DNA from: Arenibacter antarcticus
Lineage (GTDB): Bacteria > Bacteroidota > Bacteroidia > Flavobacteriales > Flavobacteriaceae
Direction of reading: 5' to 3'
DNA: 64,000 nt
NCBI RefSeq assembly: GCF_041320605.1
Contig: NZ_CP166679.1
Location: 558,001 to 622,000, forward strand
A model generated the notes under the pieces. The model was not told the DNA's origin. It was given only the letters and a program-made list of their open reading frames with translations, and did not search any database. The first letter of the stretch is position 1; each line of letters begins with the position of its first letter. A program made the position numbers and the translations under genes. Below are positions 1 through 64,000 of the stretch, in pieces.

Positions 1-604
1 CCCTATGTTCCAAAACCTTGGTAGGATCGAAATATTTATGCTCATTGGGGAGGTTTTTTAATTTTAAATAACTGTCCAATTGACTGTCATTATAATGATA
101 AAACGGACTTACTTTTAACACCCCATCCTTACTAAGACTTAAAATATCCAAAGAATCCCTTAGTGCAGTCTGACCTTTCCTAAGATTGGTGAACCAGACA
201 TCTGGACCATGTTCCTCCATCGCCCTTTTAAATGGCTCTAACTTCACCTGTTCCGTAAAGAGGGCATGCCTTGGATCATCTATCCCTGGAATTCCCATAA
301 TAGCATCCCTATGTGCAGATGTCTGCTTCGGCACATACAACTTAATGTTTAATTGTAATCGCTTTATCAATTCCTCGGCATGTTGATAGGTTTGCGGGGT
401 ATTGTATCCTGTATCGCACCAGATTACCGGAATATTGGAACTCACTTCGGTAACCGCATTTAAAATAGCCACTTCATAGGGTCTAAAGTTTGTTGTCACC
501 AATGGCCTTTGTGCATATTGAATAGCCCATGAAATAATCTCTTCGGGCGGAATACCTTTAAACTGCTGATTTAAATTGAGTATTTGTTGCTCTGTAAATG
601 CCAT
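1..604 (-). CDS. cysH: Phosphoadenosine phosphosulfate (PAPS/APS) reductase, 3' end cut by window edge
   Basis: Reduces activated sulfate (APS or PAPS) to sulfite in cytoplasmic sulfate assimilation. About 201 residues are visible from the ATG at 604. The PP-loop-type nucleotide-binding fold shows in the segment with WCDTGYNTPQTY (about residue 63-74), which matches the DTGY motif of CysH. The last residues in the window are VLEHR; in the family an ECGLH active-site cysteine motif is expected next, so the catalytic end lies just outside. It is the most distal visible gene of the minus-strand sulfur operon and follows the DUF2061 gene by 35 bp. Whether it uses APS or PAPS cannot be decided from this part. 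The family call is firm. Confidence 0.9.
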   Translation of the reverse strand, partial: MAFTEQQILNLNQQFKGIPPEEIISWAIQYAQRPLVTTNFRPYEVAILNAVTEVSSNIPVIWCDTGYNTPQTYQHAEELIKRLQLNIKLYVPKQTSAHRDAIMGIPGIDDPRHALFTEQVKLEPFKRAMEEHGPDVWFTNLRKGQTALRDSLDILSLSKDGVLKVSPFYHYNDSQLDSYLKLKNLPNEHKYFDPTKVLEHR

Positions 605-639
605 TGCTTAATTATTTTGTTCCTCGTTATCTTATTCTA

Positions 640-906
640 CTACCTCCCCCAATTGATTCTATCCCAAATTCTTTCGTGAAAGAAATACAATAACATCTTC
701 GTAAAAAGCTCTACCAGCCCGATAGAGAATGCCACTGATAAGGTTCCTGTAACCAACCATGAAATTATAATGGTATCCAAGGTCCCAATAAATCTCCAAC
801 TAATAGACTTAACGATACTCCGCTTCGGATTCTCCGATCGACTATCCGCTTTGTAGCTTTTTGAAACCGTACTGTTATTATTGGCAATCAACTGGTCTGC
901 GATCAT
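640..906 (-). CDS. DUF2061 small membrane protein
   Basis: An 88-residue protein with a charged N-terminus and, from about residue 30, the DUF2061 pattern: SIVKSISWRFIGTLDTIIISW, then a second hydrophobic stretch and an ending with FFHERIWDRINWGR. Two membrane segments are likely, placing it in the inner membrane. The family has no settled biochemical role. Its position immediately before cysH and within the sulfur operon recurs, as far as I recall, in other Bacteroidota, which suggests a link to sulfate uptake or reduction; that link is inference. The start is the ATG at 906. Confidence 0.8.
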   Translation of the reverse strand: MIADQLIANNNSTVSKSYKADSRSENPKRSIVKSISWRFIGTLDTIIISWLVTGTLSVAFSIGLVELFTKMLLYFFHERIWDRINWGR

Positions 907-1121
907 GTGGCAAAATACTTATAGTTTATTATCCTATCGATTTAATAGAGTAAGCAAAAATAGAACTATTTTGAAAAAATTTATATGAATTCCTAAACAT
1001 TTTTCCAATTACCCTATAGTTTTAGTAGATTAATAAAAAATGAGTAAAAAAAATGCAGATTTACTATCCTTTGGAAGGAAGTTGATAAATATTATTCGTT
1101 AAAATTTAATAAAGTTCCCTT

Positions 1122-1532
1122 TTATGACACTAGATCTGCCAGGGTATTGTTCTTAAACACTTCCAAGGTACTATCCCTCACCTTAAGCATTAGTATGTGT
1201 ACCGAACAGTTTGCTTCATCTGGACAATCGTCACATTTTTCATAGAAATTTAAGCTTACGCAAGGCACCATGGCTATAGGTCCTTCCAATACCCGCATCA
1301 CGGTGGTCATGGGAATATCCTTGGGATCCTTAATAAGGTAGTAGCCACCGCCCTTTCCTTTTTTAGAACCAAGGATGCCGGTCTTTCTTAGGGTGAGAAG
1401 TATGCTCTCTAAAAATTTTTGTGAGATGTTCTCCTGTTTCGCTATCTCTGAAATTTGAACGGGCTGTCGCCCTTTTTGCGTCGCAAGAAAGGTAAGCGCT
1501 TTTAAACCGTATTTAGTTTTTTTTGAAAGCAT
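1122..1532 (-). CDS. Rrf2-family transcriptional regulator
   Basis: A 136-residue Rrf2 protein. It opens with LSKKTKYGLKALTFLA, followed by a winged helix (SEIAKQENISQKFLESILLTLRKTGILGSKKGKGGGYYL). The C-terminal half carries four spaced cysteines at about residues 91-109 (PCVSLNFYEKCDDCPDEANC), three of which sit as in Fe-S-binding Rrf2 proteins such as IscR or NsrR, with one extra. It lies between metZ and the DUF2061/cysH pair in the same orientation, so it probably regulates sulfate reduction or cysteine synthesis (a CysR-like role). Ligand and operator are not known from the sequence. A 215-bp gap follows it before DUF2061, so a separate promoter for DUF2061-cysH is possible. Confidence 0.88.
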   Translation of the reverse strand: MLSKKTKYGLKALTFLATQKGRQPVQISEIAKQENISQKFLESILLTLRKTGILGSKKGKGGGYYLIKDPKDIPMTTVMRVLEGPIAMVPCVSLNFYEKCDDCPDEANCSVHILMLKVRDSTLEVFKNNTLADLVS

Positions 1533-1619
1533 GGAGCGAAGATAAGGAAAATTGGATATTTAAACCCGTAAAACATTAAGAGCTAAAAATATCCTTAATT
1601 CACCTCATTGACAATGCTA

Positions 1620-2792
1620 CTAGCTATCCAGAGCCTGCTCTATATCGGCAATAATATCGTCTATATGCTCTAGACCTACCGATACACGGACCATTCCATC
1701 CGTAATTCCAGTTGCCAACCTATCTTTGGTAGAAAGCTTGCTATGGGTTGTAGATGCGGGATGGGTCACAATACTCCTGGCATCTCCTAGATTTGCAGAA
1801 AGGGATAGCATCTTAATGGCATCAAAAAAGTTGCGCCCTGCCCCCACACCACCTTCTATTTCAAAAGCCACCACACAACCTCCAGCCTTCATCTGCCGCT
1901 TTGCTATTTCGTATTGAGGATGAGATTTTAGGAAGGGATATTTCACCCAATTTACCTTGGGATGTCCTTCCAAAAATTGAGCTAGTTTAAGGGCATTCTC
2001 ACAATGCCTGTCCACTCTCAGCGACAAGGTTTCCAGGCTTTTGGAGAGCACCCAGGCGTTAAAAGGGGATAATGATGGACCCGTCATTCTTGAAAAACGG
2101 TAAATTTTATCGATCAGGTCAGCACTTCCAACAGTAATCCCGGCCAACACCCTTCCTTGTCCATCCATTAATTTAGTACCTGAATGAATTACTAGGTCGG
2201 CTCCAAATTTTATGGGTTGCTGTAAGTAGGGCGATGCAAAGCAATTATCCACTATAAAGATCAGGTTGTGTTTTTTAGCAATTTGCCCCAATACTTCAAG
2301 ATCTATAACGTCTACTCCTGGGTTGGTAGGTGATTCTGCATATAAAATCTTAGTTTTCGGCGTTACCAGTGCATCAATTTTATCCAACTCATTAATGGAA
2401 AAATAACTGTGGTCTATATTCCATTTCGGGAAAAACTGCGTAAAAAGGCTATGGGTAGATCCAAAAATATTTCGGGCAGAAATAATATGGTCTCCGCTAT
2501 CCAGTAAGGTTGCAAAAGTAGAGAAGACTGCTGCCATTCCCGACGCAAATGCAAAACCATTCTCTGCCCCCTCCATTTTACACACCTTATCAATAAATTC
2601 GGTGGAATTGGGGTTTCCATATCTAGAATAAATATCGCGTTCCTTTTCTTCCGCAAAGGAAGCCCGCATATCCTCAGCGTCCTCAAATACAAAACTGGAC
2701 GTTAAGTAAAGTGGCGTAGAATGCTCCAGAAACTGACTCCGTTCTGTTTGGGTCCTTATTGCTTCAGTTTCAAATTTATGTTGTTTCGCCAT
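1620..2792 (-). CDS. metZ: O-succinyl/O-acetyl-homoserine sulfhydrylase (trans-sulfuration PLP enzyme)
   Basis: A 390-residue Cys/Met-metabolism PLP enzyme of fold type I. Visible landmarks: SRYGNPNSTEFIDKV near residue 56, FASGMAA for cofactor phosphate binding, YAESPTNPG, the IVDNCFASP aspartate that contacts the pyridine ring, and the Schiff-base lysine in HSGTKLMDGQGR. The DGQGR sequence after the lysine is typical of MetZ rather than cystathionine beta-lyase. It should make homocysteine from an acylated homoserine and sulfide. It lies downstream of the metX-AK-HSD gene and forms a second sulfhydrylase beside metY in the same SAM-controlled unit. A cystathionine gamma-synthase activity cannot be excluded. 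Confidence 0.88.
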   Translation of the reverse strand: MAKQHKFETEAIRTQTERSQFLEHSTPLYLTSSFVFEDAEDMRASFAEEKERDIYSRYGNPNSTEFIDKVCKMEGAENGFAFASGMAAVFSTFATLLDSGDHIISARNIFGSTHSLFTQFFPKWNIDHSYFSINELDKIDALVTPKTKILYAESPTNPGVDVIDLEVLGQIAKKHNLIFIVDNCFASPYLQQPIKFGADLVIHSGTKLMDGQGRVLAGITVGSADLIDKIYRFSRMTGPSLSPFNAWVLSKSLETLSLRVDRHCENALKLAQFLEGHPKVNWVKYPFLKSHPQYEIAKRQMKAGGCVVAFEIEGGVGAGRNFFDAIKMLSLSANLGDARSIVTHPASTTHSKLSTKDRLATGITDGMVRVSVGLEHIDDIIADIEQALDS

Positions 2793-2965
2793 GATTATTA
2801 TTTCTAACTAATTCTTTCTGATATTATTTTTTCTATCCAACCCCATCAGATTTCGTATAGGCCTTCCTTCTCTTCACAATCCGATTTCAACTACGCCTCC
2901 CTAACGGCAGGCAAGCTCAATCTCTGACAAACCTAGAGGTAGGCGGCGCCGAAGTCACCACATAA
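2793..2965. repeat. Non-coding spacer in the met operon, possible degenerate dispersed repeat
   Basis: Most genes in this operon are closely spaced, but these 173 bp hold no open frame. The part at about 2850-2960 is richer in G+C than neighbouring gaps and contains short GC-rich, partly inverted words (ctacgcctccctaacggc and gaggtaggcggcgcc). That composition is typical of intergenic repeat remnants in flavobacterial genomes. I cannot show copies elsewhere from one window, so the repeat call is tentative. Confidence 0.3.
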
Positions 2966-5900
2966 TTATCCCTTCTCTGCAATCCGCAAAATATCTCCGA
3001 ACACTCCCCTTGCCGTTACGGCGGCACCTGCGCCAGCTCCCTGGATGACTAAAGGATTTTGACCATAAGATTCGGTATAGATTTCAATGATGGAGTCGGA
3101 GCCTTTAATCTGCCCCAACGCACTCTCTTTAGGAACGGAAATTAATTTTACGTCCAAATTCCCTTTCTCTTTTTGTAGGTCCCCTGAAAGGTCTCCTACA
3201 TATCGCAACACATGATTTGATTTTTGGGCTGCTTTGATTGTACTGAACTTTTCATCTAATACAGACAATTGCTGTAAAAATTCCGTTACTGATCCATTTT
3301 GCAAGGCTTCAGGAATAAGATTTTCTATTTTTATATCGGAGAATTCATTGCACAGATCCAATTCCCTTGCTAAAATCAGTAATTTTCGACCCACATCATT
3401 CCCAGAAAGGTCCTCTCGAGGGTCCGGCTCCGTAAATCCTTGGTCCATTGCTTCCCTTAATATGTCTGAAAACAAGGCGTCTTTCTCCGAAAAAGTATTA
3501 AAAATATAACTCAAAGATCCCGAAAACACTCCTTTTATCCTAGTGATGTTCTCACCCGAAAGATGCAACAATTTTATAGTATCAATCAATGGCAAACCAG
3601 CGCCAACATTGGTTTCATATAAATACTGCTTTTGATTCCTTACCAACTCCGCCCTTAATAATTGATAGTAATCAAACCCAAGGGTGTTGGCAATCTTATT
3701 GGAAGACACTAGATCAAATCCGTTGGCTACAAAATCCAAATAAGAAGCTACAAACTCCTCATTTGCGGTATTATCCACCGCAATAAGGTTTTCCAAATGG
3801 TTTTCCTTGGCATATTTAAAAATATCCTTCAATTGGTAGGGAATCGCTTTAGAATCCATAGCCTTTTTCCATTGTTTGGAAATTCCGTTCCTGTTCAACA
3901 ACACTTTTTTGGAATTGGCTACTGCAAAAACATTGAGATGAATTCCTTTTCGCTTTTCAATGGCTGTATTAGATTTCAAAATCTGATCTATAAGTGTTCC
4001 ACCCACGTTTCCATGGCCAAAAATGGCGATATTCACCTTTTTACTGATCCCGAAAATCTGCCCGTGCATAACGTTAAGCGCCTTGTGCAAGTCCGATTTT
4101 TTAACGACCAAACTCACATTTTTTCCAGTAATGGTATTGTTGAACAATAGTGGTACAATTTGATTTTTGATTAAGGCATTGTACGGTTTGTGAAAGGTAC
4201 TCAAGTCCTGTCCTACTATAGATATAACGGAAACTTGATCTACCACGGTGATATTATTGATATCCTGTAACTTAAAATCGGTTTGGAATTCCTCTTCCAA
4301 AGACGATTTTGCCAGCGCAGCATTCTTAGCGGCCACCACTAGTCCGATTCCCCTTTCCGAGGATCCCTGTGAAATAATACTCACACTGATATTGTTATTC
4401 CCCAAGGTCCTAAAAATACGGGCATCTACCCCAACCTTGCCCAAAAGACCACGCCCTTCCAAATTAATCAAGGCCATGTTTTCTATGACAGATAAGGACT
4501 TAATTCCTTCTTTATTTGTTTTTGCACTGATTAAAGTCCCCTTATTATCATCATTAAAAGTATTAAGGATCCTCAGTGGAATATTTTTTTCGATCAGAGG
4601 GATGATGGTCTTTGCGTGTAAAATTGTGGTCCCAAAATTGGCCAACTCACTGGCTTCACTATAGGACAATTCATCAATTCGCTTCGCTTCGGCCACCAAA
4701 TCAGGATTGGCAGTAAAAATCCCATCCACATGGGTATAATTCTGCAACTCTTCCGCATTTAAATAATTGGCCAATAAAGCTGCAGAATAATTACTACCGT
4801 TCCTTCCCAAGGTGGTGGTTTCATTAAGTTGGTTGGATGCGATAAATCCGGTGGCAATGGAAACCGTATCCGTATCCTGCTTTCCAAATTCACGTACAAC
4901 ATTTTCCTTGGATAGGGTATCCAGTACTTTTGCATCTCCAAAATTACTGTCGGTCTTTATTAACTTTCGGGTATCTACAAACCGTGCTTTAATTCCCTTT
5001 TCCTGTAACAATTGGGTAAGTAATTTAGCCGATAAAATTTCTCCATAGGCCAAAACCTGATCCTTTATCTTGGGGCTAAAATCCCCAAGCATGGCTACAC
5101 CTTCAAACAATTTGGACAATCCTTTTAGTTCCTCGGAGTTGTCGATAGTATTAAATTGGTGTTTCTGATATTTTTCAAAATCTTTAAAATCCTTGTTGTA
5201 ATCAACTCCCCTTGCAGCCTTATCAAGGATGTTTTCCAATTCATCAGTCGCCTTATTCCTAGCTGAGACCACTACCGCCATATTTTCTCCTGCAGCTACC
5301 TTGTCCGATATTATGCGAACAACAGAATTCAGGCCTTTTCCATTTGCTAGAGATCTCCCACCAAACTTTAGGACCTTTATCTTTTTGGATATTCCATTTA
5401 GATCGAAGATTCCCTTCAACAGTTCTTCCATCTGGTTAAATTCGATCAAAAATGCATCATGACCATGTAGGGACTGAACTTCTCCATAGGTTACATTGCT
5501 ATTGGCTTGGGCCAATTTCTTAAAGGTATCCTTATTCTCCTTCGCTGTAAAAAAAAGATCGGAATCTACCCCGATAATATGGATATTGGTGTTGCTATTT
5601 TGAAGTGCTACAAAGGCCTCTTCCCCATTTCGGGTAATATCTATGGTCTTCAACAACTGGTTCATTAATTTATAAGCCGAGAGCTGAAACCGTTCCTGCA
5701 ATTTATTGCCATGGTGTGTCAACCAACTTTCTACATTAAATACCTTTTGCTCCTCATTGGTACTCCTTTTAAATTTCTCTGTAAAAGATTCGGGAGTCCT
5801 ATAGCACAACATGGCGTGCATACGGGCATCGTGTACCGGTTGCTTGGAATTCACCAGGAATTGCTCCTGAATCTGACAATTGGCAATCAACCAATCCGTA

Positions 5901-6352
5901 GACTTCCAATCGGAAGCTACAGGGATTAAATGCTCTGTTAAATTAGGATCGAGGGCAGCCATTTCCCAGGCAATACCACCTCCCAAAGAACCTCCAATAA
6001 GAGCATAGAGTCGACTTACCTTTAGGGCCTCCAATCCCAAAAGAAATATTTTAGCGATATCCCTTGCAACAAAGTCCTTATAACGATCTATTACAAAGCT
6101 ATCATACCCATTCCCTGGAATATTAAAGGAGAGGATGGTGTATTTTTTAGTATTGATACACTTTCCATCTCCAATCAGTGAATTCCACCATCCCTGTTCC
6201 CCAGCTACATTAGAATTACCCGTGAGTGCATGGTTCACCACTATTATAGGAGCTGTATGTAATGGAAGTCCAAAAATCTCATATGACAAATTAATATCCA
6301 GTTTGTAACCGCTTTCCGTAACGTAATTTTGGATTGAAAGTTGATGTAGCAT
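2966..6352 (-). CDS. Trifunctional homoserine O-acyltransferase (MetX) - aspartokinase - homoserine dehydrogenase
   Basis: One 1128-residue chain with three enzymes. Residues 1 to about 318 are a MetX-type alpha/beta hydrolase: nucleophile elbow GGSLGGG (Ser122), acid in DSDLFF (Asp265), His298 in GHDAFL, and the MetX-like CYRTPESF. Residues from about 324 to 610 are aspartokinase: KFGGRSLANG (usual KFGGTS), TTLGRNGSNY (usual GSDY), VDGIFTANPD. ACT regulatory repeats follow (about 620-765). From about 772 homoserine dehydrogenase begins with IFGHGNVGG and includes SSNKIAN and GSLSYIFNTF. Together they convert aspartate to aspartyl phosphate, and aspartate semialdehyde to homoserine and acyl-homoserine; aspartate-semialdehyde dehydrogenase is not in the window. 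The gene lies 140 bp after metY, under the same riboswitch. Confidence 0.93.
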   Translation of the reverse strand: MLHQLSIQNYVTESGYKLDINLSYEIFGLPLHTAPIIVVNHALTGNSNVAGEQGWWNSLIGDGKCINTKKYTILSFNIPGNGYDSFVIDRYKDFVARDIAKIFLLGLEALKVSRLYALIGGSLGGGIAWEMAALDPNLTEHLIPVASDWKSTDWLIANCQIQEQFLVNSKQPVHDARMHAMLCYRTPESFTEKFKRSTNEEQKVFNVESWLTHHGNKLQERFQLSAYKLMNQLLKTIDITRNGEEAFVALQNSNTNIHIIGVDSDLFFTAKENKDTFKKLAQANSNVTYGEVQSLHGHDAFLIEFNQMEELLKGIFDLNGISKKIKVLKFGGRSLANGKGLNSVVRIISDKVAAGENMAVVVSARNKATDELENILDKAARGVDYNKDFKDFEKYQKHQFNTIDNSEELKGLSKLFEGVAMLGDFSPKIKDQVLAYGEILSAKLLTQLLQEKGIKARFVDTRKLIKTDSNFGDAKVLDTLSKENVVREFGKQDTDTVSIATGFIASNQLNETTTLGRNGSNYSAALLANYLNAEELQNYTHVDGIFTANPDLVAEAKRIDELSYSEASELANFGTTILHAKTIIPLIEKNIPLRILNTFNDDNKGTLISAKTNKEGIKSLSVIENMALINLEGRGLLGKVGVDARIFRTLGNNNISVSIISQGSSERGIGLVVAAKNAALAKSSLEEEFQTDFKLQDINNITVVDQVSVISIVGQDLSTFHKPYNALIKNQIVPLLFNNTITGKNVSLVVKKSDLHKALNVMHGQIFGISKKVNIAIFGHGNVGGTLIDQILKSNTAIEKRKGIHLNVFAVANSKKVLLNRNGISKQWKKAMDSKAIPYQLKDIFKYAKENHLENLIAVDNTANEEFVASYLDFVANGFDLVSSNKIANTLGFDYYQLLRAELVRNQKQYLYETNVGAGLPLIDTIKLLHLSGENITRIKGVFSGSLSYIFNTFSEKDALFSDILREAMDQGFTEPDPREDLSGNDVGRKLLILARELDLCNEFSDIKIENLIPEALQNGSVTEFLQQLSVLDEKFSTIKAAQKSNHVLRYVGDLSGDLQKEKGNLDVKLISVPKESALGQIKGSDSIIEIYTESYGQNPLVIQGAGAGAAVTARGVFGDILRIAEKG

Positions 6353-6492
6353 AAAATAAGATTGAAAATAAATTTTCTAATTATAACGGGTCTGGGGTCT
6401 TTTAAAATATAGGAGCGCTATGCCGATAGGACACTTAAATTGCGCTCCATATCTCCCTTAAATATTGAATAGTAGTATGGATGTAAAAAATA

Positions 6493-7785
6493 TTAGGACA
6501 AAACCGATTTATCCAAAACGGCGAATGCCTGCTCTAAATCTGCCTTGATATCTTCAATATCTTCCAATCCAACACAAAGGCGTACCATATCTTTGGTTAC
6601 CCCTGTTGTTTGTTGTGCCTTGTCATCCAATTGTTGATGGGTGGTACTTGCCGGATGGATAATTAAAGACTTGGTATCCCCAATATTTGCCAAAAGAGAA
6701 AATAGTTTTGTTTCGTCCACTATTTTTTTGGCCGATTCATATCCTCCTTTAACTCCAAATGTAACTATACCACTTTGCCCTTTTGGAAGGTATTGTTGTG
6801 CCAGCTTGTAGTAAGGGCTCGATGGAAGTCCAGGATAATTCACCCAAGCAACTTCTTCCCTATCTTGAAGCCATTTTGCCAATTCTAAGGCATTTTCGCT
6901 ATGCTTTTTGATTCTGATTTCCAAGGTTTCCAATCCTTGGATTATTTGAAATGCATTGAACGGACTTAATGCAGCTCCAAGATCTCTTAATCCTTCTATC
7001 CTCACTTTGGCGATAAAAGCTGCTGCACCCAAAACGTCATGATACACCAATCCGTGATACCCCGGTGACGGTTCCGTAAACTCAGGAAATTTACCACTGC
7101 TCCAATCAAAAGTCCCGGCATCTACAATGACACCTCCCATAGCTGTACCGTTTCCGTTAATGTATTTTGTAAGGGAGTGGATCACGATGTTGGCTCCGTG
7201 CTCTATTGGTTTCACCAAAGCACTTGTGGCAACCGTATTGTCTACGATAAATGGAATTTTGGCGTTTTTAGCAACCACGGAAATGGCTTTTAAGTCCAAT
7301 ACGTCCAATTTAGGATTCCCTAAAGATTCCACAAAAATGGCACGGGTATTATCTTTTATGGCTTTGCTAAAGTTTTCCTCATCCCCAGCATCTACAAAAG
7401 TAGTAGTGATTCCCAATCTTGGGAGCGTTACTGCCAATAGGTTATAAGTACCCCCATACAAACTACTTGAGGCTACAATATGATCCCCAGATTTTAACAG
7501 CACCAATAATGCAGTGGAAATAGCAGCAGTTCCCGTGGCGGTAACTACCCCAGCAATTCCCCCTTCCAAAGTGGCCAATCGTTTTTCCAAGATATCGTTG
7601 GTAGGATTGTTCAATCTAGTATAGATAAATCCCGGTTCGGATAAGTTAAATAAATTTGCGGCATGATCTGTATTGTTGAAGACATAGGCCGTATTCTGGT
7701 AAATTGGCACCGCTCTAGTCCCTCCTGTTAATTTTGTGTCGTGTCCTGCGTGCAAGGCGTTGGTAGCAAATTTTTGAGTACTCAT
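6493..7785 (-). CDS. metY: O-acetylhomoserine sulfhydrylase (aminocarboxypropyltransferase)
   Basis: A 430-residue fold type I PLP enzyme, the usual MetY length and longer than MetZ. Landmarks: FATNALHAGHD at the N-terminus, YTRLNNPTNDILEKRLA, the PLP-binding IVDNTVATS, the lysine in HSLTKYINGNGTAMGG and the C-terminal MVRLCVGLEDIEDI. It makes L-homocysteine from O-acetylhomoserine and sulfide in the cytoplasm. It is the first gene after the SAM-I riboswitch, with a leader of about 300 nt. The next gene carries the acetyltransferase that should supply its substrate. Confidence 0.93.
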   Translation of the reverse strand: MSTQKFATNALHAGHDTKLTGGTRAVPIYQNTAYVFNNTDHAANLFNLSEPGFIYTRLNNPTNDILEKRLATLEGGIAGVVTATGTAAISTALLVLLKSGDHIVASSSLYGGTYNLLAVTLPRLGITTTFVDAGDEENFSKAIKDNTRAIFVESLGNPKLDVLDLKAISVVAKNAKIPFIVDNTVATSALVKPIEHGANIVIHSLTKYINGNGTAMGGVIVDAGTFDWSSGKFPEFTEPSPGYHGLVYHDVLGAAAFIAKVRIEGLRDLGAALSPFNAFQIIQGLETLEIRIKKHSENALELAKWLQDREEVAWVNYPGLPSSPYYKLAQQYLPKGQSGIVTFGVKGGYESAKKIVDETKLFSLLANIGDTKSLIIHPASTTHQQLDDKAQQTTGVTKDMVRLCVGLEDIEDIKADLEQAFAVLDKSVLS

Positions 7786-7847
7786 GATCTTTTTTGTTTT
7801 TTATTAAATTATTAAAATATTAAAATATCAAATAAAAATCCAAAGCA

Positions 7848-7870
7848 AATAGTGCAGACAGTCCACTATT
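7848..7870 (-). terminator. Second hairpin in the metY leader
   Basis: On the minus strand a perfect 7-bp stem (aatagtg/cactatt, at 7848-7854 and 7864-7870) closes a 9-nt loop, followed within a few bases by a U-rich stretch. It lies between the main riboswitch terminator and the metY start. It could be a back-up terminator or an mRNA stability hairpin; the function is inferred from shape only. Confidence 0.4.
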
Positions 7871-7877
7871 ATAAAAT

Positions 7878-7915
7878 CAAAAAGTTAAAAAGAAAGTCAA
7901 TTGCCGAAGCAATCG
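7878..7915 (-). terminator. Riboswitch expression-platform terminator of the metY operon
   Basis: Read on the minus strand, a 7-bp stem (CGAUUGC / GCAAUUG, one G-U pair) closes a UUCG tetraloop with a C-G closing pair, which is exceptionally stable. The stem spans 7898-7915 and is followed by a U-rich tract (about 7897-7878). It begins only 4 nt after the P1 stem of the SAM-I aptamer, the arrangement expected of a switch that terminates transcription when SAM is bound. Confidence 0.7.
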
Positions 7916-7919
7916 TTTG

Positions 7920-8057
7920 TGTTATCTGCCTGGGCCACATTAAAACCCAAAGGGCATAATGTTGTGGTTAGGTAGAATGTAGCACCTTCATTGACATATG
8001 GGTCAAAGGGTTGCTAAGGTTTCAAAGGGTCTATTCCCTCCACCTTTCTTGATAACA
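7920..8057 (-). ncRNA. SAM-I (S-box) riboswitch aptamer
   Basis: The minus strand reads as a full S-box. The P1 stem is a perfect 7-bp pair, TGTTATC at 8057-8051 with GATAACA at 7926-7920. Between them come AAGAAAGGTGGAGGGA, the TTTGAAACCTTAGCAACC core, a P3 hairpin (TTGACCCATATGTCAA), and AAGGTGCTACATTCTACC. All match the S-box consensus words GAAACC, GCAACC and AAGGTGCTA. It senses S-adenosylmethionine. It lies upstream of metY with a terminator hairpin directly after it and a promoter -7 box about 30 nt before it. It therefore should shut off the metY / metX-AK-HSD / metZ transcript when SAM is plentiful. Confidence 0.95.
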
Positions 8058-8086
8058 ATTCAATAAGTGTTTGAACTTTAGGTATG

Positions 8087-8094
8087 CAAATATA
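8087..8094 (-). promoter_or_regulatory. Promoter -7 box for the metY operon
   Basis: The minus strand carries TATATTTG, a perfect match to the Bacteroidota -7 element TAnnTTTG, ending about 30 nt before P1 of the SAM-I aptamer. A clear TTTG -33 element is not evident. Transcription would start near 8080. Confidence 0.65.
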
Positions 8095-8132
8095 GGTAGG
8101 GAAAATTTCTTTTTCCTACTATTTTCATAAAA

Positions 8133-9389
8133 TTATAGATTAAATGCTTTTTTTACTTTATCTAATTCATCCAATTTTTCCCATGTAAACAATTCTACTT
8201 CCTTTTCCACTCTCCCATTATAAGGGGATTCGAATACTTTGGTCACTTTGATGGATTCTTTTCCCATATGGCCATAGGCAGCGGTTTCCAAATAAATCGG
8301 ATTTCTCAGTTTTAGTCGTTCTTCTATGGCAAATGGTCGCATATCAAACAATTGAGCCACTTTTCCGGCAATCTCCCCATCGCTTAAACCAACTTTTGAA
8401 GTACCATAGGTATCCACAAATATAGAGGTAGGTTCTACCACACCAATGGCGTAGCTCACCTGCACCAACATCTCATCCGCAACACCTGCAGCCACCAAGT
8501 TTTTGGCCGCATGTCTTGCCGCATAGGCAGCACTACGATCTACCTTACTTGGATCCTTACCACTAAACGCGCCTCCACCGTGGGCACCTTTTCCACCATA
8601 CGTATCCACAATGATTTTTCTACCAGTAAGACCGGTATCGCCATGTGGACCTCCAATGACAAATTTCCCCGTTGGATTTATATGATATTTTATTTTATCA
8701 TCAAATAATTTCTGGATATTTTCCGGCATTTGTTCCATTACCCTCGGAATTAAAATGGAAACAATGTCCTTTTTAATTTTAGCCAACATCACCTCATCGT
8801 CCGCATCAAACTCATCGTGCTGGGTAGAAACCACAATAGTATCTATCCGCTGCGGCACATTATCATCGGAATATTCAATGGTAACTTGGGCTTTTGCATC
8901 AGGTCTTAGATAATCGATCTGTGTATTTTCCCGTCTTAATTGGGCCAAAACCTGTAAGATTTTATGAGAAATATCCAGAGCCAATGGCATGTAATTGTCG
9001 GTTTCCTTAGTAGCATATCCAAACATCATCCCTTGGTCACCGGCTCCCTGTTCTTCTTTAGAGCCCCTATCTACACCCTGATTGATATCTTTGGATTGTT
9101 CATGGATCAAGGAAATAACCCCACAAGAATCGCCGCTAAATTTATAATCGCCATTGGTATAACCAATTCTATTGATGACGTCCCTAGCAATTTGCTGAAC
9201 ATCTAAATAAGTGCGACTCTTGACTTCCCCGGCCAATACCACCTGACCTGTGGTCACTAAAGTTTCACAAGCTACCTTGCTATCCGAATCGAAGGCCAAA
9301 AAATTATCTAAAAGTGCATCACTTATCTGGTCTGCGATTTTGTCAGGATGTCCTTCACTGACCGATTCTGAAGTAAATAAATATGCCAT
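8133..9389 (-). CDS. metK: S-adenosylmethionine synthase
   Basis: Makes SAM from methionine and ATP. I chose the ATG at 9389, which gives 418 residues starting [17 protein letters not shown]; an upstream in-frame TTG at 9416 adds nine residues not seen in the family. Signature motifs are present: the N-terminal [25 protein letters not shown] for adenine and methionine contacts, and the P-loop-like [18 protein letters not shown]. The gene is monocistronic-looking, with its own promoter and a SAM-II-like leader. It lies upstream of the metY riboswitch in the same orientation. Confidence 0.97.
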
Positions 9390-9476
9390 ATTCGTTGTAT
9401 AACTAAATAAGGACAAGGATTTGAAGAAGCCTAGAGAAGAGGTGATGTAAGAGTTATAAAAACCACCAACAACATA

Positions 9477-9550
9477 AACTGCTTTAGCATTTTGTTACAC
9501 CAATTTTCTTATTGGCCTTCAGAGGTTGCAATCAGTCAAATCCTTCCTCC
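9477..9550 (-). ncRNA. SAM-II-type riboswitch (pseudoknot) upstream of metK
   Basis: On the minus strand: P1 5' arm GGAGG (9550-9546), loop GGATTTGACTGATTGCAA, P1 3' arm CCTCT (9525-9521), a variable segment with a small CCAAT/ATTGG hairpin, then AAAATGCTAAAGCAGTT. The loop and 3' words (GATTT.AC..ATTGCA and GCTAAA) are those of the SAM-II consensus. The defining pseudoknot is present: loop GACTG (9537-9533) pairs with CAGTT (9481-9477). It follows the promoter -7 box by about 15 nt and precedes metK by 88 nt. No terminator is evident, so control may act on translation or mRNA stability. Confidence 0.8.
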
Positions 9551-9564
9551 TAAATTATCAAGTA

Positions 9565-9594
9565 CAAAAGTACAAGAAATACTGAGGTATCAAA
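9565..9594 (-). promoter_or_regulatory. metK promoter
   Basis: The minus strand has TTTG (9594-9591), an 18-nt spacer and TACTTTTG (9572-9565). This is a full match to the Bacteroidota housekeeping promoter TTTG-N18-20-TAnnTTTG. Transcription would start near 9558, just before the SAM-II-like aptamer. Confidence 0.75.
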
Positions 9595-9634
9595 ACTGGT
9601 TTAACAACTATTTTAAAATGTGGTCCCAAAAAGC

Positions 9635-12322
9635 CTACAGATCATATTTTACAGTAAACAGCACATATCGCGGCTGGATAAAATAGGAAGAGGTGGTAAA
9701 AAACAGTTCATTAGTACTATCTCTATCCAAAGTTTTTGTATCTAAAAGGTTTGTTCCCTTGACTCCAAATTCCCAAGGACTGCTTTTTTTCTGATAGGAT
9801 AAATTACCCTCCAAAAAACTATAGGTGTTCTCAATGGTATTTTCCTTGTCACTATAGTTATAGTAATCATAATCCAAGGTGAAAATAAAACTTTTCAGCA
9901 AGGTAGCATCAAGTTTGGCAAAAGGCCTATTGGTAAAATAGGTAGTGGCCCGTCCTCCATTATCATAATTGTTGATGGTGTACCTATACCCCAATTCCAA
10001 ATTAGGAGCATTTTTAAGGTTGGTTGCCAAGGACGAGGAATAATTCTGCGTAAAAGATTCCGATTTCCTTGGTTGCATATCTACCAAATTATTGGTGGTA
10101 GACCAATAAATATTAGCCCCTACCGATGCCTTTATCTTCCCATAAGTACGCTGATACCTCCCATTAGCACTAAGGGACTGGTCTTCCAAATTAGAATTTA
10201 TGGTGGTGCCAACCGTATTTATTCCAATAATCTCCGATGCACTTTTAAGGGCATCCATTCTTTTGGTATAGGTGAGGTTTCCAAAAATATTGGTGAGATT
10301 AAACATGTTAAAACTAAAGAAATTTAAAGAGAGATTATGGTTTAGGGCACTTTCCAAATCTCTATTTCCAGAATAAACAGAATTGTAGTTATTTAAAACA
10401 AATGCTCCTGCAAATTTATTCACATCCGTAAAAGACCGAGTAACCCTGTAGTTAAACCTTATGTTTTCCGATTTCTTAAGCTGTGCGTTAATATACAAAT
10501 CAGGCAGCAGAGCAGTTAAATTGTCCGATACGGAGGTTCCCAACTGCTTATTTTTAGTTCCGTATTGATGCAAGGTAACCCCTGGATTAAAAGTAAAGAT
10601 CCCAGATATTACCTTATAATGCACTCCCATATATAGATCCGAAATGCTATAAGCCACCTCATTGTTAAATTCATCCTCCGTAAAATCTAACCCATCACCT
10701 CCATCCAATATCTGGAAAATATTAGAATTAAAGTTCTGATGGCTTTGAGTAGTTCCCAAAGTAAGGTTTACATTACTTTTAAGGCCGGTAACCCAATAAT
10801 AATCGAGCTTGGCATCCACTTTATTGGTAATGGTATTTTTGGACTGATTTAAATTGTAACTAGATTGATCTTGGTCTACGGGAAAAATATCCCCAAACGC
10901 AAAATTATCTCGTACCGCATTATAAAAAGGATCTTCATCCTGATAAATATATTGTGCCTCTAAGGCAAAGATATGTTTCGAATCTAAAGAGGTGTAATAC
11001 AGATTGGCATTCTGACTAACAGATGTAGGTTTCTGTTTCTTTTTTTCTGTGATTTCATCGGTGACGTTGGAAATAGAACGTACATTTTCCATCTCCTTGT
11101 CATCGGATTGCTTTAAAAGCACATCATAATCAATTTGAAGTCTATCATGTGGCTTGTATAGGGAGCTAAACTTTACCAATCCCAAGTGCACGGTCTGATC
11201 TGTTGCCCTTGCAGCATCTTCTGTTTCGTTGGAGGATATGTACACTCTTCGAGTTTGGTTCTCCATTAAAGTCGCTGTATAGGAATAAATTGCAAATCCG
11301 CTTAAATCCCAGTTTTCCTTTGGGGAATAACTAAAATTTACAGCCGCAAATTTAGTGTCTAGTTCCTTTGCCCTGTTGTTTTGTAGGTTCGACAAACCCA
11401 ATCCATCACCCCCAATATCAATAGCGCTTCCACTACCACTGCCTAGGTTCCGAAATCCGCCGGTAAAATTCTGGTAATCCCTTCGGTTAAAGGGCGCCTC
11501 TCCAATATTATTTAAATCGGTTATTATATTGATACTGTAATCCGGACTGTAATAGAATAACTTTGGATGCGCCAAATAACTATCCTCCGTTCCATAACCC
11601 GCTGTAATTTCCCCAAACCAAAACCGCTTCTTTCCTTCTTTTAATTTTATATTTATGGCTACATTATCCGTATCGTTGGTTAGGCCCTTCATTTGCGACA
11701 CCTCGTTATAATTTCTCAACACCTCTATTTTATCCAATGCATTGGCTGGGATATTTTCTGACGCCAGTTTGGAATCTCCATCAAAAAAATCCTTTCCCTC
11801 TACCATTACTTTGGTCACCCTTTTCCCCTCCACCTCTATTTGTCCATCTTCATTTATTGCTACTCCTGGTAAATTTGCGAGCACGTCCTTCAGTTTTTTC
11901 TCTGTCCCCGTAAGAAAGGAATCCGTATTATAGACTATGGTATCCCCTCTTACCGAAATTGGCATCTCATAGGTAACCTCTACCCCGTCCAATTCATTGG
12001 TTTGCTCGTATAGCACAACGTCCTTTTCTACATTCCCTGATGGCACCGTAAAGGCGAATTCCTCCGTTTTAAACCCCAAATAGGAAACGCGGATCTTAAA
12101 ATTTGAACCCACTTTTAAGGACAGTTTATACAGCCCGTTATGATTGGTAATCCCATAGGCTTCCAATACTTGGGTATCGGAGTTTATAGCGATAACGTTC
12201 GCCATATCGACTCCCAATCCAGTAGTATCCTTAACGGTTCCCGTCAATGTTATTTCTTGCCCAAAGGCCGATAAAAAAATGCAAAAAACCACAACTACTG
12301 AAAAACAAGTTTTTTTGTACAT
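9635..12322 (-). CDS. TonB-dependent-receptor-like outer membrane barrel protein
   Basis: An 895-residue outer membrane protein. It has a signal peptide (about residues 1-21, ending SAFG), a carboxypeptidase-regulatory-like beta-sandwich (about 23-110, TLTGTVKDTTGLGVDMANV), a plug-like domain with LKDVLANLPGVAINEDGQIEVEGKRV, and then a long beta-barrel of the OMP_b-brl_3 type rich in alternating aromatic strands, ending FTVKYDL. Whether it is a true transporter or a barrel without TonB coupling is unclear, as no standard TonB box is obvious. The GLPGLI gene lies 34 bp upstream in the same orientation, so the two are probably one transcript. The substrate is unknown. Confidence 0.85.
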   Translation of the reverse strand: MYKKTCFSVVVVFCIFLSAFGQEITLTGTVKDTTGLGVDMANVIAINSDTQVLEAYGITNHNGLYKLSLKVGSNFKIRVSYLGFKTEEFAFTVPSGNVEKDVVLYEQTNELDGVEVTYEMPISVRGDTIVYNTDSFLTGTEKKLKDVLANLPGVAINEDGQIEVEGKRVTKVMVEGKDFFDGDSKLASENIPANALDKIEVLRNYNEVSQMKGLTNDTDNVAINIKLKEGKKRFWFGEITAGYGTEDSYLAHPKLFYYSPDYSINIITDLNNIGEAPFNRRDYQNFTGGFRNLGSGSGSAIDIGGDGLGLSNLQNNRAKELDTKFAAVNFSYSPKENWDLSGFAIYSYTATLMENQTRRVYISSNETEDAARATDQTVHLGLVKFSSLYKPHDRLQIDYDVLLKQSDDKEMENVRSISNVTDEITEKKKQKPTSVSQNANLYYTSLDSKHIFALEAQYIYQDEDPFYNAVRDNFAFGDIFPVDQDQSSYNLNQSKNTITNKVDAKLDYYWVTGLKSNVNLTLGTTQSHQNFNSNIFQILDGGDGLDFTEDEFNNEVAYSISDLYMGVHYKVISGIFTFNPGVTLHQYGTKNKQLGTSVSDNLTALLPDLYINAQLKKSENIRFNYRVTRSFTDVNKFAGAFVLNNYNSVYSGNRDLESALNHNLSLNFFSFNMFNLTNIFGNLTYTKRMDALKSASEIIGINTVGTTINSNLEDQSLSANGRYQRTYGKIKASVGANIYWSTTNNLVDMQPRKSESFTQNYSSSLATNLKNAPNLELGYRYTINNYDNGGRATTYFTNRPFAKLDATLLKSFIFTLDYDYYNYSDKENTIENTYSFLEGNLSYQKKSSPWEFGVKGTNLLDTKTLDRDSTNELFFTTSSYFIQPRYVLFTVKYDL

Positions 12323-12356
12323 CTATAAAATTTAAATACCAAATGGATCTTAAAAC

Positions 12357-13190
12357 CTACTGTCGCCTTCCTCCCCTGTTCCCATTTCCTCGACGGAAAT
12401 TGTCTCGCATTTCAGACATCTTTTCCTTAGAAATCTTATCATACTCCTCCTGCGTCACTTTCTTGCCTCCAGTAGGGGCCTTAATTTCTTTCCTCTCTGT
12501 TGGATTTAGCACTATTTTCGTACAGAGGGTTATGGTAACATCATCACTTACCTCCAAGATTAGGCCTGGAAGCCCCCAATATTCACCTGGACCTTGATTA
12601 ACTGGGATATCTAGCGTATACCAGGCCACTACTTCCACTTCCTTTTCCAAAAATGCTTCTTCCTTATTTTCCGTATTATCATTGCCCCTACGAAAAGCAG
12701 CCCTCATGTTTGGTCTTTTAATCGTTTTTAAGGCGGTAGCTTTGTAGGCCATATAATTCCCGATCTGTTTTGTTTCTCCTCCCAGTTTCCATTCCAATTT
12801 GGGCAATTCATCCTCCACCAAAAATACCTTCCCCAAAAGCTCATTTTTCACCAAATACCTTCCTTCCTTCACGTCTTTGTAATAATCTCCACCTGCACCG
12901 CCCATCATACCAAACCTCATGCCTCCCCTTCCGCTACCTGGCTGCTCCAAACGCTCTTCTTCCTTATAGATTGAGGTAGACTTATCAAAGGTTAAAATAT
13001 TTGTTCGCTCATTGGCTTGTTTAATGCGCTCCATTATTTGCTTTTTTCGATCCTCCGGAATCTGTCTTCCATCCAAATCCATATCCACCGTAGTTTTACT
13101 GAAATAGGTTGCCTCCCCCTGAAAGTCTTGGGAATGGACACCAAAATGAAACGCAAACAGTAGCAATGGCAAAAAAGATAAAACCTTCAT
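12357..13190 (-). CDS. GLPGLI family protein
   Basis: A 277-residue secreted protein with a signal peptide (MKVLSFLPLLLFAFHFGVHSQ). The family-defining motif is intact as GEYWGLPGLILEV at about residues 207-219, preceded by VVAWYTLDIPVNQGP. A glycine- and arginine-rich C-terminal tail (FRRGNGNRGGRRQ) and a glycine-rich stretch near residue 90 are low-complexity. GLPGLI proteins are periplasmic or surface proteins of Bacteroidota, typically paired with a TonB-receptor-like barrel, as here. No biochemical function is established. Confidence 0.9.
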   Translation of the reverse strand: MKVLSFLPLLLFAFHFGVHSQDFQGEATYFSKTTVDMDLDGRQIPEDRKKQIMERIKQANERTNILTFDKSTSIYKEEERLEQPGSGRGGMRFGMMGGAGGDYYKDVKEGRYLVKNELLGKVFLVEDELPKLEWKLGGETKQIGNYMAYKATALKTIKRPNMRAAFRRGNDNTENKEEAFLEKEVEVVAWYTLDIPVNQGPGEYWGLPGLILEVSDDVTITLCTKIVLNPTERKEIKAPTGGKKVTQEEYDKISKEKMSEMRDNFRRGNGNRGGRRQ

Positions 13191-13393
13191 AATACTATAA
13201 TTTTATAATTGTAGTTAAGACTATTGAAAAGCGTTTTGGTTTAATCCAAATAGGAGTAAGTAAGTTTTAATTCTATTTCCTCAGGTTTTCATCGGATATT
13301 AACTTAAAGATTTTAACATGCACACTATATCTCGTATATTGTACCGCTTAATCAAATGTGCCCATAAACACTAACCATAATACATACTTACCT

Positions 13394-14008
13394 ATGCATA
13401 TTGCTGTCGCTGGAAATATTGGAGCTGGTAAAACAACCTTGACCAGACTTTTGTCCAAACACTACAAATGGGAGGCTCAATATGAAGATGTTGAGGACAA
13501 CCCCTATTTGGATGATTTTTACAATCAGATGGAACGTTGGAGTTTTAATCTCCAAATATATTTCCTTAATAATAGGTATAGGCAGATTTTGCAGATCAGA
13601 AATAGTGGCAAAGAAACCATCCAAGATCGTACTATTTACGAGGATGCCCATATTTTTGCGCCCAACCTACATGCAATGGGCTTAATGACCAATAGGGATT
13701 TTAAAAATTATACCAGTCTTTTTGAGTTGATGGAAACTTTGGTACAACCTCCAGATCTATTGATCTATTTAAGAAGTTCTATTCCCAATTTGGTAAACCA
13801 GATTCACAAAAGAGGAAGGGAATATGAGAACACAATTTCCATTGAATATCTAAGTAGGTTGAACGAACGATACGAAGCTTGGGCACAAAGCTATAAAAAA
13901 GGCAATCTTCTGGTAATAGATGTAGATAAACTAAACTTTGTGGACGAGCCGGAGGATCTCGGCTTGGTCATCAACAAAATCGACGCTGAGATAAACGGAT
14001 TATTCTAG
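13394..14008 (+). CDS. Deoxynucleoside kinase (dNK family)
   Basis: Phosphorylates a deoxynucleoside to its monophosphate (dGK/dAK/dCK family). I chose the ATG at 13394, giving 204 residues that begin MHIAVAGNIGAGKTT, so the P-loop sits at the N-terminus as usual; the upstream ATG at 13358 adds an unlikely 12 residues. Other landmarks: the base-binding DNPYLDDFY, the DRTIYED catalytic segment (equivalent to ERS in dCK), and the lid RGREYE. It stands alone, transcribed away from the GLPGLI pair. The exact base preference is not readable. A second, divergent dNK is fused to FolK near 61.5 kb. Confidence 0.88.
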   Translation: MHIAVAGNIGAGKTTLTRLLSKHYKWEAQYEDVEDNPYLDDFYNQMERWSFNLQIYFLNNRYRQILQIRNSGKETIQDRTIYEDAHIFAPNLHAMGLMTNRDFKNYTSLFELMETLVQPPDLLIYLRSSIPNLVNQIHKRGREYENTISIEYLSRLNERYEAWAQSYKKGNLLVIDVDKLNFVDEPEDLGLVINKIDAEINGLF

Positions 14009-14098
14009 CCCCTACATTCCCGGGGTTAACTTCTCTTACCACATTTTAGTAAAGGGTTTTTAGCTCCTTGGTAAGCTGTGATTATATCATAATAATTC

Positions 14099-15115
14099 CT
14101 AACGGACAAATCCATGCTCCCTAGCATGTGCTATAGCCTGATCGGAATCAGCCACCAACAACACTGGCACTGTTTTATAATCTGCATACAAGCTTTTAAC
14201 CCTAATCATCTTCTTTTTATGGGACACAGTCCGTAAATATATGGCTTTAACCCTATCTGGAAAGCGTTGTGCAATTTTCATATAAATATCAGCATCACGC
14301 TCCCCACTATCTCCTATAAGAATAAAGGGCACTTCCGGATAATTCTTAAGAATATTCATTATTTCACGGGGTTTGTGGGACTGGCTCTCCTCAGTTTCCA
14401 CCTTGCGTCTTTTAAAGAAAGAACTTAGGCTCCTTAATAAAATAGGGCCTTTTGGAAAATTATTGTTTCTTAGAAAAAATTCGAGGTAGCGATACAGGTT
14501 CCACGGGCTGTTGCTCACATAAAAGATAGGGTTTGAAGCCTTTCCCGATGCCCCCCTATGCAAAAGGTGGTAAAAATCCGCAGCTCCGGCAAGGGGCAAT
14601 CGTTTCCCTGGAGTTACAAACAATGTATTGTACACTACCCGCCATTTTAATAGGGAAACTAATCCCGTATGCAAAATTGTATCATCTATATCACTGATAA
14701 CCCCAAAATCTGAAGTAGCGGAGGGCACCAACATCTCACCAGGGAACCTGTTTTCTAACTGAATTTCCCTCTTCAGTTCGGTATCTAAAAAGGAAAGTTC
14801 GTACGCCAACCATCCTTCTTCATTACATGTAAAAGGATGCTCCTCAACTTGGATTTTTTCCAAAAAATAACCTTCCTTATCCGTTTCAAACTCGTATTCC
14901 AACCCATTAGAAAGTTTCAGCACCAGCTTGGCGTTCCCAATTACATCTGTTTCAAATCGCTTCCATGAATTAATCAATAGATGAAAAATATTCTTTTTGG
15001 AAAGGTCTATATTCTCATCTTCTAACGCACGACCTTTTATATACAATTGCCGAGAAGTGCCATAGGTCTGAAAAGCGATGATCTGCAAGGGATCTTTTGT
15101 AGTAAACCAGCCCAT
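14099..15115 (-). CDS. App1-type phosphatidate phosphatase domain protein (DUF2183)
   Basis: A 338-residue HAD-like protein. The phosphatase motif DxDxT is seen as SDIDDTILHTG at about residue 159. It is followed by FYVSNSPWNLY and, near the C-terminus, FILIGDSGERDADIY, the three blocks that define the yeast App1 phosphatidate phosphatase family. The first 140 residues form an Ig-like region that often precedes this domain. It starts 3 bp after the DUF4010 gene stops, so the two are almost certainly cotranscribed. A role in membrane lipid turnover is inferred from the family. Confidence 0.82.
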   Translation of the reverse strand: MGWFTTKDPLQIIAFQTYGTSRQLYIKGRALEDENIDLSKKNIFHLLINSWKRFETDVIGNAKLVLKLSNGLEYEFETDKEGYFLEKIQVEEHPFTCNEEGWLAYELSFLDTELKREIQLENRFPGEMLVPSATSDFGVISDIDDTILHTGLVSLLKWRVVYNTLFVTPGKRLPLAGAADFYHLLHRGASGKASNPIFYVSNSPWNLYRYLEFFLRNNNFPKGPILLRSLSSFFKRRKVETEESQSHKPREIMNILKNYPEVPFILIGDSGERDADIYMKIAQRFPDRVKAIYLRTVSHKKKMIRVKSLYADYKTVPVLLVADSDQAIAHAREHGFVR

Positions 15116-15118
15116 TTC

Positions 15119-16384
15119 CTAAAAATGCCAAGTTGATGGCCACAGCCAAATTATGCATATTCCCACAATAACAGCTACCCCAAAAGAATAGGCAATCCAT
15201 TTAGCCAATAGCCTTGTTCCCAAAATCGCTGCCAAAATCCCTTTAAAGATCAGATTGGAGAGTGAGGCCAACAAGATTAATCGCCATCCTGTGGAAACCT
15301 CCAAGGCACCACCTTTAATAAGTTGAGATAAAGACAGCGTAATAGCGTCCACATCGGTGAGTCCACTTATTATAGCAACAGTATACAAAGCTTCATTACC
15401 AAACTCTTCCTTTGCAAAGGCCACAGCCAACAAAATTAGCCCATAGAGCAACCCAAAAACCAATGCGCTCCTAAATTGAGCCGGATTACTGGGTTCTGGC
15501 ATCTTTTCATCTGTGGAATCCCTGGTTATATTGTAATACAAAACTACACAGATCAGTGCCATTAGCACAAATTGTGAAATTAATGGCAATAGCATTACAG
15601 AAATCTTTTCCGGTATAACAACGATTACTTCTACCATAACCCTAGCGAGGGCAATAGTAGAGGCCGTAGTGATTACAAAGGCCGCCAACTTTCCAATACC
15701 TGCGGTATCCGCTGTTTTCCTAGCATAGCTCACCGTAGTTGCTGTACTACTGATTAAACCTCCAAGGACCCCGTTAGAAATTATTCCGACCTTTTTTCCA
15801 ACAAACTTGTAAATAAAATATCCCAATACGCTTAGCCCCACTATAAGGGTTATCATCAACCAGATATTCTGTGGATTTAACACCCCATAGGGTCCAAAAG
15901 TCTTGTTGGGCAAAATGGGCAGAACCACTAAAGAAATGCCCACAAAAGTCATTATGGCGGCAATATCCTTATCCTTTAATCGATTTATAAAATCATGGAG
16001 CCAGTCCTTAAGGTGTAGCAATACCGCCATGGAGGCTCCGATTATCACCCCTAAAACCCTATCGCCCATCACTAGGTATGCCCCAATGGCAAACATCAAT
16101 AAGGCCGCTACCTCTGTAGTCTGCCCAACATCTGGTTGAGCAATCGATTTTAATTTTATAAAGTTCGCGATTACCAAAAGAGCGGTTACCGCCATCCCTA
16201 AAACTGGCAATATGAATGGATTACCATAATCTCTGGTCAGAAATCCAGAAAGGACCCCAAGCACACCGATTAAGGTAAATGTACGTACACCGGCCATTTC
16301 ATCATTAGCCTTTTGACGTTGAAGTCCCACTAGGAGCCCCAATCCAAAAGCGATGCCCAGGGTTACTAGATCATTATAGTTCAT
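15119..16384 (-). CDS. MgtC/DUF4010 multi-pass membrane protein
   Basis: A 421-residue inner membrane protein with roughly a dozen hydrophobic segments. The N-terminal part is MgtC-like (GIAFGLGLLVGLQRQK, then GVRTFTLIGVLGVLSG). The C-terminal part is DUF4010, with the conserved YTVAIISGLTDVDAITLSL. MgtC-like proteins affect magnesium homeostasis and membrane energetics; the DUF4010 portion has no fixed function, and a transporter role is plausible but unproven. It is followed directly by the App1-type phosphatase gene and lies after the hppA terminator. Confidence 0.82.
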   Translation of the reverse strand: MNYNDLVTLGIAFGLGLLVGLQRQKANDEMAGVRTFTLIGVLGVLSGFLTRDYGNPFILPVLGMAVTALLVIANFIKLKSIAQPDVGQTTEVAALLMFAIGAYLVMGDRVLGVIIGASMAVLLHLKDWLHDFINRLKDKDIAAIMTFVGISLVVLPILPNKTFGPYGVLNPQNIWLMITLIVGLSVLGYFIYKFVGKKVGIISNGVLGGLISSTATTVSYARKTADTAGIGKLAAFVITTASTIALARVMVEVIVVIPEKISVMLLPLISQFVLMALICVVLYYNITRDSTDEKMPEPSNPAQFRSALVFGLLYGLILLAVAFAKEEFGNEALYTVAIISGLTDVDAITLSLSQLIKGGALEVSTGWRLILLASLSNLIFKGILAAILGTRLLAKWIAYSFGVAVIVGICIIWLWPSTWHF

Positions 16385-16401
16385 TTAAATTTCCTTTACA
16401 A

Positions 16402-16432
16402 AAGTAAAAACCCCGTCTTTTAAACGAGGTTT
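16402..16432 (-). terminator. Rho-independent terminator after hppA
   Basis: The minus strand shows a 9-bp stem, AAACCTCGT / ACGGGGTTT (one T-G pair), with a 7-nt loop followed by TTTACTTTTG. It lies between the hppA stop and the DUF4010 start. Confidence 0.75.
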
Positions 16433-16463
16433 TAATATAGTATCAAATTATAAATTCTGCAAC

Positions 16464-18881
16464 TTACTTTTCAATTTCAACCTTATCGATAACAACTTTA
16501 ATATTGACATCGTCACCAATAACGGTAGTTTTTTCAAAGGCTTCCAACTGTGCCCTTACTTCTTCCCGAGTTCCCCTAAAGGTTGTCTCTTCTTTTAGCT
16601 CTTTGCCATCTTTAAGGGTAGTGTAACTTACAATAGCTTGCGCTACATCTTCCGATTCCGAAAGCATTTCAACTTTCACTTCTTTCTTGGCTACGCCTGT
16701 CTCAATTTCATGACCTCCTAAAATAGGTGCAATAACCAAACCAATTAAACAGGTAAGTTTTATTAGGATGTTCATAGAAGGACCGGAAGTATCTTTAAAA
16801 GGATCTCCTACAGTATCTCCAGTAACAGCAGCCTTATGTGCCTCAGATCCTTTATAGGTCATTTCTCCATTAATCTCCACTCCAGCTTCAAATGATTTCT
16901 TAGCATTGTCCCAAGCACCACCAGCGTTGTTCTGGAATATGGCCCACAACACACCAGATACGGTAACACCTGCCATATATCCTCCTAACATTTCTGCGAT
17001 CAATTGGTTGTCGCTACCATAGACCAATTTTCCCAAAAGCACAATAGCGATAGGAAATCCGATAGTCAATATTCCAGGCAACATCATTTCGCGCAAAGCC
17101 GCTTTGGTAGAAATATCCACGCATTTAGCATAGTCCGGCTTCGCAGTTCCTTCCATAATTCCTGGGATTTCTTTAAACTGTCTTCGCACCTCATAAACCA
17201 TGTCCATGGCGGCCTTCCCTACAGAATTCATTGCCAATGCAGAAAATACTACTGGAATCATTCCCCCAACAAAAAGCATCGCCAATACAGGTGCCTTAAA
17301 AATATTTATCCCATCTATCCCGGTAAAGGTTACATAGGCTGCAAATAGGGCTAGGGAGGTCAATGCCGCTGAGGCAATTGCAAATCCTTTTCCAGTTGCT
17401 GCTGTGGTATTCCCTACGGAATCCAAAATATCTGTACGTTCTCTTACAATGGGGTCTTGCTCACTCATTTCGGCAATACCTCCTGCGTTGTCGGCAATAG
17501 GGCCAAAGGCGTCAATAGCCAATTGCATAGCTGTTGTTGCCATCATAGCGGAGGCAGCCAATGCCACCCCATAGAAACCTGCTAGGGCATAAGAAGACCA
17601 TATTGCAGCAGCAAAAACCAATACTGTAGGGAATGTAGAAATCATCCCGGTAGCCAGACCAGCAATAACGTTGGTTCCCGCTCCAGTACTCGATTTTTGA
17701 ACTATTGCCAATACGGGTTTTGTACCTAAACCAGTATAATATTCCGTAATAGAGGAAATAACACCACCTACGACCAAACCAATCACAGTAGCATAGAATA
17801 CTCTAATTGAGGAAATATCTTTTAACCCTTCACCAAAAAATTCCATTTTCATGGTTTCTGGCAACATATAGGTTACCAACACATAGGAAGCGATTAAAGT
17901 AAGCGCTATAGAAACCCAATTCCCCACGTTTAAAGCACCTTGTACTTGCTTTTCCTTGGCATCATTACTATTAATCTTTACCAACATAGTACCGATTATG
18001 GAAAATAAGATTCCGAAACCAGCAATGGTCATAGGCAACAAAATAGGTCCGATCCCACCAAAGGCATCATCTATAGCACCCCCCATATCCTTTATCACAT
18101 AGTTCCCCAATACCATGGCCGCCAAAACGGTAGCCACATAGGAACCGAACAAATCTGCACCCATACCGGCCACATCGCCCACATTATCTCCTACGTTGTC
18201 TGCGATGGTAGCAGGGTTACGCGGATCGTCTTCCGGGATACCAGCTTCTACCTTACCTACTAAATCTGCCCCAACATCCGCAGCCTTGGTGTAAATTCCA
18301 CCTCCAACTCTAGCGAACAAGGCAATGGATTCTGCCCCAAGGGAAAATCCTGCCAAGGTTTCCAACACTATCGTCATATCCTCAGTAGAACTCCAAGTAC
18401 CATTCATAAAGTACTGGAACAAAAGAATAAATGCAGTTGTCAATCCCAATACCGCCAATCCGGCAACACCAAGTCCCATTACGGTTCCTCCACCAAAGGA
18501 CACCTTTAGGGCCTGTGGTAAACTTGTCCTCGCGGCCTGTGTAGTCCTAACGTTAGTCTTAGTAGCTATTTTCATCCCCATGTTTCCTGCAAGTGCAGAG
18601 AAAAATGCTCCAAAAACAAAGGCCACAACAATAAGTATATGGGTTGTTGGCACAATAAAGGACACTGCCGCCAAGGCAATACTGGCACCTATTACAAAGT
18701 ATGTCAATAATTTATATTCGGCTTTCAAAAAAGCTAGGGCACCTTCATAGATATAATCTGAAATTTCTTTCATTCTACCGTCCCCGGCATCTTGTTTTAA
18801 TACCCAAGACCTTTTTACCGCCATAAAGACGAGGCCGATCAATGCCATTATTATTGGCACATAAATAATTATTGATTCCAT
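16464..18881 (-). CDS. hppA: Membrane-bound ion-pumping pyrophosphatase, probably K+-dependent H+-PPase
   Basis: Couples pyrophosphate hydrolysis to ion pumping across the inner membrane. The 805 residues form about 16 membrane helices with the substrate motifs DVGADLVGK (202-210) and [16 protein letters not shown] (228-243). [10 protein letters not shown] carries Ala where K+-independent enzymes have Lys, so K+ dependence is expected. In TM6, GADLFGSY has Gly where Na+-pumping enzymes have Glu, while TM5 reads [10 protein letters not shown] with Glu184 where Ser is usual. This matches, as I recall, the relocated glutamate of the Flavobacterium johnsoniae-type H+-PPase. An extra charged C-terminal domain of about 75 residues follows the last helix. 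Soluble ppa lies just upstream. Confidence 0.95.
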
Positions 18882-18936
18882 TTATTGATTATTAGTTGAT
18901 TATTTAGGGGGATAAAAGTAATAAAATAAGCGAGAA

Positions 18937-18971
18937 TAAAAAAAGCAATATTATTTAGACAATATTGCTTT
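18937..18971 (-). terminator. Rho-independent terminator after ppa
   Basis: The minus strand has an 11-bp perfect stem, AAAGCAATATT / AATATTGCTTT, with an 8-nt loop and then a run of T. It lies between ppa and hppA, so the two pyrophosphatases are probably transcribed separately. Confidence 0.78.
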
Positions 18972-18993
18972 AAAACTATTTAAATTTTAAGGT

Positions 18994-19524
18994 TTAATAC
19001 TTTATGCTCACATCTTTAACTGGAACATCACTATCCTTAAATCTTTGTATACATTTGGCCACAATATCCTTAGCATCTTGCAATTGCCCCCATCCGCCAA
19101 CATCTACCTTCTTTTTTTCCAAATCCTTGTACACCTTAAAAAAGTGTTCAATCTCCTTTATAAGATGTGGATTTAACTCATTTAAATCATTGACCCTATT
19201 CCACACGGGATCAGATACTGGTACACATATTACTTTTTCATCCGGACCTTTTTCATCGGTCATATGAAATACACCTATTGGCTTTACCTCCATAACACAT
19301 CCGGGAAAAGTGGCCTCTGTAACTAACACCAACACATCTAACGGATCTCCGTCCAATGCAAGTGTTTCCGGTATAAAACCGTAATCAGCAGGATACATCA
19401 TAGAGGAAAATATCATCCTATCATAACGAATCTTCTTTAATTCAAAATCGTATTCATACTTATTCCTGCTACCTTTTGGAATTTCAATCAATACGTCGAA
19501 CGAGGTAATCTCATCACTATTCAT
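18994..19524 (-). CDS. ppa: Soluble inorganic pyrophosphatase (family I)
   Basis: Hydrolyses pyrophosphate to phosphate in the cytoplasm. The 176 residues match the length of bacterial family I enzymes. Visible active-site elements: IEIPKGSRNKYEYD, YPADYGFIPET, and the metal-binding signature DGDPLDVLVLV (about residues 59-69), plus KVICVPVSDP. It is followed by the membrane pyrophosphatase gene, giving the cell dissipative and energy-conserving PPi hydrolysis from one locus, although a terminator separates them. Confidence 0.96.
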   Translation of the reverse strand: MNSDEITSFDVLIEIPKGSRNKYEYDFELKKIRYDRMIFSSMMYPADYGFIPETLALDGDPLDVLVLVTEATFPGCVMEVKPIGVFHMTDEKGPDEKVICVPVSDPVWNRVNDLNELNPHLIKEIEHFFKVYKDLEKKKVDVGGWGQLQDAKDIVAKCIQRFKDSDVPVKDVSIKY

Positions 19525-19599
19525 AAGCTTATTTTTATACTATTTAATTTTTATATTTCAATTTAATAAATAATTCTTTGGCAACCCTTAAAAATCTAT

Positions 19600-22095
19600 T
19601 TAGAAATGAAACCCAAACGATCCGGTCACTCCAAAAGGCCTTGCATCGGGAGCATTCAAATAGTTGCCCCTAAAATTAAAATCGATCCTCAAGAACTTAA
19701 AAATATTACCTACTCCAACGGAATATTCCCAATAAGGAGTACCTGAGGGCGCCATTAACGGAATATTTACCGGGCCGCTCAATACTTTATTTTCATCAGA
19801 CAATTCACCCCATACTCCTCTCACTCCTATTATCTCCCTTAAATTCCATTCCCTAATCACGGGGATCCTAGAAAAAAGTCGCCCATTAAAATTATGCTCC
19901 AAATGTACCGACGCATAGGTATCGGTAATAAATTCATAAAAATTCAGGTTAGAAAAGGTATTGTACACCGAGAAAAAGGTCTGATTTCCAGGAATGGCAT
20001 TTAAAAGACCCAAGGGTACTTCGCCATAGGTCTTTCCTAATTCTACCGTACTCAACAACCTACCATAGCCTCCCACCTGCCAAGGCTGAGTATAGCTGAA
20101 CTGAATTTTCTTATAGTCGAAATCGCTTTCCAAAACATCCTTCACCCCATTGGTATAGGACAAGAACAGGGTACTATAATTATCGTTGATATTTCTTCTT
20201 TCCACCCCATTACCTATTGTTCGTTTTCCGGGGGTATAGATTAAAACGGTGTTGATATCAAACTGTTTAATTTCCGAAGACACCCCGGTTGGAGACAACG
20301 GATCTAAATAATCCAAACTAAACACCTCTGGCAGGGCTGAACTTAGTGTTCTAAAGCTACTACCCACACCGATCCTCAGGTTGGTGACCGGCTCCATTTC
20401 CATATTAAAGGTAGACAGGTTGATATTGGTAAGTCGGTCATTAGAGCCTACTGTAAAGACCGAAGACGATGCGATACTTCGCCCCAACACATCGTTGGTA
20501 GCGGTTAAACTAAGTCCCAATTGCTCTACATCCCTCCGGTTACCCCCAGATAGTATTAAACGACTGCGTTTATCTACCAAGAATTTTGCTGAAAATCCAT
20601 ATTTCACTTTATCATCCCCAAAACCATAGGCCATATATCCTTCTAGTCGCCAGGGGTCATTTTGTCCAAAATAGGTCCTTGCCCCTGCCCTAAGACGCAC
20701 TCCCTCTGCCTCATTGTACCCGAATACACCGAATACTTCCCCTAAATCCAAGTTCCATTTGTCTATTTCAACATATCCGGAACCCAATATACTCACCAAA
20801 TTATAGTAGCTCTTAAACTTGGGAACCGTTTTTAAGGTATCCAATAATTTATAGATTCCCTTTTCATCCTTATTTAAGGACTCTAATCGATTGGCTTCCC
20901 AAAAGGAATCCTCCTTGTTCAGCACTAGGGGATCAAATGGATCGGTTTTAGCCTTATAAAATTCTTTTGGATTGGCCTTATTAAAAAGGTGATTGTCGTA
21001 CACGGTAGTCCGCTTTCCGTATACTCCACGAGATTCCTCCTTTTTAGAAAAGCTGAAATCGGACAACATATGATCCCTTTTCAACAAGAATACAGAATCG
21101 TTTACCACATCAAATTCCTGTTCTATATAGATTTCCTTGACCCAGTTGATATTGGCGCTCTTGGTCACCGCCAGATTAATATTTTTAACCGCATAGGTGG
21201 TATCGTTTACCCAAAAGTTACCCTTAAAGGTCAATTCGTTCTTTCTTCTAGGATAGTAAACAATATTATAGCACCATTTATTATCGATATAGGCACTATC
21301 GGACAATACATAATTATAGGTATCCACACCCGTTCTGGACAAAGGGCTTGTAAAACTTTTATCAAAAAATTTCAGGTAGTTATTATAGATATCATAATCT
21401 GAATACAGATCCTCGATAAAGGCGATGATTGCTTGATTATTGTTAAATCCCGAGTTTTTACTACCCAGTACGTCCTCTTTCACCAATTTGGAAACATTGT
21501 CCCCATAGACTTTGGAAAAGGTTTCATTCAGAAATATGGGCAAATAAGTCTTTCCCGTTATCCTAGAAGTATCTAAATCATTAAAAACGAATTCTAACCC
21601 CCTAAAGACCCTACTTTTCATTAAAGCACTGTCTATTGTATTTAAGTCGAACTCTATCTTTTCGTATTTATCGTATTGATATTGATCGAACATATACAAT
21701 CCATTGTTCCGTTTTTTAGCCCAGATCTTTTTAAGGATATCGATGGCTGGATTATTTTTTTTATCTGTTTTTCCTACATACACCACTACTTCATTGAGTT
21801 GCTCACTGGCTTCGAGCATTACAATTCGCATCGCAACAGTTACCTTCTTGGTAAGTGGAATCTCTTGGGATTCGTATCCAATAAACGAAATTAACAGGGT
21901 GTCATGGGTAGTGTCTGATTCCATATAGAACCTCCCATTATCATTGGTAATGGTCCCTTCGTAAGAATTTTTGAACAAGACATTGGCAAAGGCCACAGGT
22001 TCTCCATCTTCATCTACAACCACACCACCTACCTTGGTCTGGGAAAAGGTGGATTGAAGCGCTCCAAAAAGTATGAATAAAAGGATTGTTCTCAT
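19600..22095 (-). CDS. DUF5686 / carboxypeptidase-regulatory-like outer membrane protein
   Basis: I chose the ATG at 22095 (831 residues, MRTILLFILFGALQSTFSQ as signal peptide); a -7 box at 22107-22114 would fall inside the coding region if the ATG at 22119 were used. After the signal peptide comes a carboxypeptidase-regulatory-like domain (VGGVVVDEDGEPVAFANVLFK), then the long DUF5686 region with strands of a surface barrel and a C-terminal GSFGFHF ending in Phe, as in proteins inserted by BamA. The family is common in Bacteroidota and lacks a defined function. Likely an outer membrane protein. Confidence 0.85.
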   Translation of the reverse strand: MRTILLFILFGALQSTFSQTKVGGVVVDEDGEPVAFANVLFKNSYEGTITNDNGRFYMESDTTHDTLLISFIGYESQEIPLTKKVTVAMRIVMLEASEQLNEVVVYVGKTDKKNNPAIDILKKIWAKKRNNGLYMFDQYQYDKYEKIEFDLNTIDSALMKSRVFRGLEFVFNDLDTSRITGKTYLPIFLNETFSKVYGDNVSKLVKEDVLGSKNSGFNNNQAIIAFIEDLYSDYDIYNNYLKFFDKSFTSPLSRTGVDTYNYVLSDSAYIDNKWCYNIVYYPRRKNELTFKGNFWVNDTTYAVKNINLAVTKSANINWVKEIYIEQEFDVVNDSVFLLKRDHMLSDFSFSKKEESRGVYGKRTTVYDNHLFNKANPKEFYKAKTDPFDPLVLNKEDSFWEANRLESLNKDEKGIYKLLDTLKTVPKFKSYYNLVSILGSGYVEIDKWNLDLGEVFGVFGYNEAEGVRLRAGARTYFGQNDPWRLEGYMAYGFGDDKVKYGFSAKFLVDKRSRLILSGGNRRDVEQLGLSLTATNDVLGRSIASSSVFTVGSNDRLTNINLSTFNMEMEPVTNLRIGVGSSFRTLSSALPEVFSLDYLDPLSPTGVSSEIKQFDINTVLIYTPGKRTIGNGVERRNINDNYSTLFLSYTNGVKDVLESDFDYKKIQFSYTQPWQVGGYGRLLSTVELGKTYGEVPLGLLNAIPGNQTFFSVYNTFSNLNFYEFITDTYASVHLEHNFNGRLFSRIPVIREWNLREIIGVRGVWGELSDENKVLSGPVNIPLMAPSGTPYWEYSVGVGNIFKFLRIDFNFRGNYLNAPDARPFGVTGSFGFHF

Positions 22096-22106
22096 GGTCT
22101 TATTTG

Positions 22107-22114
22107 TAAAACCT
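22107..22114 (-). promoter_or_regulatory. Promoter -7 box of the DUF5686 gene
   Basis: TAATTTTG on the minus strand matches TAnnTTTG. It leaves a very short leader before the ATG at 22095 and supports that start. The -33 element is not clear. Confidence 0.5.
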
Positions 22115-22261
22115 ACCAAAATTATGCCGAAATGTCAAAAAAGAAAGGGGTGGGTAAAACGGCAGCTACCTACTTTATTTTACTGGAATACTTATAGTAT
22201 AAAAGCTTCGTCAACGATAATTGAACGCTAACGAAGCTAAAAAACTTGTTTAAATGGTAGC

Positions 22262-23242
22262 TTATTTTTTATACATTACTTTTTTCACTGCTCTGATCAC
22301 GTCCTCATGATTAGGCAACCATTCTGCCAAAAGCACGGGAGAATATGGCGCCGGAGTATCGGCAGTGTTTATTTTGGCGATCGGTGCATCTAAGTAATCA
22401 AATGCATTTGCTTGTATGTAATAGGTGATTTCAGTTGCCACATTCCCAAAGGGCCAGGCTTCTTCCAAAATGACCAATCTATTAGTTTTCTTTACGGATT
22501 TCAACACCATATCGTAATCCAATGGCTTTACCGTACGCAAGTCTATTATTTCTAGACTAATACCTTCTTTAGCCAATTCATCGGCAGCCTTGTCCGCTTC
22601 CTTAATTATCTTTCCAAAAGAAACTATAGTAACATCTGTTCCTTCCCTTCTAATATCTGCAACACCTAAAGGTATGGTATATTCCCCTTCAGGAACCTCA
22701 CCTTTATCGCCATACATTTGCTCGGATTCCATGAAAATAACCGGATCATTGTCACGTATGGCCGATTTCAACAATCCTTTGGCATCCTTGGGATTGGAGG
22801 GAACCACAACTTTTAGTCCAGGGCAGTTTGCAAACCAGCTCTCAAAGGCTTGTGAATGCGTTGCTCCCAATTGCCCTGCAGAACCGGTTGGTCCACGAAA
22901 AACAATAGGACAATTAAACTGACCACCTGACATTTGTCTGATCTTCGCAGCATTGTTTATGATTTGATCTATCCCTACCAAGGAAAAGTTGAAGGTCATA
23001 AACTCTATAATGGGTCTATTACCGGTCATGGCAGAACCTATTCCAATACCTGAAAAGCCAAGCTCTGATATAGGCGTGTCAATTACTCTCTCGGGGCCGA
23101 ACTCATCCAACATTCCCTTAGAAGCCTTATAGGCTCCGTTGTATTCCGCAACTTCCTCTCCCATCAAGTAAATGGACTCGTCCCTTCTCATCTCTTCGGA
23201 CATTGCCTCTTGAATAGCTTCCCTAAACTGTAGTGTTTTCAT
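22262..23242 (-). CDS. pdhB: Pyruvate dehydrogenase E1 component, beta subunit
   Basis: The beta subunit of the thiamine-diphosphate E1 enzyme of the pyruvate (2-oxoacid) dehydrogenase complex, 326 residues. Landmarks: MGEEVAEYNGAYK, RVIDTPISELGFSGIGIG with the catalytic-site glutamate, the FRGPTGSAGQLGATHSQAFE segment, and IIDLRTVKPLDYD in the transketolase C-terminal domain. The alpha subunit and E2 are not adjacent; in many Flavobacteriaceae E1-alpha and E2 form a separate operon. Transcribed divergently from etfB. Confidence 0.93.
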   Translation of the reverse strand: MKTLQFREAIQEAMSEEMRRDESIYLMGEEVAEYNGAYKASKGMLDEFGPERVIDTPISELGFSGIGIGSAMTGNRPIIEFMTFNFSLVGIDQIINNAAKIRQMSGGQFNCPIVFRGPTGSAGQLGATHSQAFESWFANCPGLKVVVPSNPKDAKGLLKSAIRDNDPVIFMESEQMYGDKGEVPEGEYTIPLGVADIRREGTDVTIVSFGKIIKEADKAADELAKEGISLEIIDLRTVKPLDYDMVLKSVKKTNRLVILEEAWPFGNVATEITYYIQANAFDYLDAPIAKINTADTPAPYSPVLLAEWLPNHEDVIRAVKKVMYKK

Positions 23243-23284
23243 CTGTAAACTTGAATTCTTTTGTTAAAATTCTAAAAGTGCAAG

Positions 23285-23292
23285 CAAAAATA
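23285..23292 (-). promoter_or_regulatory. Promoter -7 box of pdhB
   Basis: TATTTTTG on the minus strand matches TAnnTTTG and lies about 43 nt upstream of the pdhB ATG. No properly spaced -33 TTTG is obvious. Confidence 0.55.
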
Positions 23293-23344
23293 GGAAATAA
23301 TATATCAATACTAAGAGGTAAATTATTAAAAATGCTTCAAAATA

Positions 23345-23362
23345 TACTATGCATGCATAGTA
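23345..23362. promoter_or_regulatory. 18-bp perfect palindrome in the pdhB/etfB intergenic region
   Basis: TACTATGCATGCATAGTA is a perfect inverted repeat without spacer, 63 bp upstream of the etfB start and 103 bp upstream of the pdhB start. Length and symmetry fit an operator for a dimeric helix-turn-helix repressor (TetR or GntR type). No T-run follows, so it is not a terminator. The regulator is unknown. Confidence 0.5.
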
Positions 23363-23424
23363 ATTCAAAAATTATTGAGTATCTTAGCAATGTTTCAAAA
23401 AACCGATTTAAAAAATATATTCAT

Positions 23425-24171
23425 ATGAAAATTTTAGTATGCATAAGTAATGTCCCCGATACTACGTCTAAAATTAATTTTACCGATGGCAACACCAAGT
23501 TTGATAGTAATGGAGTGCAATTTGTAATTAATCCAAACGACGAATTTGGCCTTACAAGGGCCATGTGGTTCAAAGAAAAACAAGGAGCAACTGTACATGT
23601 TGCCACGGTAGGTGGGCCTACTACGGAACCTACCATAAGAAAGGCACTTGCCATTGGAGCGGACGAGGCCATTAGGGTAAATGCGGAACCCTTAGACGGA
23701 TATTTTGTTGCAGAACAATTGGCAGCCGTAGTAAAAAACGGGGCCTATGACCTAGTGATTGCCGGTAGGGAATCTATAGATTACAATGGCGGTATGGTAC
23801 CTGGGATATTGGCTACTTTATTGGGCATGAATTTTATAAATACCTGTATCAGTTTAGAAATTGAAGGAGAGACAGCAACTGCGGTAAGGGAAATAGATGG
23901 CGGAAAAGAAAAATTAACCACTAGCCTTCCTTTGGTTATTGGAGGACAAAAAGGTTTAGTGGCCGAAAGCGACCTTAGGATTCCCAATATGAGAGGGATA
24001 ATGATGGCTCGACAGAAAAAACTAAATGTGGTAGAACCCGTTGGAACCGAAATCACGACAGAAGATGTTGCTTTTGACAAACCGGCTCCAAAAGGAAGTA
24101 TCAAACTGGTAGCGGCCGATAATTTGGACGAGTTGATCAATCTTTTGCACAACGAGGCCAAGGTAATCTAA
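23425..24171 (+). CDS. etfB: Electron transfer flavoprotein, beta subunit
   Basis: The ETF beta subunit binds AMP and, with EtfA, carries electrons from acyl-CoA and other dehydrogenases to the quinone pool. I chose the ATG at 23425 (248 residues, MKILVCISNVPDTTSKINF); the open frame extends 64 codons upstream but that part crosses the palindrome and has no family resemblance. Seen motifs: VINPNDEFGL, ALAIGADEAIRV, DLVIAGRESIDYNGGMVPG (ETF signature region) and IPNMRGIMMARQK. It is followed by etfA after 97 bp. Confidence 0.95.
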   Translation: MKILVCISNVPDTTSKINFTDGNTKFDSNGVQFVINPNDEFGLTRAMWFKEKQGATVHVATVGGPTTEPTIRKALAIGADEAIRVNAEPLDGYFVAEQLAAVVKNGAYDLVIAGRESIDYNGGMVPGILATLLGMNFINTCISLEIEGETATAVREIDGGKEKLTTSLPLVIGGQKGLVAESDLRIPNMRGIMMARQKKLNVVEPVGTEITTEDVAFDKPAPKGSIKLVAADNLDELINLLHNEAKVI

Positions 24172-24268
24172 AATAGAGCTTACCAATTGATGGGGTATCA
24201 TAATAAAATAATGCATCGATTGGAGTTTTTACCAAAATCGATTTAAAAAAATAAAAAATAAAACAACT

Positions 24269-25237
24269 ATGTCAGTTCTAGTATATACGGAGTCCGAAAA
24301 CGGAAAATTTAAAAAGAATGCCACTGAAGTAGCCTCTTTCGCCCATGAGGTGGCCAGACAAATGGATACTACCGCCACAGCGGTCTCCATCAATGCCAAC
24401 GACTCGGGAAACATGGGAGACTATGGGATATCCAAGGTTTTGAATGTTACCGACGAAAAATTAAAGACCTTTAACGCTCAGGCCTACGCCCATGTGCTAA
24501 AACAGGCTGCCGAAAAAGAAGGTGCCAAGGTCATTATAGTAAGCTCCAGTACAGACACCAAATTTTTGGCTCCAATTTTAACGGCGCTTCTAAAAGGTGG
24601 ATATGTTCCTAACGTGGTAGCGGCACCCGATAGTATTTCTCCATTTAAGGTAAAGCGAACCGTATTTAGTAACAAAGGTTTTGCACATACGGAACTTAAA
24701 TCCGATATTAAAGTAATTGGTGTTTCCAACAATGCCTTTGGAAGTGTTGAAAACAAGACCACTGCCACCGTAGAGAGCTTTAGTCCTTCGCTAGATGGGA
24801 ATATTTTTGGCACTACTTCAGTATCTATAGATAAGGTAGTTGGCAAGGCAACCATCGCTGATGCCGATATTGTTGTTTCTGGTGGACGAGGTCTTAAGGG
24901 TCCAGAAAACTGGGGAATGATAGAAGAATTGGCCGAAGTACTAGGAGCTGCTACTGCTTGCTCCAAACCTGTTTCTGACCTAGGCTGGAGGCCACATGGG
25001 GAACACGTAGGGCAAACTGGGAAGCCGGTAGCCAGCAACTTATATATTGCAATAGGCATATCTGGCGCCATTCAACATTTGGCAGGAGTAAGTGCTTCCA
25101 AGGTAAAAGTAGTCATCAACTCCGACCCTGAAGCCCCATTTTTTAAGGCTGCAGACTACGGTGTGGTAGGGGATGCTTTTGAAGTAGTTCCCACGCTAAT
25201 AGAAAAATTAAAGAAATTTAAGACTCAAAACGCTTAA
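24269..25237 (+). CDS. etfA: Electron transfer flavoprotein, alpha subunit
   Basis: FAD-binding partner of EtfB, 322 residues. The C-terminal FAD domain is intact: VVSGGRGLKGPENW, then CSKPVSDLGWRPHGEHVGQTGK, the signature LYIAIGISGAIQHLAG, and VVINSDPEAPFFKAADYGVVGD. The order etfB-etfA, the spacing and the strand fit one transcript. A strong hairpin terminator follows the gene. Confidence 0.96.
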   Translation: MSVLVYTESENGKFKKNATEVASFAHEVARQMDTTATAVSINANDSGNMGDYGISKVLNVTDEKLKTFNAQAYAHVLKQAAEKEGAKVIIVSSSTDTKFLAPILTALLKGGYVPNVVAAPDSISPFKVKRTVFSNKGFAHTELKSDIKVIGVSNNAFGSVENKTTATVESFSPSLDGNIFGTTSVSIDKVVGKATIADADIVVSGGRGLKGPENWGMIEELAEVLGAATACSKPVSDLGWRPHGEHVGQTGKPVASNLYIAIGISGAIQHLAGVSASKVKVVINSDPEAPFFKAADYGVVGDAFEVVPTLIEKLKKFKTQNA

Positions 25238-25263
25238 TTTTCGTTAAATTGTGCCCCTTAAAG

Positions 25264-25313
25264 GGCTGTGCAAATCCACTAGGTCCTTCCTGTAATTTGT
25301 ACAGCCTTTTTTT
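25264..25313 (+). terminator. Rho-independent terminator after etfA
   Basis: A 12-bp stem (GGCTGTGCAAAT / ATTTGTACAGCC, one G-U pair) with a 19-nt loop is followed by seven T. It ends only 13 nt before the start of the next gene, so it could also act in that gene's leader. Confidence 0.82.
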
Positions 25314-25326
25314 AGTTTATATACTT

Positions 25327-25956
25327 ATGAGTCTAGTTAGATTAAAAATAAAGGGGATTTCCTATAGCCAAACGCAAAATGGTGCCTATGCCCTTATATT
25401 GAATGAAGTGGAGGGTGATCGAAAATTGCCTATTGTTATTGGTGCCTTTGAAGCCCAATCCATTGCCATTGCTCTGGAGAAAGAAATTAAGCCTCCCAGG
25501 CCCTTGACCCATGATCTTTTTAAGAATTTTGCCGACCGATTTGACATTGTCATCAAACAGGTCATTATACATAAATTGGTAGATGGTGTCTTTTACTCCA
25601 GTATTATTTGCGAGCGAGATAAAATAGAAGAAATTATAGATGCCAGAACCAGCGATGCCATTGCTTTGGCCCTTAGGTTCAACGCCCCTATTTTTACTTA
25701 TAAGACCATCCTAGACAAGGCGGGAATTTTCCTTAAATTTTCTTCCAAAGAAAAGGAAAAGGATGAATCTGATGATAGTATTATGGTGGACGAGATACTA
25801 CAAGAAGGGGAAACAGTAGAGATAAATCCTGGTTCTAAGGACATGTACCTAGAACTTAGCTTGGAGGAACTGTATACAGAACTCGACAAAGCGGTTGCCA
25901 GCGAAGATTACGAAAAGGCTGCAAAACTTAGGGATGAAATTTCCAAACGCAAATAG
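25327..25956 (+). CDS. Bifunctional nuclease family protein with UVR domain
   Basis: 209 residues from the ATG at 25327 (MSLVRLKIKGISYSQTQNGAY); the longer frame back to 25249 would cross the terminator. Residues 1 to about 135 form the BFN (DUF151) domain, recognised by LPIVIGAFEAQSIAIALE and by RTSDAIALALRFNAPIF. The last 35 residues are a UVR motif (YTELDKAVASEDYEKAAKLRDEI), as found in UvrB/UvrC-interacting proteins. BFN proteins were described as having DNase and RNase activity; the cellular role here is not known. nupC starts 15 bp after the stop. Confidence 0.85.
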   Translation: MSLVRLKIKGISYSQTQNGAYALILNEVEGDRKLPIVIGAFEAQSIAIALEKEIKPPRPLTHDLFKNFADRFDIVIKQVIIHKLVDGVFYSSIICERDKIEEIIDARTSDAIALALRFNAPIFTYKTILDKAGIFLKFSSKEKEKDESDDSIMVDEILQEGETVEINPGSKDMYLELSLEELYTELDKAVASEDYEKAAKLRDEISKRK

Positions 25957-25971
25957 TCCAAACATTACTTA

Positions 25972-27432
25972 ATGAGAAACAAGCTCTGGGTACTCCTTAT
26001 TTTATTCTGTATCGCAACCCCCTCCCTAGCCCAAGAAAGCAGCACTCAGAGCGCAATTGTAGAAACGGTTGGCTTCATTCCTAACCAAGGTTTTTCTTTC
26101 CAAAGTATTTGGAGAGGGATTTTAGGAATGTTTTCGTTGATTTTTATTGCCTACCTCTTTAGTAACAATAAAAAAGCTATAAACTGGAAAACTGCGGGAA
26201 TTGGCCTATTAATCCAACTCCTGTTGGCCGTTTGCATCCTAATTGGTGAAAAAATAGGATTTAATGCCTTTGGATATAGATTTGACCTCAGCTTCGTTTC
26301 CAAAATCTTTGAGTTTGGAGGGGAAATTTTTGTTAGCATTTTAGACTTTACAAGAGCAGGTAGCAAGTTTCTTTTCGAAGGCTTGGTAATAGATATGGAT
26401 ACCTTCGGGTTTATTTTCGCATTTCAGGTCCTTCCCACTATTATTTTCTTTTCGGCCCTAACTTCTGTTTTATTCTATTTGGGGATAATTCAAAAAGTAG
26501 TAAAGGCATTGGCTTGGTTATTGTCGCAATCCCTAGGAATTTCGGGGGCAGAAAGTTTAAGCGTAACCGGTAATATTTTTTTAGGACAAACAGAGGCGCC
26601 TTTGTTGATCAAGGCCTATTTAGAAAAAATGACCCGATCAGAAATACTATTGGTAATGATTGGAGGTATGGCCACTGTTGCAGGGGCAGTATTGGCAGCC
26701 TATATCGGTTTTCTTGGTGGCGATGACCCACTTCTGCGACTTCAGTTTGCGAAACACCTTTTAGCTGCATCCGTTATGGCGGCACCTGGCGCAATTGTCA
26801 TCTCTAAAATCTTATACCCACAGACCGAAGCCATAAATACAGATGTTCATGTTTCCAACGAAAAAATTGGCACCAACATTCTGGATTCTATTTCCAATGG
26901 TACTACCGAGGGCCTTAAATTAGCCGTTAACGTCGGTGCTATGCTTCTGGTTTTTGTAGCCTTTATTGCAATGATCAACGGCATCTTAAATTGGACCGGA
27001 GAAATTACGGACCTAAACTCATGGATAACTGCCAATTCCCCCTATGAGAATTTTTCATTGGAAGCCATTCTCGGAACTCTTTTTGCTCCCCTAATGTGGC
27101 TAATTGGAGTAGAATCTATAGACATTATGTTGATGGGACAGTTATTGGGAATTAAACTTGCTGCAAGCGAATTTATAGGATACATACAATTGGCAGACCT
27201 AAAGGATATCACCAGTGCAACCCATTTCACATATAACAAATCTATTATAATGGCGACCTATATGCTATGTGGATTTGCTAATTTCGCCTCTATTGGCATT
27301 CAAATTGGCGGCATAGGCTCCTTGGCACCAGGGCAACGAAAGACCCTTTCCGAGTTTGGAATGAAAGCCGTATTAGGTGGCTCCTTGGCATCGCTACTTT
27401 CCGCAGCTATCGCTGGCATGATATTGGGTTAA
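25972..27432 (+). CDS. CNT-family nucleoside transporter (NupC)
   Basis: A 486-residue concentrative nucleoside transporter of the inner membrane. Membrane segments start near residue 45. The core shows LSQSLGISGAESLSVTGNIFLGQTEAPLLIK with the conserved GQTEAP motif, then MATVAGAVLAAYIG, and further on the VESIDIMLMGQLLG and CGFANFASIGIQIGGI blocks. A cleavable-looking signal sequence (ending PSLAQES) precedes the transporter domain, which is usual for Bacteroidota NupC proteins. It probably shares a transcript with the BFN gene. It supplies nucleosides that the deoxynucleoside kinases of this window could salvage. Confidence 0.92.
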   Translation: MRNKLWVLLILFCIATPSLAQESSTQSAIVETVGFIPNQGFSFQSIWRGILGMFSLIFIAYLFSNNKKAINWKTAGIGLLIQLLLAVCILIGEKIGFNAFGYRFDLSFVSKIFEFGGEIFVSILDFTRAGSKFLFEGLVIDMDTFGFIFAFQVLPTIIFFSALTSVLFYLGIIQKVVKALAWLLSQSLGISGAESLSVTGNIFLGQTEAPLLIKAYLEKMTRSEILLVMIGGMATVAGAVLAAYIGFLGGDDPLLRLQFAKHLLAASVMAAPGAIVISKILYPQTEAINTDVHVSNEKIGTNILDSISNGTTEGLKLAVNVGAMLLVFVAFIAMINGILNWTGEITDLNSWITANSPYENFSLEAILGTLFAPLMWLIGVESIDIMLMGQLLGIKLAASEFIGYIQLADLKDITSATHFTYNKSIIMATYMLCGFANFASIGIQIGGIGSLAPGQRKTLSEFGMKAVLGGSLASLLSAAIAGMILG

Positions 27433-27881
27433 AAGTAAAACAATATTAAATATTTGCTATAGATCGCTAATGCAAGACAAACACTAATTATACTCAGGTT
27501 AATTAATGTTCGTACCATCCAGATTTGCTTTAAAAAGTTATGCTTCAGCATCCTTGTCAATAAGACTGCAAAACCCATATACAAAAACCAAGTCGTAAAA
27601 AACAGTGATATATTTGATCGGAAGATTGAGGTGACAGTATCGTGAATCAAGCCACAGAAAATAAAGGTAAAAACTAATGAAATAGAAACCGGAAAGGTTT
27701 TTCTTAGCGGTTTAAAAATATATTTCCCCAAATAATATCCGAAAATGGGGTTCCAATAATTCCAAAAAGTAGAAAAATTTTTAGCCCCCAAAGAACGATA
27801 AAGATTGTTCCTCAACGATTTTGGCTTTCCAGCCGATACCCCATTCCTTCTTTTGATATATTCTGCTAAGGTTATATTCAT
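27429..27881 (-). CDS. Small MBOAT-like membrane protein (putative acyltransferase)
   Basis: I chose the ATG at 27881 (150 residues, MNITLAEYIKRRNGV); an in-frame ATG at 27938 would add 19 residues. It has three or four hydrophobic segments. FSTFWNYWNPIFGYYLGKYIFKPL resembles the FWxRWN...Y segment of membrane-bound O-acyltransferases, and FCGLIHD carries the histidine expected at the active site. The chain is about one third of a full MBOAT enzyme, so it may be a reduced relative or a truncated descendant. Its stop overlaps the nupC stop by four bases (convergent genes). Confidence 0.6.
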   Translation of the reverse strand: MNITLAEYIKRRNGVSAGKPKSLRNNLYRSLGAKNFSTFWNYWNPIFGYYLGKYIFKPLRKTFPVSISLVFTFIFCGLIHDTVTSIFRSNISLFFTTWFLYMGFAVLLTRMLKHNFLKQIWMVRTLINLSIISVCLALAIYSKYLILFYF

Positions 27882-28144
27882 TCTGACGTACGTTTGGTTT
27901 GCTAGGTCAATAGCATGATTCTGATTCGCAAAACCCAATAGAATTTAAACCGGTCAACAAACCTCCGTTAAATTTAGGTGTTTTATTTGGAGCGCACTGA
28001 ATTACTATTCGCTTTGTTTAATGCTTAAATACGCTTACCTATAGCTACTTCTAAACCACTTGAAAATTAATTGAGTCACAATTATAATCTCATTTTAGGT
28101 TCTTTTTCAGTATTTGCCACTACCTTTATATATAATGTCACAAT
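27882..28144. other. Divergent intergenic region, MBOAT-like gene / ndh
   Basis: About 260 bp without a supported gene. It should hold the promoters of the two divergent genes. I see no perfect TAnnTTTG box and no structured RNA. Confidence 0.4.
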
Positions 28145-29416
28145 ATGAAAGAAAAGCAAACTATTGTAGTGGTAGGAGGTGGATTTGCAGGGCTGGAATT
28201 TGTAAAAAGATTGGGGAATTCCAGCAAATACGAACTCATCCTAGTGGATTGCAATAACTATAACTTCTTTCCACCACTAATCTATCAGGTATCTACAGGT
28301 TTTATGGAGCCTTCTGCCATCAGTTATCCCTTTCGGAAAATTTTGAGGGATAAAAAGAGTGTCCGCTTTAGACTAGGGGCAATGATAAAGGTAGTTCCAT
28401 CAGAAAATAAGATCATTTTAAACAATGGCGTAATAAAGTACGATATCCTGGTTATGGCTACTGGAGCAGAAACCAACTTTTTTGGCAACAAGAACATTGA
28501 GGAAAGGAGTTTACCAATGAAAACAATCAGTGATGCCCTTTCCCTTAGAAATGTAATCCTCACCAGATTAGATCGTGCAACTCGTTTAAGCGACAAAGAA
28601 GAACGCAAAAAACTGCTCACTTTCGTGGTCGCAGGTGCAGGACCTACTGGAGTGGAACTATCGGGTATATTGGCAGAAATGAGATCGTTTATCCTAAGAA
28701 AAGATTACCCTGAATTAAGTAAGGAAGATTTGGGGGACATCTACGTAATAGACGGTCAGGATGCGGTCTTGGCCCCCATGTCCAAACAATCTCAAAACTA
28801 TACCCATGCGGAACTCTCCAAATTGAACGTAAAAATAAGACTCAATACCTTGGTCAAGGATTTTAAAAATGAGACCGTATATTTGTCGGACGGAGGCGAA
28901 ATACCGACCAAGAACTTAATTTGGGCGGCAGGAGTTTCCGCAAAAACATTTGAAGGTTTTTCGGAGGATAGCTATGGAAAAGGAAAACGGTTAAAAACCA
29001 ATGCCTTTAATTTGGTCAGTGGGTATAGTACTATTTATGCGTTGGGCGATAGCGCTTTAGTCTCTGGAGATGAACACTATCCAGAAGGCCATCCTCAACT
29101 GGCTCAACCAGCCCTCCAACAGGCTAAAAATTTGGCTTATAACCTAAGCCTAGACAGTTCGGACTGGAAACCCTTTAGCTATAAGGACAAAGGCTCTTTA
29201 GCCATTATAGGTAGAAATAAAGCCGTTATGGATTCCCCTAAACAAAAATACTTTCTAAAAGGATTTTCTGCCTGGTTTATATGGATTTTTGTCCATATCA
29301 TGGGATTGGTCAATTTTAAAAACAAACTACGGACCTTGTACAATTGGATTGGGTATTACATTTATAAAGATCAATCCTTTAGAATGATTATTAAGCCCAA
29401 CGAACGGAAGCAATAG
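28145..29416 (+). CDS. ndh: NAD(P)/FAD-dependent oxidoreductase, type II NADH dehydrogenase
   Basis: A 423-residue non-proton-pumping NADH:quinone oxidoreductase candidate. FAD-binding GxGxxG near the N-terminus (VVVGGGFAGLEFVKRL), the NAD-binding VVAGAGPTGVELSG at about residue 160, and the FAD-contacting IYALGDSA at about residue 298. Near the C-terminus FSAWFIWIFVHIMGLV is the amphipathic, quinone-side membrane anchor of NDH-2. It stands alone between the MBOAT-like gene and thyA. It would pass electrons from NADH to menaquinone. Confidence 0.9.
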   Translation: MKEKQTIVVVGGGFAGLEFVKRLGNSSKYELILVDCNNYNFFPPLIYQVSTGFMEPSAISYPFRKILRDKKSVRFRLGAMIKVVPSENKIILNNGVIKYDILVMATGAETNFFGNKNIEERSLPMKTISDALSLRNVILTRLDRATRLSDKEERKKLLTFVVAGAGPTGVELSGILAEMRSFILRKDYPELSKEDLGDIYVIDGQDAVLAPMSKQSQNYTHAELSKLNVKIRLNTLVKDFKNETVYLSDGGEIPTKNLIWAAGVSAKTFEGFSEDSYGKGKRLKTNAFNLVSGYSTIYALGDSALVSGDEHYPEGHPQLAQPALQQAKNLAYNLSLDSSDWKPFSYKDKGSLAIIGRNKAVMDSPKQKYFLKGFSAWFIWIFVHIMGLVNFKNKLRTLYNWIGYYIYKDQSFRMIIKPNERKQ

Positions 29417-29594
29417 CTTTCTCCAGTACACACCAACTATGCCATAAACTCCTTTATATACCCGTTGATAATTTATGATAACTTGAGGCGCTCAAAACGT
29501 CCTATAAGAACAGATTTTATTAATTTGCACCACTGTAGCCGTAACAACTGAAATTAGGGCTACAGTGGATTAAAAGTATAATTAGGATAAGCAT

Positions 29595-30419
29595 ATGAAA
29601 CAGTACCACGATTTACTAAAACATGTTTTGGAAAACGGTAACCAAAAAGGGGATCGCACAGGAACAGGCACAAAAAGTGTGTTTGGCTATCAGATGCGGT
29701 TTAATTTAGCCGAAGGCTTCCCCATGGTAACCACCAAAAAACTGCATTTAAAATCCATTGTTCACGAACTGTTATGGTTTTTAAAGGGCGATACTAATAT
29801 TTCATATTTACAGGAAAATGGCGTTAGAATATGGAATGAATGGGCTGATGAAGATGGAAACCTAGGTCCAGTTTACGGTTATCAATGGAGAAATTGGAAC
29901 GGGGAAGAAATAGATCAAATAAAAGAAATTGTTCACGCTCTTAAAAACAACCCCAATAGCAGACGTATGTTGGTTTCTGCATGGAACCCAAGTGTCTTAC
30001 CAGATACCTCCGTTTCTTTTGCAGAGAATGTAGCCAACGGTAAAGTAGCTTTACCCCCTTGTCATGCATTTTTCCAATTTTATGTAGCTGACGGAAAATT
30101 ATCTTGCCAGTTATACCAGCGTAGTGCCGACATATTTTTGGGTGTTCCCTTCAATATTGCCTCCTATGCCTTGTTCACCCTAATGATGGCCCAGGTATGT
30201 GACTTGGAACCAGGGGATTTTATACATACTTTTGGAGATGCCCACATCTACAACAACCACTTGGAGCAGGTGGACCTTCAATTGGGACGTACCCCAAACC
30301 CACTGCCCAAAATGGTTCTTAATCCAGAAGTAAAGGATATTTTTGATTTTAAGTTTGAGGATTTCAGTTTAGAAGATTACGATCCATACCCACATATTAA
30401 AGGCGCAGTCGCCATTTAA
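29595..30419 (+). CDS. thyA: Thymidylate synthase
   Basis: Converts dUMP and methylene-tetrahydrofolate to dTMP and dihydrofolate. The 274 residues are of E. coli ThyA length. Landmarks: [20 protein letters not shown], the catalytic cysteine in [34 protein letters not shown] for dUMP phosphate binding, and the C-terminal PHIKGAVAI. Its product dihydrofolate is the substrate of FolA, encoded near 35 kb. A strong terminator follows. Confidence 0.97.
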
Positions 30420-30453
30420 ATATCGCAACACCTTAAATCGCTTTAGCAAAACG

Positions 30454-30493
30454 AATGGGTCATTATCCTTTAACGATAATGACCCATTTTTTT
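30454..30493 (+). terminator. Rho-independent terminator after thyA
   Basis: A 14-bp perfect stem (AATGGGTCATTATC / GATAATGACCCATT) with a 7-nt loop is followed by a run of T. Confidence 0.88.
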
Positions 30494-30571
30494 GTTTGAG
30501 TCAATCCTATTTTTTTTAGATCGATCTTATCTTCACATTATTCCGTAATTTTAAAGGACAAACAATACGTT

Positions 30572-31732
30572 ATGGCCAAGACTACAGATATCACCACCTT
30601 TTTTTTAGAGACAAGGACCCATACCAAAGAAATATGCAATCCCTTAGAGATTGAAGATTATGTGGTTCAGCCCATTGTGGATGTCTCCCCTCCCAAATGG
30701 CATCTAGGACATACAACATGGTTTTTCGAGGAATTTATTCTTAAAAACCATATAAAGGATTACACAGTTTTTGACCCAGATTATTCCTTTGTTTTTAACA
30801 GCTATTATGAAAGCATGGGGAAAAGGGTTGTTAGGGCCGATCGCGGCAACCTATCTAGACCTTCCGTAAACAAGATATATGAGTATCGCGAATTTGTAAC
30901 TTCACAAATGGAAGCCCTATTAAACAACCAACCTAGCAAGGAAATATTACAGCTTACCGAAATAGGGATCCACCACGAAAAACAACATCAAGAATTATTG
31001 CTCACCGATATTAAATTCATACTGGGCAATAACCCCTTGCTCCCCATTTACGAAACTTCATTTAAAGAACATCCTATCGAAGGTCAAGAACAGCAATGGA
31101 TATCTATAGCAGAAGGGGTTTACGAGATTGGTCATTCGGACAATAGTTTCTGTTATGACAATGAACTAGGAAGACATAAAGTATATCTACATCCTTATTC
31201 CATATCCAATAAATTGGTCACTAATAAGGAATATTTGGAATTTATAAATGACGACGGCTATAACAAATTTCAATTTTGGCATTCTGAAGGCTGGGACTGG
31301 ATAAATAGCAACCCTATAAATGCGCCCATGTATTGGCACCAGATAGACGGAAAATGGCATCATTACACTTTAGGCGGGATAAAAGAACTACAGCTAGACC
31401 TGCCCGTGACTCATATATCTTATTTTGAGGCATTTGCTTTTGCCCAATGGAAAGGCTGTAGACTCCCCACCGAATTTGAATGGGAAATAGCCGCAACCAA
31501 CTTTAACTGGGGCACCCGCTGGGAATGGACAGAAAGCGCTTACCTGCCCTACCCCAATTACAAAAAAGCAGCTGGGGCCCTTGGGGAGTACAACGGAAAA
31601 TTTATGGTGAACCAAAAAGTACTGAGAGGTAGCTCGGTTGCCACATCTGTAAACCACGCAAGAATTAGCTATCGCAATTTTTTTCAAACTAAGTTAAGAT
31701 GGCAATACACGGGCGTAAGATTGGCCCAATAA
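30572..31732 (+). CDS. egtB: Ergothioneine biosynthesis protein EgtB (iron-dependent sulfoxide synthase)
   Basis: EgtB joins a sulfur donor to trimethylhistidine (hercynine) with O2 on a non-haem iron. The 386 residues have an N-terminal DinB-like domain holding the three iron ligands: His47 in WHLGH and His135/His139 in HHEKQHQE. A C-terminal FGE-sulfatase-like domain follows, with WISIAEGVYEIG, RLPTEFEWEIA, WEWTESAYLPYPNY, VLRGSS and the terminal RWQYTGVRLA. No egtA or egtC is nearby, so it may use cysteine directly, as some other EgtB types do; that is inference. egtD follows after 16 bp. Confidence 0.93.
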   Translation: MAKTTDITTFFLETRTHTKEICNPLEIEDYVVQPIVDVSPPKWHLGHTTWFFEEFILKNHIKDYTVFDPDYSFVFNSYYESMGKRVVRADRGNLSRPSVNKIYEYREFVTSQMEALLNNQPSKEILQLTEIGIHHEKQHQELLLTDIKFILGNNPLLPIYETSFKEHPIEGQEQQWISIAEGVYEIGHSDNSFCYDNELGRHKVYLHPYSISNKLVTNKEYLEFINDDGYNKFQFWHSEGWDWINSNPINAPMYWHQIDGKWHHYTLGGIKELQLDLPVTHISYFEAFAFAQWKGCRLPTEFEWEIAATNFNWGTRWEWTESAYLPYPNYKKAAGALGEYNGKFMVNQKVLRGSSVATSVNHARISYRNFFQTKLRWQYTGVRLAQ

Positions 31733-31748
31733 ATTATACTACTCACCT

Positions 31749-32720
31749 ATGGAACAAAATACAATATCAAAAACCCAGGCTCAGTTTGCTCAAGATGTGA
31801 AGGACGGACTTATGGCTTCTCCAAAACATTTATCCTCCAAATATATCTACAACCAGAAAGGAGATATGTTATTTGAACGTATTATGGAACTCTCGGAGTA
31901 TTATTTAACAGAATGCGAATTTGATATATTGAATAAAAACAAGGAACAGATTACCGCTCTATTCTTACAAAATGCCGCCTCCTTAAATCTTGTGGAACTA
32001 GGGGCCGGTAATGGTAAGAAAACGAAAATAATCCTAAAGCAACTCCTTAAAACAAATAGAGAATTCAGGTATGTACCGATTGATATCAGTGATAATGCCC
32101 TTGCCAAACTTAAGAATTCCCTATCCTTGGAATTTCCAAATATAAAAGTAATCCCTAAGCAAGGTACTTATTTTAATATGTTGGAAACCATCGAATCTTC
32201 CGAAACCATAAAAAATGTAATCCTATTTTTGGGGTCCAACATTGGCAATCTTACGCGTGATCAAGCCATTATTTTTCTAGCCAAATTAGCAAAAGGAATG
32301 CATGGAAACGATATGATTTTTATAGGTTGCGACCAAAAAAAGAACCCTCAGACCATATTAAATGCCTATAACGACCCACATGGCGTAACCGAAGCCTTTA
32401 ACAAAAATCTATTGGAACGTATAAACAAGGATTTAAATGCCAATTTTAATCTGGATAACTTTATACACTGGGAGGTTTATGACCCCGAATCAGGAACCGC
32501 AAAAAGTTATTTAGTTTCCAAAACTGCTCAAAGGGTTACAATTGAAAGTTTGGATCTTGAAATTGATTTTAAGGCATGGGAAACCATACATACAGAAATA
32601 TCACAAAAATATGACGATGCACACATAGCAGATTTAGCCCAAGCAGCTGGGCTACGCATACTTACCCAATTTTCGGATGACAAGAATTATTTCAAAAACT
32701 ATATCCTTATCAAGAAGTAA
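31749..32720 (+). CDS. egtD: L-histidine N-alpha-methyltransferase EgtD
   Basis: Trimethylates histidine to hercynine using three SAM, the first step of ergothioneine synthesis. 323 residues, matching the family. Motifs: LSSKYIYNQKGDMLFERI and LSEYYLTECEFDIL of the substrate side, then the SAM-binding LVELGAGNGKKTKIIL, VPIDISDNALAKL, and LFLGSNIGNLTRDQA. It is downstream of egtB on the same strand and almost certainly cotranscribed. SAM for this reaction comes from MetK, also encoded in the window. Confidence 0.94.
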   Translation: MEQNTISKTQAQFAQDVKDGLMASPKHLSSKYIYNQKGDMLFERIMELSEYYLTECEFDILNKNKEQITALFLQNAASLNLVELGAGNGKKTKIILKQLLKTNREFRYVPIDISDNALAKLKNSLSLEFPNIKVIPKQGTYFNMLETIESSETIKNVILFLGSNIGNLTRDQAIIFLAKLAKGMHGNDMIFIGCDQKKNPQTILNAYNDPHGVTEAFNKNLLERINKDLNANFNLDNFIHWEVYDPESGTAKSYLVSKTAQRVTIESLDLEIDFKAWETIHTEISQKYDDAHIADLAQAAGLRILTQFSDDKNYFKNYILIKK

Positions 32721-32828
32721 ACCTTTAGTATGACCAATTTATGAGTTGTAAATGGCCTATTGCTTAGGAATTATAAACTGCCCCTAAAGCAACTAAAATA
32801 CGCCCCTACTTTTCTACTTCTACCTTAA

Positions 32829-32852
32829 TCTGGAATTGGGGGAAATTCCAGA
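32829..32852 (+). terminator. Hairpin downstream of egtD
   Basis: A perfect 9-bp stem (TCTGGAATT / AATTCCAGA) with a 6-nt purine loop lies 108 bp after egtD and is followed by attttaaat, a weak T tract. It is probably a terminator between convergent transcripts. Confidence 0.5.
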
Positions 32853-32859
32853 ATTTTAA

Positions 32860-33011
32860 ATCAATTACCTCAAGGCAAGCCCATGAGGCATCGGACAGAA
32901 ACTACCGATAACATTTCTACCCAAGCCTTGCAGTATTCAAATCTCACTTGGTGAGAAAATCATCCTATTGATCACTCAGGACACTAGGCTTAAAAATTTT
33001 TAATTGGGAGA
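32860..33011. repeat. Non-coding stretch, possible degenerate dispersed repeat
   Basis: Between egtD and the convergent glycogen-binding-fold gene lies sequence that is richer in G+C than nearby gaps. It has short inverted words (CCTCA ... TGAGG around 32868-32888) and no coding frame. It looks like an intergenic repeat unit of the kind scattered in flavobacterial chromosomes, but copies cannot be checked within one window. Confidence 0.3.
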
Positions 33012-33308
33012 TTACAATTCCAACACTGAATTTTCGGTACCCGCGTACTCATTCCATTGTAAACGGTCAGCCTCTTGTTCATTCACAAATTCACCATCTA
33101 CTAAATACTTAAATTCATAGGTTTTATCTTTTGGGAATTCGAATGTACCTTTAAAGGTTCCGTTCTTTAATCTCTTTAAAACACTCTTTTCAGAACTCCA
33201 ATCATTGAAATCACCTACAACAGCTACTTTTACAGCCTTTTCAGCTGGTACGGAAAAAGTAACTTTACATACTGGTCTAGTTTTTAAATATTGTTTAGAA
33301 ATTGCCAT
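33012..33308 (-). CDS. Isoamylase early-set / glycogen-binding (AMPK-like CBM48) domain protein
   Basis: A 98-residue protein made of one domain. VKVAVVGDFNDWSSEKSVLKRLKNGTFKGTFEFPKDKTYEFKYLVDGE shows the GDFNxW and the YxFKYxVDG hallmarks of the E-set/CBM48 fold that binds alpha-glucans in branching enzymes and AMPK beta subunits. No catalytic domain is attached. It is 155 bp downstream of the class V PLP gene on the same strand. A glycogen-related or regulatory role is possible, but unknown. Confidence 0.82.
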   Translation of the reverse strand: MAISKQYLKTRPVCKVTFSVPAEKAVKVAVVGDFNDWSSEKSVLKRLKNGTFKGTFEFPKDKTYEFKYLVDGEFVNEQEADRLQWNEYAGTENSVLEL

Positions 33309-33463
33309 AACCTTACTATTTAAGTTTTTACAAACTTACACCATTAAACTTCTCCTTGCCAATGACCATAATCAGTTTTATCAATTTCTTAAAATAAAAT
33401 TGCTCTTAGGGCTACATTTATAAATAAGCCCCCTCAATTTTCATTAACCCGGAATACTCAGCC

Positions 33464-34540
33464 TTACTTTAAGATTTTCACAATCCTATCTATTTCATTT
33501 TCTGTATTATAGAAATGAAAAGCAAGCCGTATACCACCTCCGCGCTGTGCACACAAAACATCATTCTGCATTAATTTCGAATATTCTTTATCTCCCCCTG
33601 CTATATTAAATATGGAGCTGTGAACGTTTCTATCTATTATATAGGACTCCAAAAGGCCTAGGTTTCCAAATTCTGATAGCGCCTTATTAGAAAGTAACTT
33701 TATTTGTTCAGATATTACGTCCATACCAATTTCAGAAAGAAATTTCAGGGAATAGTTTAGACTTCCAAAAGCCATGCTATCTAGGTGTCCAGGTTCAAAC
33801 CTATTGGAAAACGAAACTGCATCCTTGCCATCCAAATTTCCCCTAGCAGCATTAAACCCGATGGTAGGACAGTTAAATCTCCCAGCTACGGTATCAGAAA
33901 ACAACATAAAACCATTTCCAGAACCTCCCAACAACCATTTATAGCCACTTGCACCAAGTACATCGATACCTGAAGTGTCAAAATTTATACTCTCTGTTCC
34001 ACAAAATTGAGTTCCATCTGCGATAATAATCAAGTCTGGATATTCCTTTTTTAAGGTTTTTAAGAATTCTACATCAATTTTAACGCCATTTAGCCATTGC
34101 ACCAAGCTTAAGGCCAGTAGTGTTATCTTGTCAGATTTAATCTTATTAAAAATATGCTCCTCTAGATCTGCCGATATATCCACATAAGAAATACTAAAAT
34201 CCCTAGACTCAAAAGGCCAGTTTACCGAAGGATAATCTCCCTTCAGAAGCAACACCTTTTCTTTTTTACCCAACCCTTCCAATAAAAGATTGATTCCAAT
34301 AGAGAAATTGGGAGTTAAGGCTACATTTTCGCTCTTGCAGCTAAAGAACTTGGACACTGTATTTCTAGTTTCGGACACTATTTTGCCCAATTTAGAACTA
34401 AGCTTTCTACCTCCAATCAGTACATCTAGATCGTGTTCTTGCCGCCAGTCTAACAGCCCATCGTAAAGCAATCCTGAGGTGGCCGTATCCGCATAGCAAT
34501 ATTGATTTAAAACAGGGAATTGTTTAATTATGTTTTTCAT
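33464..34540 (-). CDS. Class V aminotransferase-fold PLP enzyme, candidate ergothioneine C-S lyase (EgtE-like)
   Basis: 358 residues of the class V (NifS/IscS-like) PLP fold. The pyridine-contacting Asp175 is in IIADGTQ, and the Schiff-base lysine is Lys201 in GASGYKWLLGG. The C-terminus ends with RGGGIRLAFHFYNTENEID, as in this class. It lacks an IscS/SufS-type active cysteine loop that I can recognise, so cysteine desulfurase is less likely. EgtE, the last enzyme of ergothioneine synthesis, belongs to this fold and is otherwise missing beside egtB-egtD, 0.7 kb away. The EgtE assignment is inference from neighbourhood; kynureninase-like or other lyase activities remain possible. Confidence 0.7.
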   Translation of the reverse strand: MKNIIKQFPVLNQYCYADTATSGLLYDGLLDWRQEHDLDVLIGGRKLSSKLGKIVSETRNTVSKFFSCKSENVALTPNFSIGINLLLEGLGKKEKVLLLKGDYPSVNWPFESRDFSISYVDISADLEEHIFNKIKSDKITLLALSLVQWLNGVKIDVEFLKTLKKEYPDLIIIADGTQFCGTESINFDTSGIDVLGASGYKWLLGGSGNGFMLFSDTVAGRFNCPTIGFNAARGNLDGKDAVSFSNRFEPGHLDSMAFGSLNYSLKFLSEIGMDVISEQIKLLSNKALSEFGNLGLLESYIIDRNVHSSIFNIAGGDKEYSKLMQNDVLCAQRGGGIRLAFHFYNTENEIDRIVKILK

Positions 34541-34569
34541 AGTCGAAGTGGTAAAAATTTGAATTTTGG

Positions 34570-34588
34570 TATCTTTGCCCTAAAGATA
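34570..34588. promoter_or_regulatory. Divergent promoter with shared inverted repeat
   Basis: TATCTTT-GCCCT-AAAGATA is a 7-bp perfect inverted repeat between the divergent class V PLP gene and the 2TM gene. On the plus strand it contains TATCTTTG, a perfect TAnnTTTG -7 box 21 nt before the 2TM start. On the minus strand it gives TATCTTTA, a near match 30 nt before the PLP gene. The two promoters would overlap and compete. Confidence 0.55.
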
Positions 34589-34597
34589 ACTATTAGC

Positions 34598-34984
34598 ATG
34601 TTCAGCAAAAATAAAAAGGATTTTAAAATAGATTTAGAGCAGCACCAACTGTTGGAATATGCTCAGGCCAGAATAAAGCAAAAGAAGCGTTTATTTAATC
34701 ACTTTGTGTTTTTTTTGGTGGGAGGTGTATTTTTTATCTTGATCAATAAAATTCTAGGTTACGGTAAAACGTATGACTGGTTTATCTGGGCAATTGTACT
34801 TTGGGCCTTTTTATTTGTAATACATGCCTTTAACGTCTATTTTACCTCAAAATTCATGGGTCCAGAATGGGAAAGGGTTCAAAGGGAAAGATTGGTCTTA
34901 AAACAGAAACAAAAAATTGCCGAAATTCAGAAAGAAATAGAAACGGACTTCCCATTGTCCCGCATCAATAAAAAAATAGAATAG
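34598..34984 (+). CDS. 2TM domain-containing membrane protein
   Basis: 128 residues from the ATG at 34598 (MFSKNKKDFKIDLEQHQLLEYAQARIKQKKRLFNHF); an earlier in-frame ATG at 34520 would overlap the divergent gene and the promoter. The 2TM domain is seen as a basic amphipathic start, two membrane helices (about residues 37-55 and 64-82) with a short YGKTYDW loop, then a charged coiled-coil-like tail. Such proteins occur in Bacteroidota, sometimes near histidine kinases, without a known function. Its TAG stop shares one base with the GTG start of folA, so the two are translationally coupled. Confidence 0.8.
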   Translation: MFSKNKKDFKIDLEQHQLLEYAQARIKQKKRLFNHFVFFLVGGVFFILINKILGYGKTYDWFIWAIVLWAFLFVIHAFNVYFTSKFMGPEWERVQRERLVLKQKQKIAEIQKEIETDFPLSRINKKIE

Positions 34985-35481
34985 TGCACACGATATCCAT
35001 GATAGCTGCAGCAGCTGAAAACAATGCTCTAGGAAAAGACAATGACCTTTTATGGCATTTGCCCGACGATTTTAAGTATTTTAAAAAACGCACCTCCGGT
35101 CATAAAATAATTATGGGAAGAAAAACTTTTGAAAGTTTCCCTAAACCCCTACCCAACCGGGTGCATATTGTTATTACTAGAGATCCGAACTACCACATTC
35201 CCTTCACTGATTGTATAGTGGTACATTCTCTTGAAGAAGCCCTAGAACTGGTAAAAGACGAATCGCTTTCCTTTATTATTGGCGGTGGAGAAATCTACCA
35301 TCTTGGAATGGAATACGCCAATCAAATAGAGCTTACCAGGGTCCATGAATCTTTTGAAGCGGACACTTTTTTCCCGAACTTTAACGACAAGGAATGGATA
35401 CTTACCCAAAAGGAATTCCACCCAAAAGACGAACGACATGATTATGATTTTACCTATCTAACCTACGTAAAAAAGACGTAG
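34984..35481 (+). CDS. folA: Dihydrofolate reductase
   Basis: Reduces dihydrofolate to tetrahydrofolate with NADPH. 165 residues if the GTG at 34984 is used (VHTISMIAAAAENNALGKDNDLLWHLPDD); the first ATG inside would remove part of the first beta strand, so GTG is preferred. Motifs: the LLWHLPDDFKYFKK active-site helix with the catalytic acid, GHKIIMGRKTFES for NADPH, and FIIGGGEIYH. The TAGTG overlap couples it to the preceding 2TM gene. It completes the dTMP cycle with ThyA. Confidence 0.96.
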   Translation: MHTISMIAAAAENNALGKDNDLLWHLPDDFKYFKKRTSGHKIIMGRKTFESFPKPLPNRVHIVITRDPNYHIPFTDCIVVHSLEEALELVKDESLSFIIGGGEIYHLGMEYANQIELTRVHESFEADTFFPNFNDKEWILTQKEFHPKDERHDYDFTYLTYVKKT

Positions 35482-35520
35482 GCCAGTTTCCCTTAAAAAT
35501 AGCGGAGGGTCTTATCGGTA

Positions 35521-36132
35521 TTATGAATTGACCTTCATTTTGGCGACCAACTCCTTCAAATCTTTAATAATGGACCTTCCTTTATCTTTATTGTACCATT
35601 TCTGGAGCGATAGTTTAAAGGCCGTATCTATTGCACCGTTCTCATTCTTATAATCTACCACCATCTTTGTGGCTACTGTAGATCTAGGTCCCCAGCTGGT
35701 TACCACCTCATAATCACGATCCAGGACCATAAGTTTTGGAATAGAACGCGTCCCATTGGTCAGAAATAGGTCCATCAGTGTTGGATTATCATCGCGTAAT
35801 ACTATTTTAAGATCCAAATTGTCAATACCAGAGCAAATCTTATTTAAGATCGGAATGGTCTGAGCGCCATCGGCACACCAACTTTCCAAAAGAACCAACC
35901 AGGTTTGTTTCTCCCCTATTTCTTTAAATACGGCCATATCCTCTTCAAGAATAGTTATGGTCTTATCTAGTCTGCGCATTCTAGCGCTATTTAATTTGGT
36001 GAATTCTATCCGCTGTTCGGTTTGTTCGTCACCTGTGCTCTTTTCTTCGGCAACTAAATTGTTTACCAAGAAAATATAGGCTTTATAACTCATCGCCTGA
36101 TCCATGTTTTTCTCAATCAATTGGTTTTGCAT
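35521..36132 (-). CDS. Thioredoxin-fold protein with a single-cysteine active site
   Basis: 203 residues with a central thioredoxin fold: LVLLESWCADGAQTIPIL at about residues 78-95, then RSIPKLMVLD with the cis-proline. The usual CxxC is here CADG, so only the first cysteine remains, which suggests a non-reductase role (binding or monothiol exchange). About 60 residues of helical N-terminal extension come first. It follows nadB by 23 bp on the same strand, so it probably shares the NAD operon. A related Bacteroidota thioredoxin family is common; no function is established. Confidence 0.8.
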   Translation of the reverse strand: MQNQLIEKNMDQAMSYKAYIFLVNNLVAEEKSTGDEQTEQRIEFTKLNSARMRRLDKTITILEEDMAVFKEIGEKQTWLVLLESWCADGAQTIPILNKICSGIDNLDLKIVLRDDNPTLMDLFLTNGTRSIPKLMVLDRDYEVVTSWGPRSTVATKMVVDYKNENGAIDTAFKLSLQKWYNKDKGRSIIKDLKELVAKMKVNS

Positions 36133-36155
36133 TATTTTATAATTTTATTTCGTTA

Positions 36156-37739
36156 TTAATGCGCTGTTACTTCTAGGTGATGCAAAAAATAATCCAGGTT
36201 AAAATAGCCGCCTTTATTTTCTTTTCTCTCTAAGGATTGTTCAATAATTAGATGTGCCACATTTACCATATTGCGTAGCTCACACAATTGGGTATTCAAT
36301 TTGGATCCATGATAAAGAGCCTCCACCTCTTTGTGAATTTCATCCAATTGCCCTTTAGCCTTTAAAAGGCCCTCATTACACCTAACAATACCTACATACC
36401 GCCTCATTAATTCTTGTAATCTTTCCGTTATATCCAAAATTATGGATCCCAAGTTTTTATCGGTATGGGTATTGACTTCGATCCAATGGGGTTGATCCAT
36501 TTCCATGAACTGAGGTTCATTTTCGGAAAGATAGGTATCGCATTTATGTGCATAAACCAGCGCTTCCAACAGCGAATTGGATGCCAACCTATTAGCCCCA
36601 TGCAATCCTGTCCGGGAACATTCTCCCAATGCAAAAAGATTCTTGAGGTTTGTAGCCCCATTTTTGTCCACGACAATACCTCCACATAGATAGTGGGCAG
36701 CTGGAACTACGGGAATCCAATCTTTTTCTACATTTATATTTCGCTTTAGGCATTCGTTAAAAATGTTCGGAAAATGAACCTTAAAATCGGACATGTCCAA
36801 ATGCGTGCAATCCAAGTAAACAAAAGACGTTTTGTTTTTTTTCAATACGGTATCAATAGCTCGGGATACAATGTCCCTGGAAGCGAGTTCCGCCCGTTTA
36901 TCAAACTTTAGCATAAACCGCTCCCCTTCACCATCCCTTAAATAGGCGCCAAACCCTCTAACTGCCTCAGAAATTAAAAATAAACGACCTTGGACCTTCT
37001 CATATAATGCGGTGGGGTGAAACTGAACAAACTCCATCTCCTTTATTCTTGCTTTTGCTCTATACGCCATACCAATACCGTCTCCCGTTGCAACCATTGG
37101 ATTGGTAGTATGCCCATAAAGCCTTCCTATCCCGCCAGTAGCCAATATGGTAGCCCTTGCTTTTATAGGATAGATCCTTTCCGTTTTTTGATCCATGACA
37201 TAGGCTCCGTAACAGGCCGGTGCTTCTTCTATAGTGTTTTTTAAGTGATGCTGGGTGATAAGATCAATGGCAAAATGGTAGTTTAAGATTGATATATTGG
37301 CCAATTGACGCACCTTGTTCAACAGTATGGTTTCTATCTCTCTACCTGTAGTATCTCTGTTATGTACAATTCGGTTTTCTGAATGTCCCCCTTCCCTGGC
37401 GAGATCTAGCCTACCCTTGCTGTCCCTATCAAAATTTGCGCCCCAAGCCATTAGATCCATCAGTCTTTCTGGGCCTTCATTAACTACCATCTCCACTACA
37501 GAGGCATTACAACATCCATCACCTGCGATCAGGGTATCCATTAGGTGCTTTTTAAAGGAATCTTTTTCCTGATCCATTACGATAGCTACACCACCTTGGG
37601 CATGGGTAGTATTGGAATCGTCCTCCGATTGTTTGGTAACGATATAAATAGACCTATCAGGATGTTTTTCAGCCATTTTAATGGCAAATGTAAGTCCGGC
37701 AACACCAGAACCAATCACTAAATAATCTGTAGTGCGCAT
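36156..37739 (-). CDS. nadB: L-aspartate oxidase
   Basis: First enzyme of de novo NAD synthesis, oxidising L-aspartate to iminoaspartate. 527 residues. FAD binding by DYLVIGSGVAGLTFAIKMAE at the N-terminus, THAQGGVAIVM, the EGGHSENRIVH segment, FVQFHPTALYE, and HYLCGGIVVDKNGATNLKNLFALGECS. The C-terminal helical domain (RLQELMRRYVGIVR) is present. nadA is the preceding gene, 6 bp away, so the two products can be made together; iminoaspartate is unstable and is passed to NadA. Confidence 0.96.
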   Translation of the reverse strand: MRTTDYLVIGSGVAGLTFAIKMAEKHPDRSIYIVTKQSEDDSNTTHAQGGVAIVMDQEKDSFKKHLMDTLIAGDGCCNASVVEMVVNEGPERLMDLMAWGANFDRDSKGRLDLAREGGHSENRIVHNRDTTGREIETILLNKVRQLANISILNYHFAIDLITQHHLKNTIEEAPACYGAYVMDQKTERIYPIKARATILATGGIGRLYGHTTNPMVATGDGIGMAYRAKARIKEMEFVQFHPTALYEKVQGRLFLISEAVRGFGAYLRDGEGERFMLKFDKRAELASRDIVSRAIDTVLKKNKTSFVYLDCTHLDMSDFKVHFPNIFNECLKRNINVEKDWIPVVPAAHYLCGGIVVDKNGATNLKNLFALGECSRTGLHGANRLASNSLLEALVYAHKCDTYLSENEPQFMEMDQPHWIEVNTHTDKNLGSIILDITERLQELMRRYVGIVRCNEGLLKAKGQLDEIHKEVEALYHGSKLNTQLCELRNMVNVAHLIIEQSLERKENKGGYFNLDYFLHHLEVTAH

Positions 37740-37745
37740 AGGTTT

Positions 37746-38672
37746 CTACTTAGAAATTTCCAACATTCTCTCTATGGGGATAAGTGCCTTCTTCCTAATT
37801 CTTTCAGTGACGGTTATTTCAGGCGTTTCAAACAAAAGACAATCGTAAAGTTTCTGAATGGTATTGACTTTCATAAATGCACATTCGCTACAGGCACAGG
37901 TATTATCTTCTTCTATGGGAGCGGGAATCAATGTTGCCTTGGGTACTTCCTTCTGCATTTCATGCAAAATACCAACCTCTGTGGCCACGATAAATTTATT
38001 GTATGGACGTTGTTTTACAAAGGCGATCATCCCTGCGGTAGATCCGACATATTGAGCAACTTGAAGGATATGCTCCTCCGATTCTGGATGCGCAATTATG
38101 ATGGCATCTGGATTTTGACGGGAAACTTTTAAAAGCTTATCTATGGAAAAAGCTTCATGAACAATACAACTTCCGTCCCACAATAACATATCCCTCCCCG
38201 TTTTCTTAATAATATACTTCCCCAAATTCTTATCGGGTGCGAATAGTATTGGTTTATGCTCTGGGATCGAAGAAATAATCTTAAGCGCATTAGAGGAAGT
38301 ACAGACCAAATCGCTCATGGCCTTGATTTCTGCGGAACAATTAATATAGGTTACCACCACATGGTCTGGGTATAGCTTCCTAAAGCGTTTAAAAGCATCT
38401 GGGGGACAGGAATCTGCCAAGGAACATCCAGCGTTTAAATCGGGCAATAATACTTTTTTGGTCGGATTAAGTATTTTGGCCGTTTCTGCCATAAAATGAA
38501 CCCCAGCAAAAACTATGATATCGGCCGCTACCGCAGCCGCCTTTTGCGATAATCCAAGGCTATCTCCCACATAATCTGCTACCTCCTGAATCTCTGGCCG
38601 CTGATAGTAATGCGCTAAGATAACCGCATTCTTTTTTGCCTTAAGCAATTGAATTTTTTGTTTAATATCCAT
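37746..38672 (-). CDS. nadA: Quinolinate synthase
   Basis: Condenses iminoaspartate with dihydroxyacetone phosphate to quinolinate using a [4Fe-4S] cluster. 308 residues. The cluster cysteines are visible in [34 protein letters not shown] and [36 protein letters not shown] at the N-terminus is a family signature. First gene of the nadA-nadB-thioredoxin unit, preceded by a good -7 box. Confidence 0.96.
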
Positions 38673-38694
38673 TTTGGGGAGTCAATGTCCAATA

Positions 38695-38702
38695 CAAACC
38701 TA
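38695..38702 (-). promoter_or_regulatory. Promoter -7 box of the nadA operon
   Basis: TAGGTTTG on the minus strand matches TAnnTTTG and lies 23 nt before the nadA start codon. The -33 element is not clear. Confidence 0.6.
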
Positions 38703-38834
38703 ATGGTAGCAAGAAGAACAGAAAATGACTTCTGTCATATTTAGGATATTTATATCCTTTATTGAAAATCAACTATGTTGAGCATCGGGGAGATAGGATA
38801 TAAATTCTAAAAGGGACACAGTAAACACATCGAT

Positions 38835-39623
38835 TTAAAAATCCAAAAAACGAATTTCATAGGCCACACCCGTCGGTTTGACAAAACTTTCCAACACCTC
38901 AACATCCTTATTGCTATAAAATTGAAATTTTGCTTTGGAAGTTAGAGGTGTGCATAAATTATAATTCTCCAAAACTTTTTTTGTTTGACGAGCCACCCCC
39001 TCTCCGGAATCTATAATTTTGACATGGTTTGGTAAAATATTAGTAAGCAAAGGGATTAAATACGGGTAGTGTGTACATCCCAAAACCAATTGGTCTATGC
39101 CTTCTTGAAGCATTGGCGCCAAATAGCGTTCCAATAGCGTCTTTGTTTTTAGAGAAGTAAGCTCTCCATTCTCTATCAACTCTACCAGACCGGTACCTTT
39201 CTGTTCCAGAATCCGTATCCCGTTAGCATGGCTCTCGGAAGTACTATGAAAAAGACGGCTAGACAAGGTACCTTTAGTTGCCAAGACCCCCACTTTTTTG
39301 GTCTTGGAATTTAGGGCAGCAGTTTTTATTGCCGGTTCTATTCCAATAATCGGCAGATCGTACTTTGCCCTGAGTTCTTCTATGGCATTGGTAGTGGCAG
39401 TATTGCAAGCAATCACAATTAACTTACACCCTTTACCGATAAGATAGTCAACATTTTTAATACTCAACGCTAAGATCTGTTCTTGTGATTTCTCACCATA
39501 AGGGGCATTTTTACTATCTGCCAAATAGATGGTAGATTCATTCGGAAGCAGTTTATGGATTTCCCTCCATATAGAGGTGCCACCAATACCAGAATCAAAA
39601 ATACCTATTGGACCTTTATTCAT
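38835..39623 (-). CDS. murI: Glutamate racemase
   Basis: Makes D-glutamate for peptidoglycan. 262 residues. The N-terminal GIFDSGIGGTSIWREI, the first catalytic cysteine in IVIACNTATTNA and the second in LGCTHYPYLIP are all present. It is the last gene of the minus-strand envelope cluster, 235 bp after the second Skp/OmpH gene and separated from it by a terminator hairpin, so it probably has its own promoter. Confidence 0.95.
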   Translation of the reverse strand: MNKGPIGIFDSGIGGTSIWREIHKLLPNESTIYLADSKNAPYGEKSQEQILALSIKNVDYLIGKGCKLIVIACNTATTNAIEELRAKYDLPIIGIEPAIKTAALNSKTKKVGVLATKGTLSSRLFHSTSESHANGIRILEQKGTGLVELIENGELTSLKTKTLLERYLAPMLQEGIDQLVLGCTHYPYLIPLLTNILPNHVKIIDSGEGVARQTKKVLENYNLCTPLTSKAKFQFYSNKDVEVLESFVKPTGVAYEIRFLDF

Positions 39624-39801
39624 TGAACAAAATTTAAGAGCTTAAAGTTACATTATTAATACTTTTCTATCACGAATAATATGAATCGGTTATTTGGGTA
39701 CCCTAGGCATAGGATATAGGCACCCAAACGGAAAATGCTTCTTGAACAGCCCCATATTTAACCAAATCAGCTATACTACCGATAATGAAAAACCTAAACA
39801 A

Positions 39802-39828
39802 TAAAAAAAGCCATGCAATTGCATGGCT
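39802..39828 (-). terminator. Rho-independent terminator after the second ompH gene
   Basis: AGCCATGCAATTGCATGGCT is a perfect 20-bp palindrome (10-bp arms, loop formed from the centre). On the minus strand it is followed by seven T. Confidence 0.82.
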
Positions 39829-39858
39829 CTTATTTACTACTCTTCTAATTCCGTTAGT

Positions 39859-40380
39859 TTAGAAACCCAATTGTTTCTTAACCTCTGGTAAAATATCTTT
39901 TCCCTTGGCTACGATAAGTCCACCCCCTTGGGTAGCGTCCATTACGTAATCTATTCCTTGAGCAGCGGCTACTGCCTCAATAGCTTTTTTGGCCTTTTCA
40001 GTAATAGGTCCTAAAAGCTCTCCTTGCTTCTTTTGCAATTCTTGTTGCGCAGTCTGTTGAGCCTCTCCAATATTTTTTTCAAATCCTTGCAATTCAGCAG
40101 CTCTCTTCTGATTTTCCTCTTCAGATTTAGAAGCGGATTCATTAGAGTACTGAGTGTACTTATTTCTCAATTCTGTCATAGAACTCTCGATATCGGCCCT
40201 ATAGGTTTCCTGTAACTTTTTAAGTTCCGCATCGGCGGCTTTCATCTCTGGCATTTCAGAAAGTAATTTCTGTACATCTATGTGAGCAATCTTTGCCTGT
40301 GCGTTTACAAAACCAGTAGCTGCTACGAACAAAACTAAGGCTACCGCAAATTTCTTTATTTGTTTCATGTTTTTCATCAA
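39859..40380 (-). CDS. OmpH/Skp-family periplasmic chaperone (second copy)
   Basis: 173 residues with a signal peptide (ending TGFVNAQA), then KIAHIDVQKLLSEMPEMKAADAELKKLQETY and a long coiled-coil middle, closing with the OmpH ending IDYVMDATQGGGLIVAKGKDILPEVKKQL. Skp-like proteins hold unfolded outer membrane proteins in the periplasm and deliver them to BamA. It follows the first copy by 61 bp and lies two genes after bamA. There is an in-frame ATG four codons inside, so the start could be 12 bp later. Confidence 0.92.
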   Translation of the reverse strand: MMKNMKQIKKFAVALVLFVAATGFVNAQAKIAHIDVQKLLSEMPEMKAADAELKKLQETYRADIESSMTELRNKYTQYSNESASKSEEENQKRAAELQGFEKNIGEAQQTAQQELQKKQGELLGPITEKAKKAIEAVAAAQGIDYVMDATQGGGLIVAKGKDILPEVKKQLGF

Positions 40381-40441
40381 TGTTTGAGTGTTAATTTTAA
40401 AAATTTAGTTATATAAATGTTTGTAATGATTCCTTATTCTA

Positions 40442-41272
40442 TTATTTGTCTTTTATATCGTCGATATCCTTTCTCCCGCTTCTCTCTTCGGCTTCCTGTT
40501 TCCTTTTAGCCTCTCTTTCGTCCAACAATTGTTTTCTTCTTGCCTCGTAAGCTTTCTTCCGTTCTTCTCTAATCCTTAGTTGCTCTTCCCGTTTTTCCTC
40601 AGCGGTTTTATTTCTTGCTTCCTCCGCTTGCTTAGCTAGTTCTTGCCGTTGCAATAGCGCATCGCTAATCTCCTCTTCAGCCTCTTCGTCCTCAAAATCT
40701 TCAAAACTATTTCTAGAGTCCTTCCTGTTTGGGGCGCTAATTTTCCTAGTTCTAGAGATCCCTCTTAATACCAAGTCGCTAATATCGTACCTTTTTTCTG
40801 AATACAACATTACAACATCTGCCGATTTATCAAAAATAAAATCATATTTTTTATTGGCACCAATTTTCTGTACTTCATTAAAGACCTGATCTTGTATGGG
40901 CTGTATTAATCTTCTTTTTTGCAAGACCAAATCGCCAGAAGGTCCAAATCTATTTTGTTGATATTCCAACATCTCCTTTTCCAAGATCTGTATTTCCTCT
41001 TCCCGCTCTGAAATCAATTCGGACGTCAGCAGCACTTTCTCCGCCATAAGATCTTGTTTCATTTGATCTATTACGGCCTTTTCCTTTTCCAGTTCAAGTT
41101 TCCACTTATGAACTTTATTGGCCAATTGCTCGTTAGCCTCCCTATATTCCTCTACATTTTCTAGGATATACTCCATATCCACATACCCTATTCTTACGCC
41201 TCTTTGGGCAGTGAGACTAGCGGTGGTTATGACCATCAAAAGGACTAAAAGTAATTTTCCGTTACTATTCAT
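40442..41272 (-). CDS. OmpH/Skp-family periplasmic chaperone (first copy, long form)
   Basis: 276 residues: signal peptide, RIGYVDMEYILENVEEYREANEQL, a long coiled coil, then IGANKKYDFIFDKSADVVMLYSEKRYDISD, which closes the OmpH domain near residue 170. The remaining 100 residues are a highly charged, Glu/Arg/Lys-rich tail (EEARNKTAEEKREEQLRIREERKKA...) that typical Skp proteins lack. It lies 100 bp after bamA in the same direction, as in most Bacteroidota, and supports outer membrane protein assembly. Confidence 0.92.
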   Translation of the reverse strand: MNSNGKLLLVLLMVITTASLTAQRGVRIGYVDMEYILENVEEYREANEQLANKVHKWKLELEKEKAVIDQMKQDLMAEKVLLTSELISEREEEIQILEKEMLEYQQNRFGPSGDLVLQKRRLIQPIQDQVFNEVQKIGANKKYDFIFDKSADVVMLYSEKRYDISDLVLRGISRTRKISAPNRKDSRNSFEDFEDEEAEEEISDALLQRQELAKQAEEARNKTAEEKREEQLRIREERKKAYEARRKQLLDEREAKRKQEAEERSGRKDIDDIKDK

Positions 41273-41372
41273 AATATCTTCGTTTTATACTATAGAAAAT
41301 ATCGTGCCAAAATAATGAATTATCCTAAAACGAGCCCTAAAACGCATAAAACTGCTACATTAATTTTATTGA

Positions 41373-43952
41373 TTAGAACTGTTGTCCTATAATAAAGTGC
41401 GTTTGCCATCCACTAGGTCCAGCGGAGTTTGGATTGTAATCTTGATCAAATCCATAACCAAAATCGATTCCCAAAAGTCCAAATGCTGGCATAAAAATTC
41501 GCAGACCCACCCCGGCCGATCTTTTTATTTCAAACGGATCAAAGTCCTGAAAAGTATTGAATGCGTTACCGGCCTCTAAAAACGCCAGGCCATAAATAGA
41601 CGCTGATGGTTTTAGGGTAAGTGGATATCTTAACTCCAAGGAGTATTTATTGTACACGATTCCACCGTCTTGTATTTGTTGACCAGAAATTGGATCTACA
41701 CTATATGGAGTTAATGATTGGTTTTCATAACCTCTCAAAGAAATCACATCCCTACCATCCAAAGTATAGGTTCCCATTCCGTCTCCTCCAATATAGTAAC
41801 GCTCAAAAGGCACTTTGCCCACTCTTTCGTTATAGCTGCCCAAAAACCCAAATTCGGCATTGGTCCTAAGTACTAATTTACCTACTAGAGTAGTATACCA
41901 GTCTCCTTTAAAGTTTACCTTATAAAATTCTAACCACTTAAATCGCTCTTGGTCTATTCGCTCTACCTCTGCATTGTTCTTTTCCTTAACAGCTATCTTT
42001 AAATCGGAATTTAACTGCTTATAGTCTTTGTTATTGAACAAGGAGAATGGCGGCGTAAATTTTGCAGTTATTTCAAAATTTGAACCAGATCTAGGGAAAA
42101 TTCGTCCTCCACCGGTCGCATTTCTAGAAATCCCCAAGCTATAAGCTATAGAGTTAGATTGTCCGTTACCAAAGTTAAATAGTCCTAAATTATAATTTTT
42201 AAAATCGTATAACTGATATCCTATAGAATGTGAAATGGTAAAGAAATCATCTGGCCATTGCACCCTTTTTGCCAGACCAACGGTTATACCCGTAATGGAA
42301 AAGGTTCTGTTTTTATCTGGCTTTCTACTTACGTAGGGATTGTAATAAAATTGCTGGGTCCTAGAAAGCGACATATTAAAACGCACGGGCTTCTTGCCTC
42401 CCAACCAAGGTTCAGAAAAGTTAAGGCTGTACACCCTATAGGTTCTACTGGCTTGTAAACGCAGGGCAAATGTCTGACCATCACCCATAGGCACCGGCTT
42501 ATAAGCCTCGCCATTAAATAAGTTTTTTATTGAGAAATTGCTAAAGGAAAGTCCCAAGGTACCAATAAAACCACCGCCTCCGTAGCCACCTTGCAATTCG
42601 ATCTGGCTAGAGCCCGACTCCACTAAGTTATAAGCGATGTCTACCGTTCCTTCATTTGGATTTGGATTCTGGATGTCCGGTGTAATTTGCTCGGCATCAA
42701 AAAAGCCCAACTGACCCAATTCCCTAATACTCCTTATAATATCTGATTTATTATAGCGCTGCCCAGGCCTAGTTCGCAATTCCCTGAAAATTACGTGATC
42801 GTTGGTCTTATCGTTTCCGGCAACAGTTATATGATTCAAGAAGGTCTCTTTCCCCTCTATGATCCTAATCTCAAAATTGATGGTATCATTTTCAGCAGAC
42901 ATTTCTACTGGATTGATACTAGAAAATAAATAACCGTTGTTCTGATAGGCATTGGTTAAATCGGTAGCATCTGGGTCAGAGGCGTCCGCTATACGCTTTC
43001 TCAACAACACCCCATTATAGGTATCTCCCTTTTTCAGCCCTAATACTCTGGCCAATTGGCGATCGCTATACACGGTATTCCCTACAAAATCTATTTCTCC
43101 AAAATAGTATTTGTTACCTTCCTCCACTTTTATTTTTAGATCGATAAGATTATCACCAACCCTAACAAAAGTATCAGAAATTACCCTAGCATCTCTATAT
43201 CCTTTTTCAGCATATTTATCTACCAAAGTAACCAAGTCTTCCTTGTAGTCTTCTTCTATGTATTTGGATTTTTTCCAGAAACGATAAAATTTCTTCTTTT
43301 TGGTGTTTTTTAAGGCCTTGCTAAGTTTCTTATCTGACAATTTTTCGTTGCCTTCAAAAACAATATCGTTAACCTTTACCTTTTCGCCCTTTTTAATATT
43401 GATCACCATACTCTGGGTATTGGTATCTACCGTATCCTTTGCAGTGGCAATATTAACATTGGCATTGAGGTAGCCTTTCTTTTTGTACTTATTCTGAAGG
43501 TAATTTTTGGTATTGGCAATTAAACTTTCGGTAATTTTCTTGCCTTTTTTAAGATCAGCATCCTTTAGGATTTCGGCAATCTTCCTCTTTTTAACTCCGT
43601 ATACAGTAACGTCTGTAAGTGTTGGGCGCTCTATGATATTTAGTTCCAAAAACACATTTTCACCCTCAATATTGGTGATATAAAAGGTTATGTCCGTAAA
43701 TAACTCCAAGCCCCACAGCTTACTAATTACCGCACTGATCTCATCGCCAGGCACAGTTATTGGTTGTCCTACCCTTAGTCCAGTATAGGTCTTTACAGTC
43801 TGCTCATTATAACTTTGGAGTCCAGTGACTTCCAAACCGCCAAGAATATATTGCTTCCCGTCCTCATAGGAAGGATCCTGAGCGTGGTTTATGGAAGTAA
43901 AAAAAAAGAAGGTTAATGCAGTAAAAAGGTTTAGGGCTATGATTCTTTTCAT
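41373..43952 (-). CDS. bamA: Outer membrane protein assembly factor BamA
   Basis: The core of the outer membrane insertion machinery. I chose the ATG at 43952 (859 residues, MKRIIALNLFTALTFFFFTSINHAQ as signal peptide), since the longer open frame runs into uppS. About five POTRA domains span residues 30-430, followed by the Omp85 barrel from about 450, with the conserved VEGNKYYFGEIDF and NEGTVDIAYNLVESGSSQIELQGGYGG. It ends GQQF with the C-terminal Phe signal. It begins 4 bp after the uppS stop, and two Skp-type chaperones follow. Confidence 0.95.
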   Translation of the reverse strand: MKRIIALNLFTALTFFFFTSINHAQDPSYEDGKQYILGGLEVTGLQSYNEQTVKTYTGLRVGQPITVPGDEISAVISKLWGLELFTDITFYITNIEGENVFLELNIIERPTLTDVTVYGVKKRKIAEILKDADLKKGKKITESLIANTKNYLQNKYKKKGYLNANVNIATAKDTVDTNTQSMVINIKKGEKVKVNDIVFEGNEKLSDKKLSKALKNTKKKKFYRFWKKSKYIEEDYKEDLVTLVDKYAEKGYRDARVISDTFVRVGDNLIDLKIKVEEGNKYYFGEIDFVGNTVYSDRQLARVLGLKKGDTYNGVLLRKRIADASDPDATDLTNAYQNNGYLFSSINPVEMSAENDTINFEIRIIEGKETFLNHITVAGNDKTNDHVIFRELRTRPGQRYNKSDIIRSIRELGQLGFFDAEQITPDIQNPNPNEGTVDIAYNLVESGSSQIELQGGYGGGGFIGTLGLSFSNFSIKNLFNGEAYKPVPMGDGQTFALRLQASRTYRVYSLNFSEPWLGGKKPVRFNMSLSRTQQFYYNPYVSRKPDKNRTFSITGITVGLAKRVQWPDDFFTISHSIGYQLYDFKNYNLGLFNFGNGQSNSIAYSLGISRNATGGGRIFPRSGSNFEITAKFTPPFSLFNNKDYKQLNSDLKIAVKEKNNAEVERIDQERFKWLEFYKVNFKGDWYTTLVGKLVLRTNAEFGFLGSYNERVGKVPFERYYIGGDGMGTYTLDGRDVISLRGYENQSLTPYSVDPISGQQIQDGGIVYNKYSLELRYPLTLKPSASIYGLAFLEAGNAFNTFQDFDPFEIKRSAGVGLRIFMPAFGLLGIDFGYGFDQDYNPNSAGPSGWQTHFIIGQQF

Positions 43953-43956
43953 GCCT

Positions 43957-44697
43957 CTAGATAAGTTGTTCGCTTGTTTTTCCAAATCGTCGTTCTCTGT
44001 TCTGGTAATTTTTAATGGCTTCCAATAAATGATGCTCCGTAAAATCTGGCCAAAATACATCAATAAAATATAATTCTGCGTATGCAATCTGCCAAAGTAG
44101 AAAATTACTGATCCTATGCTCGCCACTAGTGCGTATCAAGAGGTCTACATCTGGCAAATTATGCGTGTAAAGATGGTTATTTATAATGGTTTCATCAATA
44201 ATTTCAGGAGAAATTATATTATTTTTAACTTTGATAGCTATCTGCTGAATGGCATTCTTCAGCTCTTCCCGTGCACCATAGCTCAGCGCCAAGGTCAAGG
44301 TCATTCCTGTATTTTCGCTGGTTTTGGACATCACATCCAATAATTCCTTATGAGCCCTTTTTGGCAAAGTGGCTATATTCCCAATAGTATTTAATCTAAT
44401 ATTGTTCTTCTTAAGCGTTGCCAGCTCCTTTTTAAGAGAGGAAACCAATAGACGCATCAGCATATCCACTTCCAGTTTGGGCCTGTTCCAGTTTTCGGTA
44501 GAAAAGGTATATAGGGTGAGGAATTCAACGCCCAATTTCGCACAGTCTTCCACGGTCCTCCTCACGGTCTTCACTCCATTTTCATGGCCAAAAATCCTCA
44601 ATTTACCTTGCTGCTTTGCCCACCTACCATTACCATCCATAATAATGGCAATATGTTTTGGCAGCGCTTTTTTGTTCTCTTCTGTTGTGGTAGTCAT
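43957..44697 (-). CDS. uppS: Isoprenyl transferase / undecaprenyl diphosphate synthase
   Basis: Extends farnesyl diphosphate with cis-isoprene units to undecaprenyl diphosphate, the lipid carrier for wall and O-antigen. I chose the ATG at 44697 (246 residues, MTTTTEENKKALPKHIAIIMDGNGRWA) because the longer frame overlaps porG. Motifs: IAIIMDGNGRWAKQQGK (catalytic Asp), YTFSTENWNRP, LALSYGAREEL, and DLLIRTSGEHRISNFLLWQIAYAEL. It lies directly upstream of bamA and 7 bp after porG. Confidence 0.95.
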   Translation of the reverse strand: MTTTTEENKKALPKHIAIIMDGNGRWAKQQGKLRIFGHENGVKTVRRTVEDCAKLGVEFLTLYTFSTENWNRPKLEVDMLMRLLVSSLKKELATLKKNNIRLNTIGNIATLPKRAHKELLDVMSKTSENTGMTLTLALSYGAREELKNAIQQIAIKVKNNIISPEIIDETIINNHLYTHNLPDVDLLIRTSGEHRISNFLLWQIAYAELYFIDVFWPDFTEHHLLEAIKNYQNRERRFGKTSEQLI

Positions 44698-44704
44698 ATA
44701 TATG

Positions 44705-45391
44705 TTAGTCGAAGCAATCCTGACAAGGTTTTCTTCCAAAGGTATACGTAAGAGTTATACCGGAAAAAACATACCAATCATCACTGAAAATATTTCCAAA
44801 TCTAAAGTTCTTATAATTGGACCCAGAGGGGTTACTAGCATCCAAATTATCTGTAAAGGTATACCTAGCCCCTATTTCTGCCCCTAAAATAAAAAACTGA
44901 CTCAACCTGAGTTTAGCACCTACGGTCATGGGGATGGCAAAGGCCCCATCTTTCTGTTCTATATCCTGTAATTGCCCGGCATTAAAATAATGATACCCGT
45001 ATCTAAAATACGTAATACCAGTATATAGATAAGGTGTAAATGCCGGTCCTAGCTGATGCAGGTTGTACTCTACAAAATTAAACTCCAGGCCTGCGGACAC
45101 CTCCAAAACATTATTGTCCATCTTATAGTTACGCTGTTGTCTGGATGAAATATCAGATTTTGCATCATCAGCCGTAAATTCGCCATAAACAACACTTCCT
45201 CTCCATGCGTACCGCTTACTCTTGTTCCATTTAAAGATTCCACCGAAAGCTGGTCCCGAAGGCAGAATAAAATTAGATCTTCCCACATCACCAATATTAT
45301 TGGCTCCACCAGCAAATAGACCCACCTCATAGGTCTGCCCACTTGTTTCGGCAAAAATAAACATAAGAAGCACTACAAGGAATAACCGCAT
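44705..45391 (-). CDS. porG: PorG-like / DUF6089 outer membrane protein (type IX secretion related)
   Basis: 228 residues. Signal peptide (MRLFLVVLLMFIFAETSGQ), then TYEVGLFAGGANNIGDVG and FGGIFKWNKSKRYAWRGSV, the hallmarks of DUF6089 (PorG), ending in a small beta-barrel with SGITLTYTFG and a CQDC near the C-terminus. In Porphyromonas PorG is a type IX secretion component next to bamA/uppS-type genes. The location upstream of uppS-bamA here is the same. First gene of the unit after the promoter at 45408. Confidence 0.85.
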   Translation of the reverse strand: MRLFLVVLLMFIFAETSGQTYEVGLFAGGANNIGDVGRSNFILPSGPAFGGIFKWNKSKRYAWRGSVVYGEFTADDAKSDISSRQQRNYKMDNNVLEVSAGLEFNFVEYNLHQLGPAFTPYLYTGITYFRYGYHYFNAGQLQDIEQKDGAFAIPMTVGAKLRLSQFFILGAEIGARYTFTDNLDASNPSGSNYKNFRFGNIFSDDWYVFSGITLTYTFGRKPCQDCFD

Positions 45392-45407
45392 TTATTATAA
45401 ATGTTTG

Positions 45408-45415
45408 CAAATATA
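45408..45415 (-). promoter_or_regulatory. Promoter of the porG-uppS-bamA cluster
   Basis: TATATTTG on the minus strand matches TAnnTTTG and is 17 nt before the porG ATG. A TTTG lies 22 nt further upstream, near 45440, so both elements are present though the spacer is long. Confidence 0.6.
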
Positions 45416-45508
45416 ACCAATCCCATCCCTTAGACAGCAAATAATTATATTTTAGTTCTCTCCTGATAAACAGATTTTGTACTTATTTATTGTTTGGAAA
45501 GATAAGAA

Positions 45509-46390
45509 TCAATTGCGTTTGTCTTCACCCCACAACAATTTATTCCTCAAGGTTTTCAGAAAGCTCTCGGAAGTATATTCTATCATTTTAATATTAAAAG
45601 GAGCTTTCCGTACCAAAATTTCCTTACCGTTGGGCACAGTAGCAATCCGAGAGTCTAAAGACACCAAATGGCTTTTTGCCCTTCCCGACACTTTGAGTCG
45701 GATTAAGGTGTCATCAGAAATAACCAATGGCCTTGCATTAAGGTTATGTGGAGCAATAGGAGTCAAAATCAACGATTTTACCGTAGGCGCCATTACAGGG
45801 CCACCGCAGCTTAGAGAATAACCCGTAGAACCTGTTGGCGTAGACACTATTAATCCATCTGCCCAATACGACGTTAGGTATTCATCGTTCAGATGAGTCT
45901 CTACCGTAATCATAGAGGTAGTATCCTTTCTGCTTACCGTAATTTCATTTAAGGCGAAATTTAAAGTTTTAAATTCTGGAATATCAGAAGACTCAGCCAC
46001 TTCAACCAAACTCCTTTCCTCAATAGTATATGCGCCTGCAACGAACTCCCGAACCACCTTCCGAACATCCTCTTTTTTAAAGGTGGACAAGAACCCAAGG
46101 CGACCAGTATTTACTCCAACTATTGGAATATCCAAATCCCTAACATAGGTAGTTGCCCTCAATATGGTACCATCCCCACCAAAGCTTACAAACATATCAA
46201 AGCTTCGATCTAGCCCGACCAAATCGGTGAAAGTGGGGTAATCGCCCAACTTGTGCCGTAAAGAAAGAGAGTTAAAAAATAATTCTTCAAAGTAAATTTC
46301 CGCATTTTCATTTTGAAGCTCTTCTATAAGCTCCAGTACGTACTCCAATGCAGATTCTTGATAAGCTAGTCCGTAAATGGCTACCTTCAT
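45509..46390 (-). CDS. nadK: NAD kinase
   Basis: Phosphorylates NAD to NADP. 293 residues. The GGDG motif is in FVSFGGDGTILRATTYV, and the NTGRLGFLS, NEITVSRKDT and TPTGSTGYSLSCGGPV blocks bind NAD and ATP. Expressed after the CBS-domain gene with 5 bp between them, so they are probably cotranscribed. It uses NAD, whose synthesis begins with nadA-nadB in the same window. Confidence 0.96.
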   Translation of the reverse strand: MKVAIYGLAYQESALEYVLELIEELQNENAEIYFEELFFNSLSLRHKLGDYPTFTDLVGLDRSFDMFVSFGGDGTILRATTYVRDLDIPIVGVNTGRLGFLSTFKKEDVRKVVREFVAGAYTIEERSLVEVAESSDIPEFKTLNFALNEITVSRKDTTSMITVETHLNDEYLTSYWADGLIVSTPTGSTGYSLSCGGPVMAPTVKSLILTPIAPHNLNARPLVISDDTLIRLKVSGRAKSHLVSLDSRIATVPNGKEILVRKAPFNIKMIEYTSESFLKTLRNKLLWGEDKRN

Positions 46391-46395
46391 AATTA

Positions 46396-47052
46396 TTACA
46401 CGTTAAGGTATTTGTCCAAATAATCGGACCTTTGTTTTAAATCCTCTAAAAACTGATCATCATCGTTGCCATATAGAATGGTGTAATTATAACGTCTAAA
46501 GGATTGGATCACCTCATTTAAATGGGTAGCCCCAATTTTAATGGTTATCTGAATAACATCATTCCTACTATCCGTAATAAAAGCACCAATAAGTTTTAGA
46601 TTATTGCTTTCTACTATCTGTGCGATTTCGCTAAAAGAATAATCCTTAATCCCCTTGGCGAGGACCAAAATACCGCCTGGTTCTGTAAAAAATGGCGTTT
46701 CAATAAAAAGGTTCACTACATCTATCAGGTCATAATACCCTACCACTTTACCACTATCCTCCACCACAGGCAAAATATTGGCGTCATTCTTCGAAAAAGC
46801 CTCCAACACATCTAACCAAGAAGCTTCAGGTCTCGCAAAAAAAGTAGCTAACTGATACCTATAGTCCTCAATTTGTTTATCCTCCTCAAAAGTGTCTAGG
46901 TCATTTTTTTCCAACACTCCCAAATACACCTCATTATCTACCACCGCCACATGCGAATAGGTAGCCTGCTCAAAGAACTGGATCACTTTCTTTAAAGAGT
47001 CCGTTACTTTAAAAACAGGTAATGTTGTTAATATGCTGTCTTGAATATGCAT
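46396..47052 (-). CDS. CBS-domain protein (AcuB-like)
   Basis: 218 residues from the ATG at 47052 (MHIQDSILTTLPVFKVTDS); an in-frame start at 47076 adds eight residues. Two CBS motifs occupy about residues 5-130 (SHVAVVDNEVYLGVLEKNDL and ILPVVEDSGKVVGYYDLIDVV). The C-terminal half is ACT-like (GIKDYSFSEIAQIVESNNLKLIGAFI). The combination resembles AcuB-type nucleotide-sensing proteins. Directly upstream of nadK with 5 bp spacing, which hints at adenine nucleotide or NAD sensing; that is inference. Confidence 0.82.
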   Translation of the reverse strand: MHIQDSILTTLPVFKVTDSLKKVIQFFEQATYSHVAVVDNEVYLGVLEKNDLDTFEEDKQIEDYRYQLATFFARPEASWLDVLEAFSKNDANILPVVEDSGKVVGYYDLIDVVNLFIETPFFTEPGGILVLAKGIKDYSFSEIAQIVESNNLKLIGAFITDSRNDVIQITIKIGATHLNEVIQSFRRYNYTILYGNDDDQFLEDLKQRSDYLDKYLNV

Positions 47053-47315
47053 GACTATGTTTGTATTATAACGCAAATTACTAATAAAATATTCTTAGCA
47101 CGAAATTAGAGACAAGTATTATTCCGCAAAGAATAAACTTAATGCCCAATATAAATAAGGGAGCGCTCCTATCTTAACCATCCCAGCAGTACACTTTAAT
47201 AACCTATTCCCAAAAATGCACCAATTAGGTTCGTGCTGGATAAATTCTTTCACTATAAAAATATCAAAAGGTATGCCTAATTTGTATTTTTGCCACTTAA
47301 ACATAGATGTTTGTT
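47053..47315. promoter_or_regulatory. Divergent region, CBS-nadK / pdxJ, with pdxJ -7 box
   Basis: 263 bp without a supported gene. TATTTTTG at 47285-47292 on the plus strand matches TAnnTTTG, 24 nt before the pdxJ ATG at 47316. No structured RNA is evident. Confidence 0.5.
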
Positions 47316-48029
47316 ATGACAAAGCTTAGCGTTAACGTAAATAAAATTGCGACTTTAAGAAATTCGAGGGGAGGAAACGTCCCTAACCTAATAAAAGTAG
47401 CCCAAGACATTGAAGAGTTTGGAGCACAAGGGATAACCATACATCCAAGACCGGACGAAAGGCACATCACCTACCAGGATGCCAGGGACCTAAAAAAGGT
47501 GGTCACCACAGAATTTAACATAGAAGGCAATCCAATTCCCAAATTTATGGAGCTGGTCTTGGAACTAAAGCCTACCCAGGTTACTTTGGTGCCAGATGGT
47601 GTAGACGCTATTACCTCCAATGCAGGATGGGACACTATAACACACATGGATTTTCTTAAAGAGATTATCCAAACCTTTAAGAGCAACGGAATAAGGACTT
47701 CCATTTTTGTAGACCCAGACCTTAAGATGATCCAAGGAGCCGCATTAACAGGGGCAAACCGCATAGAGTTGTACACCGAAAGTTATGCCATTGCATATGC
47801 AAATGGCAACAAAACGGGGATAACTCCTTTCGTGGAAGCTGCAAAAGCCGCACACGAATTAGGCATGGGAATCAATGCAGGGCACGATCTAAGCTTGGAC
47901 AATATTCAATTTTTCAAGGAAAGTGTACCAAATCTTTTAGAAGTTTCCATAGGGCACGCCCTAATTTCAGAATCTCTTTACTTAGGTTTGGAGAACGTAA
48001 TTAACATGTATATAAATAAATTAAAATAA
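47316..48029 (+). CDS. pdxJ: Pyridoxine 5'-phosphate synthase
   Basis: Makes pyridoxine 5'-phosphate, the core of the PLP coenzyme used by MetY, MetZ and the class V enzyme of this window. 237 residues from the ATG at 47316 ([20 protein letters not shown]). Motifs: [24 protein letters not shown] with the catalytic glutamate region, LYTESYA, and [13 protein letters not shown]. The stop codon overlaps the next start by one base (TAATG), so the hydrolase gene is translationally coupled. Confidence 0.95.
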
Positions 48030-48799
48030 TGCAAATTTTACATTCCAACATTATTGGCCAGGGAGACCCGATCTTGATCCTGCACGGATTTTTAGGAATG
48101 CTAGACAACTGGAAATCCATTGGCACAAAATATGCCGAGGAAGGTTTTGAAGTCCATTTGATTGATCAGCGGAACCACGGAAAAAGCTTCCATTCTGAAC
48201 AATTTAATTATGACGTAATGGCAGCGGACCTAAACCATTATATGGTATATCATAAGCTACCTAATGCCATAATTCTAGGTCATAGTATGGGCGGCAAGAC
48301 CGCAATGTTATTTGCGTGTAAACACCCGGAAATGGTAAAAAAATTGCTGGTTGCAGATATTGCTCCAAAATTTTATCCACCACACCACCAGGACATCATC
48401 AACGGATTAAATGCCATCCAAATCCACGATATAAGTTCTAGACAGGAGGCAGATGAACAATTGGCCAAATACCTAAAACAAACGGGCGTGCGACAATTTT
48501 TACTAAAGAATTTATATTGGGTAGAGAAAGGAGTCCTAGGTTTCCGATTTAATTTGGAGGTACTTAGTGAGCGAATGGATGAGGTTGGAGAAAATATTGG
48601 AACAACCGATTCTTATTCTGGTCCTACTCTTTTTCTTAGGGGCGATAAATCCGAGTATATCACCGATGCGGATCTCACGGAAATTAAAAATCACTTTTCT
48701 AGGGCAACTTTAGTCACCATCTCCAATGCCGGCCATTGGCTGCATGCTGAGAATCCGAAACAATTTCTGGCAAAATCCATCCCCTTCATTAAGGAATAG
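48029..48799 (+). CDS. Alpha/beta hydrolase (YbfF-like esterase)
   Basis: 256 residues with a complete catalytic set: nucleophile in ILGHSMGGKTAM, acid around GDKSEYI, and histidine in NAGHWLHAENP. PILILHGFLGMLDNWKSIG near the start is the oxyanion region. YbfF-type esterases are the closest family I recognise; the substrate is unknown. The coupled start at the pdxJ stop suggests joint expression; a functional link is not evident. Confidence 0.85.
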   Translation: MQILHSNIIGQGDPILILHGFLGMLDNWKSIGTKYAEEGFEVHLIDQRNHGKSFHSEQFNYDVMAADLNHYMVYHKLPNAIILGHSMGGKTAMLFACKHPEMVKKLLVADIAPKFYPPHHQDIINGLNAIQIHDISSRQEADEQLAKYLKQTGVRQFLLKNLYWVEKGVLGFRFNLEVLSERMDEVGENIGTTDSYSGPTLFLRGDKSEYITDADLTEIKNHFSRATLVTISNAGHWLHAENPKQFLAKSIPFIKE

Positions 48800-48925
48800 A
48801 CTATTGAGAAGTTTCTAAGTTTTGTCTAACAGGAACCGAATCTACCAGCATTATATATAATTGATTAATTTTATAAGACGAAAATATTTTACAAATCCAT
48901 CTAATCTAACCATAAATCACATCCT

Positions 48926-49276
48926 ATGAATTTATTATTGAGAATACTCCTTAGTGCGGTTGCCGTAGTTATTTTAGCAAACATTTTGCCTGGAGTTGGC
49001 GTAGACAGCTACACCACCGCCATAATAGTAGCAATAGTTTTGAGCTTATTAAATTTTATAGTAAAACCTATCCTGATCATCCTCACCTTACCGGTAACCA
49101 TTTTAACTCTTGGACTTTTCCTCCTAGTAATCAATGCCATTATCATACTTTTGGCAGATAATTTAATTGATGGTTTTCAGGTAGACAATATATGGTGGGC
49201 ATTACTTTTCAGCCTACTACTATCCTTTTTGCAATCTATATTATTTTCAATTCTAAAGGATGACAAAAAACTTTAA
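48926..49276 (+). CDS. Phage holin family (Phage_holin_4_2) membrane protein
   Basis: 116 residues, nearly all hydrophobic, with four membrane helices: a start of MNLLLRILLSAVAVVILANILPGVGVDSY and a core of FIVKPILIILTLPVTILTLGLFLLVINAIIILLADNLIDGF, which is the signature of the family also called YvlD-like. Despite the name these are chromosomal proteins, not phage genes. It stands between pdxJ-hydrolase and the trigger factor. Function unknown. Confidence 0.85.
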   Translation: MNLLLRILLSAVAVVILANILPGVGVDSYTTAIIVAIVLSLLNFIVKPILIILTLPVTILTLGLFLLVINAIIILLADNLIDGFQVDNIWWALLFSLLLSFLQSILFSILKDDKKL

Positions 49277-49311
49277 GATACCTTTTTGACATTCAGTAGT
49301 TTAAAAACTTG

Positions 49312-49339
49312 TTGAAGATTATAAAATATAGTACTTTTG
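49312..49339 (+). promoter_or_regulatory. Trigger factor promoter
   Basis: TTG (49312-49314), a 17-nt spacer, and TACTTTTG (49332-49339): a good match to the Bacteroidota promoter, 36 nt before the tig ATG. Confidence 0.7.
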
Positions 49340-49374
49340 CATCCCATTTTATTTTAGCAAAATACAGATAACAA

Positions 49375-50697
49375 ATGAATATCACTAAAGAGCAGATTGA
49401 CGAACTAAATGCAGTAGTAAAAGTTGCGGTATCCAAGGAGGATTATTTCGACAAGGTAGAAACAATATTAAAAGACTACAGAAAGCAAGCAAATATTCCC
49501 GGTTTCAGAAAAGGCCAAGTGCCTATGGGATTGATCAAGAAGCAATATGGAAAAGCTGTTTTGGTAGATGAGGTAAACAAGCTTTTGCAAGACAATTTAA
49601 ACAAATATCTTACAGAAGAAAAACTAGACGTACTAGGAAATCCTTTACCAAAACAACAAGACAATTTCAATTGGGATTCGGAAGAATTTGCTTTTGAATT
49701 TGAATTGGGACTTGCTCCTAGCTTTGAGGTTGACTTAAAAACCGAAAAGGCATTAACACATTACAAGATCGTTGCAGACGATAAGATGATCAACGAGCAA
49801 ATAGAGCGCATTCAGAAGCAATATGGCAAATTGATCAGCAAAACTGAAGTTGGTAAGAAAGACGAAGTTAATGGGGTTTTCACCAACGAAGCTGAGGAGA
49901 TAGATAGCAAGACCGTTATAGAGATCGGGAAAATAAAAAATAAAAAAGCCTTGGACAGCCTATTAGGCAAAAAAGTTGGGGATGTAGTTACCCTTAACAC
50001 CAAGGATTTGTTTGAAGAAGACCAGTTGTTGGGAAGCGCTTTGGACATAGAGGCAGACAGAGCCAAGGAATTGGCTATTGAAGTAAACTTTACCATAGAG
50101 GAAATTAACGAAAAGGAACCGGCCAATATCGATCAGGATCTTTTCGATAAATTATTCGGAAAGGATACAATTACCTCTGAAAAAGAATTGAAAGCGAGAA
50201 TCAAGGAAGATTCTGAAAAGCAATTTGAACAACAATCCGATCAAAAGTTGTTAAATGATGTTACGGAATTTTTTATTGAGAACATCAAGTTCGACCTTCC
50301 TACTGAATTCTTGACCAAATGGATTAGGACCACTGGCGATAAACCTTTGTCCGAAGATGAGGCGTCTGAAGAATTTGAGAAATCCGAAAAAGGATTACGT
50401 TATCAGTTGATCGAAGGAAAGATCATCCAAGATAATGAGATCCAGATTCAATTTGACGAGCTTAAGGAGTTTGCCAAAGGATTTATAAAGCAACAGATGG
50501 CCCAATTTGGTCAATTAGACCCAAAAGAAGAAGAGTTAGACAGTATAGCCGCAAGGGTACTTTCTAATCAAGACGAAGTAAAAAGATTGAGCGAACAACT
50601 GATGAGTCAGAAATTATTGTCCTTATACAAGGAAAAGGCCAATTTAAAGACCAAGGAAGTTACTTATGAAGACTTTGTAAAGGAAGTTTACGGGTAA
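49375..50697 (+). CDS. tig: Trigger factor
   Basis: Ribosome-associated chaperone, 440 residues. The ribosome-binding N-terminal domain contains IPGFRKGQVPMGLIKKQYGKAV, the family signature near residue 38. The middle (about 150-250) corresponds to the PPIase region, which in Bacteroidota is divergent. The C-terminal helical domain (about 260-440) forms the chaperone cradle. It precedes clpP and clpX, the same order as in many bacteria, with a gap of 176 bp. Confidence 0.92.
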   Translation: MNITKEQIDELNAVVKVAVSKEDYFDKVETILKDYRKQANIPGFRKGQVPMGLIKKQYGKAVLVDEVNKLLQDNLNKYLTEEKLDVLGNPLPKQQDNFNWDSEEFAFEFELGLAPSFEVDLKTEKALTHYKIVADDKMINEQIERIQKQYGKLISKTEVGKKDEVNGVFTNEAEEIDSKTVIEIGKIKNKKALDSLLGKKVGDVVTLNTKDLFEEDQLLGSALDIEADRAKELAIEVNFTIEEINEKEPANIDQDLFDKLFGKDTITSEKELKARIKEDSEKQFEQQSDQKLLNDVTEFFIENIKFDLPTEFLTKWIRTTGDKPLSEDEASEEFEKSEKGLRYQLIEGKIIQDNEIQIQFDELKEFAKGFIKQQMAQFGQLDPKEEELDSIAARVLSNQDEVKRLSEQLMSQKLLSLYKEKANLKTKEVTYEDFVKEVYG

Positions 50698-50873
50698 TTA
50701 ACCCGATACTTAACAATACTAATGCTCTAGTTGGGAAAGGCCAGATAACCACCAAGATTTGGCCCTTCCTTAACAGGTGTTAAAGCCAAGTTTCACGAAA
50801 AATAAGTATATTTACAGTGTCGGAGAACTTATTTTCGACACTTTTTTTATCTTATAAAACCTCGATTAAAAAT

Positions 50874-51554
50874 ATGGATTACGGGAAAGAATTTAAAAAC
50901 TACGCTATTAAGCACCAAGGGATCAATAGCATGTACTATGATACCATTCTAAGCAGCATGTACCCCACCAACCTAACCCCAAACATTATAGAAGAGAGAC
51001 AGCTAAATGCAGTTGCAATGGATGTTTTCTCTAGATTGATGATGGACAGGATTATTTTTTTGGGAACCGGCATTAACGACCAAGTAGCAAATATTGTTCA
51101 GGCGCAATTGCTATTTTTAGAAAGTACCGATGCGTCCAAGGACATTCAAATATATATTAATTCCCCTGGTGGCAGCGTATATGCAGGATTGGGTATTTAT
51201 GACACTATGCAGTTCATAAAGCCAGACGTAGCCACAATCTGTACTGGAATGGCCGCCTCTATGGGCGCCGTACTGTTATGTGCAGGTGAAAAAGGCAAAC
51301 GCAGTGGACTTACCCACTCCAGAGTAATGATCCATCAGCCCATGGGAGGAGCCCAAGGTCAGGCCAGTGATATTGAAATTACGGCAAGGGAAATTATAAA
51401 ATTAAAAGATGAACTTTACCAAATAATCTCAAAACATTCTGGTCAGCCCCTTGAAAAAGTTAGCGATGACAGTGATAGAGATTATTGGATGAAAGCCGAT
51501 GAAGCCAAGAACTATGGCATGATTGACGAAATCTTGGTAAGGGGTAGCGAATAA
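50874..51554 (+). CDS. clpP: ATP-dependent Clp protease proteolytic subunit
   Basis: 226 residues from the ATG at 50874 ([20 protein letters not shown]). The longer frame from 50817 lacks family similarity. The catalytic triad is visible: Ser in [13 protein letters not shown], His in [10 protein letters not shown], Asp in [21 protein letters not shown] binds substrate. A 14-mer with ClpX degrades tagged proteins. clpX follows after 96 bp. Confidence 0.96.
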
Positions 51555-51650
51555 CAACGACTAAACGCTATGAAGTTACAGTTTTGCCAAAACAGGCGGA
51601 ACATAAAAAACGAACTATTTCGTTTTTATTATTGAAAGTGATAAAATGAT

Positions 51651-52886
51651 ATGGCAAAAGAAAATTTAGAATGCTCCTTTTGTGGAAGAAAAAAACCGGA
51701 GACCAATTTATTGATCGCAGGTTTGGACGCACATATATGTGACCGTTGTATAGAACAGGCACACGGTATAGTTGCAGAAGAATCCAAGCAGACAAAAAAT
51801 CAGGACCTCTCTTCCGAATTGACCCTAAAAAAACCTTTGGAAATAAAGGAATTTTTGGACACTTATATTATTGGACAGGACAGAACCAAAAAAGTGATGT
51901 CCGTTGCAGTATACAATCATTACAAAAGACTATTGCAACCCAAGAGCAAAGAGGACGATATAGAAATCCAGAAGAGTAATATTATAATGGTAGGGCAAAC
52001 TGGGACCGGTAAAACCTTAATGGCCAAAACCATTGCCAAAATGCTCAATGTTCCTTTGGCCATTGTTGATGCCACCGTACTTACCGAAGCAGGTTATGTA
52101 GGGGAAGATGTAGAAAGCATTTTAACCAGATTACTACAAGCAGCGGATTACAATTTGGAAAAAGCGCAACGCGGAATTGTTTTTATCGATGAAATAGATA
52201 AGATAGCCCGTAAGAGCGACAATCCATCCATTACTAGGGACGTTTCTGGCGAAGGGGTTCAGCAAGGTCTTCTAAAACTTTTGGAAGGCACTGTTGTAAA
52301 TGTACCGCCCAAAGGAGGTAGAAAACATCCAGACCAGAAATTTATAGAGGTCAATACGGAAAATATCCTATTTATAGCTGGGGGTGCATTTGATGGTATT
52401 GAACGCCACATTACAAAAAGATTGAATATGCAAGCTGTTGGCTATAGCGCTTCCAAAGCGGAAGAGAAGGTAGACAACGAGAATATTCTTCAATACATAA
52501 TACCTAAGGATTTAAAGGAATTTGGTTTAATTCCTGAGATAATAGGAAGGCTCCCTGTACTTACCCATATGAATCCATTAGACAAGGAAACATTAAGGGC
52601 GATATTAACCCAGCCTAAAAACGCCATTATCAAACAATATGAGAAATTGTTCCAGATGGATGATATCTCCTTTGAAATAACGGAACAGGCGTTAGAATAT
52701 ATCGTAGAAAAAGCAATCGAATATAAATTAGGTGCAAGGGGACTCCGCTCCCTATGTGAAGCCATATTTACGGATGCCATGTTCGAAATGCCAAGCACGG
52801 ATGAAACCTCGTTTAAGGTTACAAGGCCTTATGCAGAGGAAAAATTATCCTATGATACGATCAAAAAATTAAAAGCAGTCTCTTAA
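51651..52886 (+). CDS. clpX: ATP-dependent Clp protease ATP-binding subunit ClpX
   Basis: AAA+ unfoldase that feeds ClpP, 411 residues. N-terminal zinc domain with C..C and C..C ([21 protein letters not shown]). Walker A in [13 protein letters not shown], Walker B in [11 protein letters not shown], the pore loop region [13 protein letters not shown], and sensor 2 region [11 protein letters not shown]. The final codons lie inside the stem of a terminator, so transcription stops right after the gene. Confidence 0.97.
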
Positions 52887-52901
52887 GACTGCTTTTTTTT
52901 T
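52871..52901 (+). terminator. Rho-independent terminator overlapping the clpX stop
   Basis: AAGCAGTCT / AGACTGCTT is a perfect 9-bp stem with a CTTA loop and a run of nine T. The TAA stop codon of clpX lies within the hairpin. Confidence 0.88.
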
Positions 52902-52948
52902 GCTGATTATTATTCTGGCATCACTTTTAAGCTATCACCTTTATTTGC

Positions 52949-53494
52949 CTACGCTACATATTTCTTTTGCGTCACCTTAGCCAGTAGGTCTTGACAGACT
53001 TTAATTATAATTTTTTCATCGGTGTATAGATCATGACCAAAATTCTTAATTATTTCGGTTGTTACCCCCATTTGCTCTATCCACAGTTGTGAAGGCTTAA
53101 ATTTATCGTGCTCCCCGTAAACCAATTTAATATCGTTATGCAGCTGCTGGGACTCTAATCGCAACCTAGTACTGGAAACGGTATATAAGGATTTCATGGG
53201 CAAACCATTTAATGCCGCCTTCCAAGCTATGGCTCCACCGGCTCCAAAAGCTAAATAATTACTGGGTTCCTTTTCACTTTTCAACAAGTGGGTTGCTGCG
53301 ACATTTATTCCACCACAATCAAACTCCTTCGCAATATTCTCCCCAGAATCTACCGATAAATGAATGTTAGCCAATTGCTGGGAATCATAGAAGGTAATAT
53401 CATAATATTGTTGCAAATACCCTAAATAGGAAGTAATCCATAAGCCCTTTTTAGAACCCCACATGTCCGAAAGTATTACTAATCTTTTCGTCAT
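52949..53494 (-). CDS. Alpha/beta-hydrolase-like protein lacking the nucleophile serine
   Basis: 181 residues with a hydrolase-like layout: LVILSDMWGSKKGLW at the N-terminus, the elbow position in YLAFGAGGAIAWKAAL, YGEHDKF near residue 128, and the histidine region KNFGHDLYTD. In active relatives the elbow is G-x-S-x-G; here the position reads F-G-A-G-G, with no serine. It is probably inactive as a serine hydrolase or uses another mechanism. It is downstream of GH3 by 90 bp on the same strand. Confidence 0.65.
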   Translation of the reverse strand: MTKRLVILSDMWGSKKGLWITSYLGYLQQYYDITFYDSQQLANIHLSVDSGENIAKEFDCGGINVAATHLLKSEKEPSNYLAFGAGGAIAWKAALNGLPMKSLYTVSSTRLRLESQQLHNDIKLVYGEHDKFKPSQLWIEQMGVTTEIIKNFGHDLYTDEKIIIKVCQDLLAKVTQKKYVA

Positions 53495-53584
53495 AACACT
53501 GCTATTTAAATTGTTAAATTAATGAATAAAACAGGGGAGTGATAATGACGGACAAGGTCCACATTTTTGGATTATAATCCTTAT

Positions 53585-55099
53585 TTATTTGTTCATCTGG
53601 AGTAATTCTTCGATGTAATCCCTTTTGTTAGACAGTCTGGGAATCTTATGTTGACCGCCCAATTTCCCTTTAGACTTAAGCCAATCATAGAAGAGGTTCT
53701 CCCTAGCAGTGTGCACGTTGGGCATCCTTAAGGTAATATTGTTATAGCGTTTTGCTTCGTAATCGGAGTTTAATGCTTTTAGCGAATTATCCAAAAATTC
53801 GGTAAATAAACTAAGCTTTTCCGGTTCCTTTCTAAATTCTATAATCCATTCGTGAGCTCCTTTATCTTTGCCGACCATAAAAATTGGGGCTACCGTATAG
53901 TCCTTAATCTCTGCCCCCGTCTTCTTACAGACCTGCTTTAAAGCCTCCTCTGCATTTTCTATGATAAGCTCTTCCCCAAACACATTAATATGGTGCTTTG
54001 TTCTTCCAGTAACCTTAATCCTATAGGGATTTATGGAAGTAAAGCGTACGGTATCCCCAATCTTATAGCGCCAAAGTCCCGCATTAGTAGTGATCACTAT
54101 AGCGTAGTTGGTGTTTATTTTAACATTCCACAGCGGAAGGGTTTGCTCTTCTGGGCTATCATAAGTATCCATTGGAATAAATTCGTAGAATATTCCATAA
54201 TCTAACATTAACAAAAGATCATCAGCATTATTTCTGTCCTGAATGGCAAAAAAGCCTTCAGAAGCGTTATAGATTTCATAGTAATTAAAACTCTTTTTGG
54301 GCAATAATGAAGTGTACTGATCCATATACGGATTAAAACTAACCCCTCCGTGAAAATACACCTCCAGATTTTCCCAGACCTGAAACAAATGTTCCTTACC
54401 CGTTTCTTCCAAAACATTGTTCAACAGCACTAACATCCATGAAGGCACTCCTGCCAAGCTGGTGACATTTTCTTGGATACTCTCTTTTATAATTGCCTGC
54501 AACTTGGACTCCCATTCACTCATAAGGGACACTTTATTGCTAGGGGTACTGCTCAACTCTGCCCAAAAGGGCATATTATCTATTAAGATTGCGGATAAAT
54601 CGCCAAAAAAGGTGCCGTTATCTTGATACAGTTCCTTACTTCCTCCCAACCTAAGGCTCTTACCTGTAAAGAGCTGAGAGTTCTCATTATTGTTCAAATA
54701 CAAACAGAGTAAATCCTTGCCCGATTTATAATGGCAATCCTCCAAAGCTTCCGAACTAACGGGAATAAATTTACTTTTGGCGTTGGTAGTACCACTACTT
54801 TTGGCAAACCATTTTATAGTAGTAGGCCAAAAAATATTCTGTTCCCCCCTTCTAGTTCGCTCAATCATGGGTTCTACCTCCTCATAGGTCGTTATTGGCA
54901 CCCGTTCTACAAAGGTTTCATAATTGGGTATGGATTCAAAGTCGTACTTCTTACCAATCTCTGTATCCTCGGCGAAGGACAGCAACTGGTGCAATACCTC
55001 ATCTTGGACTTCCTCAGGGTATTTTAAAAAAAGTTCTATCTGGTGATATCGCTTTTTTAATAACCAGGAAGCAATTGAATTAAATAATGGTATTGGCAT
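53585..55099 (-). CDS. GH3-family adenylate-forming enzyme
   Basis: 504 residues of the GH3 family (named after plant auxin-responsive proteins that conjugate amino acids to acids via acyl-AMP). Visible blocks: KWFAKSSGTTNAKSKFIPVS (phosphate-binding, Ser/Thr-rich), FNYYEIYNASEGFFAIQD (adenylate-forming A5-like), VITTNAGLWRYKIGDTVRF, and IKVTGRTKHHINVFGEELI. Bacterial GH3 proteins are widespread in Bacteroidota; the acid and amine substrates are not known. Confidence 0.88.
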   Translation of the reverse strand: MPIPLFNSIASWLLKKRYHQIELFLKYPEEVQDEVLHQLLSFAEDTEIGKKYDFESIPNYETFVERVPITTYEEVEPMIERTRRGEQNIFWPTTIKWFAKSSGTTNAKSKFIPVSSEALEDCHYKSGKDLLCLYLNNNENSQLFTGKSLRLGGSKELYQDNGTFFGDLSAILIDNMPFWAELSSTPSNKVSLMSEWESKLQAIIKESIQENVTSLAGVPSWMLVLLNNVLEETGKEHLFQVWENLEVYFHGGVSFNPYMDQYTSLLPKKSFNYYEIYNASEGFFAIQDRNNADDLLLMLDYGIFYEFIPMDTYDSPEEQTLPLWNVKINTNYAIVITTNAGLWRYKIGDTVRFTSINPYRIKVTGRTKHHINVFGEELIIENAEEALKQVCKKTGAEIKDYTVAPIFMVGKDKGAHEWIIEFRKEPEKLSLFTEFLDNSLKALNSDYEAKRYNNITLRMPNVHTARENLFYDWLKSKGKLGGQHKIPRLSNKRDYIEELLQMNK

Positions 55100-55210
55100 T
55101 TTTAGGTATCTTTATCCAGATTTTTAGATCGGGTCGTTGTTTTTTATTTTAGCTAAAATTAGTTTTAATTGAACTCATAATCAAATAGAATTTACACCAA
55201 GAAAAAATAT

Positions 55211-56005
55211 ATGCAGTACCAAGGAGTTTTAAGAAAAATGCAAACTGAAATCGGGAACCCCATTCAATATTACCTACTATTTGATGGCGATTTCTTAAAC
55301 CTCAACCAGGTAATCAACAAGAACCTGAAGATACGCTTTATAGGTCACCAATGCCTAAATTGCGGGGAAGATCGCCCAATTTATAGACAAGGATTTTGTA
55401 AAAATTGTTTTTTCGATATTCCTTCAGCGGGGGATTGGATTATGCGCCCCGAGTTAAGTACTGCACATCTGGATCAGGAAGACCGCGATCTAGAGTACGA
55501 AAAAAAGGTGCAACTACAACCACATATCGTGTATTTAGCCAATTCCAGTACTATAAAAGTAGGCGTTACCCGAAAAACTCAAGTCCCCACTAGATGGATA
55601 GATCAGGGTGCGCACGAAGCAATAGAAATTGTAGAGGTTCCCAATAGGTATCTGGCAGGAATTACGGAAGTAGCCCTAAAAGACCATATTGGGGATAAGA
55701 CCAATTGGAGAAAAATGCTTACCAACGATGTAGTGGATGAGGACTTAGTGGAACAAAGGAACAAGCTTAGACAATATATTCCCAAGGAGGCCACCGATTA
55801 TTTTATTGAAAACAACAAGGAAACCCATTTAGAGTTTCCCGTGCTTCAATATCCCACAAAAGTAAAAAGTCTCAATTTGGATAAAACCCCTGTTTACCAA
55901 GGAATCTTAAAGGGAATTAAGGGGCAGTATCTTATTTTTGAAGACAATACGGTCTTCAATATTCGCAGTAACGAGGGTTATGTAATTGGACTAGAAATTA
56001 GTTGA
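55211..56005 (+). CDS. DUF2797 domain protein with zinc-ribbon
   Basis: 264 residues. Four cysteines form a zinc-ribbon near residues 50-68 (CLNCGEDRPIYRQGFCKNC). Then HIVYLANSSTIKVGVTRKTQVPTRWIDQGA, which is a GIY-YIG-like pattern typical of DUF2797. A nucleic-acid-related role is likely but not established. The 3' end overlaps the convergent AsmA gene by 8 bp. Confidence 0.82.
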   Translation: MQYQGVLRKMQTEIGNPIQYYLLFDGDFLNLNQVINKNLKIRFIGHQCLNCGEDRPIYRQGFCKNCFFDIPSAGDWIMRPELSTAHLDQEDRDLEYEKKVQLQPHIVYLANSSTIKVGVTRKTQVPTRWIDQGAHEAIEIVEVPNRYLAGITEVALKDHIGDKTNWRKMLTNDVVDEDLVEQRNKLRQYIPKEATDYFIENNKETHLEFPVLQYPTKVKSLNLDKTPVYQGILKGIKGQYLIFEDNTVFNIRSNEGYVIGLEIS

Positions 56006-58754
56006 TAGAATCTTTTTTAGGTTCCTCTGCTTCCTTTTTCTTCCCAAAGATTCCGCCTAATATTTTTTTAGCAGCTTCTTTCTGAGCATCTTTTTGCGAT
56101 TCTTTATTTACGGAGCCAACAGAATCTTTTTTAGTAGAATCGGTTTTGTTGGCACTACCACCCAAAAGTCCTCCCAAGACATCCTTCACCTTGTCCGCAT
56201 TCTCCTTTTTGGTAGAATCGGTAGTCTTTTGGTTCTTGGCAAGAATATCGCCAATAACGTCCTTAGCCTTGTCCTTTCCTTTATTGATCAATTTTTGTTT
56301 TTCTATTTCCACCAATTGGGCGGTTATATTTTTAATCCCAGAGGTAAGGTCCGTAGTAACTGTTGGATTGGTATATGCTCCTCCAATATTGGCGGTAACA
56401 GGAATAGTAAGCGCTTCTAAAGAAGACTCACTTATCCTAGCCATAAGTTGGTTGATTTCAGTACCCAGATATTTGGCAGGCACCTGTATGGTTGCAGTAT
56501 AATTAAGGGTCTCATCAAAAGAATGGCTCCCAGCAACATCAATAGCGAAATCCTTATAATTAATTGTAAACGGCTTTACTTTTACAATCCCATCCTCAAA
56601 GTTCAAGATAGTTTTTAACCCCTTTAAATCTAGCTTTTCTAGGTCCAAAAAGTTCAGTTTACTATTTAAAGCCGAAAGTAAGGGAGCATTTTTTGCATCA
56701 ATTTTTTCAGTCAAAAGCTCTGCCAATATATTTCCCGAAATAGTACTTAGGTTCGGAGTAAAATCGTCCTTCAAATTCCCTGAAATAATAACATCGGAAT
56801 TTAAGGTCCCGTGAAGCACCTTGGCAATGGGCGCTAACGTTCTAAATAATTCCAGCGCTTTAAAGGTTTCCTCAATCTTAAAGCTGTTCATTCCTAAATT
56901 CATTGCAAAAGTTGGGGTATCACCCTTGGTGGACACCTCTCCATTAAGCGCCAATTTCCCATCAAATAAGGTGGAGGTCATATTGGAAAGCGTTGCTTTT
57001 TCATCTTTTATACCTAATGTTCCCTTCACCTCTTTCAACCGAAGGTTATCATAGATTACCGTATTTGCATTTGCATTTATAGTACAGTCCAAAAAGGATG
57101 GAATCTTAATTTTTTCTGCGGAAGGCACTGACGAAGTTGAAGCCGATTTCTCATCGTTCTGCTTACCCTCCCCGGTTTCAGCAACCATAAAATCGCCAAT
57201 ATCAAAAGTGTTCGATTTTAAATTAAACCTTCCTTCCACCTTTTCATTATTGAACATAAAGCCCAAGAGATTATCGATTGTACCGGTAACATCAAAATCC
57301 GTATTCCCGGTCTTCCCCTTAAGTTCGGTAAGGTTAACCGTGGTAGGATTAAAAGTAACTGCGGTAGAACTCAACAACACAGGATTGGGTATTTCAGCTG
57401 ATTTATATTCAAAATCTTTTAATTGAAGTGTCCCCTTGGTCTTGGTGTTTTCATATTTCTTACGCTCTATTGAAGCCATATCAAAGGCAGTAGAAATATC
57501 GGCATTTAAGATTCCCTTCAAATCCAAATCTGAAGGTACTGGATACGCTTTGGATATATTTGCTAGGTTCATTCTTCCATCTACCTGTGCATCTACCTTG
57601 GTATTACCCATTAGATCACGGATTTTGGCCACCATATTAAATTTATCCTCATCGATCATAAAGGACAACCTTCTAATATCCACAAAGGTATCTTCGGTTA
57701 TTCCCGTTGTATTGGTGATTTCCGTATCAATAAAAACGTTTCTTACCGCTTTTGGCAGATCGGGATATTTAAAAGAAGCGTTATCCGATTTAATATCGAT
57801 TTTAAACTTGGGAATGTGTGTATCATCAACCACTCCATTAAATTCACCAGAAACCGTAAAATTACCCGTAGTGGTCACATTTTCTATATTTTTGGAATAG
57901 GTCTCGGGAATTACTGCTAAAAAGTTTTTAAAATCCGATGATGGTGTTTTAAATCTAATATCCACCTCCTGATTGTCTTCGTTCAACTTTACAAAACCAT
58001 CGAAAACCAAGGCCAGTTGGTTTACCAAGGCTTCGTTCTTCAGGAAAGTATATTTACTCTCATTAAGATCCACCCCTATAAGCGCCTTTAGCTGCACTGG
58101 ATTTCGATTTAGGTACTTGGTGCTATCCATCTCAAAAGACACTAAGGCACTGGTCTCCGTATCCAGCTCTGAGGTATCCAAGGAAAGGTCTCCCTTCCCC
58201 TTGTGGTTCATCTCCTCTATAGTAAGGTAAATACCCGTAGAGGCATCCCCATATTTTATTAAAGCATCCAGAATTTCATAGGATTCCAAGGATAAGGTAA
58301 ATCCGGCTTGAGAAGCATCTTCGTTACCCGCTACTTGCCCACTCTCTTGCTCTAATGCAATATCGTAATTAGCATTCTCTTCCTTATCTACTTTTATATT
58401 GAGTAGCCCACCGTCTACCTTTAGGCTTTTTAGGGCTATAGGCTCAGAGGCATCTTTCAACAATTCCTTTATAGACATATTAAGAGCTACCTCTTTGGCG
58501 GCAAACAGGGTATCTCCTAAGAATGGGGCTTTATTTATTATGGTAAGATCTGTTAAGGTTACTTTTGCGTACGGAAAACTGCTAAACAGGGTGAGGTCTG
58601 CATCGGCAAAATCGAAGGAGGCGTTAATACTGTTATTGACTTTATTTTTAATGATGTCCGCAATTTTTCCCTTCAAGAAAAACGGAGTCGCAATAAGCAG
58701 TAAAACCACTACTAAAATAATCCCCCCTACAATCTTTACAATCTTTTTTTTCAT
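55998..58754 (-). CDS. AsmA-family protein
   Basis: 918 residues from the ATG at 58754 (MKKKIVKIVGGIILVVVLLLIATPF); a longer frame starts at 58796. One N-terminal membrane anchor, then an AsmA-type periplasmic part (GKIADIIKNKVNNSINASFDFADADLTLFSSFPYAKVTLTDL). The C-terminal third has the AsmA_2 region (NLGMNSFKIEETFKALELF). AsmA-like proteins carry lipids between membranes or affect outer membrane assembly. The last 80 residues form an unusual tail with repeats of TDSTKK and Gly-rich LGGxFG units and a strongly charged end. Confidence 0.88.
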   Translation of the reverse strand: MKKKIVKIVGGIILVVVLLLIATPFFLKGKIADIIKNKVNNSINASFDFADADLTLFSSFPYAKVTLTDLTIINKAPFLGDTLFAAKEVALNMSIKELLKDASEPIALKSLKVDGGLLNIKVDKEENANYDIALEQESGQVAGNEDASQAGFTLSLESYEILDALIKYGDASTGIYLTIEEMNHKGKGDLSLDTSELDTETSALVSFEMDSTKYLNRNPVQLKALIGVDLNESKYTFLKNEALVNQLALVFDGFVKLNEDNQEVDIRFKTPSSDFKNFLAVIPETYSKNIENVTTTGNFTVSGEFNGVVDDTHIPKFKIDIKSDNASFKYPDLPKAVRNVFIDTEITNTTGITEDTFVDIRRLSFMIDEDKFNMVAKIRDLMGNTKVDAQVDGRMNLANISKAYPVPSDLDLKGILNADISTAFDMASIERKKYENTKTKGTLQLKDFEYKSAEIPNPVLLSSTAVTFNPTTVNLTELKGKTGNTDFDVTGTIDNLLGFMFNNEKVEGRFNLKSNTFDIGDFMVAETGEGKQNDEKSASTSSVPSAEKIKIPSFLDCTINANANTVIYDNLRLKEVKGTLGIKDEKATLSNMTSTLFDGKLALNGEVSTKGDTPTFAMNLGMNSFKIEETFKALELFRTLAPIAKVLHGTLNSDVIISGNLKDDFTPNLSTISGNILAELLTEKIDAKNAPLLSALNSKLNFLDLEKLDLKGLKTILNFEDGIVKVKPFTINYKDFAIDVAGSHSFDETLNYTATIQVPAKYLGTEINQLMARISESSLEALTIPVTANIGGAYTNPTVTTDLTSGIKNITAQLVEIEKQKLINKGKDKAKDVIGDILAKNQKTTDSTKKENADKVKDVLGGLLGGSANKTDSTKKDSVGSVNKESQKDAQKEAAKKILGGIFGKKKEAEEPKKDSIN

Positions 58755-59009
58755 TTTACACTTCTTAATTTTCGACAATATACACTGTAACAACACCCCT
58801 TATTGCCTATTTTCATTATAATTATGGCTCATTTGGTTCTTATAACACGCATTTTTAAGTCGACCTACCACTTACAACATCTCGCCTATTTTCGGACCGA
58901 CACCTCAGTCATTACACACCTATCCACAACTGCAATACAACATCTTGTATATAACCCCAAAAGGTCCGTTTTATTTCATCATTATCCTCAAATCCGCACC
59001 TACCACAAC
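58755..59009. other. Intergenic region between AsmA and SppA genes
   Basis: About 255 bp between two minus-strand genes. The open frame on the opposite strand (58803-59084) has no family resemblance. I see no terminator, riboswitch or tRNA; it presumably holds the AsmA promoter. Confidence 0.4.
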
Positions 59010-60770
59010 TTATTGGATCCGCAAGGTAAATGGCATACGTGCCTGCGCTCCTTTGTTTTCCATTGCGGAACGCACCTCTTTTAAAATGGTATAGGCCTCT
59101 ACCCCTATTTCTTTTTGTATCATAGCTTCCTTGCCCCGTGCACCGGCACCCCCCATATCTTCCATTAATTTTTCAAAGCCGGTTTTGTATTTTGGCAATC
59201 TCTGTATACTGTATTTCTCCAACCCTACCATTATTGCTGCTTCGGCAATAGCATCATCCAATCCTCCCAATTCATCTACCAATCCCAGACGTTTTGCATC
59301 AACACCACTCCAAACGCGGCCTTGTGCCAAACTGTCGGCCTGAGCAATAGTAATCCCCCTACCTTGGGCCACTCTGTCCAAGAATGTATTGTACACCTGC
59401 TCTATTCCCTCCTGTACATTACCCCTAAAATTGTCTTGCATAGGTTCAAAAAGGGAATATTCGACCGAATTTTTATTGGTCCCTACCTGCTCTGCGTTAA
59501 TGCCAATATTCTCTGCCAATTTACTTAAATTAGGGATGGTACCGAATACCCCTATAGAGCCAGTGATTGTTGTTGGTTCTGCAAATATTTTATTGGCTCC
59601 TGCGGCAATATAATATCCTCCAGAGGCAGCCACGTCTCCCATAGAGACTACTACCGGTTTCACTTCTTTTGTAATTTCTAATTCCCGCCAGATAATATCG
59701 GAGGTCAGGGCGCTACCACCTGGGGAATTCACCCTTAACACTATAGCCTTAACATCCTTATCATCCCTCGCCTTCTTTATCGCCTCGTTAATAATTCCTT
59801 GGCCAATAACATTGGGTCCGCCCTCACCGTACCATATTTCTCCTTGGGCATATATCACGGCAATCTTATCCTTACCAGTGTTCAGTTTTTTCTTATTAGC
59901 GGCATGGATATAATCGGCTATGGCCACATAATTTATATCTTCGTCTTCTGACATCTCTAAGGTTTCCTTCATCATTGTTTCATACTCATCAAAATGAGCC
60001 ACCTGGTCTATCAGTCCAGATCGAGTTGCATATTCAGTGGTTCTTGTCCCTAAGGTATCCGCAATCTGATTAAGGTCTTCCACAGTTATATCCCTACTCT
60101 CAGAAATATCTGAAAGCATGGTTGCCCAAAGTCCCTCCAGTAATTCTTTAATCTGGGTTCTATTGGCATCGCTCATTTCATTGGCTAAAAATGGCTCCAC
60201 CGCACTTTTGTACTTCCCGTGTCGGATCACCTCCATTTTAATCCCTGATTTCTCCTGTAGGTCCTTAAAAAATAGGACTTCAGTAGACAACCCCTTAAAC
60301 TCCATTGCTCCAACGGGATTAAGATAAATATCACTAGCAACACTGGCCAAATAATAGTCTTTCTGCGTAAAGAAATCCCCATAGGCATATATAAACTTCC
60401 CGCTTTCCTGAAACTCTTTTAACGCATTCCGTATAGCATGGGTTTGGGAGAGTCCGGCCATTATTACATTATTAGCAATACTAATCCCTTTTATCTTATC
60501 GTCTTCTTTGGCAACGCGAATGGCATGCAAAACCTCGTCTAAACCTTGATTCATATTAAAAAGTCCGGCAAACGGGTCAGCGTTATCCATTCCCACATAA
60601 TCATTGATCGGATATTGCAACTGTAACTCCAAGACGGAATTATCCTTTACCGCAACAGCGCCATCGCCCTTACTCATCAAGGCAGCTAAAATTAGAAACA
60701 TTACAAATAAGATCCCGAATGCTATAAGTCCACCTATAATGGACGCCAATAAATTTCTTAAAAAGTTCAT
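59010..60770 (-). CDS. sppA: Signal peptide peptidase SppA (67K type)
   Basis: 586 residues from the ATG at 60770 (MNFLRNLLASIIGGLIAFGILFVMFLILAALM as membrane anchor); the earlier start at 60809 lies upstream of the -7 box. Two tandem SppA domains are seen, as in the 67K form. The catalytic lysine lies in HGKYKSAVEPF (first half) and the serine in MGDVAASGGYYIA (second half), the arrangement known from E. coli SppA. It cleaves signal peptides left in the inner membrane. Confidence 0.93.
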   Translation of the reverse strand: MNFLRNLLASIIGGLIAFGILFVMFLILAALMSKGDGAVAVKDNSVLELQLQYPINDYVGMDNADPFAGLFNMNQGLDEVLHAIRVAKEDDKIKGISIANNVIMAGLSQTHAIRNALKEFQESGKFIYAYGDFFTQKDYYLASVASDIYLNPVGAMEFKGLSTEVLFFKDLQEKSGIKMEVIRHGKYKSAVEPFLANEMSDANRTQIKELLEGLWATMLSDISESRDITVEDLNQIADTLGTRTTEYATRSGLIDQVAHFDEYETMMKETLEMSEDEDINYVAIADYIHAANKKKLNTGKDKIAVIYAQGEIWYGEGGPNVIGQGIINEAIKKARDDKDVKAIVLRVNSPGGSALTSDIIWRELEITKEVKPVVVSMGDVAASGGYYIAAGANKIFAEPTTITGSIGVFGTIPNLSKLAENIGINAEQVGTNKNSVEYSLFEPMQDNFRGNVQEGIEQVYNTFLDRVAQGRGITIAQADSLAQGRVWSGVDAKRLGLVDELGGLDDAIAEAAIMVGLEKYSIQRLPKYKTGFEKLMEDMGGAGARGKEAMIQKEIGVEAYTILKEVRSAMENKGAQARMPFTLRIQ

Positions 60771-60796
60771 TTCAACTTGGTGTTTACTATAACAGA

Positions 60797-60804
60797 CAAA
60801 GATA
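60797..60804 (-). promoter_or_regulatory. Promoter -7 box of sppA
   Basis: TATCTTTG on the minus strand matches TAnnTTTG, 27 nt before the chosen sppA ATG. It supports the internal start at 60770. Confidence 0.55.
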
Positions 60805-61009
60805 ACCAATACGACATTTATGCTATTATAATTTCAACTTAATATTTCCTGTCCCAAATTATGGTTCTAAAGTAAATAGTCTCAACAAATACCGTCTATT
60901 TATTGATAATTGACACTAACTAGAAGGGGTTCTATCTTAAAAATTCACGCTTTGTTCATAACATTCCTTTTATGAAGTAGATTTCTTTTATTTACTTTGT
61001 CTGCTTGTT

Positions 61010-62155
61010 ATGAACCAAACGAAAACAACATATTTATCCTTAGGGAGCAATCTTGGAGACCGATTAAATCATTTGCAAGAGGGTATATTCCAAATAAATG
61101 CCCGAATTGGCACCGTAACGAAGACCTCTCACCTTTACGAAACTCCAGCCTGGGGTTTTGAAGGGGAGCCTTTTTACAACGCCTGCATTTCCGTGGAAAC
61201 CCATTTATCGCCTTCAGACCTACTAGAGGAATTGTTAAAGATTGAAATTTTATTAGGTAGGGAACGAAAGCAAAGCAGTGGATATGCTTCTAGGACCCTA
61301 GATCTGGATATTATTTATTACGACCGGGAAATCCTTAAAACCGATCGCTTGGAAATTCCCCATCCAAATCTATTTAAAAGAAAATTCGTCCTTAGGCCTT
61401 TGGCCGATATAGCGCCACAATATTATCATCCGATACTTGATAAAGACAGTAGAAACCTCCTGCAGGAGTGTCAGGATAAAAGTGAAATATTACGGACCTC
61501 GCACAAACTTTTCACCAACAGAACACAGCTTTTCTCCCAGCTACATTTTATTTCCATTGAAGGAAATATTGGTGCTGGAAAGACCACATTGGCCACTATG
61601 ATTGGCCAGGACTACAATGCAAAGTTGGTGTTGGAACGATTTGCGGACAACCCATTTCTTCCAAAATTCTATGAAGATCAGGCTAGATTTGCCTTCCCCT
61701 TGGAAATGTCTTTTTTGGCAGATAGGTACCAGCAATTTATGGACGACACTTCGCAGTACGACTTGTTCAAGAATTTTATGATAAGTGATTACGACATCCA
61801 TAAATCCCTGATTTTTGCCAAGGTAACCCTTCAAGAAGAGGAATTTAAATTGTACCGAAAGCTGTTCACAATGATGTACAAGGAAGCTCAAAGACCAAGA
61901 ATGTTTGTTTATTTATACCAGAATACCGAAAGGTTGCTCCAAAATATCAAACAAAGGGGAAGAAGTTATGAACAGAATATTGAACCGTCCTATTTAGAAA
62001 AAATAAACAAAGGATATTTGGATTACATCAAGAGTTTTCCGGAGCAAAACAATCTTCTCATCGATATTAGCGAGATGGATTTTATTGAAAACACGGCCGA
62101 TTACGAACAAATCCTAAGCAAGATCCAGACCTATGCGGTAAAATTAGCGCTTTGA
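61010..62155 (+). CDS. folK: FolK (HPPK) fused to a deoxynucleoside kinase
   Basis: 381 residues with two enzymes. Residues 1 to about 160 are 6-hydroxymethyl-dihydropterin pyrophosphokinase: YLSLGSNLGDR, ETPAWGFEGEPFYNACI, and RTLDLDIIYYD with the two Mg-binding aspartates. Residues from about 178 are a deoxynucleoside kinase with P-loop GNIGAGKTT (185-193) and lid RGRSYEQ. The dNK half has SDYDIHKSL (259-267) in place of the catalytic ERS/DRT segment seen in the stand-alone dNK of this window, so it belongs to a separate subfamily. The fusion links folate synthesis and dNTP salvage. It is convergent with the TrmH-type gene. Confidence 0.93.
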   Translation: MNQTKTTYLSLGSNLGDRLNHLQEGIFQINARIGTVTKTSHLYETPAWGFEGEPFYNACISVETHLSPSDLLEELLKIEILLGRERKQSSGYASRTLDLDIIYYDREILKTDRLEIPHPNLFKRKFVLRPLADIAPQYYHPILDKDSRNLLQECQDKSEILRTSHKLFTNRTQLFSQLHFISIEGNIGAGKTTLATMIGQDYNAKLVLERFADNPFLPKFYEDQARFAFPLEMSFLADRYQQFMDDTSQYDLFKNFMISDYDIHKSLIFAKVTLQEEEFKLYRKLFTMMYKEAQRPRMFVYLYQNTERLLQNIKQRGRSYEQNIEPSYLEKINKGYLDYIKSFPEQNNLLIDISEMDFIENTADYEQILSKIQTYAVKLAL

Positions 62156-62180
62156 GCTAGTATTGCATCATCCAAAATTA

Positions 62181-62714
62181 TCACTTCGCCTGCAATTTCG
62201 CCCAAAGGTCCCAAACCACGATCCCAACACTTACCGAAATATTTAAAGAATGCTTTGTCCCGTATTGGGGGATTTCCAATACCCCATCACTTTGGGATAC
62301 TACTTTTTGAGAAACACCCTTCACCTCGTTTCCAAAGACTACAGCATATTTTTTGTCCTGCTCACATTCAAAGTCGCTCAACATTTGCGCATTCTCTGCC
62401 TGTTCCACGGAATATACCTGATACCCATTTTTTTGTAAATCCTGCACCAATTCCAAGGCATCCTCATGATATTCCCAGGCCACACTGTCCGTAGCCCCAA
62501 GGGCAGTCTTATGGATCTCTTTATGTGGCGGGGTAGCTGTAATACCACAGAGATAAATTTTTTCGATCAAAAAAGCATCGGCGGTTCTAAAAACAGAACC
62601 AATATTGTTAAGGCTCCTCACATTGTCTAACACAATACAGATGGGAGTCTTTTTGTGCTGTTTAAACTCCTCTACATTAAGTCGGTCTAATTCACTATTT
62701 TCTAATTTACGCAT
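62181..62714 (-). CDS. TrmH/SpoU-family RNA 2'-O-methyltransferase
   Basis: 177 residues from the ATG at 62714 (MRKLENSELDRLN); an in-frame start at 62738 adds eight residues. SPOUT fold with the deep knot: ICIVLDNVRSLNNIGSVFRTADAF (motif 1), KYAVVFGNEVKGVSQ (motif 2) and EIPQYGTKHSLNISVSVGIVVW (motif 3). It methylates tRNA or rRNA ribose with SAM; the precise target is not readable. It is divergent from mutS and convergent with folK, 25 bp apart. Confidence 0.92.
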   Translation of the reverse strand: MRKLENSELDRLNVEEFKQHKKTPICIVLDNVRSLNNIGSVFRTADAFLIEKIYLCGITATPPHKEIHKTALGATDSVAWEYHEDALELVQDLQKNGYQVYSVEQAENAQMLSDFECEQDKKYAVVFGNEVKGVSQKVVSQSDGVLEIPQYGTKHSLNISVSVGIVVWDLWAKLQAK

Positions 62715-62881
62715 TCTCAATTTTAAATTATCAACCAATTCTCCTCACTTTCAGAAAGAAAAAACGGCATATTATTCCACAAAGTTATCCCTAAAATATC
62801 AACAATAGTAGGCATTCCAATAGATAAACCTTACTTTCGTTCCTATAATTCGGATACAAAAATAAGTTAATAAAATCGCTT

Positions 62882-64000
62882 TTGGCAGACTCAGGAAAGA
62901 CAAAAAAGGTTACGCCTTTAATGAAACAGTACAATACCATAAAGGTGAAATATCCCGATGCTCTGCTATTGTTCAGAGTGGGCGATTTTTATGAGACTTT
63001 TGGGGAAGATGCCGTTAAGACGACTCAGATATTGGGAATTACGCTTACACACAGGAATAATGGCGGGGTCCGGACAGAATTGGCAGGGTTTCCTCACCAT
63101 TCCATTAACACCTATCTACCCAAATTGGTAAAGGCTGGGCAACGCGTGGCGATCTGCGATCAATTGGAAGATCCCAAACTCACCAAAACCATTGTAAAAA
63201 GGGGAGTAACGGAATTGGTAACCCCAGGGGTGGCCATGAACGATGATATTTTAACCGCAAAAAGCAACAATTTCCTGTGTGCGGTACATTTTGGCCGAAA
63301 TCGCTTGGGCATTGCCTTTGTGGACATTTCCACGGGGGAGTTTCTTACCTCAGAGGGGAATGAGGAACAGATTGACAAATTACTTCAGAATTTCTCGCCT
63401 AACGAAGTATTGGTCTCCAAGGCGAACAAAAAAGAATTTTTAGCGGTTTTCGGCACCCAGTTCCACACCTTTTTTACCGAAGATTGGGTATTTCAGGACG
63501 ATTATGCACTGGAATCACTCACCAATCACTTTAAAACCAAAAGCCTAAAGGGGTTTGGAGTGGATCATTTAAGTCATGGGATTGTGGCGGCAGGGGTAAT
63601 AATGCACTACCTGTCCGACACTCAGCACAGACAATTAAAACATATAAGCAGTCTACAGCGGATTGCGGAAGAGGAGCATATTTGGATGGATCGGTTTACG
63701 ATCCGAAATTTGGAACTCTACCACTCCAACAATCAGAATGCGGTTACCCTTTTAGAGGTGATAGACAGAACCCTTTCCCCAATGGGAGGTCGTATGTTAA
63801 AGCGTTGGCTTGCCCTTCCGCTTAAAAATATTGAGAAAATTAGGAGAAGGCATCAGGTTATTTCCCACTTACAGAAAGATGAGATCATTCTTCAGAAATT
63901 GAGGAACGCCATTAAAATGATTGGGGACTTGGAGCGATTAATTTCCAAGGTGGCTACGGGCAAAATAAATCCCAAGGAGGTGGTACAGTTAAAAAACTCT
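62882..64000 (+). CDS. mutS: DNA mismatch repair protein MutS, 5' part (3' end beyond window)
   Basis: The visible 373 codons open with a TTG at 62882 that gives (M)ADSGKTKKVTPLMKQYNTIK; the first ATG in frame, at 62921, would cut a lysine-rich lead-in that other flavobacterial MutS proteins also carry, so TTG is preferred. The mismatch-binding domain I is seen with the Phe-x-Glu motif in FRVGDFYETFGEDA, followed by the connector domain and the start of the lever domain (SLQRIAEEEHIWMDRFTIRNLELYHS). The ATPase and clamp regions lie beyond 64000. Confidence 0.95.
   Translation, partial: MADSGKTKKVTPLMKQYNTIKVKYPDALLLFRVGDFYETFGEDAVKTTQILGITLTHRNNGGVRTELAGFPHHSINTYLPKLVKAGQRVAICDQLEDPKLTKTIVKRGVTELVTPGVAMNDDILTAKSNNFLCAVHFGRNRLGIAFVDISTGEFLTSEGNEEQIDKLLQNFSPNEVLVSKANKKEFLAVFGTQFHTFFTEDWVFQDDYALESLTNHFKTKSLKGFGVDHLSHGIVAAGVIMHYLSDTQHRQLKHISSLQRIAEEEHIWMDRFTIRNLELYHSNNQNAVTLLEVIDRTLSPMGGRMLKRWLALPLKNIEKIRRRHQVISHLQKDEIILQKLRNAIKMIGDLERLISKVATGKINPKEVVQLKNS

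Follow-up and report, generated by a model that had tools for sequence, protein, structure and literature searches.

Why should a single pathway in Arenibacter antarcticus be placed under two unrelated SAM-binding RNAs, with a SAM-II-like leader on metK and a SAM-I leader on the metY operon just beyond it? Both leaders lie in the window, by which we mean the whole 64,000-nucleotide stretch analysed here (contig NZ_CP166679.1, positions 558,001 to 622,000). A genome-wide covariance search of the 4.69 Mb genome, which is one contig, returned a single RF01726 match, the metK aptamer of the window, as the only SAM-II, and three SAM-I, whose targets are the metY operon, part of metH and a pair of OsmC-like genes. 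In the window all elements concerned are on the minus strand and are transcribed in the order TACTTTTG, SAM-II, metK, TATATTTG, SAM-I, metY, fusion gene and PLP enzyme, the last three being operon-like:

9565-9572, minus strand: metK promoter word TACTTTTG (TAnnTTTG), with a TTG at 9591-9593
9474-9555, minus strand: SAM-II long-loop riboswitch aptamer, RF01726 (60.7 bits, gathering 44, E 3.4e-9)
9527-9549, minus strand: SAM-II aptamer, 5' strand (P1 and core), with which the anti-aptamer strand is predicted to pair
9500-9517, minus strand: possible extra hairpin in the SAM-II long loop, GGCCAATAAGAAAATTGG (complementary ends by eye, within an insert of the Rfam alignment)
9408-9431, minus strand: putative anti-aptamer strand in the leader of metK, lying 18 nt upstream of the ATG and predicted to pair with 9527-9549
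8133-9389, minus strand: metK, methionine adenosyltransferase (TIGR01034 equivalog, 507.1 bits)
8087-8094, minus strand: promoter word TATATTTG of the metY operon
7919-8058, minus strand: SAM-I riboswitch aptamer, RF00162 (63.5 bits, gathering 44.4, E 2e-12)
7898-7915, minus strand: UUCG hairpin after the SAM-I aptamer, a weak terminator candidate (terminator scan, -5.6 kcal/mol, U-rich tail)
7875-7897, minus strand: U-rich strand after the hairpin, a weak candidate for a SAM-I anti-aptamer
6493-7785, minus strand: metY, O-acetylhomoserine sulfhydrylase type (TIGR01326, 648.6 bits, cut-off 495.1)
2966-6352, minus strand: fusion of a MetX-like homoserine acetyltransferase part with aspartokinase/homoserine dehydrogenase (NF006959, 779.9 bits, cut-off 726; Pfam domains)
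1620-2792, minus strand: Cys/Met PLP enzyme, O-succinylhomoserine sulfhydrylase type (PF01053, 442.4 bits)

Both aptamers are full length and well over their curated thresholds, the one before metK spanning model positions 1-60 of 60 in RF01726 and the one before the metY operon positions 1-108 of 108 in RF00162; a chance origin of the two Rfam matches was rejected on their scores and conservation. The preliminary description had proposed a complete SAM-I (S-box) aptamer before the metY operon and a SAM-II-like leader before metK, and Rfam bears out the former (63.5 bits against 44.4) as well as the latter (60.7 bits against a cut-off of 44). For the SAM-II element its suggested check came out divided: RF01726 matches over threshold, and the model that it had named, the classical SAM-II RF00521, gave no match up to E 10 in window positions 7700-9900. 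It had held that a score below threshold for SAM-II and related models would speak against the element; the score lies above, via RF01726. Each leader had also been placed behind a TAnnTTTG promoter word of its own, which agrees with TACTTTTG at 9565-9572 and TATATTTG at 8087-8094 and with the relatives: in the family 122 of 128 SAM-II leaders have the word within 45 nt upstream of the aptamer, where flanking DNA would lead one to expect 4.3, and 30 of 46 distinct SAM-I leaders have it within 60 nt, the chance expectation having been computed for the SAM-II count only.

The metK start was taken as the ATG at 9387-9389, preferred to a TTG at 9416, because relatives begin there; it lies 84 nt downstream of the aptamer. 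MetY passes TIGR01326, the model of the O-acetylhomoserine sulfhydrylase subfamily, and fails the cut-offs of the equivalog models listed. The fusion gene, next after metY on the same strand, encodes 1128 residues, with a bifunctional aspartokinase/homoserine dehydrogenase part and with residues 9-317 matched by MetX models under their cut-offs, and the PLP enzyme that follows has its best NCBIfam match at 506.4, below the cut-off of 522. Taken by themselves, the elements of the window are unremarkable representatives of known families. The RF01726 SAM-II long loops have been described with the same sequence and structure model from Bacteroidetes and marine sources (Weinberg 2010, PMC2864571), and the main-text passages of that report examined here contain neither a gene split against SAM-I nor an anti-aptamer strand. 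Nor is the locus a tandem (bi-mechanism) SAM riboswitch, because metK separates the two aptamers. The tandem system likewise combines two SAM classes in a genome, with two proposed levels of action, but there both aptamers precede one gene, whereas here each precedes a gene of its own and has a separate promoter word upstream.

The gene that each class controls could be followed through the relatives. Of the 142 SAM-II loci fetched from the family, 138 have the riboswitch directly before metK; 13 of the 142 lay outside the search pattern and had their genes assigned from tblastn positions (nine metK, two metY and two before metH operons). The remaining four lead metY (L020, L089), a DUF6580-metH run (L104) and a run of QueF-like, DUF6580, metB-type and metH-type genes (L174). 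Genomes G003 and G204, with SAM-II on metY, are without a SAM-I match, and so are those of L104 and L174, in which SAM-II precedes metH-containing operons. All 20 SAM-II loci from the phylum search are on metK (at least three of the genomes, G103, G147 and G029, overlap the 142), as are all 102 exact-pattern hits in genome records, a set that requires the window-type core and overlaps the family and phylum sets in species. SAM-I was on metK in none of 61 loci examined, which comprise 30 from the family, 28 from the phylum and the genome's own three, the best-scoring and not a random draw: the 30 best-scoring family loci precede metH-type (24), metB-type (3) and metX-type (3) genes, and the 28 best-scoring phylum loci precede metY (22), weak metX-like (4) and metH-type (2) genes. 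We also took 20 genomes that have no SAM-II match, G102 and G121 together with 18 from outside the family, and scanned metK and its flanks (up to 1.5 kb each way) with cmscan at gathering scores. In none of them did metK carry a SAM riboswitch, the one SAM-I nearby (L350) being on the opposite strand. The allocation of one class to the biosynthetic operon and the other to SAM synthase, which the preliminary description had read from this locus, is supported in that it recurs over most of the sampled family, and comparison of the sequences supports the wider view that two unrelated SAM riboswitch classes split the pathway between SAM synthase and methionine biosynthesis.

In a hand-chosen subset of the fetched loci the SAM-I lies on the same strand as SAM-II, 1.4 to 3.3 kb downstream, in 15 of 19 cases. 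Elsewhere (L129, L151, L091, L168, L162, L092, L140 and L171) the two diverge, 126 to 328 bp apart, and in these eight loci one short region would contain both promoters.

Both classes are common. Among 249 family genomes, with matches counted at E up to 0.001, SAM-II was found in 245 (239 over the curated cut-off) and SAM-I in 212 (all over it); 210 contain both, 35 only SAM-II, two only SAM-I (G102 and G121, which keep metK and have no SAM-II match in this search) and two neither (G032, G177). In a sample of 148 genomes from the phylum SAM-I occurs in 127 and SAM-II in 21 (20 over the cut-off), all 21 also having SAM-I; they comprise 15 genomes of the same family, two of two from another family of the order and four of five from one family of the class, with no SAM-II elsewhere in this sample. 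The control genome of Bacteroides ihuae has a SAM-II match, so the class is not confined to those groups. Since most of the sampled relatives carry both classes, the two-class arrangement is no local peculiarity and, as far as sequences can tell, looks like a widespread division of labour. A survey of 2007 stated, in its account of the distribution of these classes, that no species had both SAM-I and SAM-II (PMC2258182); it predates the report of RF01726 in 2010 (PMC2864571), and the 210 of 249 family genomes update that statement.

How might SAM-II act on metK? Downstream of the aptamer the metK leader is variable except for one strand, which is complementary to the 5' strand of the aptamer. 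Over 128 of 129 leaders (L100 was missed by the pattern) the best duplex has a mean of -17.4 kcal/mol, against -11.4 for dinucleotide-shuffled sequences; 41 leaders beat all 100 of their shuffles and 86 have at most five as good. Between the end of the duplex and the start of metK lie 12-30 nt in 117 of the 128 and 31-49 nt in the other 11. Leaders also pair better with their own aptamers than with permuted partners (mean -17.4 against -15.9, sd 0.16, with 0 of 5000 permutations as low), although the leaders are related, so that permutation counts and p-values overstate independence; in 105 of the 128 the own duplex surpassed the average obtained with differing partners. The same correspondence is visible in single words, a CAAATC-like word being present in 66 of the 101 leaders with a GATTTG core and in one of the 24 with an AATTTG core, three leaders being unclassed. 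Such pairing is seen again in the exact-pattern set (-18.6 against -13.4, n=102; 21 beat all shuffles), and in the window the duplex of 9527-9549 with 9408-9431 reaches -19.4 kcal/mol against a shuffled mean of -14.6, with seven of 100 shuffles as good, which alone is not decisive. The comparison as a whole strongly supports pairing, with co-variation, between the 5' strand of the aptamer and a strand near the metK start; this covarying SAM-II anti-aptamer strand is new here. In the Arenibacter-type leaders L038 and L308 a pre-start word, GAAAGGATTT, resembles the aptamer strand; it is absent from the leader of the window.

In folding models the start region is more open in the free leader than in controls (0.600 against 0.538, higher in 101 of 128), and with the aptamer removed from play it is about as open as in shuffled controls (0.532 against 0.547, p 0.10). 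The free-minus-bound difference exceeds the shuffled value in 103 of 128 leaders, yet in the models it amounts to only 0.067 of pairing probability (-0.009 in controls), a small effect. Compared with shuffled controls, the SAM-bound state thus gave no support to a hairpin that would generally close the start, and for this reason a count made without controls, by which holding the aptamer reduced the openness of the start in 43 of 128 leaders and increased it in 5, was not used as evidence. Closing helices can be seen by eye in single leaders, with GTTGCTTTT-type and AAAAGCAAC-type strands (for example L006, L008 and L012) or as GGCAT/ATGCC (L039, L040, L049). Because modelled openness is raised in the free leader and not lowered in the bound one, the evidence favours a helix of the free state that would keep the start open, and no special bound-state lock was seen.

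The platform of SAM-I is less uniform, and it bears on the idea, taken from the preliminary description, that SAM-I would control metY through its UUCG terminator and SAM-II would control metK through translation. The hairpin proposed there does exist (7898-7915, -5.6 kcal/mol with a U-rich tail), as a weak terminator candidate atypical of the family: the best fold of a 68-nt stretch reaches -6.7 kcal/mol, and the platform of the window, with metY downstream, combines this weak hairpin with a weak anti-aptamer strand (-13.3 against -11.2 kcal/mol shuffled, 21 of 100 shuffles as good). By eye a hairpin recurs near the same position in many of 17 metY leaders inspected, and terminator-like hairpins of -5 kcal/mol or better occur in 12 of 59 SAM-I leaders (L058 and L213 left out). 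The count falls to 1 of 59 when each of these leaders is given a single mononucleotide shuffle, and it is 1 of 128 for SAM-II leaders. However, 47 of the 59 are without such a hairpin, so that terminators are unsupported as a common platform, and the candidate anti-aptamer strand of the window lies behind the hairpin, which it would not open; no clear antiterminator was seen by eye. What the SAM-I leaders do share with those of SAM-II is the downstream strand: in 46 distinct SAM-I leaders (including L002, with an atypical 5' strand) its pairing with the aptamer 5' strand averages -18.3 kcal/mol against -9.9 shuffled, 24 of the 46 beat all 100 shuffles, and none of 5000 permutations reaches the mean. 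Termination and translation as two separate modes are therefore weakly supported, the difference in hairpin counts speaking for them and the anti-aptamer strand in both classes against, and across the family the shared anti-aptamer design is better supported than such a division. We regard the terminator reading of metY coupled to translational control of metK as unlikely, and as somewhat less likely still a SAM-II that acts on metK transcription, its anti-aptamer pairing masking, when SAM is absent, a Rho-dependent or non-canonical terminator. The composition of the post-aptamer leader, U-rich and G-poor (U 0.38, A 0.31, C 0.19, G 0.12), would suit transcriptional action of this kind, for such composition resembles Rho loading sites. 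According to published accounts, SAM-II is most often accompanied by terminators in alpha- and beta-Proteobacteria (PMC2258182), and the SAM-II of metZ in Sinorhizobium meliloti is likewise thought to act on transcription (PMC9373788). Yet a terminator-like hairpin follows only 1 of 128 SAM-II leaders here, and in 117 of them the pairing strand stops 12-30 nt short of the start codon, as expected for control of initiation. A regulatory leader peptide, from a short frame of 19 codons that starts inside the SAM-II tail (ATGCTAAAGCAG...), was rejected as highly improbable: the frame is open in the window, but by eye the sequence after AAAGCAG is variable in relatives, with no common reading frame.

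The explanation that we consider best, and on balance probable, is that one pathway is placed under two unrelated SAM-binding RNAs, with a translational metK leader and staged thresholds. SAM-I would shut the operons that make homocysteine and methionine, and SAM-II would shut metK. Without SAM the long-range helix would form, leaving the start region open and metK translated; with SAM the aptamer would fold, the freed strand could pair around the start and translation would fall. Control of metK would then operate without a Shine-Dalgarno sequence and mostly without a terminator. The open-start model fits what is described for Flavobacterium johnsoniae, where initiation is tuned by structure of the start region without Shine-Dalgarno sequences (PMC6847099). 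Methionine biosynthesis would go off at a lower SAM level than metK, a staging suggested by published affinities from other organisms, which put SAM-II far weaker than SAM-I: the values quoted are about 4 nM for the yitJ SAM-I of Bacillus subtilis and about 10 uM for a minimal SAM-II of Agrobacterium tumefaciens (Corbino 2005, PMC1273637), and the same source warns that the response in vivo is not necessarily governed by affinity (PMC1273637). By this analogy two SAM thresholds, with the metK brake at the higher one, are plausible.

Rather less probable, at some distance from an even chance and between the two transcriptional readings above, is a historical accident, by which metK merely inherited SAM-II and both RNAs act alike at the same SAM level, with no division between them. 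The anti-aptamer strand is present in leaders of both classes, so the two may indeed act alike, and replacement of one class by the other does occur, SAM-II being found, where there is no SAM-I match, on metY (L020, L089) or on metH operons (L104, L174). Against this, which class goes with which gene changes little among the loci seen, when a neutral choice should vary more, and the affinities quoted above lie some three orders of magnitude apart, although in other organisms (PMC1273637). Under the explanation by two RNAs with staged thresholds, SAM-II would have been added to a metK that previously had no SAM riboswitch, as suggested by its absence from metK in the 18 genomes outside the family. 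More specifically, and at a little under an even chance, the probably weaker SAM-II was recruited to metK in the family and some relatives as part of a two-stage brake, with an anti-aptamer that opens the start without a Shine-Dalgarno sequence and with SAM-II replacing SAM-I where the latter is missing. If this is true, methionine synthesis would be braked first and SAM synthase last.

Related systems differ in the genes served and in the platform. In the S-box regulon SAM-I likewise stands on operons of methionine biosynthesis, but SAM-I of B. subtilis also controls metK (PMC12121620), as against none of the 61 SAM-I loci here. The SAM-II riboswitches of S. meliloti are likewise thought to act on translation (metA) or transcription (metZ), but they serve metA and metZ, not metK, and metA uses a Shine-Dalgarno sequence (PMC9373788). 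Neither the gene split nor the SAM-II anti-aptamer platform was found described in the main texts of the searchable papers. The family offers a natural test of why several RNA solutions persist for one ligand, within the same cells and gene by gene, and it suggests a route to riboswitch control of translation in bacteria that lack Shine-Dalgarno sequences.

Some further observations were made in passing. Upstream of metK in G121 (L338) there is by eye an apparent decayed SAM-II, under the Rfam threshold, which keeps a CGTCAAATCTC word like the anti-aptamer strand. In L104 (3103-3654, plus strand) and L174 (3179-4156, plus strand) a gene for a DUF6580 protein, which may, at a guess, be a transporter, lies between SAM-II and the metH-type or metB-metH-type genes; in L174 a QueF-like gene precedes it. 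The second SAM-I of the A. antarcticus genome, at C1:551053-551204 and about 7 kb outside the window, precedes a 336-residue gene (L035 1881-2891, minus strand) that encodes the N-terminal methyltransferase part of MetH alone and is directly followed by a PLP-dependent dehydratase-like gene (L035 940-1881, minus strand). The third, at C1:1150068-1150169 (L036 2569-2670, plus strand), is the best SAM-I of the genome at 74.4 bits and precedes two genes named OsmC-like on the basis of Pfam; such genes are an unusual target for a SAM riboswitch.
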